36,049 nt of DNA from Burkholderiales bacterium (GTDB lineage Bacteria; Pseudomonadota; Gammaproteobacteria; Burkholderiales; Burkholderiaceae): the NCBI GenBank assembly GCA_026225455.1, contig JAMFSV010000010.1:1-36049 (forward strand), in the 5' to 3' direction. Position numbers and translations under genes: made by a program. Position 1 is the stretch's first letter. The number at the start of each line of letters is the position of its first letter. Of the stretch, positions 1 through 36,049 are shown piece after piece. Below the pieces are notes generated by a model that worked only from the letters and a program-made list of their open reading frames with translations, was not told the DNA's origin and ran no database searches.

Positions 1-1
1 G

Positions 2-1357
2 ATCTGGATCTCCGGCAAAACCCAACTGCCGCTGCGTTGGACCCGCAGAGACGAGCCGGGTGTCGCAACCACCTCGTATGCGGCCTACGGTAAAGGCCGC
101 TATCTGGGCATTCCCTTCAAACAAAGCTGGATCAACCGCGACGGCAATCGCTGGGACCTGACTTTTAACAAAGTACAGACCAACGCCGATCCGCTGCTGG
201 TCGCAGCCAAGGCACAAGCCGCGCAACCGCTTACGGCGGATTATTCGATCGATGGAGGCCGCAGCACGACCGTACCGATGCGCCTGACCGAACAACCGCA
301 TGTCGACGTTTTTATCAATGGAAAAGGCCCGTTTAATTTCCTGCTGGATACGGGCGCAGCCTTGTTGTTATCCAAAACCACGGCGAAGACGCTGGGCTTG
401 AAGCTGACTGGCTCAGGCAGCGAAACCGGGATGGCCGGCGTGGCCACCGCGGAAAAATTCGCACGCATCGAGGACCTCCGGATCGGCGACGCACATGTGC
501 GCGATCAATATTCCGCCGTGATGGATGCACGCTCCACGGGCTTCGACGCGCAGACGGCCGGCGCCATCGGCTATGAAATCCTGGCGCGTTTTACCACCAC
601 CTTCGATTTTCCCAGACAGCTTCTGACGCTGGCGCTCACCCCGGACAGCACCTTGGACGACCACGATGCGCTGCCCTTTGCGCTCGACCACACCATCCCG
701 GCGGTCAAGGCAACGCTTAACGGCGTACCGAGTTATTTTTGGCTGGATACGGGCTACAACGGCACCTTGCTGGTCAATCGGCCGTTTGCCCAGGCCCATG
801 CCGAAGCCATGCCGGGCAGACTGTACGACACCGGCGCATCGATCTCGGGGACGGGCGGCAGCGGCGCAATCAAGCTTGGGCGAATTGCTCAGGTGACGTT
901 GGGCAACGTGCCGTTTAACGATGTGATTGCCTATTTCCCCAACTTCTCGAGCGGTCCCAATACCGATAGCGAATTTGCCGCCGATGCCGGCGATGCATTA
1001 CTCACCTCGTCGGTGTTGACCTTCGATTACCGCACCCGGCGCGCCTGGTTAAAGCTATCCGGCACGGCCACCCCGCCTACCCTCGCCCGTTACAACAAAA
1101 CCGGCTTTAACCTTCAATACAAGGAAGGCAAAGGGGCGACGGTAAGTTACATCGCGGCAGGTTCTCCCGCCGCCGAGCTGGGTTTGAAACAAGGCGACCA
1201 AGTCGTTTCGATCAATCAACAGGGCATTTCCGCCGACACGGTCGCGGCCCTCAAGCTAAGCATTAAAACGGAAAGCCTGGACCCGATACGGCTCTCGGTA
1301 CTGCGCGGCGGTAAAGTCACCGACTTTGAGATTCAACCGCAGGCGTATATTCAGTAA
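2..1357 (+). CDS. Retropepsin-like aspartic protease with C-terminal PDZ domain (5' end outside window)
   Basis: The reading frame is open back to the window edge, so the 451 visible residues lack the N-terminus; the first ATG at 278 is internal. Two aspartic-protease signatures are seen: a DTG at visible residues about 116-118 (context FLLDTGAA) and a second at 249-251 (context FWLDTGYNG). Each is followed by hydrophobic beta-strand-like sequence. Residues about 368-447 resemble a PDZ domain (GSPAAELGLKQGD, then VVSINQ). Two DTG lobes plus a PDZ domain suggest a periplasmic or cell-envelope endopeptidase that folds as a pseudo-dimer within one chain. Any signal peptide would lie outside the window. 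It converges on the 3' end of the large secretion cluster, and processing of that cluster's products is possible but is inference. The family call is good; the substrate is unknown. Confidence 0.75.
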   Translation: MWISGKTQLPLRWTRRDEPGVATTSYAAYGKGRYLGIPFKQSWINRDGNRWDLTFNKVQTNADPLLVAAKAQAAQPLTADYSIDGGRSTTVPMRLTEQPHVDVFINGKGPFNFLLDTGAALLLSKTTAKTLGLKLTGSGSETGMAGVATAEKFARIEDLRIGDAHVRDQYSAVMDARSTGFDAQTAGAIGYEILARFTTTFDFPRQLLTLALTPDSTLDDHDALPFALDHTIPAVKATLNGVPSYFWLDTGYNGTLLVNRPFAQAHAEAMPGRLYDTGASISGTGGSGAIKLGRIAQVTLGNVPFNDVIAYFPNFSSGPNTDSEFAADAGDALLTSSVLTFDYRTRRAWLKLSGTATPPTLARYNKTGFNLQYKEGKGATVSYIAAGSPAAELGLKQGDQVVSINQQGISADTVAALKLSIKTESLDPIRLSVLRGGKVTDFEIQPQAYIQ

Positions 1358-1360
1358 CTG

Positions 1361-1393
1361 GCGGTGCCGGGGGCCGATGGATACCGCCGGCAC
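1361..1393. terminator. Weak hairpin between convergent genes
   Basis: The arms gtgccgg (1364-1370) and ccggcac (1387-1393) are perfectly complementary. An alternative pairing of gcggt (1361-1365) with accgc (1383-1387) is also possible. The hairpin lies just after the protease stop and before the end of the M50 gene on the other strand, which fits transcription termination. No T-run follows on either strand, so it is a weak candidate. Confidence 0.25.
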
Positions 1394-1468
1394 AGACCCG
1401 ATTTTGCTGCGGGAAAGTTAACCTCGGCGTTATTTGGCGGCGATGCAAGCGCCCCATCAAGCGGCCAC

Positions 1469-3634
1469 CTACGCCCCTGCTTCCCGCTCCACAGTCGCCA
1501 GCAAAGCCCGCAGCCCGCGCCATGCCAGGCTCTCATGGGCACCGCCCAGCACCGCGGTGCCGGCAATCTGCCGCGCCAATACGGGGCTGCCCGTACATTG
1601 CCCGATACGTACCCGGTAAGTGGCGCGCAACGGCACCAGTTGCTGAGTCCCTGGCTGCAGTTCGGCGGGAATCGGACCACCGTAGGGGCTGGCCACATAA
1701 GGCTCGTCCAGGGTCGCCAGATTGACCCGGTCGACCGCTTCGACCCGGCACTTCAAGGCCTTCATTTCCGGCAGCGCGGCGACAAAAACGGCGGCGTCGC
1801 CTGCGGCGATTCGCCCCACCTCATCCTCATCGACAAACGCATCTCCTTTCACTCTTTGGCTGGCCGTGACACCCGGCCCGACCACATCGAACAAGCGTGC
1901 CCCGCGCGGCAGCCAGGCACCCGGCACCAGCCCGTCGTCGGCCGTTTCAACGATGCCGTCAAAGGGCGCGCGCAGCGTCAGCTGAGCGATTTGCGCGGAC
2001 AAACCGGCCACCGTCTGGCGCGCCGCATCGCGTTGCTTTTGCAAGGCCACGCCCTGCTGCTGCAAACGTTCATCGAAAGCTTGCTGCTCGACTTCCCAGC
2101 CCTGCAAGGCCGCTTCGGTTTGTGCTTGCTTGAGTTTATAGTCGAGCTCGGGCGATACCAGCACCGCCAGCACCTCTCCGGCATGCACCGCTTGCCCGTT
2201 ATGCGCCGGGACGGACGGATCGGCAAGCATCCCGGCGACCGGCGCGTACAGTCCTTGCGCCTGCTGCGGACCGAACACCGCCGGCGCACTTACCCCCCCG
2301 TGCCAGGGCAACACCAGCAAGCAGAACAACCCGCCACCCAGCATCGCACTACGCAGAGTCTGCCGCCGCCAGCGCAACGCCGCGCGCCGCTGCCAGCAGG
2401 CGCGGCCTTCACGTACGACCGGCCGCACAATAAACCAGCCGAATTCAATACAGAACAGGCCGATGCCGAGCGCTTTGAAAAACGCGTGATACACCACTAG
2501 AGCAATCGAGAAAAATACTGTCAGCCGGTATAACCAGGTGACGAAGGCAAAGCCGATCAGGAAACGCCGGCGCCGTGGCGCGCACGGTTCGGGTTGCGCA
2601 TCGCCCAAACCAAACAGCCATTCACGCATCCACCAGCGGCCGAAAGCGAAGGCGCGGTCGTGCAAGTTCGGCATATCCAGCCAATCAGACAACAGAAAAT
2701 AGCCGTCGAAACGCATAAACGGACTGGCGTTGATAGCCAGGGTGCCGATCCAGGTGGTGGTCGCCAGCAAAAACGCACCCGCCCGTACCGGTCCATCCGG
2801 CAGCAGATTCCACGCCAGCGTAGCCAGCGCCGCCAGCGCCAGCTCGCTTAACATGCCCGCCGCACCGATGCGCAAGCGCTTGCGGCGATCGGGGACTTTC
2901 CAGGCATCCGTGGTATCGGTGTACAACACCGGCAGCATCACCAGGAATGCCAGGCCCATGGTCGGCACGCGGCAACCGTAGCGATAGGCGGTAAACGCAT
3001 GGCCGAACTCATGCAGGATTTTGGCAAATGCCAGGGCCAGCGCGATGGAAAGCAAACCGCGCAGGTCCGCGTAACCATGGAAGGTATGGACAAACTCATC
3101 CCACCGCCGCGACACCATAAACAATCCGGCGACGGCAATGGCCACCACCACACCCCAGAACACCGGCCGGAAAACCGGCTCGGTGTAACGCGCAAAGCGA
3201 CGCAGGAACGGCATCGGATGCCATAGCGGGATGCGGATCATCAAATAATGCTTGAGCAGCCACATGCCGCCCGTCAGCCGTCCCGCCGCGGCACTGGCCT
3301 GCAGCCGCCGGGTGTCGTCGGCACTCGCCGCCAGCAGCAGATTCTGCTGGCGCAAGGTGCGCAGCAAGGTCTCAAGCTCGTCGAGCGTGACGCTCAGGGT
3401 GGTCTCGCGATTTACCGCGGCAACAATGGCTTCGGGCTCATCGAGCGCCCAGCGCGAGAGCAATTCGAAGGCCGGCCAGCCCAACTGAAAAAAGCGGTTG
3501 GCGGCCGGATCATGCAGCATCCATGTCGGCGCCCCTTCGGGCGAAGGTATGCCGCGGGTCAGCGTGAGTTCCTGACGCAACTGCGGCAGGCGGGTCAGCG
3601 CGGGGATGGGGGTGGCGCTTGAGGGCGTGCTCAT
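1469..3634 (-). CDS. PqqD-like / M50 site-2 protease / HlyD-type adaptor fusion protein (YydH-like)
   Basis: A 721-residue inner-membrane protein with three parts. Residues about 30-105 resemble a PqqD-like winged-helix domain (DPAANRFFQLG). Residues about 155-470 form a multi-pass membrane M50 metalloprotease: HEFGH at 208-212 supplies two zinc ligands and the catalytic glutamate, and the FDGYFLLSDW segment near 309-318 supplies the likely third ligand, Asp310. After a last membrane segment near 455, residues about 480-700 form a biotinyl-lipoyl/coiled-coil adaptor region like HlyD (VAGMLADPSVPAHNGQAVHAG, then LRAPFDGIVE). The layout matches the family annotated as putative peptide zinc metalloproteases (YydH-like). 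It is the last gene of the cluster, 16 bases after the GAF/adaptor gene. It may replace a conventional ABC transporter in the export of the large repeat protein; that is inference. Zinc ligands look intact. Confidence 0.85.
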   Translation of the reverse strand: MSTPSSATPIPALTRLPQLRQELTLTRGIPSPEGAPTWMLHDPAANRFFQLGWPAFELLSRWALDEPEAIVAAVNRETTLSVTLDELETLLRTLRQQNLLLAASADDTRRLQASAAAGRLTGGMWLLKHYLMIRIPLWHPMPFLRRFARYTEPVFRPVFWGVVVAIAVAGLFMVSRRWDEFVHTFHGYADLRGLLSIALALAFAKILHEFGHAFTAYRYGCRVPTMGLAFLVMLPVLYTDTTDAWKVPDRRKRLRIGAAGMLSELALAALATLAWNLLPDGPVRAGAFLLATTTWIGTLAINASPFMRFDGYFLLSDWLDMPNLHDRAFAFGRWWMREWLFGLGDAQPEPCAPRRRRFLIGFAFVTWLYRLTVFFSIALVVYHAFFKALGIGLFCIEFGWFIVRPVVREGRACWQRRAALRWRRQTLRSAMLGGGLFCLLVLPWHGGVSAPAVFGPQQAQGLYAPVAGMLADPSVPAHNGQAVHAGEVLAVLVSPELDYKLKQAQTEAALQGWEVEQQAFDERLQQQGVALQKQRDAARQTVAGLSAQIAQLTLRAPFDGIVETADDGLVPGAWLPRGARLFDVVGPGVTASQRVKGDAFVDEDEVGRIAAGDAAVFVAALPEMKALKCRVEAVDRVNLATLDEPYVASPYGGPIPAELQPGTQQLVPLRATYRVRIGQCTGSPVLARQIAGTAVLGGAHESLAWRGLRALLATVEREAGA

Positions 3635-3650
3635 GGTCTCGACTTTGCCG

Positions 3651-5051
3651 CTACCAGCCCAACCACTGTCGCGCCAGCGTCAACGGCCGGCGCAACACGT
3701 AGTAGGACAGCGGCACCCAACGCCCGTGGATCCGCGCGGTACCCATGGCGCCGAGGACCGGGCGGGTGTCGCCGGTGAAGGTCGCCTTGATGCGGTAGGC
3801 CAGCACCCCTTCCGGAGTCGGCTCGGCACGATATGCCACGGTATCGATACGCGCCTCATAGGCGCTCATCGGCGAGCTTTTCGGGTACAGCGTCAAGGTG
3901 CTGCCGGGTTTGACGTCGACATTGTCGGCCACCGGCAAATAAGCGGTCAGCTCGACCGAAGCCGGGTCGGCCAGCAGCAGGATCTTCTCGCCGACCGCCA
4001 CCGCGCGGCCGGTCCAATCGTTCGGGTCGGCAAACACCGCGACCCCGGCGCGCGTGGCAGTCACACGCACTCGCGCGAGTTGTTGTGCGTTATAGTCGAG
4101 TTCGACCGCGCTATCGTCCAGCTTGCCTTTACGCAACGCCATGTCGAGCCGGTCCTTGTCATCGGTGACGGCCAGTTGCGCGGTCTGACGATATTCTTCC
4201 TGTGCCGTATCGAAATCCTTACGGGCGATGGCATACCGCGACTGCAGCGTGGTGGCCTCCAGGCCGAGCAAAGGTGTGCCGGGCACCACCCGCTGGTTAG
4301 GCTGCACGTAAAGCCGGTCGATCACGCCGTCCAGCGGCGCGCGCACCACAAACGGATCCTTCGCCGTCACTTCGGCGGGCGCCAGCATGGTCAGGGGCAC
4401 CGGCATCACACAGACCGCGGCCAACACAATCAGCGCGCGGCGCAAGTTGCGCCCCGGTTTAACCCAGTTGCGCATGCGTGCGGTCCAGGGCGGACGCGGA
4501 TCGAGCGCGGCAAAAGCATGAGCCCACGCTTGCGCCAGTTCGGAAATCAGCGCGTGTTCGGTCGAGGTCCAGGCGGTATCGCGGGCAAACACCAAGCCGC
4601 CGAGCAGATGGCCGGCGCGATCGGTGAGCGGCACCCACAGGCCGTAAGCCGGCCACCAAGCGTCCCATTCATCGGCCACATGCGCCACCTCAAACGGCAA
4701 GTCGGCCGAGGTGAAGGCGCGTTGACTCTGGGTGTGTTGACTCGGACTCTCTTCGACCGTCTTGCTTGGGTCCTTGGCCAACGAGCGGCACAATGCCGCG
4801 AGCCATTGCACATACGGCGCGCCGGGGTCGCTTTGCGGCAACCCCGACACCGCGGCCACCGCGCCCGGTGCCGGCCCGTGCCACCATGCGGCTTGGCGGT
4901 AGGGCACCAGCGACAGCGTTTCGTTGACGATGGTAAATGCCAGTATCTGCTCGGTGGCAGCCGCGCGAGCGCGCGCCGCCAACTGCCACAGCAGCGCCAG
5001 TTGTGCCGAGTCGATCCTGACTTGTTGCGTCGCTTCGGGAGATGCAGCCAT
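3651..5051 (-). CDS. GAF-like domain / membrane fusion protein (HlyD-type adaptor)
   Basis: A 466-residue protein from the ATG at 5051, five bases after the previous stop; a GTG at 5081 would add ten residues and overlap the upstream gene. The first roughly 195 residues are soluble and look like a GAF-type sensory domain (AYGLWVPLTDRAGHLLGGLVFA, then STEHALISELAQAWAHAFAAL). A single membrane helix follows at about 206-223. Then comes a lipoyl-type half (VVRAPLDGVIDRLYVQPNQRV), a hairpin of mixed helix, and a beta-barrel part (ADPASVELTAYLPVADNVDVKPGS). The GAF-like half would face the cytoplasm and the adaptor half the periplasm. A sensor joined to an adaptor suggests ligand-gated export, which is inference. 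It sits between the short adaptor and the M50 fusion in one tight operon. Confidence 0.8.
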   Translation of the reverse strand: MAASPEATQQVRIDSAQLALLWQLAARARAAATEQILAFTIVNETLSLVPYRQAAWWHGPAPGAVAAVSGLPQSDPGAPYVQWLAALCRSLAKDPSKTVEESPSQHTQSQRAFTSADLPFEVAHVADEWDAWWPAYGLWVPLTDRAGHLLGGLVFARDTAWTSTEHALISELAQAWAHAFAALDPRPPWTARMRNWVKPGRNLRRALIVLAAVCVMPVPLTMLAPAEVTAKDPFVVRAPLDGVIDRLYVQPNQRVVPGTPLLGLEATTLQSRYAIARKDFDTAQEEYRQTAQLAVTDDKDRLDMALRKGKLDDSAVELDYNAQQLARVRVTATRAGVAVFADPNDWTGRAVAVGEKILLLADPASVELTAYLPVADNVDVKPGSTLTLYPKSSPMSAYEARIDTVAYRAEPTPEGVLAYRIKATFTGDTRPVLGAMGTARIHGRWVPLSYYVLRRPLTLARQWLGW

Positions 5052-5056
5052 AACGG

Positions 5057-5830
5057 TCAGGGCGCGGCGAAAGTCGCCCACCCGCTCATGCCGGGCAGCA
5101 GTTCCGGCGCATTGCCCGCGAGCGCCGCCGTGACATCGACGGTTTGCGTCACGGGATCAACCCGCGCCCCGATGCGCGCCACGCGTGCCGGATAAGTCTT
5201 GCCCACTTCGTCGACTTGCACCGACAGCGGATGGCCGGCTTTCAGCCAGGCCAGCCATTTCGACGGCACAATCATTTTGAGTTCGAGGTGGCCGGTATCG
5301 ATAATGGTCAGCAACGGTTTGCCGGCTTCGACAAACTGCTGAGGCGAGGCGGTGCGCTTGGTGACTCGGCCGTCGAACGGCGCCGAAATCACGCACTTTT
5401 GCACGGTCGCCTGCATATACGCGACTTCCGCCGTGCTGGCCTTCATCTTGGCGTCGGCCTGCTCGACTTCGAGTTCACCCACCGAATGGAGCTGCGCCAA
5501 ACGCTGGTCGACTTCGAGTAATTCATGCGCCGCCCCCGCTTCGGCCTGGGCCTTGTGCAATTGCGCCGCGTATAAGGAACAATCGAGCGACACCAGCATC
5601 TGGCCGGCACGGAAGGCATCGCCGTCGCGAAACGGCAGGGCGGCGATTTTTGCGTTGATCTCGCTCGACAGCTCGACCTCATCGCGTGCCACCAGTTGCG
5701 TGCGAATCCGATTGTCATCGGTTGCGGTGGCGGCCGGAGCGCTCCAGCCCCACTGCGCGTACAACAAACCCAATGCGACGATCACGCTGCGGCAGGCAGG
5801 CCTGCTCCATACTCCCGACACTGCCTTCAT
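5057..5830 (-). CDS. Short periplasmic adaptor (HlyD/RND-type membrane fusion protein)
   Basis: A 257-residue protein with an N-terminal hydrophobic segment (residues about 12-30, ending near WSA) that looks like a cleavable signal peptide or anchor. It contains the split lipoyl halves (ALPFRDGDAFRAGQMLVSLD and VISAPFDGRVTKRTASPQQFV), a short coiled coil between them, and a beta-barrel region (GHLELKMIVPSKW). This is the minimal form of the adaptors that bridge inner-membrane pumps and TolC-like channels. The ATG overlaps the stop of the TolC-like gene by four bases, so the two are likely translationally coupled. It is the first of three adaptor-containing proteins in this operon, an unusually high number for one outer-membrane channel. 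Confidence 0.85.
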   Translation of the reverse strand: MKAVSGVWSRPACRSVIVALGLLYAQWGWSAPAATATDDNRIRTQLVARDEVELSSEINAKIAALPFRDGDAFRAGQMLVSLDCSLYAAQLHKAQAEAGAAHELLEVDQRLAQLHSVGELEVEQADAKMKASTAEVAYMQATVQKCVISAPFDGRVTKRTASPQQFVEAGKPLLTIIDTGHLELKMIVPSKWLAWLKAGHPLSVQVDEVGKTYPARVARIGARVDPVTQTVDVTAALAGNAPELLPGMSGWATFAAP

Positions 5831-7350
5831 TGCGCCCCGCCCTGACCGAGCTGTGCCCAGTGTTGCTGCGTCTGGTCGATCGCCTGTTCCAAGGCAGGAA
5901 GATCGTAGCTGGTCACGGCATCGGGGATCGGATCGTAGCCCAGGGTCGCCAGCAATTGGCCATACGCGCCTTCCAGTTCGCCATAACTCTGATACAAGCG
6001 CAATTCCGAAATCATCGCGCTGGTGGCGGCGCGGATTTCCTCAAGTTTGCCTTGAGCGTTAGCCTGCGTCGCGTTATGGGTATGCACCAGAATCTGCTGG
6101 TCGACGTCGTTCATTTGCTTGAGCAAATCGAATTGCCGGTGTTTCGCATCCAGCTCGGTACGGGCCACATGAACCTGCGTCAGCACCGCCATGCTCAGCG
6201 CCAATTGCTGCGTCTTGGCCACTTCCAACTGGGCATTGGCCAAACCCTTGATGTTCTTCAGGTTCAGGAGGTTCAACAAGTTCCAGCTCACGCTTAGTCC
6301 CGCGGCGCGCCAGGCGTGGTAGTTCAGGAAACTATTGCTATCGTAATGAGCGCCAAGTTCCAGCTCGATACCAGGCATCAACTTGGCCAGCGCCTTGTGT
6401 GTTTCATTCAAGCTGATGCGTTCGTTATAACCGGCTTCGACCAGCTCGGGACGCCGTTCGAGGGCAGTCTCTTCCATCTGCTCCATCGGCATATTGAATG
6501 CCGGTACTCCGAGGCCTTCCGGCGGCGCCAAGGTAAAGTCCTTGCCCGGCTCAAGATCCATCAGCGATGCCAGACGCGGCTTGGCCTCGTCGAGTTGGTC
6601 GCTGATGGTTTCGAGCTGGCGCATGATATCGAGCAGTTCGTGCTGATAGTTCAAGGTCTCGAGCGGCCCGCGCAATTGTTCATGCTGCGCTTGCCTTGAA
6701 TCGTCCAGTGCCGCCCGAGCCTGATCCAGCAGAGGGCCGATGCGGTCGTGCAAACGCTGCGCGCCGGCAGCCTGCCAATAGGCTTCGCGGACCTGCTGCA
6801 TCATCAGTTGCACCACCTTGCGGCGGCGCTGTTCCAGCACCAGCACGCGATCGGATTGTTCCTTGGCTTCGAAATAACTGACACCGAAATCGAGCAGGTT
6901 CCAGGTAAAGCCAAGGTCAGCGGTACGATCGTTCTGATCGCTGGAATAGGATTGCGGTACTGTCGTTTGGCCGGGATTGAACAAACTGGTCGATGATGAA
7001 GCCAACGGCACGCTGCGGTTGGTATAACCGGCCTGGGTCGTCAATTTCGGCAGCATATCGAAATTCGACAAATCGAGTTGTTTCTGCCCCAGCACCTCTT
7101 CCATCATTTTCAATCGATGGTCGAGGTTATACCGAATCGCACGCGCCATCGCTTCATCCAGCGTCACCGGCCCGCTCAACGGTTGCTGCTGGCTGAACAT
7201 GGCGGTGCGGTCGGCTTGCGCCGTCTGCTTCAATTCAGCATCGGTGAATGGGGCCGGTTTGATCGCGCAAGCGGATAGGCATAAAGCAGCGACCGCGACG
7301 GCCACCAGTGAAAGAGCGTGTGTGCTGCATGGCATGGCGTTTTTCTTCAC
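5827..7350 (-). CDS. TolC-like outer-membrane efflux lipoprotein
   Basis: A 507-residue protein starting at GTG 7350 (an ATG at 7335 is an alternative). The N-terminus is a lipoprotein signal peptide with a basic start, a hydrophobic core and the lipobox LSAC at residues 25-28, so Cys28 should be lipidated. The rest is rich in long amphipathic helices and contains two outer-membrane efflux protein repeats (about residues 60-260 and 285-480), typical of the trimeric TolC channel-tunnel. Features such as GFTWNLLDFGVSYFEA and GLSVSWNLLNLLNL match strands in this family. It would supply the outer-membrane exit for the secretion system, docking with the adaptors encoded directly downstream. It begins 67 bases after the end of the giant repeat-protein gene. 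Confidence 0.88.
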   Translation of the reverse strand: MKKNAMPCSTHALSLVAVAVAALCLSACAIKPAPFTDAELKQTAQADRTAMFSQQQPLSGPVTLDEAMARAIRYNLDHRLKMMEEVLGQKQLDLSNFDMLPKLTTQAGYTNRSVPLASSSTSLFNPGQTTVPQSYSSDQNDRTADLGFTWNLLDFGVSYFEAKEQSDRVLVLEQRRRKVVQLMMQQVREAYWQAAGAQRLHDRIGPLLDQARAALDDSRQAQHEQLRGPLETLNYQHELLDIMRQLETISDQLDEAKPRLASLMDLEPGKDFTLAPPEGLGVPAFNMPMEQMEETALERRPELVEAGYNERISLNETHKALAKLMPGIELELGAHYDSNSFLNYHAWRAAGLSVSWNLLNLLNLKNIKGLANAQLEVAKTQQLALSMAVLTQVHVARTELDAKHRQFDLLKQMNDVDQQILVHTHNATQANAQGKLEEIRAATSAMISELRLYQSYGELEGAYGQLLATLGYDPIPDAVTSYDLPALEQAIDQTQQHWAQLGQGGAQ

Positions 7351-7417
7351 TTCGTCTACTCACTCTTTAGAAATCGAATAATGGGCGGTCATGGATGTCG
7401 CGTTCCAGGCGTGCGGC

Positions 7418-10400
7418 TCAAGCCACATGCAATTCGCGCCGCAGGCGTTCGAATTGCGCGGTGAGCGAAGGCTTCGCTGCCGGTGCCGCCGCATGCGGCA
7501 CGGGCGGCGCGGCCGGACGAGCCGGGGCATGGGCAGTTGAACGGGCGGCCTGGTTCGCGCCCAGATTGACCACCACCTCATGACGCGTGAGATGCCCGGC
7601 GCTGTCGCGCTGCACCACCACCAGCCGCATCACCCGCGGACCATCGGGTGGCGCGGTGCCGCTCAAGGTGCCGGTGGTGGCGTCGAAATGCACCCAGCTC
7701 GGCAATACCTGACCGTCGGCTTGGCGCACCGTCACGCTGCTTCTATCGCCGGTGGCCGTGGGAATCGCGTTTTGCAAGGTCAGCGAAAACGGCTGATCGG
7801 CCGCGACCGTAATGCGCTCGACACCGGGCGGCGGAGCAAACGACGGCTGGGTCGAGGTGAAGCTCGAGAGTGTCTGGCCCGGTTGGTTTGACACGCTGGT
7901 AGTACCAAACACATCTCCCACACCGCCGGATGAAAACGTCGTGGTATGAACCGGGGCAATCCCGCCGACCTGCGTGGACGGGTCGAAGGTGCTCAACACG
8001 ATCAGCGGATTGGAGGGGCCGTCGCTGCTTGCGGTAGTTCCATCGCCGCCGCTCGAAGATGAGGAATCGGGAGTACTGGACGGAGTCGATACCGTATGCG
8101 CGGTAATTTGCTGGGCGTCGACCACCACCGAAGCGGTCACTGCCACGCTGGATTTCACCCCATCGCTGACCGAGAAACTCAAGACGCGGGTACCACTGCT
8201 TGCACTGGCCGAACTCTCGCCGTAAGTGACGGCATTCAAGGCGGCCTGCCATTGCGCCACGGTCGCAGTCCGGCTGGCGGACGTCAAGGTCAGCACACCG
8301 GTACTGCTGTTATATGACGATGTTATATCGCCATCGACCGCAGCGCCTGAATTGGTGAAGCCGAGCACATCCGCACCCGCATCGAAGCCACTGCCGATCG
8401 AGACCGTAGCGGATGCCAGTGCCGTATTGCCGCGATCGATCAAGCTCAGGGCAGGAGCTACGGCCACCACCGAACTGGCGCCGCTGGCAGTCAAGGTCAC
8501 ACTCACGTTGCCGCCGCTGAGCAGCGGCGTCTGGTCGGTATCGGCTACCGTGACGCTGCGCGTTGCGGCCGCGCTGGTGTTGCTACCGTCATTGACCACA
8601 AAGCTGATGGTGCGAGTTGCGGGGTCCGGATTAATCGCCGTGTCGGTATAGGTCACCGCTTCCAGTGCCGCTTGCCATTGCGCCGTGGTCACCCCCGCGC
8701 CGGCCGTCAAGGTCATGACACCGGTGCTCGAATTATATGACTCGTTGATACCGGCAATCGGACCCAACGACAGTACGTCCTCGCCCGCATGAAAATTGCC
8801 GGTGATCGCTACCGTGGCCGAGGCCAACGTCGAGCTGGCGGGATCGGTCACGGTCAAGCCAGGATCGATCGCGACCGGGGTCTGGATCACCACGTTGTCG
8901 CCGGCGGTAAATGCCGCCGAACCCGTATCGGTGGTGACGACCGGCGCCGGATTAAGCACGTCGACCGTCTTGGTCGCGGCGACGCTGTTCTCGGTGCCGT
9001 CGTTGACCACAAACGAGATAGCGCGGTTGCCGAAGGTACTGCTGGTGCTGGAGAAGGTTACGGCATCGAAGGCATTCGCCCATTGAGCATCGGTCGCCGA
9101 CAAACTCACCGAGGTCAACGTCAGCACACCCGTGGTGGAGTTATACGTCGCCGAAATATTGCCGAAAGTCGTGTTGTTGGTATTGGTAAACGACAAGATA
9201 TCGCCGCTACTAAAGCCGCTGCCGATGGATACCGTCCCCGAAGCCAAGGTCGCGTTGTCGCGATCGCTGACACTCACGCCGCCATCGATTACCGTCGCGT
9301 TCATGCCGCCGATATAAGCTGTGGTGCCGGCGGTGCTAACCACCACGGGCGTCTGATCGGTGTCGGCTACCGTAACGGTGCGGGTTGCTGCCGCGCTGGT
9401 GTTGCTGCCGTCATTCACCGTAAAACTGATGGTACGCGTGACAGTGTTCGGGGTGATCGCCGTATCGGTATAGGTCACCGCCTCCAGTGCCGCTTGCCAC
9501 TGCGCTGTGGTCACGCCCGCGCCGGCCGTCAAGGTCATGACACCGGTGCTCGCATCATATGATTCGCTGATACCGGCAATCGGGCCCAACGACAGCACGT
9601 CCTCGCCAGCGTGAAAATTGCCGGTGATCGATACCGTGGCCGAGGCCAATGTCGAGCTGGCCGGATCGGTCACGGTCAAGCCGGGATCGATCGCGACCGG
9701 GGTCTGGATCACCACGTTGTCGCCGGCGGTAAATGCCGCCGAGCCCGTATCGGTGGTCACCACCGGATCGGGATTGGCGACATCGAATGTCTTGCTCGCG
9801 GCGGCGCTGTTCTCGCTACCGTCATTCACCACAAACGAGATGGTGCGGTTGCCATAGGTGGTGCTGGTGCTGGAGAGGGTTACGGCATCGAAGGCATTGG
9901 CCCATTGGGCATCGGTTGCCGATGAGGTTGCCGAGGTCAAAGTCAGCACACCGGTCGAGGAGTCATACGTCGCTGAAATATTGCCGAAGGTGGTGCTGCT
10001 GGTATTGCTGAACGACAAGGTATCGCCGCTGCTAAAGCCGCTGCCGATAGACACTGTCCCCGAAGCCAAGGTCGCATTATCGCGGTCGCTGACCGTCACA
10101 CCGCCATCGACTACGGTCGCGGCCATGCCGCCAATATAAGTCGTGGTGCCGGTGGTGCTAACCACTACCGGCGTCTGATCGGTGTCGGTTACCGTGACGG
10201 TGCGGGTTGCTGTCGCGCTGGTGTTGCTACCGTCATTCACCACAAAGCTGATGGTGCGGGTTGCGGCGTTCGGTACGATCGCCGTATCGGTATAAGTCAC
10301 CGCAGCCAGCGCCGCCTGCCATTGCGCCGTGGTCGCACCGGCGCCGGTCAAGGTCATGACCCCGCTGGTCGAATCGTAGGAGCCGGTAATATCTCCCATG

Positions 10401-13400
10401 GTCGAGCTATTCGAGGTGAGAGAGAGCTGATCTTCGCCGCTGTGGAAATTGCCGCTAATCGATACGGTGGCCGAGGCCAGCGTCGCACTGCTTCCATCCG
10501 ACACCGTCAAACCCGAATCGACGGTCACCGGCGTCGAGGTCACATTGTCGCCTGCGGTAAATACCGCCGAACCCGAGTCGAGCGTGAGCACCGGCGGCAC
10601 AGTCACGGCCACCGTCTTGGTCGCGGCCAGGCTATTTTCGCTGCCGTCGTTGACCACAAACGAAATTGTCCTGTTGCCGGCGGCAGTGCTCGCCGCGGCG
10701 GAGAAGGTCACCGCATCGAAGGCACTCGCCCACTGCGCATCGGTTGCCGACGAGGTCGCCGAGGTCAAAGTCAGCACACCGGTCGAAGAGTCATACGATG
10801 CCGAAATATTGCCGAAGGTCGTATTGCTGGTATTGCTGAATGACAGAATATCGCCGCTGGTAAAGCCGCTGCCGACGGAGACTGTGCCCGATGCCAAGGT
10901 CGCATTGTCGCGATCGCCGACACTCACGCCGCCGTCAATCGCGGTCGCGGCCGTGCCGCCAAGGTAGGCCGTGGCACCGCCGGAAGTGCTCAGCAACGGC
11001 GTCTGGTCGGTATCAGCCACGGTGACGGTGCGAGTCGCAGCCGCACTGCTGCTGATGCCGTCGTTGACCACAAAGCTGATGGTACGGGTGGCGGTATTCG
11101 GCGTGATCGCCGTGTCGGTATAGGTGACCGCGGCCAACGCCGCCTGCCATTGCGCCAGGGTAGCGCCGCCCGAAGCGCTCAACGTCAGCACGCCCGTGCC
11201 GGCGTTGTAGGAAGTTTCGGCAATATCGCCGAAGGTAGTATTGCTGGTATTGGTAAACGCCAGCGTGTCTTCGCCGCTATGGAAGCCGGTGCCGATCGAG
11301 ACCGTGGCCGAAGCCAGCGTCGAGCTGTTTGGGTCAGTCACCACCAAACCGGAATCGATGGCTACCGGCGTCGAGGTGGTATTGTCACCAGCGACAAATG
11401 CCGTCGACCCCGAATCCATGGTCACCACCGGAATTACGGCGGTGACGTCGATCGTCTGATTCAGCGCCACGCTATTTTTGCTGCCGTCGTTGACCACAAA
11501 TGAAATGGTGCGGTCGCCGCCGGTGGCACTGGACGCATCCGAGAATTTGACCGCGTCGAGCGCGGCTTCGAACTGCGCGACAGTGGTAGCGCCCGTCGCC
11601 GTCAGGGTCAAGACCCCGCTGCTGGAGTCATACGATTCCGTGAGGTTGCTACCCATGGTCGAAGTGTTGATGGTCAAAGCCAGCGTGTCGCCATTCTGAA
11701 AGCCGGCGCCAATCGAGACCGTCGCCGAAGCGAGATCGGGGCTGTCGCTGTCGCTTGCGATAATGCCGCTGTCAACTGTCACTGCGGCGCTACCGGCGGT
11801 ATAAGCCGCGGTGGTGCCCGCGCCGGTCACGATCGGTGTTTGATCCGTATGTGTAACCGCCACCGTCTCGGTGATGGTGTTACTCGTGCTGTAAGGATCG
11901 TTGAGGCTGAAGGTAATATTACGCGTGGTGGTGGTCGGCGACGCCGCCGTGTCGTTATACGTCACCGCATCCAATGCAGCCTGCCATTCGGCGGTGGTGG
12001 CAGTGCCGCCGCTCGAAGTCAGCGAAAGCACACCGGTGCCGGTGTTGAAACTCTCGGCGATGTTGCCCATCGTCCCGCTATTGAGCGTGAGACCCAGCAC
12101 ATCCTGCCCGGAAACAAAGTTGGCAATCGTGACGGTAGCCGAACTCTGCACGGTGCTGTTGCCGTCGGCCAGCGTAATGCCGCTATCGACCACCACCGGC
12201 GTATTGCCGCTATGGGGATCGGCTTCGACCAAACCGCTGTTGCCCCCGCCCTTGGCTAGCACCGGCGGGCTATTCATGTCGGTGTAGGTGAGATTGTCGA
12301 TGGTCGGGAGAAAGACCCCCGAACTGTCGCCGACGTCGACGATGGTAAAGCTGGTGATACCGGTAAAGGCCGAATTAGTCGATACATCGACATGAAAAGT
12401 GGTTTCTTCGCCATCGCCGCCGGTGGTCAGGACGATTTTATCGTTGGGATTGCCGTTGGCTTCGATCCAGACCGATGTCCCGGCAATCACATCGATATCG
12501 AAACTTTTCAACGCCATCGGATCGCCGTCACTGAGCTTGATATTGACGCTGGACAGCGGCGTGGCGTCCAGGTTCATAAACAGCACCCCATTGTTGGGCG
12601 CGCTGGAAGTGGTCAGCGGCGGCGGCCCGAACTGGTTTTCGTTAAACGAATCCACCACGCTTTCGACCGCTTGATCGGTGGTGTAAGTGATGCCGTCCAA
12701 GGTGAACGAAGTTGTGCCCGACTCGCCGCCCGGGGTATCGAAGCCGACGTCGGCATCGTAGGTCTCGTCGGTTACGCCGAGCAGACCGTCATAGGCGGGA
12801 AGGTTGGCGCCGAACAAGGCTTTTGCCAGACTCGGGCCGGTCGAATATTCGAGGGTCCAGTCACCGCCCAGCGAAGCGGCACCGGTGTTGTCGGTCGAGG
12901 CGGCGACGCTGGTATGCATCAGGCCGGCAATCGACTGCACCAAAGCCTGACCATCGGCTTGCTCAGCCACGTCGCAACCGTAGATCTGAAATTGACCGCC
13001 GGCCTTCAGGCTGGCGCCGATACTGCTAAGGTCGGCCGCATACTCGCCGATGTCGGCATTGGTCAACCATGAGGAACCCGCCTGGATCGCGCCATCCATG
13101 CCGTGGGAGATCAGCGAAATCGAGGTGATGCCGGTTTTGCCCTGCAGATAACTGGCCATCTGCGCAAACCCGTCTTGATTCGGGTCGAGTATCACATAGG
13201 TGGCATTGGCCGGCAGCGCCGCAATCAGCGCTTGATAATCGCTGACGCTGGAATCGATAAACACCACTTCAGTGGGCGCGGGAACCGTCGCCAAAGCCGC
13301 ATCGCGGGCGGCGCCGATTTGCGCGGAGGCTGTCGTGATCGGCGAGTTCGTCGAACGATCGGCGGCCTGATTCGAATAACGCGCCGCGCCGATTTGAGCG

Positions 13401-13615
13401 GAAGCGGAGAACTCGCCGCTTTCGGCCGCGCCGATGCGCGCCGTCCCATGCACACCTCCCGTTTCATGCGAGTGCTGCGGCACCACCAGGCTCGCCACCG
13501 ACGCGTCATAGACGATGCGCGGTTCAAGCGGCAGTAGTAGCGCAGCCGGAGTAACCGTGGACGCTTGAGCGTCGGTACCGGCGAAGCATTTCAGGATTTG
13601 CGTGACGAGACTCAT
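7418..13615 (-). CDS. Giant LEPR-motif, DUF4347, tandem-repeat surface/secreted protein
   Basis: A 2065-residue protein. ATG 13615 is preferred over an in-frame GTG at 13636 because of the typical N-terminus MSLVTQILKC. Order of parts: an LEPR motif at residues about 30-33 (context LEPRIVYDAS), seen at the N-terminus of many giant adhesins; a linker with three SAQIGAAR-like peptides (about 58-105); a DUF4347 domain (about 115-265) with invariant-looking His171 (LISHG) and Cys214 (IYGCDVA); a jelly-roll-like region (about 285-450); ten tandem beta-rich domains of about 134 residues (about 494-1837); a Ser/Gly-rich linker; a cadherin-like/putative-Ig domain ending in WVHFDATTGTLSGTAP (about 1910-2015); and an Ala/Pro-rich tail. 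No classical signal peptide and no GGxGxDxxx calcium nonapeptides are seen. It is the probable cargo of the downstream TolC/adaptor/M50 genes, with adhesion or biofilm as the likely role (inference). Confidence 0.85.
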   Translation of the reverse strand: MSLVTQILKCFAGTDAQASTVTPAALLLPLEPRIVYDASVASLVVPQHSHETGGVHGTARIGAAESGEFSASAQIGAARYSNQAADRSTNSPITTASAQIGAARDAALATVPAPTEVVFIDSSVSDYQALIAALPANATYVILDPNQDGFAQMASYLQGKTGITSISLISHGMDGAIQAGSSWLTNADIGEYAADLSSIGASLKAGGQFQIYGCDVAEQADGQALVQSIAGLMHTSVAASTDNTGAASLGGDWTLEYSTGPSLAKALFGANLPAYDGLLGVTDETYDADVGFDTPGGESGTTSFTLDGITYTTDQAVESVVDSFNENQFGPPPLTTSSAPNNGVLFMNLDATPLSSVNIKLSDGDPMALKSFDIDVIAGTSVWIEANGNPNDKIVLTTGGDGEETTFHVDVSTNSAFTGITSFTIVDVGDSSGVFLPTIDNLTYTDMNSPPVLAKGGGNSGLVEADPHSGNTPVVVDSGITLADGNSTVQSSATVTIANFVSGQDVLGLTLNSGTMGNIAESFNTGTGVLSLTSSGGTATTAEWQAALDAVTYNDTAASPTTTTRNITFSLNDPYSTSNTITETVAVTHTDQTPIVTGAGTTAAYTAGSAAVTVDSGIIASDSDSPDLASATVSIGAGFQNGDTLALTINTSTMGSNLTESYDSSSGVLTLTATGATTVAQFEAALDAVKFSDASSATGGDRTISFVVNDGSKNSVALNQTIDVTAVIPVVTMDSGSTAFVAGDNTTSTPVAIDSGLVVTDPNSSTLASATVSIGTGFHSGEDTLAFTNTSNTTFGDIAETSYNAGTGVLTLSASGGATLAQWQAALAAVTYTDTAITPNTATRTISFVVNDGISSSAAATRTVTVADTDQTPLLSTSGGATAYLGGTAATAIDGGVSVGDRDNATLASGTVSVGSGFTSGDILSFSNTSNTTFGNISASYDSSTGVLTLTSATSSATDAQWASAFDAVTFSAAASTAAGNRTISFVVNDGSENSLAATKTVAVTVPPVLTLDSGSAVFTAGDNVTSTPVTVDSGLTVSDGSSATLASATVSISGNFHSGEDQLSLTSNSSTMGDITGSYDSTSGVMTLTGAGATTAQWQAALAAVTYTDTAIVPNAATRTISFVVNDGSNTSATATRTVTVTDTDQTPVVVSTTGTTTYIGGMAATVVDGGVTVSDRDNATLASGTVSIGSGFSSGDTLSFSNTSSTTFGNISATYDSSTGVLTLTSATSSATDAQWANAFDAVTLSSTSTTYGNRTISFVVNDGSENSAAASKTFDVANPDPVVTTDTGSAAFTAGDNVVIQTPVAIDPGLTVTDPASSTLASATVSITGNFHAGEDVLSLGPIAGISESYDASTGVMTLTAGAGVTTAQWQAALEAVTYTDTAITPNTVTRTISFTVNDGSNTSAAATRTVTVADTDQTPVVVSTAGTTAYIGGMNATVIDGGVSVSDRDNATLASGTVSIGSGFSSGDILSFTNTNNTTFGNISATYNSTTGVLTLTSVSLSATDAQWANAFDAVTFSSTSSTFGNRAISFVVNDGTENSVAATKTVDVLNPAPVVTTDTGSAAFTAGDNVVIQTPVAIDPGLTVTDPASSTLASATVAITGNFHAGEDVLSLGPIAGINESYNSSTGVMTLTAGAGVTTAQWQAALEAVTYTDTAINPDPATRTISFVVNDGSNTSAAATRSVTVADTDQTPLLSGGNVSVTLTASGASSVVAVAPALSLIDRGNTALASATVSIGSGFDAGADVLGFTNSGAAVDGDITSSYNSSTGVLTLTSASRTATVAQWQAALNAVTYGESSASASSGTRVLSFSVSDGVKSSVAVTASVVVDAQQITAHTVSTPSSTPDSSSSSGGDGTTASSDGPSNPLIVLSTFDPSTQVGGIAPVHTTTFSSGGVGDVFGTTSVSNQPGQTLSSFTSTQPSFAPPPGVERITVAADQPFSLTLQNAIPTATGDRSSVTVRQADGQVLPSWVHFDATTGTLSGTAPPDGPRVMRLVVVQRDSAGHLTRHEVVVNLGANQAARSTAHAPARPAAPPVPHAAAPAAKPSLTAQFERLRRELHVA
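8105..12136 (-). repeat. Ten in-frame tandem domain repeats of about 134 codons
   Basis: Each unit runs from a TVSIGxGF-like strand through SYDSSTGVLTLT, AQWQAALxAVTY and RTISFVVNDG to a linker ending in ASA or ASG. Units 3, 5, 7 and 9 share TYTDTAI and ADTDQTP. Units 4, 6 and 8 share FGNISA, TDAQWA and GSENS. The array therefore alternates A and B types with a super-period of about 820 bp. Units 1, 2 and 10 at the edges are the most diverged, as expected when internal units are homogenised by recombination. Confidence 0.85.
8600..9762 (-). repeat. Near-identical 822-bp-spaced copies inside the repeat array
   Basis: The segment around 8600-8940 recurs at 9422-9762 with an exact offset of 822 bp (274 codons). 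Long stretches are nearly identical at the DNA level, including synonymous positions, for example around 8855-8930 against 9677-9752. This points to recent duplication or gene conversion of one A+B domain pair. Confidence 0.8.
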
Positions 13616-13672
13616 GATAACCACCCGGCATAACACTAGTGCCGCCGCCCACCGGGCGGCGGTTTCCCGCGC

Positions 13673-14284
13673 TTAACCGCGGGAGGGGAAAATACCTTGC
13701 AATGCGATAACGAAATTCACGCCCAGATACGGGTTGCGGATCGCCGTCGGCAAGCCCAGGCCGGCATTCGCCGCCGTCACCACTGGAGCCGCGGCCTGCA
13801 GCGTGATATTGAACGGCGCCAGCGTAGTGTTGGCGGTGCTGGTGTTGTACAGCGTGCCGGCGCGGCCAGCCGCGGCCGGCGGCCCGAGCACGGTGTTGGT
13901 TCCGGGTGTTTCCAGCGCGCCAGCGGTGCTGGTGGTGGCGGGAATCGCCACACTGCCGGTTACCGTACCGCCACCGCTCGCGGTAATGACATGCGTGTGG
14001 GTAGGCAACTGATCATTGGTCAAGGTGACCTTTTCGCTGCCCAGCGAGTCGCCCAGATTGACCGGGGTCAAATTCGTGCCGGTACCGGTGCCGACCGGGC
14101 TGCGTCCAGCCAGGTTAGGTAGTTGAAAATTACTTGCGCCGTTGCCGCCGTAGGTTGTGTTGAGCAGCGTAAACAATGCCTGGTTCTGCGCCACCGGTAT
14201 GGTTTGGCCCTGGCACAGCGCCCAATCGGCCGGTGCGAAGTTGAACGCCACCATGCGGATTTCACCAAGATACGGATCACTCAT
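13673..14284 (-). CDS. Phage tail collar domain protein (microcystin-dependent-protein/MdpB-like)
   Basis: A 203-residue protein with a strong ribosome binding site (aaggag, 14291-14296 on the complement) before the ATG. The N-terminus MSDPYLGEIRMVAFNFAPAD followed by WALCQGQTIPVAQNQALFTLL and YGGNGASNFQLPNLAGRSPVG is the signature of stand-alone tail-collar proteins annotated as MdpB. The middle and C-terminal parts are Ala/Thr/Gly-rich and beta-prone, ending with a conserved-looking NPYLGVNFVIALQG. Such proteins are common in bacterial genomes outside prophages and their function is unknown. No other phage structural gene is nearby, so a remnant prophage is unlikely. It lies 57 bases before the giant repeat protein in the same orientation, suggesting a shared role in surface assembly or secretion (inference). 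Confidence 0.88.
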   Translation of the reverse strand: MSDPYLGEIRMVAFNFAPADWALCQGQTIPVAQNQALFTLLNTTYGGNGASNFQLPNLAGRSPVGTGTGTNLTPVNLGDSLGSEKVTLTNDQLPTHTHVITASGGGTVTGSVAIPATTSTAGALETPGTNTVLGPPAAAGRAGTLYNTSTANTTLAPFNITLQAAAPVVTAANAGLGLPTAIRNPYLGVNFVIALQGIFPSRG

Positions 14285-14350
14285 TTGATTCTCCTTGTTG
14301 TTGTTCGTTATTCAGCGGCAAAAAAATGCAAGGCAGCAACGACGGCACCA

Positions 14351-14701
14351 TCATGAAGCGGCAAGCGCCTGCACCGGACGCTCGATATGAAACACCGCGC
14401 ACATCGTGGCGCGACCGTCGGCGCGCGGCCGGGTGGGTGTGATCAGCAGATCCCAAGCAGTGCCGCCGGGCGACGTCACGCAATAAACATCCTGCGGCAA
14501 AAAAACGCCCTGGGGCAGATCGAACGTCGCCGAATAACACACGTAGGTCTCGTCCATGGCAATACCTTCATTTACCGCGGCAAGCGTGGCTGGAACGCGC
14601 CACAGGGGTTGATCGGCCACAGTGGACCCTGCCTCCGGCGTCAGCGAAAAAGCAAGGCCGAGCGAGGCCAGCAACTCGGCTTGGGTTGGCATACCTGACA
14701 T
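14351..14701 (-). CDS. DUF6916-like small protein
   Basis: A protein of about 116 residues. ATG 14701 is chosen because the purine-rich ggaggagggg block on the complement lies directly before it. That block lies inside any version starting at 14713, and ATG 14692 is a good alternative. The sequence (TQAELLASLGLAFSL, then VCYSATFDLPQGVFLPQDVY and PTRPRADGRATMCAVFH) resembles the DUF6916 family, small proteins often encoded next to stand-alone tail-collar genes. There is no signal peptide or membrane helix. Function is unknown; a chaperone or accessory subunit for the collar protein is a guess from position only. The pattern of a beta-rich barrel with a C-terminal FHIERP strand is typical of this family. 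Confidence 0.62.
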   Translation of the reverse strand: MSGMPTQAELLASLGLAFSLTPEAGSTVADQPLWRVPATLAAVNEGIAMDETYVCYSATFDLPQGVFLPQDVYCVTSPGGTAWDLLITPTRPRADGRATMCAVFHIERPVQALAAS

Positions 14702-14800
14702 CCCCTCCTCCATCCATCGTGATCAATCGTGTATTGCATCCGCATGGCCGCCATAGGATCGCCCGCGCCGCCCCTCCGTCATCCGGCAACAGCCCCCGGT

Positions 14801-15394
14801 CTATGTCTGGCTGAAAAGCTGCGACAAATCGCGGTCGCAGCCTGGCTGCGGCACAACATGGTGGGATGGGCCGGCTTCGCGGCGCATGATTTCATAGACA
14901 CCGTTTTCGCCCGATTTCACAAAACCGAGCCGTTGATACAAAGCGCGCACGGGATTCTGCATTTCGACATACAGGCTTATCGCGAGCCCTCGCTTGGCCG
15001 CTTCGGCGACCAAGGCCCGCATTAATTGAGTGCCGAGGCCCGAACCCCGATAAAACGGCATCAGCGCGATATCGATCAGCCGCACTTCCGTACTGCCCCA
15101 ATGGTGATAAAGCCGTCCCACGTTAGCCCCGTCGCAAGTCACGAGATCAAAATGCGCATGCGGGTAATGACGTCGGTAATAGCTGTCCTGCAGGGTGAAC
15201 TGTTGCGCCAGCAAGTCATTAATGTATGCAGGCTCCCGATCGATGCCGGCAAATTCAGCCGCGCGCGTGCTGATAAACACCTCGCGCAGAAAATCGCGGT
15301 CGCTATCGAGCGCCGGGCGCAACGCCGGGCTCACGCCGGCAGCTAACGCAGCGCAAGGCACGGACTGGATTGTCGGCGTAACGGTGGCGTCCAT
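14801..15394 (-). CDS. GNAT-family N-acetyltransferase
   Basis: A 197-residue protein. The acetyl-CoA binding motif A is visible as YRGSGLGTQLMRALVAEA (about residues 114-131), preceded by the beta-4 strand VRLIDIALMPF and followed by a typical motif B (NPVRALYQRLGFVKSGE). The first 20 or so residues are a non-conserved extension; no later ATG would keep the fold intact. It is the first gene after the AT-rich intergenic region and so is probably the promoter-proximal member of the secretion/adhesin cluster. In that context it may acetylate a cluster protein, but GNAT substrates cannot be read from sequence. No obvious Shine-Dalgarno sequence precedes the ATG. Confidence 0.82.
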   Translation of the reverse strand: MDATVTPTIQSVPCAALAAGVSPALRPALDSDRDFLREVFISTRAAEFAGIDREPAYINDLLAQQFTLQDSYYRRHYPHAHFDLVTCDGANVGRLYHHWGSTEVRLIDIALMPFYRGSGLGTQLMRALVAEAAKRGLAISLYVEMQNPVRALYQRLGFVKSGENGVYEIMRREAGPSHHVVPQPGCDRDLSQLFSQT

Positions 15395-15706
15395 AGCGGC
15401 TGGTGATTTAATGCAATTAAAGGGATCCTAGACCTTGAACCGGATCGCGACAATTGATTAATACCATGAGTTCAATAATTCGCTATACCTCCAGTCTCAA
15501 TAAATCACCGATGTAAAATAATTTGCTTATTACAAAAATTTATGCTTTGAATATTTGTAATAGTCAGGTTTCTCAGCATTGCTAATATAGTGACTGGCGA
15601 GCAAAAAATATTTTATTTAAAATAAATGTCGCCATCGCAATCAGGGAAAACCTTAATTTCATCCTATTAATGACAGATTAATTTTTTATCTCATATTAAA
15701 TTTCTT
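15395..15706. promoter_or_regulatory. AT-rich intergenic region upstream of the secretion/adhesin cluster
   Basis: There is no gene here. Counting bases 15481-15720 gives about 29% GC, far below the neighbouring coding DNA. It contains A/T runs such as 15603-15626 and lies directly upstream of the GNAT-to-M50 gene cluster, so it should contain its promoter. A possible extended -10 on the minus strand (tggtattaat, about 15457-15466) is seen, but no convincing -35. Such islands are typical binding sites for H-NS-like silencers, which is inference here. Confidence 0.5.
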
Positions 15707-16450
15707 TCAGGTCAGGTTAAGGCCCCCATCGGAAAGCAAAATTTCCCCCGTAAGATAGTCCGAAGCCACCAGCATCGCCACCAGTTGCGCGATATCGTCC
15801 GGCTTAGCGGCCCGGCGCATCGGCGCGCGCTCCCGCCACAGTTGCTGCGCGTCGGTCCAAGCGGCGGTCAGCGGCGTGTCGACCAGTCCGGGAGCGATAG
15901 CATTGACCCGGATTTCGGGCGCCAGCGACAGCGCGAGCAAGCGGGTGACGTGATTTAACGCGGCTTTGCTCGCGGCATAGGGAATCGAGGCGCCCTTGGG
16001 ACGCACCCCGGCATGCGAACTAATGTTCACCACACAACCCGGCCGGCCGCGAGCGGCGGCCTCGCGCAGGGCGGATTCGGCCTCCGCCACCAAACGGAAG
16101 GGAGCCACCACGTTGATTTCATTCAGTTCGTGCCAGACCTCGGGCGTCGCCGCAGCCAGGTCGGCATGCGGGATCACGCGGCTGATCCCGGCATTGTTGA
16201 CCAGCACATCGAGCCGCCCCCACAGGGCGACCGCCTCGCGTATCAAGCGCACCCGGTCGGCGTCCTGGGCCAGGTCGGCTTGCACATAAGCGGCCATGCC
16301 AAGCTCAGCCGCCAGCGCTTGCCCCGCTTCAGTCGAACTGCGCGAATGCAGGACAATGGCATAACCCTCACGCGAGAGTCGACGGGCAATGGCAGCACCG
16401 ATGCCGGAGGTTGAGCCGGTGATGAGGGCGACGGGTTGAGAGTTTTTCAT
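15707..16450 (-). CDS. SDR-family oxidoreductase (3-oxoacyl-ACP reductase-like)
   Basis: A 247-residue classical short-chain dehydrogenase. The ATG at 16450 gives the standard N-terminus, immediately ahead of the Rossmann motif TGSTSGIG (residues 11-18); the upstream in-frame extension has no family character. NNAG is at 85-88, the catalytic serine in NISSHAG near 144-145, and Tyr158 and Lys162 in YAASK. An SR pair at 36-37 after the second strand favours NADPH. The C-terminus (DYLTGEILLSDGGLNLT) is complete. Substrate is not predictable; FabG-like reductases are the closest general class. The gene follows the same orientation as the secretion cluster but is separated from it by the AT-rich island, so it is probably a separate unit. 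No clear Shine-Dalgarno sequence is seen. Confidence 0.85.
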   Translation of the reverse strand: MKNSQPVALITGSTSGIGAAIARRLSREGYAIVLHSRSSTEAGQALAAELGMAAYVQADLAQDADRVRLIREAVALWGRLDVLVNNAGISRVIPHADLAAATPEVWHELNEINVVAPFRLVAEAESALREAAARGRPGCVVNISSHAGVRPKGASIPYAASKAALNHVTRLLALSLAPEIRVNAIAPGLVDTPLTAAWTDAQQLWRERAPMRRAAKPDDIAQLVAMLVASDYLTGEILLSDGGLNLT

Positions 16451-16506
16451 GGGCAAAAGGAGTGCACACAACGTAGTCAATCCTGCTACGCGACAGGATT
16501 GACCCA

Positions 16507-16686
16507 TTAGGTGTATTACGCAAGGAAGACCTGCGCGAACTGGTCGAGGCACTCAGCGGCGGCCGTGGACCGGACGTGACCCAAGATCGGGTCGGCGGCA
16601 TCTATAGCAAAGCTGCGTTCGCCGCATCGATCCGCGCCAAGCAGATCAAACCACGCCGGCAAAGCGCTGCTCCAAATAAGCAATGA
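16507..16686 (+). pseudogene. Fragment of an NADPH:quinone oxidoreductase-like gene
   Basis: A short plus-strand frame reads LRKEDLRELVEALSGGRGPD followed by VTQDRVGGIYSKAAFAAS. This resembles the segment of zinc-free quinone oxidoreductases and crotonyl-CoA-reductase-like enzymes where an LTGGRGVDVVYDPVGG motif is usual. It has no start codon, lacks both the catalytic N-terminal half and the rest of the Rossmann domain, and its end overlaps the glutaredoxin 3' end on the other strand. It looks like a remnant of a gene lost between the SDR and glutaredoxin genes. The family call rests on about 40 residues. Confidence 0.5.
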
Positions 16687-17020
16687 TCGCATTGGACTCA
16701 TACAACCAGCGCGCCTGCCCTGCTTCTTGAATCAGCAGGCACGGCACCTTGACCTTGCCGCCACCGGCCAGCAAGCGCTCACGCGCCAGCGGATCTTTTT
16801 TGACGTCTTGCAAAGTCATGGGCACGTTCAAGCGGTGCAGGGCACGCCGCGTCTTGACACAGAACGGGCAGGCGCGAAACTGATACAACGACAATTGCGC
16901 CGCCGCTTGCTTCACCGCAAGCTGACCTTGCGCCGAACGGCGTTGCGGGCGTGGACGGCTGACGGCGTCGCCCAGCACAATTAACTGACCGAGACCCACG
17001 CGCAGGGCTTTGAGCAACAT
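16646..17020 (-). CDS. Glutaredoxin-like protein with N-terminal extension
   Basis: A 124-residue protein with a gaggt ribosome binding site before the ATG. The thioredoxin-fold redox motif is CPFC at residues 51-54 (context LYQFRACPFCVKTRRAL). The cis-proline loop follows (KVKVPCLL, Pro93) and then the glutathione-binding-type end SNAIIAYLEQRF. The first roughly 40 residues precede the fold; the stretch LLKALRVGLGQLIVLGDAV is hydrophobic enough to be a signal anchor or amphipathic membrane helix. It probably reduces glutathione-mixed disulfides or protein disulfides. The extra cysteine after the cis-Pro is noteworthy. It is transcribed divergently from the permease gene. The 3' end overlaps the remnant gene on the other strand. 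Confidence 0.85.
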   Translation of the reverse strand: MLLKALRVGLGQLIVLGDAVSRPRPQRRSAQGQLAVKQAAAQLSLYQFRACPFCVKTRRALHRLNVPMTLQDVKKDPLARERLLAGGGKVKVPCLLIQEAGQARWLYESNAIIAYLEQRFAGVV

Positions 17021-17265
17021 AAGGCTTACCTCGAAGGAGCATGGGGCCGCCTAGTCTACTCCATTCAAGAGCGCGCCTTGAATCCACGCAAACGCAGGCT
17101 GCCATGGGCGCGGCGGCAAGTTCGCGGGCACGAAGAATGTTAAACTGCGGCGCCATTACGCTGTGACGACTGCCATGCGGCGCGCATTCGGCATGCATTT
17201 GGCACATCACTCACACCGTTGCACGCGAGCCCAGCGTGCAGACCCAGCCATCACGGACCACGCTC

Positions 17266-18330
17266 ATGACCTCTGCCCGCACTTCCCCAAACCGTCCGGC
17301 GTCATTGACGGGAGTTCTGGTTTTTCTGGCGATCGCGGTGATCGGCCTGTTTTACGTCAAGTGGTTTCCCTATTACAACCGCGCCTTCGTGGCCCAAAGC
17401 CATCATTCCATCGGTCATTCGATCTTGATGGGCGATGCGGCGCATGCGCCGGCCGCTTCATTCAAGTCGGCCCTGGATTACGCTTTTGCTTATGGCAAGG
17501 CAATCTGGCAAGCGATGGTGTTGGGCCTGTTGCTCGGGTCCGCCGCCCAGGAATTATTGCCGCGCCGCTGGATTGCCGGTCTGCTGGGCAAAACCGGCTT
17601 CGGCAGTGTGGTCGCGGGCGGCCTGTTATCCGTCCCCGGCATGATGTGCACCTGTTGCGCCGCCCCCGTGGTGGTGGGCTTGCGCAAAAGCCAGGCCTCG
17701 ACGGGGGCCGCGCTGGCGTTCTGGCTCGGCAATACGGTATTAAATCCGGCCACGCTGATCTTTATGGGTTTTGTTCTCGGCTGGCAGTGGACCGGTTTGC
17801 GCCTGGGTTTAGGGCTGGTGCTGGTATTCGGCATGGGTTATCTGATTAACCGCGCGGTCAAACCCGAAGAAGCCCGTAACGCGCAAGCTCAACTCGATTC
17901 GATCTTGGCGGGCGACGATCAGGGTCCGTCATTTTCCCGCTGGTTGAAGAAACTCGGGACCATGACGCTGCAGTTGATCCCCGAATACCTGGTGCTGGTG
18001 TTGATCCTGGGCGCCGCCCGCGCCTGGCTGTTTCCGGAAATCAGCCCGGCCATCGGCAATCACCTCGGCTGGATCATCGCGATGGCGGTAGCCGGCACCT
18101 TGTTCGTGATTCCGACCGCCGGCGAAGTGCCGATCATTCAGGCCATGCTGGCCTTGGGCATGGGCGCGGGACCAGCCGGCGCACTGCTGATGACCCTTGC
18201 GCCGATCAGCCTGCCGTCGCTGGTGATGACGCGCAAAGTGTTCCCGCCGCGGGTGATCGCCGGGGTTATCGGCGCGGTGATTGCGATCGGTGTGGTGAGC
18301 GGTTTATTGGCGGTGGCATTGCACTTTTGA
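17266..18330 (+). CDS. ArsP/DUF318-family permease
   Basis: A 354-residue integral membrane protein from ATG 17266; an in-frame GTG at 17236 would add ten residues. About eight to ten hydrophobic segments are visible. The conserved core GLLSVPGMMCTCCAAPVVVGLRK (given here in parts: GLLSVPGMM, CTCCAAP, VVVGLRK) contains three cysteines, Cys128, Cys130 and Cys131. A second half with PTAGEVPIIQAMLALG and SLPSLVMTRK is typical of the two-repeat permease family PF03773. ArsP members export trivalent organoarsenicals using cysteines, but many family members have unknown substrates, so metal, metalloid or peptide transport is not decided here. No arsenic-resistance genes are adjacent. It converges on sodB, with a shared hairpin terminator between. 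Confidence 0.8.
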   Translation: MTSARTSPNRPASLTGVLVFLAIAVIGLFYVKWFPYYNRAFVAQSHHSIGHSILMGDAAHAPAASFKSALDYAFAYGKAIWQAMVLGLLLGSAAQELLPRRWIAGLLGKTGFGSVVAGGLLSVPGMMCTCCAAPVVVGLRKSQASTGAALAFWLGNTVLNPATLIFMGFVLGWQWTGLRLGLGLVLVFGMGYLINRAVKPEEARNAQAQLDSILAGDDQGPSFSRWLKKLGTMTLQLIPEYLVLVLILGAARAWLFPEISPAIGNHLGWIIAMAVAGTLFVIPTAGEVPIIQAMLALGMGAGPAGALLMTLAPISLPSLVMTRKVFPPRVIAGVIGAVIAIGVVSGLLAVALHF

Positions 18331-18460
18331 TTAAGCTGGGCGGCGGCGCTTTCGCCCAACCCTCCACGCCCGGTATTTTTCAGGCAGGTCCTGGCCTCAC
18401 AACGCGATACAGATAAAAAGCCGTACAAAAATCCGGCAAACTCCAACCGTTTCCCGGATA

Positions 18461-18490
18461 ACAGAAAGCCCTCGCAAGAGGGCTTTCTGT
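18461..18490. terminator. Bidirectional hairpin terminator between the permease gene and sodB
   Basis: A perfect 13-bp stem, acagaaagccctc (18461-18473) and its complement (18478-18490), closes a gcaa loop. The A/T-rich outer stem supplies partial U-tracts on both strands. It lies between the two convergent genes and serves sodB on the minus strand and the permease gene on the plus strand. Confidence 0.75.
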
Positions 18491-18554
18491 TTCATACCAG
18501 GCAAAGCAATTTTCAAGCGGGGTTGTCGCTCAAGCGCAACCACCCTCACCCGCT

Positions 18555-19136
18555 TTACGCGGCGAAATTCTTTGCCGCGAATTCCCAGTTGGCGATATTC
18601 CAGAATGCTTCCGCGTATTTCGGACGGGCATTGCGGTAATCGATGTAATACGCATGTTCCCATACGTCGATGGTCAGCAGCGGCTTGGCATCGGTGGTCA
18701 GCGGAGTAGCGGCGTTGCTGGTCGAAACGATATCGAGTCCGCCGTCGGCTTTCTTGACCAGCCAGGCCCAACCTGAACCGAAGGTGCCGATGGCGGCTTT
18801 GGTGAAGGCTTCCTTGAAGGCGGCAAACGAACCCCATTGTTGGTTGATCGCATCAGCCAAGGGACCCGTCGGTTCGCCGCCGCCCTTGGGCGACAGGCTA
18901 TGCCAATAGAAGGTGTGGTTCCAGACCTGGGCCGAATTATTGAAAATGCCGCCGCTCGATTTCTTCACGATGTCTTCCAGCGACAAGGTTTCGAATTCGG
19001 TGCCCGGGATCAGGTTATTCAAGTTCGTCACATAGGTCTGATGATGCTTGCCGTAGTGGAATTCCAGCGTTTCAGCCGAGATATGCGGTTGCAGCGCGTC
19101 TTTCGCGTACGGCAGTTCGGGGAGAGTATGAGCCAT
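18555..19136 (-). CDS. sodB: Superoxide dismutase, iron type
   Basis: A 193-residue cytoplasmic enzyme that converts superoxide to hydrogen peroxide and oxygen. The metal ligands are all present at the standard positions: His27, His74, Asp157 and His161 (DVWEHAYY). The second-shell glutamine at position 70 (NNSAQVWNH) is the hallmark of Fe-type rather than Mn-type enzymes. The length and the ends ([10 protein letters not shown] to FAAKNFAA) are as usual for the SodB family. A ribosome binding site (agaagga) precedes the ATG. A promoter with near-consensus elements lies 73-101 bp upstream, so the gene can be transcribed independently of xseA. A strong hairpin follows the stop codon. Confidence 0.97.
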
Positions 19137-19482
19137 GATGTTTTCCTTCTAGTGCCAAGTGTGGCCGATTCGAATCAATCGGGAAGTGGGAAAGCTTTAG
19201 AGCATTTGATTGTAGGCGAGTTGGAAAAAGCTCGCAAACGACGTCGACGGTTTTAAATAGGTTTAAACGGAATTAAGGAGTGGTCAGCCCGCCTGCTGCC
19301 GGCATCCGCCAGGCACAAAACCTGCTGCGCCGGCGCAAAAATTTCGCGCCAGGCGCGGGCGTCGTCGTCGCCCTGCCTCTATACGAGTCAGCCCGGCGGT
19401 ATAGGTTCCCAAGCCGGCTTAAAGCAGAGCTAAAGCTGTGGATCTAAAGCGGGTTTAAGCGAAATAGCGCTTAAACCGGTGC
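19137..19482. other. xseA-sodB intergenic space
   Basis: 346 bp without a gene. It holds the sodB promoter and, next to the xseA stop, a perfect 9-bp inverted repeat (gtttaagcg 19453-19461, cgcttaaac 19468-19476) with a 6-nt loop. That repeat could end xseA transcription but lacks a T-run. The remaining 19240-19450 stretch is GC-rich with several short taaagc-like words; nothing else was recognised. Confidence 0.5.
19209..19237 (-). promoter_or_regulatory. Sigma-70-type promoter of sodB
   Basis: On the minus strand a -35 ttgcga (19232-19237) and a -10 tacaat (19209-19214) are separated by exactly 17 bp. Transcription would start near 19202, leaving a leader of about 65 nt before sodB. Confidence 0.65.
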
Positions 19483-20877
19483 TTACAAACCGCCGTCGAG
19501 CCGCGCCTGCACATCGGCAATCCCCAGGTCGGCGACGCCTTCGGCCAGATAAACGGTGACCGTGCGGCCCGGTTTCAGCGCCTCGGGCGAACGTACCGCA
19601 TGGCCTTGCGCGTCCAGCAGAGCGGCATAGCCGCGTTCGAAGGTGCGCACCGGACTGAGCAGGGCGGTCTTGGCGGCGAGCTGGCCGAGGTGCGCCTGAC
19701 GTTGTTCGTGGCGGCGGCTAAAACCACGTTGCAAGCCCGCCGCCAATTGCGCCACGGCGGCCTGAGCGCGTTGCGGATCGGGCCGGGCACGGCGCCAGCG
19801 CAGTTGCGCCATGGCAAAGCGAGCGCCGGCATCGCGCAGCGGACGACCGCCCGCGCTGCTCAGGCGTGCCGCCAGTTGTTGCAGTTGTTCGCGCTGGCGT
19901 TCCAGCCGCTGCGCCGGACTTACCAGCCGCCGCGCCAGCCAGTCGAGCTGCTGGCTGCGCTGCTCCAGGCTGCGGCGGATTACCCGGCTCAAGCGAGCGT
20001 GGCGCTGTTCGAGATCGAGCAACAGCACAGCGCGTTGCGGACTGACCAATTCCGCAGCCGCGGTCGGCGTCGGAGCGCGCATATCGGCGGCAAAGTCGGC
20101 AATGGTGAAATCGGTTTCGTGACCGACGCCGCTGACCACGGGCACGCGGCTTTCGGCAATCGCACGCGCCAGTATTTCTTCGTTAAACGCCCACAAGTCC
20201 TCGATCGAACCACCGCCCCGGCACACAATCAGCACCTCGATTTCGCCGCGCCGGTTGGCGGACTCGACCATCGCCGCGAGTTTTTCGGCGGCACCCGCGC
20301 CCTGCACCGGCGCCGGATAAACAATCACGCGCACATGCGGCGCGCGACGCGCCAAGGTGGTCAACACATCGCGCAAGGCGGCGGCCTGCAACGAGGTGAC
20401 AATGCCGATGGTGCGGGGGTGGGCCGGCAGCGGCCGTTTGCGCTCGGGGTCAAACAACCCTTCCGCTTCCAATTGGGCCTTGAGCCGCAAAAATGCCTCG
20501 AACAGCCGCCCTTGACCGGTGCGGCGTACGGCTTCGACACTCAGTTGCAACTCACCGCGCGGTTCGTACATCGTGACCGTGGCGCGAACTTCGATACGGT
20601 CGCCTTCGCGCGGCGTAAATTCGGCGTACTGGGCGCGACCGCGAAACATCACACAACGGATCTGCGCGCCGGCGTCCTTGATCGAGAAATACCAATGACC
20701 GCTGGCGGCCCGGGTGAAATTCGACACTTCACCGGAAACCCAGCTCAGCGGAAAGTTGCGCTCCAGCGCCGCGCCAATCGCGCGATTGAGCGCCGACACG
20801 GGGATCACCCCGTCGCCGGCGGGCGGCTGGGGATTGCTGTAACTGGAGTCGGGAAAAGTACGGGATTCAGGGTTCAT
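19483..20877 (-). CDS. xseA: Exodeoxyribonuclease VII large subunit
   Basis: A 464-residue protein. An OB-fold tRNA_anti-like domain (about residues 22-120; [20 protein letters not shown] and [10 protein letters not shown]) precedes the catalytic domain with the family blocks [46 protein letters not shown] and [14 protein letters not shown] long arginine-rich coiled coil follows (about 280-400), and the C-terminal [11 protein letters not shown]-like barrel strand closes the protein. With XseB it degrades single-stranded DNA to oligonucleotides during repair and recombination. The small subunit is not in this window. Length is normal for the family. The start at 20877 leaves an extra N-terminal stretch of about 20 residues without conservation; the ribosome binding site is weak. 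Confidence 0.95.
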
Positions 20878-21335
20878 CGGTAAGGTTTGAAAGCTGACGG
20901 CAAAAACATGTCCACATTCCGCATTCTAGCCGGGGCAGCCCTTTTGGCCTGTCGTTTTTGTTAACCAAAACCGTAAGTGACTGTTTACATTGAATTCACC
21001 TAAAAAAAGAAAATTTTTCCGCGTGAAACTTTTAAACAAATGCCTAGACCGCTGGCGCGGCCAAAAAGATTTGCACAGAGTTATCCACAGGCTGCCACGG
21101 CTCCACCGCCATCATGCCTCTGCTCAAAAAATAGGCAGTCGACTTTTTAGCAACCCCGACAAAGACTTAAGCCGTTTGTCCCGAACTTGTACACACCTTT
21201 GCGGGGTTTGCCTGTGGATGGAACCGGCGCACGCCGCCGCCGTGTCCCGCAAGCACCATCGCGGCGGTGGCAAAGCTTGCCGCGCGGGGCTGGGCGCGCT
21301 AGAGTTCCGGGCCTGTAGCCGCTATTTGGAACCTC
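20878..21335. promoter_or_regulatory. Divergent xseA/lpxK intergenic region with DnaA-box-like sites
   Basis: 458 bp without a convincing gene. It contains a perfect DnaA box (ttatccaca, 21081-21089), a near match (ttgtacaca, 21187-21195) and a reverse weak match (tgtggatgg, 21213-21221). An A/T-rich tract lies at about 20999-21037. A short inverted repeat pairs gacaaa (21158-21163) with tttgtc (21175-21180). Promoters for both genes should lie here, but none is convincing by eye. A 126-codon frame at 20990-21370 has no coding character and overlaps lpxK. Confidence 0.45.
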
Positions 21336-22397
21336 ATGTCAGCTTCGAACACTCTCTCCGCCCGGCTTGAAACGCTGCTTACGCGTGCCTGGCAGCGGCG
21401 CGGCTGGTTCGCCTGGCTGTTGTCGCCCTTCTCCCTGGTGTTTGCCGCCGTCGCGGCGGTACGCCGGATGGCGTTTGCGCGCGGCTGGTTGCACGTTGAA
21501 AGGCTGGCGGTGCCGGTGCTGGTGGTCGGCAATGTGACGGTCGGCGGTACCGGCAAGACGCCGACCGTGATTGCTCTGGTCGAGGCGCTGCGCGGCGCGG
21601 GTTATACGCCGGGGGTGATTTCCCGCGGCTATGGGGCACAAACCGCGACTCAAACCGGCCCGCGCAGCACCGGGGAAGATACCCGCCCCCCCGGCCCTCA
21701 AGCCGTCACGGCCGCCAGCCGGGCCGACGAGACGGGCGATGAACCGCTCTTGATCGCCCGCCGCACCGGCGCGCCGGTCTGGGTCGGGCGCGACCGCCCG
21801 GCGGCGGCCCGCGCGTTACTGGCCGCGCACCCCGAGGTCGACCTGATTATCAGCGACGACGGTCTGCAGCATTACCGCCTGGGCCGCGATGTCGAGTTGG
21901 TGGTGTTCGATCACCGTCTGGGCGGTAATGGTTTCATGCTGCCGGCCGGCCCTTTGCGCGAATCGCTGAAACGCCGGCGCGACGCCACCTTGATCAACAA
22001 TCCTTACGCTACCGCCCTGCCGCCCTGGCCCAATACCTACGCCTTGAAGATCGAGCCGGGCGCCGCCTGGCAACTCGACCAGCCCACACTGATCCGCCCG
22101 CTCAGCCAGTTCGCCGGCAAACACATCCTGGCCGCGGCGGGGATGGGTGCGCCCGAACGTTTTTTTGCCAGCCTGCGCGCCGCGGGTCTGAGCGTCGCCA
22201 CGCTGGCGTTGCCCGACCACTACGGCTTCGCCGCCAACCCGTTCGACCTGAGCGACGCCGAGGTTATCCTGATTACCGAAAAGGATGCGGTGAAATGCCA
22301 TTGGGCCGACCCGCGAGTCTGGGTGGTGCCGGCTCACGCCGCGCTCGACACGGCCTTGCTGGAGTTGATCGTGGCCAAGCTGAGGTTGAGCCGCTAG
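21336..22397 (+). CDS. lpxK: Tetraacyldisaccharide 4'-kinase
   Basis: A 353-residue inner-membrane-associated kinase that phosphorylates the 4' position of the lipid A disaccharide precursor. The Walker A motif is VGGTGKTP at residues 69-76, preceded by PVLVVGNVT. An N-terminal hydrophobic helix (about 24-42) anchors it to the membrane. SRGYG and [20 protein letters not shown] follow, then the Walker-B-like [17 protein letters not shown]. Between SRGYG and DEPLLIA there is an insertion-like stretch of about 20-25 residues rich in Thr, Pro and Gly that looks longer than in typical members. The C-terminal FPDHYGF-equivalent motif appears as [12 protein letters not shown], then [11 protein letters not shown]. 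It starts the lpxK, Trm112-like, kdsB run on the plus strand, linking lipid A and Kdo supply. Confidence 0.95.
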
Positions 22398-22552
22398 ATA
22401 AGACTGAAACCTCGCAGCCAGGCCAAAGCGTACGCACAAATCACGCAAACGGCTGGGCGGGCCGCGGATAAAGTAGAATGAGCGCTTCGTTTTTACAGGC
22501 TGCGAGCCGGCTATGCCGGGCCGCGGCCTCGTGCCCGATGTGGAGATAATTG

Positions 22553-22747
22553 ATGGACACCCGCTTGCTTGAAATCCTGGTCTGCCCGTTATGCAAGGGC
22601 CAACTCGTACATGATCGCGCCGCCCAGGAATTGATCTGCCACGCCGACAAACTCGCCTTTCCGATTCGCGACGGCATTCCGGTCATGCTGGTCGACGAAG
22701 CGCGTCAAACCGTGGCCGGCACGCTGGTCGATCCGCAAGGCCGTTAA
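22553..22747 (+). CDS. Trm112-family small protein
   Basis: A 64-residue protein from ATG 22553, with ggaga as ribosome binding site seven bases upstream; the preceding in-frame TTG is not needed. The pattern [20 protein letters not shown], then [20 protein letters not shown] is the classic Trm112/YcaR fold. Only two cysteines of the N-terminal pair (CPLC) plus one later (ICH) are present, so zinc binding may be incomplete. In bacteria this family sits next to kdsB or lpxK very often; its role is not firmly known. It is 4 bases ahead of kdsB and surely cotranscribed with it. Confidence 0.9.
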
Positions 22748-22751
22748 GCTG

Positions 22752-23588
22752 ATGGTGCCTACCTCCGCGGCGCTTACGCCGGCAGCGCCGGCTGCCCCGT
22801 CCATCCCCTTCATTGCCGTGGTCCCGGCGCGGCTGGCCTCGACTCGCCTGCCCAACAAGCCGCTGGCCGATATCGACGGCAAACCCATGGTGGTGCGAAC
22901 CGCCGAGCGGGCTCGCGCTTCAGGTGCCAGCCAGGTGGTGGTAGCAACCGATTCGGCGCAGGTGCAAAGCGTGGTACGCGCCCACGGCTACGATTGCGTC
23001 ATGACCCGCCCCGACCATCAGTCCGGCACCGATCGCCTGGCGGAGGTTGCCGCTCATTTCGGCTGGGCCGATGAGGCGGTGATCGTGAATGTGCAAGGCG
23101 ACGAACCGCTGATCGACCCGGCCCTGATCCAGCGCGTCGCGGCCTATCTGGTGCAGATGACGGCGTGCTCGATTGCCACCGCCGCCCATCCGATCTCGGA
23201 CCCGGCCGATTTGTTTAACCCGAATGTAGTTAAAGCGGTACTCGATGCGCGCGGCGTGGCCCTGTATTTTTCTCGTGCGCCCATCCCCTGGAGCCGCGAT
23301 GCCTATGCCGCCGACTGGCCCGATGTGGGCGCGCTCAGTACCCGGCTGCCGCCGTTCCCGGTCTATCGCCATATCGGCCTGTATGCTTATCGTGCGGCAT
23401 TTTTACGCACCTACCCCAGCTTGGCCCAAGCGCCGATCGAGCAAGCGGAACAGTTGGAACAACTGCGAGCCTTATGGCACGGCGAGCGCATCGCTGTGTT
23501 GGTAACAGACCACGCGCCCGCGCCCGGCGTCGATACCGCGGCCGATTTGGACAAAGTCCGGGCGATTTACGCGCTGCGCCGCGCATAA
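22752..23588 (+). CDS. kdsB: 3-deoxy-manno-octulosonate cytidylyltransferase
   Basis: A 278-residue cytoplasmic enzyme that activates Kdo as CMP-Kdo for addition to lipid A. The nucleotidyltransferase signature [20 protein letters not shown] lies at residues 20-39, preceded by an Ala/Pro-rich extension of about 18 residues. Later blocks are [34 protein letters not shown] (metal and CTP binding), [32 protein letters not shown] and [12 protein letters not shown]. All are expected for KdsB. It lies 4 bases after the Trm112-like gene. The 330-bp gap to adk is larger than the spacing within the rest of this run. Confidence 0.97.
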
Positions 23589-24581
<993 letters not shown>

Positions 24582-24609
24582 TACGTTTCGCTTTGGCACG
24601 ATACAAAAG

Positions 24610-24630
24610 ACGGCCTGCGGGCCGTTTTTT
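24610..24630 (+). terminator. Intrinsic terminator after adk
   Basis: A 6-bp stem, acggcc (24610-24615) and ggccgt (24620-24625), with loop tgcg is followed by a run of T through 24630. It stands 29 bases after the adk stop. Confidence 0.85.
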
Positions 24631-24711
24631 CATGGACCCGGCGGGTGTCGCCGCGCGCACGGTTTACAATCGCCCCCGGTATAAAAGCTTTATTTTCACC
24701 AAGGAGACAAA

Positions 24712-25470
24712 ATGGATATCCGCGACAATGTATTTCTGATTACCGGCGGTGCCTCGGGCCTCGGCGCGGGCACGGCCCGGGCACTGACGCAGCAGGGCGG
24801 CCGGGTGGTGCTGGCCGACTTGAACGTCGCCGCGGGCGAAGCGCTGGCGGCGGAACTGGGCGGCGTATTTGTCAAATGTGACGTGAGCCGCGAGGAAGAC
24901 GGCCAGGCAGCGGTTGCCGCGGCTCAGGCGCTGGGCACCTTGCGCGGCCTGATCAATTGCGCCGGCATCGCACCCGCCAGCAAAACCGTGGGCCGCGACG
25001 GGCCGCATGCGCTCGACCTGTTCAGCAAAACCGTCACGGTCAACCTGATCGGCACCTTCAACATGATCCGCCTGGCCGCCGCCGCCATGGCCGCCAACGC
25101 GCCGGCCGCGAACGGCGAACGCGGAGTGATCATCAACACCGCGTCGGTGGCCGCCTACGACGGCCAGATCGGCCAGGCCGCGTATGCCGCATCCAAAGGC
25201 GGGATTGTCGCCCTGACCTTGCCCGTCGCCCGCGATTTGTCGCGCAACGCGATCCGCGTCATGACCATTGCGCCGGGTATCTTTGAAACACCGATGCTGC
25301 TGGGCATGCCGCAGGAAGTTCAGGATGCGTTGGGGGCGATGGTGCCGTTCCCCTCGCGCTTGGGCCGGCCGGCCGAATATGCAATGCTGGTTGAGCAGAT
25401 TCTGGCGAACCCGATGCTCAATGGTGAAGTGATCCGCCTCGATGGCGCGATCCGGATGCAGCCGAAGTAG
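24712..25470 (+). CDS. SDR-family 3-hydroxyacyl-CoA dehydrogenase (type II HADH/HSD17B10-like)
   Basis: A 252-residue short-chain dehydrogenase with an excellent ribosome binding site (aaggag). The cofactor motif is TGGASGLG (residues 11-18), and Asp36 at the end of strand two points to NAD+. NCAG is at 82-85 and the catalytic Ser145, Tyr158 and Lys162 are present. The stretch [20 protein letters not shown], the phrase [20 protein letters not shown] and the C-terminal [15 protein letters not shown] are characteristic of the type II 3-hydroxyacyl-CoA / 2-methyl-3-hydroxybutyryl-CoA dehydrogenase family. It probably oxidises 3-hydroxyacyl-CoA in fatty-acid or isoleucine breakdown. It follows adk but is separated from it by the terminator. 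Confidence 0.88.
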
Positions 25471-25553
25471 CCTCCAGGCCGCTTGCGGAGGTTTGACGCA
25501 GCGGCCTGATCCAGTGGCTTAATCCAGCATTAAGCCGCCGCTTAGTCGTGATG

Positions 25554-26405
25554 TTAGTCGTGATGTGAAGCGCGCTGGCGCAATTCGGCCAGTTGCGCTT
25601 CGATCATCGCCGCATCTTCGGCTTCGGGACGCTCATCCAGATATAGCTGCAAGTCTTCCAGCGCAGCCCGCACAAAATTAAGCCGGGCATAGGCCATGCC
25701 GCGATCGCGGCGCTCTTCGATGTCGTGCGGCAATAAGATCACCAGCCGCTGCTGCACCGCCAGCAGGCGCTGCCAGCGTTCGGTCTGGAGGTAAATGGCC
25801 TTCAGATTGCGTAGCATGCGCGCCATGATTTCGCGCGGGCGGGCCGGTTGCAGCAGGCCGCGCAGGGTCTTCGACACCGAATCGCCGTGGGTCACCGGGC
25901 CCGAAACAAAGGGCTCCAGCATTTCGATCATTTCGGTTTCGTTAAGCGCTTCCCCGCTCACCGGGTCCATCATCACTTCGCCACCGGCCATCGTCACGCG
26001 CAGCAGAAAATGCCCCGGAAACGAAACTCCGCGCGCGGCCAGCCCAATTTGCTGGGCCATTTCAAGGTACAACACCGCGAGCGAAATCGGAATCCCGCGG
26101 CGCTTGTTCAACACCACATTCAGATAACTGTTGTCGGGATCGTAGTAATCGTTGAGATTGCCGGCAAAACCCAATTCGCGGTAGAAAAACTGGTTCAGCA
26201 TCTGCAGTTTCTGCACCACGTCGGCATCGCTGGTCAGGCGTCGCTTGAGCCGCATCATAAGGGCATCGATTTCGGCCAGGATGCCTTGCACGTCGAGGTC
26301 CGGATACGCATCCTGAGCCAGTGCCAAGGCGGCTTCAGTCAGCGGAAAACTCTCGTCTTCGGCCACCAGGCTGGTGAAATACTCAAGAATGCGAGTGGTT
26401 GTCAC
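25554..26405 (-). CDS. SirB1-like transglutaminase-fold protein with TPR-like C-terminus
   Basis: A 283-residue protein. The N-terminal two-thirds match the SirB1/transglutaminase-like core: LNQFFYRELGFAGNLNDYYD, NSYLNVVLNKRRGIPISLAV, GVSFPGHFLLRV and MMDPVSGEALNE. The usual transglutaminase cysteine position is occupied by non-cysteine residues, so it is probably not an active transglutaminase. The last roughly 90 residues form helical repeats (LLAVQQRLVILLPHDIEERR, MAYARLNFVRAALEDLQLYL). The start is a GTG whose first bases overlap the murJ stop (TGA within GTGA), with ggag inside murJ as ribosome binding site. It is translationally coupled to murJ. Function is not known with certainty. Confidence 0.85.
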   Translation of the reverse strand: MTTTRILEYFTSLVAEDESFPLTEAALALAQDAYPDLDVQGILAEIDALMMRLKRRLTSDADVVQKLQMLNQFFYRELGFAGNLNDYYDPDNSYLNVVLNKRRGIPISLAVLYLEMAQQIGLAARGVSFPGHFLLRVTMAGGEVMMDPVSGEALNETEMIEMLEPFVSGPVTHGDSVSKTLRGLLQPARPREIMARMLRNLKAIYLQTERWQRLLAVQQRLVILLPHDIEERRDRGMAYARLNFVRAALEDLQLYLDERPEAEDAAMIEAQLAELRQRASHHD

Positions 26406-27946
26406 TGCACGCGTCTCCGGAAATCCGTGTATTTAAATCCCATGATCCAGAGCATACCGAAATAAAGCACGGCCACCACGCCCAAGATTGCCCCGAGCAG
26501 CCCCATGCGCAGCATCGGGTGATGGCCCAGAGCGATCCAATCGAAATGATCGCGGCACCACAACATCACCGCAGCCAGCACCAGGCAAGCGCCCAGCAAT
26601 TGTACGAAAAACTTCATCCAGCCCGGCGACGGCGTATAAATACCGCGCCGGCGCAAGCCGATAAACAACAGCAAAGCGTTCAGGCAGGCACCGGCGCCGA
26701 TACTAAGCGCCAGCCCCGCGTGCTGAAATATAGGTACAAACAAGGTATTGCACAACTGCGTCACGCACAACACCGTCACCGCGATCTTGACCGGGGTTTT
26801 GATGTCCTGTTTGGCGTAAAAACCGGGTGCCAGGATCTTGATCAGAATCAGGCCGAGCAAACCGACGCCGTAGGCGGTCAGCGCATGCGACACCATGATT
26901 ACGTCGTGCCCGCCAAAGCGCCCGTAGTTAAACAAAGTGGCCGTCAGCGGTTCAGCAAACACAAACAGGGCAACGGCGCTGGGCACAGCCAGCAGAAAAG
27001 TCAGGCGCAGCCCCCAATCGAGCAAGGCCGAATATTCTTTGGGGTCGCCGTCGGCATGGGCTTTCGACAGGCTGGGCAGCAAAATAGTGCCCAGCGCCAC
27101 ACCCAGCAAGGCGGTCGGGAATTCCATCAGGCGGTCGGCATAGGCCAGCCACGACACGCTGCCGGGCGCCAGGCGCGAGGCGATATTGGTATTGATAATC
27201 AAGCTCAGTTGCGACACCGAAACCGCAAAAGTAGCCGGCACCATCTTGATCAGAACCCGTTTCACCCCCGGGTGCGCCAGCGCCCGCAGGGGATTGATGC
27301 CGATGCGCGGGACCATTGCGACGCGCGCCAGGCCCGGGATCTGCACCAGCAACTGCAGCATCCCCCCCGCCACCACCGCCATGGCCAGGGCGTAGATCGG
27401 GTGCGTCAGGTGCGGCGCGACAAACAGCGAGGCCACCACAAAACTGACGTTCAGCAGCACCGGGGCGAAAGCCGGCAAGGAAAAGTTCTTGTAGGTATTC
27501 AGCACGCCCGAAGCCAAGGACGTCAGCGAAATCAGCGTGATATACGGAAACATGATGCGGGTCATGGTGATCGCCGCCGCCTGCGCGTCCGGCCGCAAAC
27601 CGCTGGCAACCGCATACACCACCCAGGTGGCGCCGAGCACCCCGGCAATCGACAATAACACCAGCGCCCAGGCCAGCACCGTGGCCGTCGCATCGACCAG
27701 CAGTTTGGTCGCGTCGTGGCCCTCGCGGTTCTTGAATTCGGCGAGAATAGGCACAAAGGCTTGCGAAAACGCGCCTTCGGCCGATAATCGGCGTAACAGG
27801 TTGGGAATCCGGAAAGCGACGTTGAATGCGTCGGTATACTGGCTGGCGCCAAAGGCACGCGCGATTAAAGTTTCGCGGGCCAATCCGGTGATACGCGAGA
27901 GCAGCGTAAAGCCGCTGACGGTCAAAAGGGCTCTGAGTAAATTCAT
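26402..27946 (-). CDS. murJ: Lipid II flippase MurJ
   Basis: A 514-residue polytopic inner-membrane protein; ATG 27946 gives the canonical MNLLRALLTVSGFTLLSRIT start, and the 68 upstream in-frame residues are intergenic. The signature GLARETLIARAFGASQYTDAFNVAFRIPNLLRRLSAEGAF (in parts: GLARETLIARAFGAS, DAFNVAFRIPNLLRR, AEGAFSQAFVPI) is present. Further family blocks are ASGVLNTYKNFSLPAFAPVL and EFPTALLGVALGTILLPSLS. About fourteen membrane segments are visible. It flips lipid II across the inner membrane for peptidoglycan synthesis. Its last bases overlap the sirB1-like gene. A perfect -10 hexamer lies nine bases ahead of the ATG, which suggests a very short leader. Confidence 0.96.
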   Translation of the reverse strand: MNLLRALLTVSGFTLLSRITGLARETLIARAFGASQYTDAFNVAFRIPNLLRRLSAEGAFSQAFVPILAEFKNREGHDATKLLVDATATVLAWALVLLSIAGVLGATWVVYAVASGLRPDAQAAAITMTRIMFPYITLISLTSLASGVLNTYKNFSLPAFAPVLLNVSFVVASLFVAPHLTHPIYALAMAVVAGGMLQLLVQIPGLARVAMVPRIGINPLRALAHPGVKRVLIKMVPATFAVSVSQLSLIINTNIASRLAPGSVSWLAYADRLMEFPTALLGVALGTILLPSLSKAHADGDPKEYSALLDWGLRLTFLLAVPSAVALFVFAEPLTATLFNYGRFGGHDVIMVSHALTAYGVGLLGLILIKILAPGFYAKQDIKTPVKIAVTVLCVTQLCNTLFVPIFQHAGLALSIGAGACLNALLLFIGLRRRGIYTPSPGWMKFFVQLLGACLVLAAVMLWCRDHFDWIALGHHPMLRMGLLGAILGVVAVLYFGMLWIMGFKYTDFRRRVQ

Positions 27947-27955
27947 GTTGGCGGT

Positions 27956-27961
27956 ATTATA
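27956..27961 (-). promoter_or_regulatory. Consensus -10 element directly upstream of murJ
   Basis: A perfect tataat on the minus strand ends nine bases before the murJ ATG, so transcription would begin two to four bases ahead of the start codon. No good -35 is seen at 16-18 bp, and no Shine-Dalgarno sequence is present. Confidence 0.4.
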
Positions 27962-27991
27962 CGGTTCTCGTAGCGGGAATGGACGCAAGAA

Positions 27992-28021
27992 TTGCCAACA
28001 GGGCAAAAAATGCGCTATACT
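27992..28021 (+). promoter_or_regulatory. Sigma-70-type promoter pointing to rpsT
   Basis: A -35 ttgcca (27992-27997) and a -10 tatact (28016-28021) are 18 bp apart. The start would lie near 28028, giving an rpsT leader of about 260 nt. Confidence 0.55.
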
Positions 28022-28290
28022 CCGCGGTTCACGAGATGCACCCATAGGCATTAGTGCGCTAAATGTAGGCCCTTCAAAGCGTCGAGGTCGGCAAATAAGC
28101 GTGGCAATAAGTCGGGTGCGGGGTGTGGCGGTGGCAAGGTGTGGCGGCACAAATGTGGCGATGCATGCAGTCAGTACTTCCGTCTATTGCCGTCAGCCGA
28201 GCGCGCCCAGCGCACTCACTGCACTCTCTTTTTTGGCATTCGATGCATATCGAGTGCTGGTTGGTACAGGAAACAGGATAAGGAACCGTC

Positions 28291-28572
28291 ATGGCAAATA
28301 CCGCACAAGCTCGCAAGCGTGCCCGTCAGGGTGCTAAAGCCAATTCGCACAATTCGGCATTGCGTTCGAAACTGCGTACCGCAATCAAAGCTGTTCGCAA
28401 GGCTATCGAAACCGGCGACCAAGCTGCAGCGAACGAGATTTTCAAGAAGTCGTCCAAGACGCTGGATATCATCGCTGACAAGAACATCATTCACAAGAAC
28501 AAGGCTGCTCGCCATAAGAGCCGCCTGGCAGCTGCGATCAAGGGCCTGTCGGCCCCGGCTGCAGCACAGTAA
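28291..28572 (+). CDS. rpsT: 30S ribosomal protein S20
   Basis: A 93-residue, strongly basic protein of the small ribosomal subunit that binds 16S rRNA. The sequence [20 protein letters not shown], then [20 protein letters not shown] and [20 protein letters not shown] is the standard S20 three-helix pattern. A good ribosome binding site (aagga) precedes the ATG. It is monocistronic, with its own promoter upstream and a strong intrinsic terminator after the stop. Codon choice is more biased than in neighbouring genes, as expected for a highly expressed gene. Confidence 0.98.
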
Positions 28573-28630
28573 GGGCTCCGGCCCGCAGCCAGTCTGCAGG
28601 GTCTGACCCACCTGTTTCCTGTGTCTCAAC

Positions 28631-28657
28631 AAAAAGCCCGCGCGTTGCGGGCTTTTT
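28631..28657 (+). terminator. Intrinsic terminator after rpsT
   Basis: An 11-bp perfect stem, aaaaagcccgc (28631-28641) and gcgggcttttt (28647-28657), with a 5-nt loop ends in a T-run. Its A-run would also allow termination on the opposite strand, where DUF3579 transcripts arrive. Confidence 0.88.
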
Positions 28658-28845
28658 GCTTGGCTATTCGCGGGAGATAGAGGGTACGCAGCGGCAACAC
28701 AATACGCGGGAGAACGGTGGGATTGCGCCCGTCAAGGCTGTGGGGCAGGACTTGGGCATGGCGACATGGGCACAGTCGTGTCAGCGTGACCCGCCGACCG
28801 CAACGCGTCACGCGCGCCGGTTTAGCGACGACGGTTTAAGCCGGT

Positions 28846-29190
28846 TTAGCCGGCGCGGCTGATAGGCGTTGCCGCCACCGCCGGGGCATCCGGCAGTGAG
28901 CAAGCTTCCGTCACCAATAAGCCATTATCTTTCGCGAAACTCATCACGAAACTAAATGCCATCGGCTCCAGATCTCTCAAGCGTGCGTCGACTACGACAC
29001 ATTTGATATCGCCCAGCATGACGGGGCGCACATATAGCGAATAGCACAGGCGTGCGTTTGGGCCACGAGCACCGGGGCCAAACGCCGACATCACACCACA
29101 CAGGCGCTCCGACCAGTCGCTGGGCCGGAATCGCTTACCCGCAGTCGTGACACCTTGAATAAAGTATTCGGTTCGGGATTCGTCGGCCAT
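28846..29190 (-). CDS. DUF3579-family protein
   Basis: A 114-residue protein from ATG 29190; the longer frame upstream to 29301 lacks family character. The sequence TEYFIQGVTTAGKRFRPSDW, SERLCGVMSAFGPG, YSLYVRPVMLGDIKCVVVD and RLRDLEPMAFSFVMSFAKDN matches DUF3579, a small protein family of betaproteobacteria usually encoded beside argF. It is transcribed divergently from argF here. There are no membrane segments. Function is unknown. The ribosome binding site is weak. A set of ccggtttagc-like repeats around 28816-28850 follows the stop codon and can form an inverted repeat (gcgccgg/ccggcgc). Confidence 0.85.
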   Translation of the reverse strand: MADESRTEYFIQGVTTAGKRFRPSDWSERLCGVMSAFGPGARGPNARLCYSLYVRPVMLGDIKCVVVDARLRDLEPMAFSFVMSFAKDNGLLVTEACSLPDAPAVAATPISRAG

Positions 29191-29433
29191 ATCGCATTTT
29201 CTAGTGGACTGCTTTGAAGCTGACATATCCGGCAGGACCGGTGATTGACCCCGTCCGCCAAATTGCAGCGCAGCATAATTATAACTTACCCGCCCCTCCA
29301 ACGCAGCTTTAGAAGCAGCGCAACATCACCGCCCAACTCGTCAAAGACGGAAAAATCCTTTATGCTCTGAAGACTTATCTATCGGAGCTGCGGCAAGTCG
29401 GGGCTGCCCCCGTCTGAGCACCACAAGGGTTTC

Positions 29434-30363
29434 ATGAGCGCTAAACAAATTCGGCATTACCTGCAGTTCAAAGATCTCACCCGCGACGAATACGATTACA
29501 TTTTCGAGCGCGCGCGCATCCTGAAGCATAAATTCAAGAGCTACGAGACCTATCATCCGCTGCACGACCGCACCCTGGCGATGATTTTCGAGAAAAACTC
29601 GACGCGTACGCGCTTGTCGTTCGAAGCCGGCATCCACCAAATGGGCGGCCACGCGGTGTTTATGAACACGCGCGACACCCAATTGGGGCGCGGCGAGCCG
29701 ATCGAGGATGCGGCCCAGGTGATTTCACGGATGACCGACATCATCATGATCCGCACCTTCGGCCAGTCCATTTTGCAGCGTTTTGCCGATTCGTCGCGGG
29801 TGCCGGTGATCAACGGCCTGACCAACGAATATCATCCGTGCCAGGTGCTGGCCGATATTTTCACCTTTTATGAATGCCGCGAGCCGATTCGCGGCAAGAC
29901 GGTGACCTGGGTCGGCGACGCCAACAATATGGCTTACACCTGGATTGAAGCCGCCCACATCATGGGTTTCAAGCTCAATATCTCGACTCCGCCCGACTAC
30001 AAGATAGATCTGTCGCTGGTGCCGGCCGAGTTGCGCGGCGCGTTCCAGGAATACCCCGATCCTCACGAGGCTTGCATCGGAGCCGACCTGATCACCACCG
30101 ATGTGTGGACCAGCATGGGCTTCGAAGCGGAAAACGAAGTCCGCAAACAAGCCTTTGCCAGTTGGTGCGTCGATGCCGAAATGATGTCGCGCGCCAAGCC
30201 GGATGCCTTGTTTATGCATTGCCTGCCCGCCCATCGCGGCGAGGAAGTCACGGCCGAAGTCATCGACGGACCGCAAAGCGTGGTCTGGCAGGAAGCCGAG
30301 AACCGCCTGCATGTGCAAAAAGCCCTGATGGAATTTTTGCTGCTGGGCAAACTCAATAACTAA
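29434..30363 (+). CDS. argF: Ornithine carbamoyltransferase
   Basis: A 309-residue cytoplasmic enzyme that makes citrulline from ornithine and carbamoyl phosphate in arginine biosynthesis. The carbamoyl-phosphate motif STRTR is at residues 56-60, followed by LSFEAG. HPCQ is at 134-137, DVWTSMG at 223-229, and the ornithine-binding HCLPAHRG at 262-269. The length and end (ALMEFLLLGKLNN) are normal for the anabolic enzyme. The ribosome binding site is aaggg close to the ATG. The last four codons and the stop form the left arm of an unusual perfect inverted repeat. DUF3579 lies divergently upstream with a 243-bp gap. Confidence 0.98.
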   Translation: MSAKQIRHYLQFKDLTRDEYDYIFERARILKHKFKSYETYHPLHDRTLAMIFEKNSTRTRLSFEAGIHQMGGHAVFMNTRDTQLGRGEPIEDAAQVISRMTDIIMIRTFGQSILQRFADSSRVPVINGLTNEYHPCQVLADIFTFYECREPIRGKTVTWVGDANNMAYTWIEAAHIMGFKLNISTPPDYKIDLSLVPAELRGAFQEYPDPHEACIGADLITTDVWTSMGFEAENEVRKQAFASWCVDAEMMSRAKPDALFMHCLPAHRGEEVTAEVIDGPQSVVWQEAENRLHVQKALMEFLLLGKLNN

Positions 30364-30387
30364 AGACTCGTCTTTAGTTATTGAGTT
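30350..30387 (+). terminator. 18-bp perfect inverted repeat spanning the argF stop codon
   Basis: The arm aactcaataactaaagac (30350-30367) is exactly complementary to 30370-30387, with only tc between. The stem is A/T-rich, includes the last four argF codons and the TAA, and is not followed by a T-run. It could end transcription, protect the mRNA 3' end, or be a protein-binding palindrome. Confidence 0.55.
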
Positions 30388-30462
30388 GTATCCTTGGCTT
30401 AAATTTTTAAACTGCTGCAGCGCGCCGAAGCATCCGTCCGGTACGTTGCAGCATCTGCCTCG

Positions 30463-30496
30463 GCCTCAACCCCAGCCTCAACCCCAGCCTCACCCC
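30463..30496. repeat. Short tandem repeat, 12-bp unit
   Basis: The unit gcctcaacccca occurs at 30463-30474 and 30475-30486, with a third partial copy at 30487-30496. It lies in the 284-bp gap between argF and the YdjM-like gene. A -10-like tatact at 30610-30615 is the only other signal noted in that gap. Confidence 0.8.
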
Positions 30497-30647
30497 GGCC
30501 CTGAGCGCAGGCATTGCGCCACGGCCCTGGACCAATAATGCGGCCGACTTGTTGGGGGCGTGGAACCAGGCCAGCCAAAGTCACGCCCAAGCACCTCGCA
30601 GTCTGCCGCTATACTCGCACTCCACGGCATTTGCGCAGCACAACCTC

Positions 30648-31154
30648 ATGGCATCCAACAAAGCACACCACGCCACCGGCTGGGCCGCAGGACTGATGGC
30701 CGCCGCCGTCATCAGCCGCACCGGCGGCGGTGCGCCGCATTACATCGCGGGTCTGTGCGGTTTTTTGATGGCACTGGCGGGCGCGACCGCGCCGGACTGG
30801 CTTGAAGTCGCCTGGTGGTCGCGCAAACGCCAGCTCTGGATTACGCATAGGACGCTGACCCATTGGGGCCTGGGCTGGGTCGCGCTGCTGATTCTGTCGT
30901 ACCACTGGCTGGGTCTGCACCTGGTCGCGGCCCTGAGCTTCGGTTTCGCCGCCGGCGGCTTGATGCATCTGCTGGCCGATTGGCCGAATCCGCTGGGCGT
31001 ACCCTGGATTTTTGGCCGGCATTCGTTGAATTGGTGGAACAGCGGCCGCTGCGATCTGCTGGTGGTCGCGGCAGCCTGGGTCGCCGCGTTATTGGTGTCG
31101 GACCATATGTGGTTTCACGATCTGCATAGCTTGCAGGTGCTGCATAGTCTTTGA
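30648..31154 (+). CDS. YdjM-like membrane-bound putative metal-dependent hydrolase
   Basis: A 168-residue membrane protein; ATG 30648 is preferred because the family N-terminus MASNKAHHATGWAAGLMAA begins there. Several conserved polar residues sit in membrane or membrane-edge positions: NKAHHATGW, TAPDWLE, THRTLTHWG and HLLADWPNPLGV. This His/Asp pattern defines the YdjM family (LexA-controlled inner-membrane putative hydrolases, PF04307). Four to five membrane segments are visible. The substrate is unknown. No LexA box was recognised upstream, and the ribosome binding site is weak. A -10-like tatact lies 33 bases before the ATG. It converges on murB. Confidence 0.8.
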   Translation: MASNKAHHATGWAAGLMAAAVISRTGGGAPHYIAGLCGFLMALAGATAPDWLEVAWWSRKRQLWITHRTLTHWGLGWVALLILSYHWLGLHLVAALSFGFAAGGLMHLLADWPNPLGVPWIFGRHSLNWWNSGRCDLLVVAAAWVAALLVSDHMWFHDLHSLQVLHSL

Positions 31155-31238
31155 ATTCAGCCGGCGCGACCCAAGGTTGCAGTAAAGGCGGGACCGGCTT
31201 AGGCAGTGGCCATTCAAGACGACGGCAGGGTCAAAAAC

Positions 31239-32258
31239 TCACACCACCACCGGCTCGGCTTCCAGCTCCACGCCAAAGCGCTGGTGCACGCTGGCGCGTA
31301 TCGCCGCGGCCAGGGCCAGGATGGCCGGTCCGTCGGCGCCGCCGCGATTCACCAATACCAGCGCCTGGCGTGGATGAACCCCTGCGGCACCCAGCGCGCG
31401 CCCTTTCCAGCCACACTGATCGATCAGCCAGCCGGCCGCCAGCTTGAACCGGCCGTCCGCTTGCACATAGGACACCAGACCCGGTTCGCGTGCTTTCAGT
31501 GTCTCGAACTGCGCGGCCGGAACCACTGGATTTTTGAAAAAACTACCGGCGTTGCCGATCACGGCCGGGTCCGGCAATTTGCTGCGGCGTATCTCCACCA
31601 CCGCATCGAAAATATCCTGGGCGCTCGCTTGGCCGATGCCGCGTGCGGTCAGCGCATGGGCCACATCGGCGTAATTCGCCCGCGCCTGCCACTGCTTGGG
31701 CAAACGAAATGTGACCGCAACAATCAAAAAACGCCCGCGTCCCTGGTTTTTGAAAAAGCTGTCGCGATAGCCGAACTGACAAGCCGCCGCGTCGAACTCC
31801 CGGCTCTCGCCTGTGCCCAGGTCCACCCCGCGCACGCGCTCGACATATTCGGCCAGTTCCAGCCCATAAGCGCCGATATTCTGGATCGGCGCAGCACCCA
31901 CGGTGCCGGGAATCAAAGCCAGGTTTTCCAGGCCGGGCCAGCCTTGTTGCAAGGTCCAGGCGACAAAATCGTGCCATACCTCACCTGCCGCCGCTTCCAC
32001 ATAAAAAGCCTGCGCGTCCTGACGCACCAAGCGCCGGCCTTGCAGGCGCATGAGCCAGACGACCCCATCGAAGGCCCCGGCAAGCACCACATTGCTGCCG
32101 CCGCCGAGCACCAGCCGCGGCAAACCGATCAGTCGCGGCTCGCTCAGCAGGGCAGACACATCGCTTTGGTGCCGCACGGTGCAAGCGTAGCGCGCCCGCA
32201 CGTCGAAACCGAAGGTGTTGTAGGGTAATAAGGAAAAATCGGCGCTCAGGTCAACCAT
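31239..32258 (-). CDS. murB: UDP-N-acetylenolpyruvoylglucosamine reductase
   Basis: A 339-residue flavoenzyme from ATG 32258; a GTG four codons upstream is an alternative. It reduces enolpyruvyl-UDP-GlcNAc to UDP-MurNAc with NADPH, an early step of peptidoglycan synthesis. FAD-binding features are [20 protein letters not shown], and [17 protein letters not shown]. The family block YRDSFFKN is followed by the catalytic serine in [10 protein letters not shown], and [20 protein letters not shown] precedes the C-terminal glutamate in ELEAEPVVV. The Tyr-loop and extra domain place it with the E. coli-type (type I) enzymes. Length is normal. It is divergent from yajQ and no clear Shine-Dalgarno sequence is seen. 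Confidence 0.96.
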
Positions 32259-32363
32259 GGGTTTCGGCACATCTAGTTTCAGCGAATCGAATCGACGGCA
32301 ATCTGCGGTACCGCGCCCCAGGGCACCGATCGACCGTTAAATGACGGTGATGTGCCTGGAAGC

Positions 32364-32392
32364 TTGGGCAAATCAGACTGCACCGGTAAAAT
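32364..32392 (+). promoter_or_regulatory. Sigma-70-type promoter of yajQ
   Basis: A -35 ttgggc (32364-32369) and a -10 taaaat (32387-32392) are separated by 17 bp. The start would lie about 80 bases before the yajQ ATG. Confidence 0.5.
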
Positions 32393-32478
32393 AGTGCAAC
32401 ATGCAATTATAGCGAGCGCGGTGGAACAAGCTACCATCGGCTACCATTGCTCAGCGCCCCATCTAAAGGAAAAACACC

Positions 32479-32964
32479 ATGCCATCGTTTGACGTCGTCT
32501 GCGAAGCCAATATGATCGAAGTCAAAAACGCGGTCGAGCAGGCCACCAAGGAAATCTCGACCCGCTTCGACTTCAAGGGTTCGGATGCACGGATCGAACA
32601 CAAGGAAAACGATCTGACCTTATTCGCCGACGACGACTTCAAACTCGGCCAGGTCAAGGACGTGCTGATTTCAAAGCTGGCCAAACGGAATGTCGATGTG
32701 CGTTTCCTCGATTACGGCAAGGTCGAGAAAATCGGCGGCGACAAGATCAAGCAAGTGGTCACGATCAAGAAAGGCGTATCCGGCGATTTATCCAAGAAGA
32801 TCGTGCGCCTGATCAAGGACAGCAAGATCAAGGTCCAAGGCAGCATCCAGGGCGATGCGGTGCGCGTTTCGGGCACCAAACGCGACGACCTGCAGGCGGT
32901 GATGGCGCTGCTGCGCAAAGATGTCACCGACACCCCGCTGGACTTCAACAATTTTCGCGATTAA
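32479..32964 (+). CDS. yajQ: YajQ-family nucleotide-binding protein
   Basis: A 161-residue soluble protein with two ferredoxin-like subdomains. The sequence [20 protein letters not shown], then [59 protein letters not shown] and [20 protein letters not shown] shows every conserved block, and the ending PLDFNNFRD is typical. Members bind nucleic acids, and some bind cyclic di-GMP or GTP. The effector in this species is not known. It has a good aagga ribosome binding site and its own promoter candidate. It ends 25 bases from the convergent plsY. Confidence 0.97.
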
Positions 32965-32989
32965 CTTTCACCCGTAGCCTCAACCAGAC

Positions 32990-33625
32990 TTACGCCTTGG
33001 GCGCTTTCCTGGCGCCCAGGCGGCTTTCCTTGCCCTGCAACAGGTTGCCGATATTTTTGCTGTGGCGGTAGATCAGCAAAGCGCTCATGACGAAGATCGC
33101 GCTTAACTCGGCGCCATTGCTGGTGCCGAACATAAAGAAATAGAATACCGGCGCAAAAATGGCCGAGATCAGCGCCGCCAGCGACGAGTAGCGCAGGAAA
33201 AACGCAATGATCAGCCAGGTGGCCGCCGTCGCCAGTCCCAGCACCGGGTTGATCGCCAATAACACGCCCGCCGCCGTCGCCACGCCTTTGCCGCCCTTGA
33301 AGCGGAAAAACACCGGGTACAAATGCCCGACAAATACCGCGATCGCCGCCAAGGCGACAGCTTCGTCGCCCAGGTTAAAACGGTCGCCATAATGCGCCAC
33401 CAAAAACACCGCCAGCCAGCCCTTGAAGGCATCGCCGAGCAAAGTCAGCACAGCGGCCAGCTTATTGCCGCTACGCAGCACATTGGTCGCACCGGGATTT
33501 TTCGAGCCGTAGGAGCGCGGATCGTCCAGGCCCATTGAGGCGCTCACGATCACGGCAAACGAGATTGAGCCGATCAGATAGGCCAACACCACCACGACCA
33601 GATCCGCAACCAGATTAAGCATCAT
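32990..33625 (-). CDS. plsY: Glycerol-3-phosphate acyltransferase PlsY
   Basis: A 211-residue inner-membrane enzyme that transfers the acyl group of acyl-phosphate to glycerol-3-phosphate, the first step of phospholipid synthesis. ATG 33625 is preferred because aaggtg lies nine bases before it; the GTG at 33637 lies within that site. The three signature loops are seen: [26 protein letters not shown] with [10 protein letters not shown], and [17 protein letters not shown]. Five membrane segments are present. The C-terminal basic tail ([17 protein letters not shown]) is normal. It lies downstream of ybaK in the same orientation with a gap of 123 bp. Confidence 0.96.
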
Positions 33626-33748
33626 TTTTACTTGCACCTTTTTTTAGCATTGAGTCGAGCATTCAGGGTCGCGTGAATTGTACCGAAGCTCGAAGCCGTA
33701 ACCTATGGTGACAAACGCCGATACATTACCGTGCAATAAACCGGCCGC

Positions 33749-34240
33749 TCATTCGGTACTGGCGCAGTGCACCGGCTTTGCCTGCAGTAACTGAATCAGG
33801 ATGGCCGGATCGAGGCTAAGCAGGTAGCCGCGCCGGCCGCCATTCAAATAGATGGTCTCGATCTCAAGCACACCCGCCTCGACATAAACCGGCATGGCCT
33901 TTTTCAGGCCAAACGGCGAGGTTCCGCCGACCAGATAACCGGAATGCCGGTTGGCAACTTCGGGCTTGCAGGGTTCAATGCGTTTCGCCCCGATCTGCCG
34001 CGCCAGGTTTTTGGTCGATACCGTGCGGTCGCCATGCATCAAGACGATCAGCGGTTTGGCGTGCTCGTCCTCCATCACCAGGGTCTTGACCACATGATGT
34101 TCGTCGACCCCAAGCTGGCGCGCCGACTCGCCGGTGCCGCCGTGCTCGACATAGTCATAGGGGTGCTCGCCGAAATTGACTTGATGCAGGCGCAGAAATT
34201 GCGTCGCGGGTGTTTCCGATATGTGTTTGGTTTTACTCAT
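33749..34240 (-). CDS. ybaK: Cys-tRNA(Pro)/Cys-tRNA(Cys) deacylase, YbaK/EbsC family
   Basis: A 163-residue editing enzyme that hydrolyses mischarged Cys-tRNA(Pro). The catalytic-type lysine is Lys52 in HHVVKTLVME. Other conserved blocks are YVEHGGTGESARQLGVDEHH, the VLMHGDRTVSTKNLARQIGA stretch, GYLVGGTSPFGLKKAMPVY and NGGRRGYLLSLDP, all typical of YbaK. The N-terminus MSKTKHISETPATQFL is canonical. It lies between xerD (63 bp upstream) and plsY, same strand. Confidence 0.94.
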   Translation of the reverse strand: MSKTKHISETPATQFLRLHQVNFGEHPYDYVEHGGTGESARQLGVDEHHVVKTLVMEDEHAKPLIVLMHGDRTVSTKNLARQIGAKRIEPCKPEVANRHSGYLVGGTSPFGLKKAMPVYVEAGVLEIETIYLNGGRRGYLLSLDPAILIQLLQAKPVHCASTE

Positions 34241-34303
34241 GATGGGCGATATTGTATCCGCCCGCGGCGGCCCACGAAACCAAGGGCCGCGACGAAACCG
34301 GCA

Positions 34304-35254
34304 TCAGCCGCGCGGGTGATGTTGCTGATGCAGGGTTTTCAAACGTTCGCGGGCGACGTGGGTATAAATCTGGGTGGTTGAAATATCGGCATGTCCCAAC
34401 AACAGTTGCACCACCCGCAAATCGGCGCCGTGGTTCAGCAGGTGAGTGGCAAACGCATGCCGCATGGTGTGCGGCGACAGCGGCGCGTTGATGTCGGCCA
34501 AACGGGCGTAACGTTTGATCAAGTACCAGAAGGCCTGGCGCGTCATGCCCTCGCCGCGATTGGTAACAAACAGCGCGTCGGCGGCGCGCGCGCCCAGCAA
34601 CTCAGGCCGCGACTCTTGCAGATAACGCGTAAGCCAGCCATGCGCTTCGGCGCCGAATGGAATCAAGCGTTCTTTCGAGCCTTTGCCCATCACCCGCACG
34701 ACACCATCGTTCAGCCCGACCTCGACCGTCTTGAGCAGCACCAGTTCGGAAACGCGCAAGCCGCTGGCATACATCAGTTCGAGCATGGTGCGGTCGCGCA
34801 GGCCCAAGGTGGTGTCCAGATTCGGCGCGTTGAGCAAAGCCTCGACCTGAGATTCGGACAGGGTCGAGGGAAACCTGACCGGCTGGCGCGCCGCCCGCAT
34901 TTTAAGGGTGGGGTCGAGCGTCAGCCGATGTTCGCGCAAAGCCCAGGCAAAATAACGGCGCAACACCGACAGGCGGCGATTCGAGGTGGTCGCTTTATCG
35001 GCGCGCCGCACCGCGAAATAAGCCATCAAACCGGCTTCGTCCAAGGCATCCAGCGCAAGCGCGCGTTGCGTTGCCAGCCACTGAGCCAAGAGGCGTAAAT
35101 CGCGGCGATACGCTTCCAGCGTGTTGGCGGACAAACCATGCTCGAGCCAGATCGCATCGCAAAAGGTATCGATCCCGTTCAGGCTGGCGCGATAAGCCGG
35201 CGTATCCGGCTCCTCGGCATCGGCAAGGCCGGGCGTGGATGGGGCGGCGCTCAT
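34304..35254 (-). CDS. xerD: Site-specific tyrosine recombinase XerD
   Basis: A 316-residue tyrosine recombinase that, with XerC, resolves chromosome dimers at dif. The catalytic residues are complete: Arg167 (ASGLRVSEL), Lys191 (GKGSKER), His262 and Arg265 (HTMRHAFATHLL), His288 (LLGHADISTTQIYTHV) and Tyr297. The N-terminal SAM-like core-binding domain spans about residues 26-110. An extension of about 20 residues, rich in Pro, Ala and Glu, precedes it. The ATG overlaps the stop of ogt by four bases, so the two are coupled. Its place in the ogt-xerD-ybaK housekeeping order, rather than beside phage genes, supports XerD over an integrase. Confidence 0.95.
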   Translation of the reverse strand: MSAAPSTPGLADAEEPDTPAYRASLNGIDTFCDAIWLEHGLSANTLEAYRRDLRLLAQWLATQRALALDALDEAGLMAYFAVRRADKATTSNRRLSVLRRYFAWALREHRLTLDPTLKMRAARQPVRFPSTLSESQVEALLNAPNLDTTLGLRDRTMLELMYASGLRVSELVLLKTVEVGLNDGVVRVMGKGSKERLIPFGAEAHGWLTRYLQESRPELLGARAADALFVTNRGEGMTRQAFWYLIKRYARLADINAPLSPHTMRHAFATHLLNHGADLRVVQLLLGHADISTTQIYTHVARERLKTLHQQHHPRG

Positions 35255-35721
35255 GTGTAGCTGACACCCTCATGCGCCAGCAGCCAGCGTTTGATACTGC
35301 GAAAATAACCATCGCCGTCATGATTGGAAAACCCGCCTATACCCGATGACGACACCACCCGGTGGCAAGGAATCAACAAGGGAAAATAGTTGGCGCCGCA
35401 GGCCTGGCCGACGGCGCGCGGCGCACTGCCGATGCGCCGCGCCACTTGGCCGTAGGTCAGCACCGTGCCGCAGGGAATTTCGCTGATCGCCTGCCACACC
35501 CGCTGCTGAAAAGCGGTGCCGACCGTTTCGATAGGCAAGTCGAACGGACTCACCGCATGCGCCAGATAGCTTTCGATTTGCTTCACGGCGCGTTTGGCCA
35601 GCGCACTATCGGGCGCCAGTTCAGGAGTCTGTTCAGGCAGGTAAAGAATCTGCTTGAGCACGCCGTCGGCAATGCGGATACCCACCTTGCCGAACGGGAC
35701 TTCGATTACCGCGTTATACAT
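35251..35721 (-). CDS. ogt: Methylated-DNA-[protein]-cysteine S-methyltransferase
   Basis: A 156-residue suicide DNA-repair protein that takes the methyl group from O6-methylguanine onto a cysteine. The start at ATG 35721 has a strong aaggag six bases upstream; the in-frame GTG at 35745 is upstream of that site. The acceptor is Cys119 in the family motif PCHRVV. Preceding blocks are GTAFQQRVWQAISEIPCGTV and TYGQVARRIGSAPRAVGQAC, which form the DNA-binding helix-turn-helix and Asn hinge. There is no Ada-like N-terminal zinc domain, so this is a stand-alone Ogt-type protein. It is coupled to xerD by a four-base overlap. Confidence 0.94.
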   Translation of the reverse strand: MYNAVIEVPFGKVGIRIADGVLKQILYLPEQTPELAPDSALAKRAVKQIESYLAHAVSPFDLPIETVGTAFQQRVWQAISEIPCGTVLTYGQVARRIGSAPRAVGQACGANYFPLLIPCHRVVSSSGIGGFSNHDGDGYFRSIKRWLLAHEGVSYT

Positions 35722-35766
35722 CTGCTTCTCCTTTGCGTCTTGCACCTCGCGACCCTGGGCCGATCA

Positions 35767-36048
35767 CTATTCTATGCCAGCCAGGGCCCAGACGACGTGC
35801 TCTCTGACCAAGGCCGACGGATCTTGCAAACGGGCCTGCAAAGCGGCCACCAACGCGCGCCGGATCGGCTCATCGAGCGGTCCGCGCAAAGCATTGCCCA
35901 GTGCCACGGCAAGATTGCGCAACCAGCGTTCGTGGCCGATGCGGCGGATCGCCGAACCGGCCAGCCGGCTGTCGAACTGCTCCGCGCTCCAGGCGAATAA
36001 ATCGAGCAAGGAAGCGCGGTCCAGGCCGTGGCGCACGTCGAAATCGGC
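35767..36048 (-). CDS. queG: Epoxyqueuosine reductase, C-terminal part (cut by window end)
   Basis: The frame remains open to the window end, and the 93 visible residues before the stop codon are the C-terminus only. The sequence DVRHGLDRASLLDLFAWSAE, then GSAIRRIGHERWLRNLAVAL and ALVREHVVWALAGIE is the HEAT-like C-terminal domain of QueG, which reduces epoxyqueuosine to queuosine in tRNA using cobalamin and 4Fe-4S clusters. The iron-sulfur and cobalamin parts lie beyond the window. The gene is on the same strand as ogt, 45 bases upstream of it, and the order queG-ogt-xerD fits that in related genomes. Confidence 0.85.
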   Translation of the reverse strand, partial: ADFDVRHGLDRASLLDLFAWSAEQFDSRLAGSAIRRIGHERWLRNLAVALGNALRGPLDEPIRRALVAALQARLQDPSALVREHVVWALAGIE

Positions 36049-36049
36049 C

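Follow-up and report, generated by a model that had tools for sequence, protein, structure and literature searches.

How proteins of 2,000 to more than 10,000 residues can be exported without an obvious pump is the general question raised by the locus described here, found in a window of 36,049 nucleotides (the whole stretch of DNA analysed) from a member of the Burkholderiales. On its minus strand, the ORF listing shows an operon-like order in which a giant gene (7418-13636) is transcribed first, followed by four secretion genes, with overlaps of 4 and 25 bases and gaps of 16 and 67 bases according to the ORF coordinates. The features are as follows.

7418..13636, minus strand: giant DUF4347 repeat protein, presumed cargo, 2,072 aa as listed (ORF; DUF4347, 6.9e-50; cadherin-like match)
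13499..13528, minus strand: N-terminal leader LEPRIVYDAS, aa 37-46 of the giant ORF as listed (regex; type A leader)
12782..13267, minus strand: DUF4347 domain, aa 124-285 of the giant (Pfam, 6.9e-50)
7421..7474, minus strand: C-terminal motif KPSLTAQFERLRRELHVA of the giant (short [L/F/M]xxQ[F/L/M] motif close to the C-terminal end)
5827..7350, minus strand: TolC-like outer membrane channel with a lipoprotein signal (LSAC), 507 aa (OEP/TolC Pfam, 4.2e-23; lipobox read from the sequence)
5057..5830, minus strand: short soluble periplasmic adaptor of the HlyD family, 257 aa (HlyD_3, 3.1e-22)
3651..5081, minus strand: GAF-HlyD fusion, 476 aa (HlyD_3, 1.3e-13; GAF by fold)
1469..3634, minus strand: fusion of a PqqD-like domain, an M50 site-2-type protease and HlyD, 721 aa (Peptidase_M50, 4.2e-7; HlyD_3, 7.1e-10)
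3329..3583, minus strand: PqqD-like (RRE-like) domain at the N-terminus of the M50 fusion, about aa 18-102 (family profile)
2999..3013, minus strand: HExxH zinc site of the M50 domain, here HEFGH, aa 208-212 (alignment)

All four secretion genes that a preliminary description of this DNA had placed in one tight operon (TolC-like lipoprotein, short adaptor, GAF/adaptor fusion and PqqD-like/M50/adaptor fusion) lie where it put them, and the adjoining giant repeat protein is the 2,072-aa DUF4347 protein, first in the direction of transcription, whose DUF4347 domain and LEPR motif had been correctly recognised. The same gene order was found again in dozens of genomes among the fetched loci, and the four-gene arrangement is therefore not due to chance. 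A scan of the locus for promoters and terminators gave matches at chance level only.

The M50 fusion begins with a PqqD-like domain, continues with about seven membrane helices, in which the HExxH and NxxPxxxxD motifs are intact, and closes with a HlyD domain, the figure of about seven coming from a hydropathy scan with seven peaks (three overlapping) and from the long helices of a poor structure model. Pfam M50 matches 12/12 family members, residues H208, E209, H212 and D310 of the core are invariant in all 12 members of alignment A1, and HExxH is kept in the 17 aligned members, so that the site-2 protease combination of HExxH and a distal metal-ligand Asp in a membrane core is present. The fold search with the model gave mostly adaptor matches, a weak match to the site-2 protease 3b4r (E 0.028) and none with a Z of 8 or more; at a mean pLDDT of 60.9, the model is too poor for a pore to be judged from it. 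The PqqD-like call proved right at the level of a profile of 10 family members, whose N-terminal part matches PqqD 3g2b (E 6e-4) and 5sxy (0.014). Pfam PqqD matches 5 of the 12 members and gives no match with the window protein searched alone. The inner-membrane role earlier suggested for this fusion fits its anatomy, which stands as described, and the role itself is a prediction from sequence.

The GAF-HlyD fusion follows the same plan: a GAF domain at the N-terminus (aa 21-197), one membrane span (about aa 216-234) and then the adaptor domain. Pfam gave no support for GAF in the window protein, and the call is borne out by fold, residues 21-197 of the model matching the solved PtsP GAF domain with a Z of 15.7 (rmsd 2.8, 148 aligned). 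By fold comparison, the adaptor domains are similar to MacA and MexA. The locus shares with type I secretion (HlyB-HlyD-TolC), of which LapBCE-type adhesin export is an example, a TolC-family channel, HlyD-family adaptors and a giant repeat protein as presumed cargo. It differs by the lack of an ABC ATPase in the locus, by its three adaptors, of which two carry additional fused domains, and by a cargo with an N-terminal leader, in which Pfam and NCBIfam scans found neither RTX nor any other type I secretion domain.

The absence of an ABC ATPase gene from the locus, already claimed from the sequence, extends well beyond the window. No ABC_tran match occurs on the window contig, and no ABC gene was found less than 3 kb away from M50 in 74 fetched loci, as searched with a home-made profile from 7 regex matches; at least 3 kb were available on both sides in 59/74 loci and under 3 kb on one side in the other 15. 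An ABC gene hidden near the module was rejected on these grounds, and the possibility that close loci always carry an adjacent one, which would have overturned the claim, found 0/74 loci in its favour within 3 kb.

In a tree of the M50 proteins from these 74 loci (three partial matches of 73 left out, 4 loci from outside the order sample added), two clades were distinguished, A with the window (35 loci) and B (39 loci). An adjacent SecA-like gene is present in 0/35 clade A loci versus 35/39 clade B loci. L061, in clade B, has no SecA-like gene beside it. Genomes with clade A only carry one SecA gene at E 1e-20 in 22/22 cases, and the window genome (G000, 70.75% complete) has one SecA match; second matches (E about 1e-5 in G048 and G051; also G014 and G030) were regarded as helicase-like and left out of the count. 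An extra SecA-like gene elsewhere in the clade-A-only genomes was rejected on the basis of this single SecA. The window locus is thus one branch of a wide family, and the existence of a SecA-less clade A, whose genomes carry one SecA gene (22/22), is new.

Loci of the clade B type, with a secondary SecA_DEAD ATPase, have been described by Kamneva, Poudel and Ward (2015, PMC4452313), who, in the parts of their article covered here, proposed the M50 protein as membrane pore and SecA as motor and found no ABC transporter at SecA_DEAD/M50/HlyD loci. Like these loci, in which an OEP is sometimes present, the window encodes M50-HlyD, GAF-HlyD and HlyD proteins together, with no ABC transporter; unlike them, it has, as a clade A locus, no SecA_DEAD ATPase. 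The earlier suggestion of an undescribed variant of type I secretion must consequently be narrowed, sister loci being already published. In the same parts, the article names no cargo, leader or PqqD-like domain, and its main text has 0 occurrences of DUF4347, cadherin and giant. No relevant work was found among the matches listed in the literature citing it and, as far as the literature searched shows, the machine is predicted but uncharacterised.

The distribution of the LEPR motif across genomes points to the cargo. In the order sample (300 genomes, M50 in 50), all 84 LEPR matches in frames of at least 800 aa fall in M50-positive genomes (34/34 genomes, 18 families), as do 71/72 in the phylum sample (51/52 genomes; 299 genomes sampled, M50 in 73, 3 of the 52 LEPR genomes shared with the order sample), where the sole exception, G355, has a weak LEPR match (E 0.033) and no M50 found. 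The 800-aa cut was set after the list was seen, and the uncut figures are 93/104 and 82/91 matches in M50-positive genomes. LEPR E-values are per genome, with about 15 chance matches expected per 300 genomes at E 0.05, in agreement with the 11 short-frame matches (at most 651 aa) in M50-negative genomes; a further 9 matches whose frames fall short of 800 aa are in M50-positive ones. The M50 profile searches scored no more than 3 candidates in each genome, and the Fisher values of the pairing (6e-33 and 1e-38) overstate certainty because the genomes are related. Among DUF4347 genes, 49/53 have a leader in M50-positive genomes (46 with a first regex and another 3 once it was widened) versus 1/25 in other genomes, the latter including G183, counted as M50-negative, in which a fragment of M50 sits at the edge of a contig. 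Of the 4/53 without a visible leader, one is located at the end of its contig; in G312 a leader is present and M50 was not detected.

M50 as a free-standing system was rejected, DUF4347 or a LEPR giant being present in 46/50 M50-positive genomes from the order sample; this tie between module and giants goes against the possibility that the M50 gene mostly occurs without adhesin and channel. Among the other four genomes, a LEPR match in G172 falls in a 217-aa frame on the same contig as M50, about 0.4 kb short of the contig end, and in G130 a giant ORF precedes the TolC gene.

The leader variant agrees with the machine clade in 27/27 linked pairs with a typed leader (20 of A and 7 of B, a further pair being untyped) and in 15/15 unlinked genes of genomes with a single clade. 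This tracking, read from the sequences, is new; common descent could be part of the cause in linked pairs. The cargo can also now be named, probably as the proteins with an N-terminal LEPR motif. Because, in the genomes sampled, LEPR-tagged giants occur almost only where the module occurs, the four genes probably belong together as a dedicated exporter, and we give an even chance to the full proposal that they would export giant repeat proteins with an N-terminal LEPR leader without an ABC ATPase.

Rather unlikely in our view, the main alternative is a type I secretion system with split genes, in which both pore and energy would come from an unlinked ABC ATPase, with the M50 and GAF fusions as accessories for processing or regulation. 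Type I secretion components can be encoded apart, the adaptor domains have the resemblance to MacA and MexA noted above, and the 82 ABC_tran matches found elsewhere in the window genome (70.75% complete) at E 1e-3, 4 of them below the family's cut-off, leave room for such a partner. Against it stand the 74 loci without an ABC gene within 3 kb of M50 (15 with less than 3 kb on one side) and the SecA-like ATPase at the expected place of the motor in the sister clade. Moreover, the C-termini of 14 leaderless DUF4347 giants not linked to M50, most of which resemble DUF4214 repeats by eye, differ from those of module-linked giants, as if served by another route.

The two ends of the module-linked giants bear on a further alternative. 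LEPR-XLL proteins (NF012209) share the leader motif with the cargo, and NF012209 gives no match on the window giant or its LEPRIVYDAS form, found by regex; on eight N-termini or proteins, two were above the cut-off (L068, L061) and two just below (L120, L076). By hydropathy, 48/50 leaders have no strongly hydrophobic core and are therefore unlike ordinary Sec signals. At the other end, where type I secretion cargo bears an uncleaved signal, often accompanied by RTX repeats, a conserved motif with [L/F/M]xxQ[F/L/M] occurs in 49/54 giants upstream of clade-A or window-like modules (L014 and L071 among them being the same locus), for a background of 55/631 ORFs obtained with a slightly narrower residue class and including many merely mechanical ORFs. 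Among 20 further C-termini of large LEPR giants, with resemblances judged by eye, 17 reach a stop codon and 3 run to the contig end. Giants of L061, L122 and L076 (clade B genomes), L098 (basal clade A) and L264 (phylum sample) end with a membrane-span-like segment, PxW[RK]xxDPL and a charged tail, the PAW[RK]xxDPL signal being found by regex in only 4 giants, plus one similar. These ends, as a possible site-2 substrate, and the protease nature of M50 would suit a module that processes or anchors the giant after its export by another route such as Sec; we consider this improbable, given that the operon has its own TolC and three adaptors, not needed for processing, and that 48/50 leaders are devoid of a Sec-like core.

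Among curated families, the daptide protease NF041824 comes nearest to the M50 part (2.2e-46, 158.7 bits), with an alignment over residues 46-393. Both have the M50 intramembrane protease architecture, as presumably do the YydH-type peptide metalloproteases, and the M50 part of the window differs by a score below the 300-bit cut-off, a fused C-terminal HlyD domain and giant-protein neighbours. A RiPP-like maturation and export of a small peptide, the giant neighbour being incidental, could draw on this kinship and on the PqqD-like domain and is very improbable considering that sub-threshold score and the tracking of the module by LEPR giants in both the phylum sample and, over 18 families, the order sample.

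For the dedicated exporter, we propose that the PqqD-like domain of the M50 fusion, which could read the leader, a role newly suggested here from sequence, would bind it in the cytosol. The M50 and GAF-HlyD fusions, from their anatomy, would form the inner-membrane base, and the soluble adaptor and the TolC lipoprotein, by their family assignment, would complete the duct, while the intramembrane protease may cut off the leader or free the cargo. The motor of clade B would probably be the adjacent SecA-like ATPase; that of clade A would come from elsewhere, most likely the housekeeping SecA, the weakest step of the scheme, for which a leader without a hydrophobic core would be odd.

We tentatively extend this exporter to a separate secretion route rather than a branch of type I secretion, in which a LEPR leader would be read by a PqqD-like domain and the cargo would pass through a base where an intramembrane protease and a GAF protein each bear an adaptor of their own, to be freed by cleavage of leader or anchor. 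The motor would be interchangeable, SecA-like in clade B and none of its own in clade A (housekeeping SecA, folding or a proton ratchet), and leader variants and clades would be cognate pairs. A predicted machine is now paired with a likely cargo and its address tag, a candidate reader of the tag is named, and one branch of the family is shown to be without the adjacent ATPase proposed in 2015 as its driver.

The module lies directly downstream of the gene for the giant repeat protein, its presumed cargo, and the five linked genes are, in order of transcription:

7418-13636, minus strand: giant DUF4347 protein
5827-7350, minus strand: TolC-like lipoprotein
5057-5830, minus strand: soluble HlyD adaptor
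3651-5081, minus strand: GAF-HlyD fusion
1469-3634, minus strand: PqqD-like/M50/HlyD fusion

The GAF domain of the GAF-HlyD fusion had no match in the Pfam scan, but its model matched the GAF domain of PtsP (Z 15.7, 148 residues), and the adaptor half matched MacA and MexA. For the PqqD-like domain of the M50 fusion, the family profile retrieved PqqD 3g2b (E 6e-4); Pfam PqqD was found in 5 of 12 members. The HExxH motif and the distal aspartate of the M50 core are kept in 12 of 12 members. Hydropathy indicates one membrane helix in the GAF fusion and about seven in the M50 fusion (seven peaks, three of them overlapping), the poor structure model of the latter also containing seven long helices. 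Since the helix number is odd in each fusion, both fused adaptors would be periplasmic if the N-terminal domains are cytosolic. A phage-tail-collar gene (PF07484) and a small gene (13673-14284 and 14351-14713, minus strand) directly precede the giant gene; phmmer found no homologue in loci L001-L048, few of which extend that far. At the other end, a two-domain retropepsin-like aspartic protease with a PDZ domain (2-1357, plus strand) is convergent with the M50 gene.

The preliminary description had proposed that a TolC-like channel, three adaptors and an M50 protease without ABC ATPase represent a possible undescribed variant of type I secretion. ABC_tran has no match on the contig of the window, the 82 matches in this genome all being on other contigs. 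Among 74 M50 loci, most of which extend up to about 9 kb on each side of M50 (at least 3 kb on both sides in 59, less in 15), a custom profile derived from 7 regex hits detected an ABC-like gene in 8, always downstream and never less than 3,078 bases from M50; no nearer ABC gene was found. Such a gene was present in 3 of 35 named loci (Paraburkholderia, Trinickia, Burkholderia, Pandoraea, Bordetella, Achromobacter, Dyella, a Geobacteraceae MAG and others; 31 with 3 kb on both sides), at 3.1, 3.8 and 9.1 kb; locus L014 of this set is L071 of the 74.

The tree of the 74 M50 proteins (FastTree, midpoint root) is divided into clade A (35 proteins, including that of the window) and clade B (39 proteins), and a SecA-like neighbour is confined to the latter. 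The usual order in clade A is giant, TolC, HlyD, GAF-HlyD and M50, with an adjacent SecA-like gene in none of the 35 loci. In clade B, a SecA-like ATPase, mostly of 650-745 aa, is adjacent in 35 of the 39 loci; in three others (L117, L121, L129) the contig ends less than 100 bases past M50, and L061 is a real exception. At E 1e-20, clade-A-only genomes have one SecA gene each (22/22) and clade-B-only genomes two or more (19/19). Loci of the clade B kind were described by Kamneva, Poudel and Ward in 2015 (PMC4452313), who proposed SecA as the ATPase and M50 as the pore; the passages on these loci do not name a cargo, and the terms DUF4347, cadherin and giant are absent from the main text. The module without an ABC gene nearby is real, but it was already foreshadowed as a kind.

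Cargo and machine are associated across genomes. In the order sample (300 genomes), M50 was found in 50 genomes, DUF4347 in 50 and both in 37. The LEPR model (NF012209, E 0.05) gave 104 matches, 84 of them in frames of at least 800 aa, all in M50-positive genomes (84/84 matches, 34/34 genomes); none of the 11 that fall in M50-negative genomes has a frame longer than 651 aa. A match in a frame of at least 800 aa is absent from 16 of the 50 genomes with M50, including that of the window, whose own N-terminal leader (LEPRIVYDAS) is missed by the model. In the phylum sample (299 genomes, M50 in 73), 72 of 91 matches are in such long frames, distributed over 52 genomes (3 also in the order sample), and 71 of these 72 are in M50-positive genomes; the sole other match, in G355, is weak, and at E 1e-3 the LEPR genomes are M50-positive in 35/35. 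Reading the N-terminus of every DUF4347 match in the order sample (78) revealed the leader in 49/53 genes of M50-positive genomes and in 1/25 of M50-negative ones (G312). A new search with the window M50 protein in 13 genomes (G355 and, G073 excepted, the 12 M50-negative genomes with DUF4347) yielded a single fragment, in G183, where it lies at the edge of a contig. The largest open frame around any LEPR match of the two samples has 19,427 aa and holds the match at G388:C115:112865-112924. According to the passages concerned, BTH_II1339, a DUF4347 protein of Burkholderia thailandensis, is among the top increased in stationary phase (PMC12322963), and a giant protein from Vibrio, about 8,000 aa long, combines an N-terminal LEPR-XLL with C-terminal RTX and serralysin domains (PMC10868602), making it a possible test case for LEPR outside the M50 module.

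The leaders themselves are of two types, A (typically LEPRx[M/L/V][F/Y]D[G/A]) and B (typically LExRx[L/M]x[S/A][A/G/T][D/E]). Among 28 linked pairs (leader gene and M50 on one contig, at most 35 kb apart), 20 are type A with clade A, 7 type B with clade B, and one, with a clade B M50, is untyped. Common descent could account for part of this agreement between linked genes. Of 22 unlinked leaders, 15 are in single-clade genomes, where type and clade agree in every case, 6 in both-clade genomes and 1 in a genome without M50. A strongly hydrophobic core is missing in 48 of 50 leaders, and this argues against their being plain Sec signals; the window leader is one of the two exceptions, its core coming from residues upstream of a likely later start.

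A C-terminal motif is common to 49 of 54 giants preceding clade-A or window-like modules (32/32 close relatives; 15/20 divergent giants, excluding near relatives L071 and L072), and the C-termini of 14 leaderless DUF4347 giants look different. Nearly all M50-unlinked DUF4347 giants (L138-L147, L149, L151, L152, L154) lack a LEPR leader and start close to the DUF4347 domain, L143 having LEQR; most of this set end, by eye, in what we take to be DUF4214-like repeats. They look as if served by another export route. The giants of L061, L076, L098, L122 and L264 carry at their ends a membrane-span-like segment together with PxW[RK]xxDPL and a charged tail, possibly a site-2 protease substrate. The very large LEPR giants of L247, L252, L259 and L262 share, by eye, an end with tryptophan, DF or VF, and [N/R]PN[A/S]xL.

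The simplest reading is that the module is a dedicated exporter, in which the PqqD-like domain would bind the leader, M50 would cleave the leader or an anchor, and the M50 and GAF-HlyD fusions would form the inner-membrane base. The motor of clade A would come from elsewhere; housekeeping SecA is only the least unlikely candidate, because of the leaders without strongly hydrophobic core. Though its kind was foreshadowed in 2015, the finding exceeds the interest of the original claim: as far as paper searches limited to open-licence PMC show, the clade without a SecA-like neighbour, the LEPR proteins as presumed cargo, the pairing of leader type with clade and the PqqD-like domain are new.
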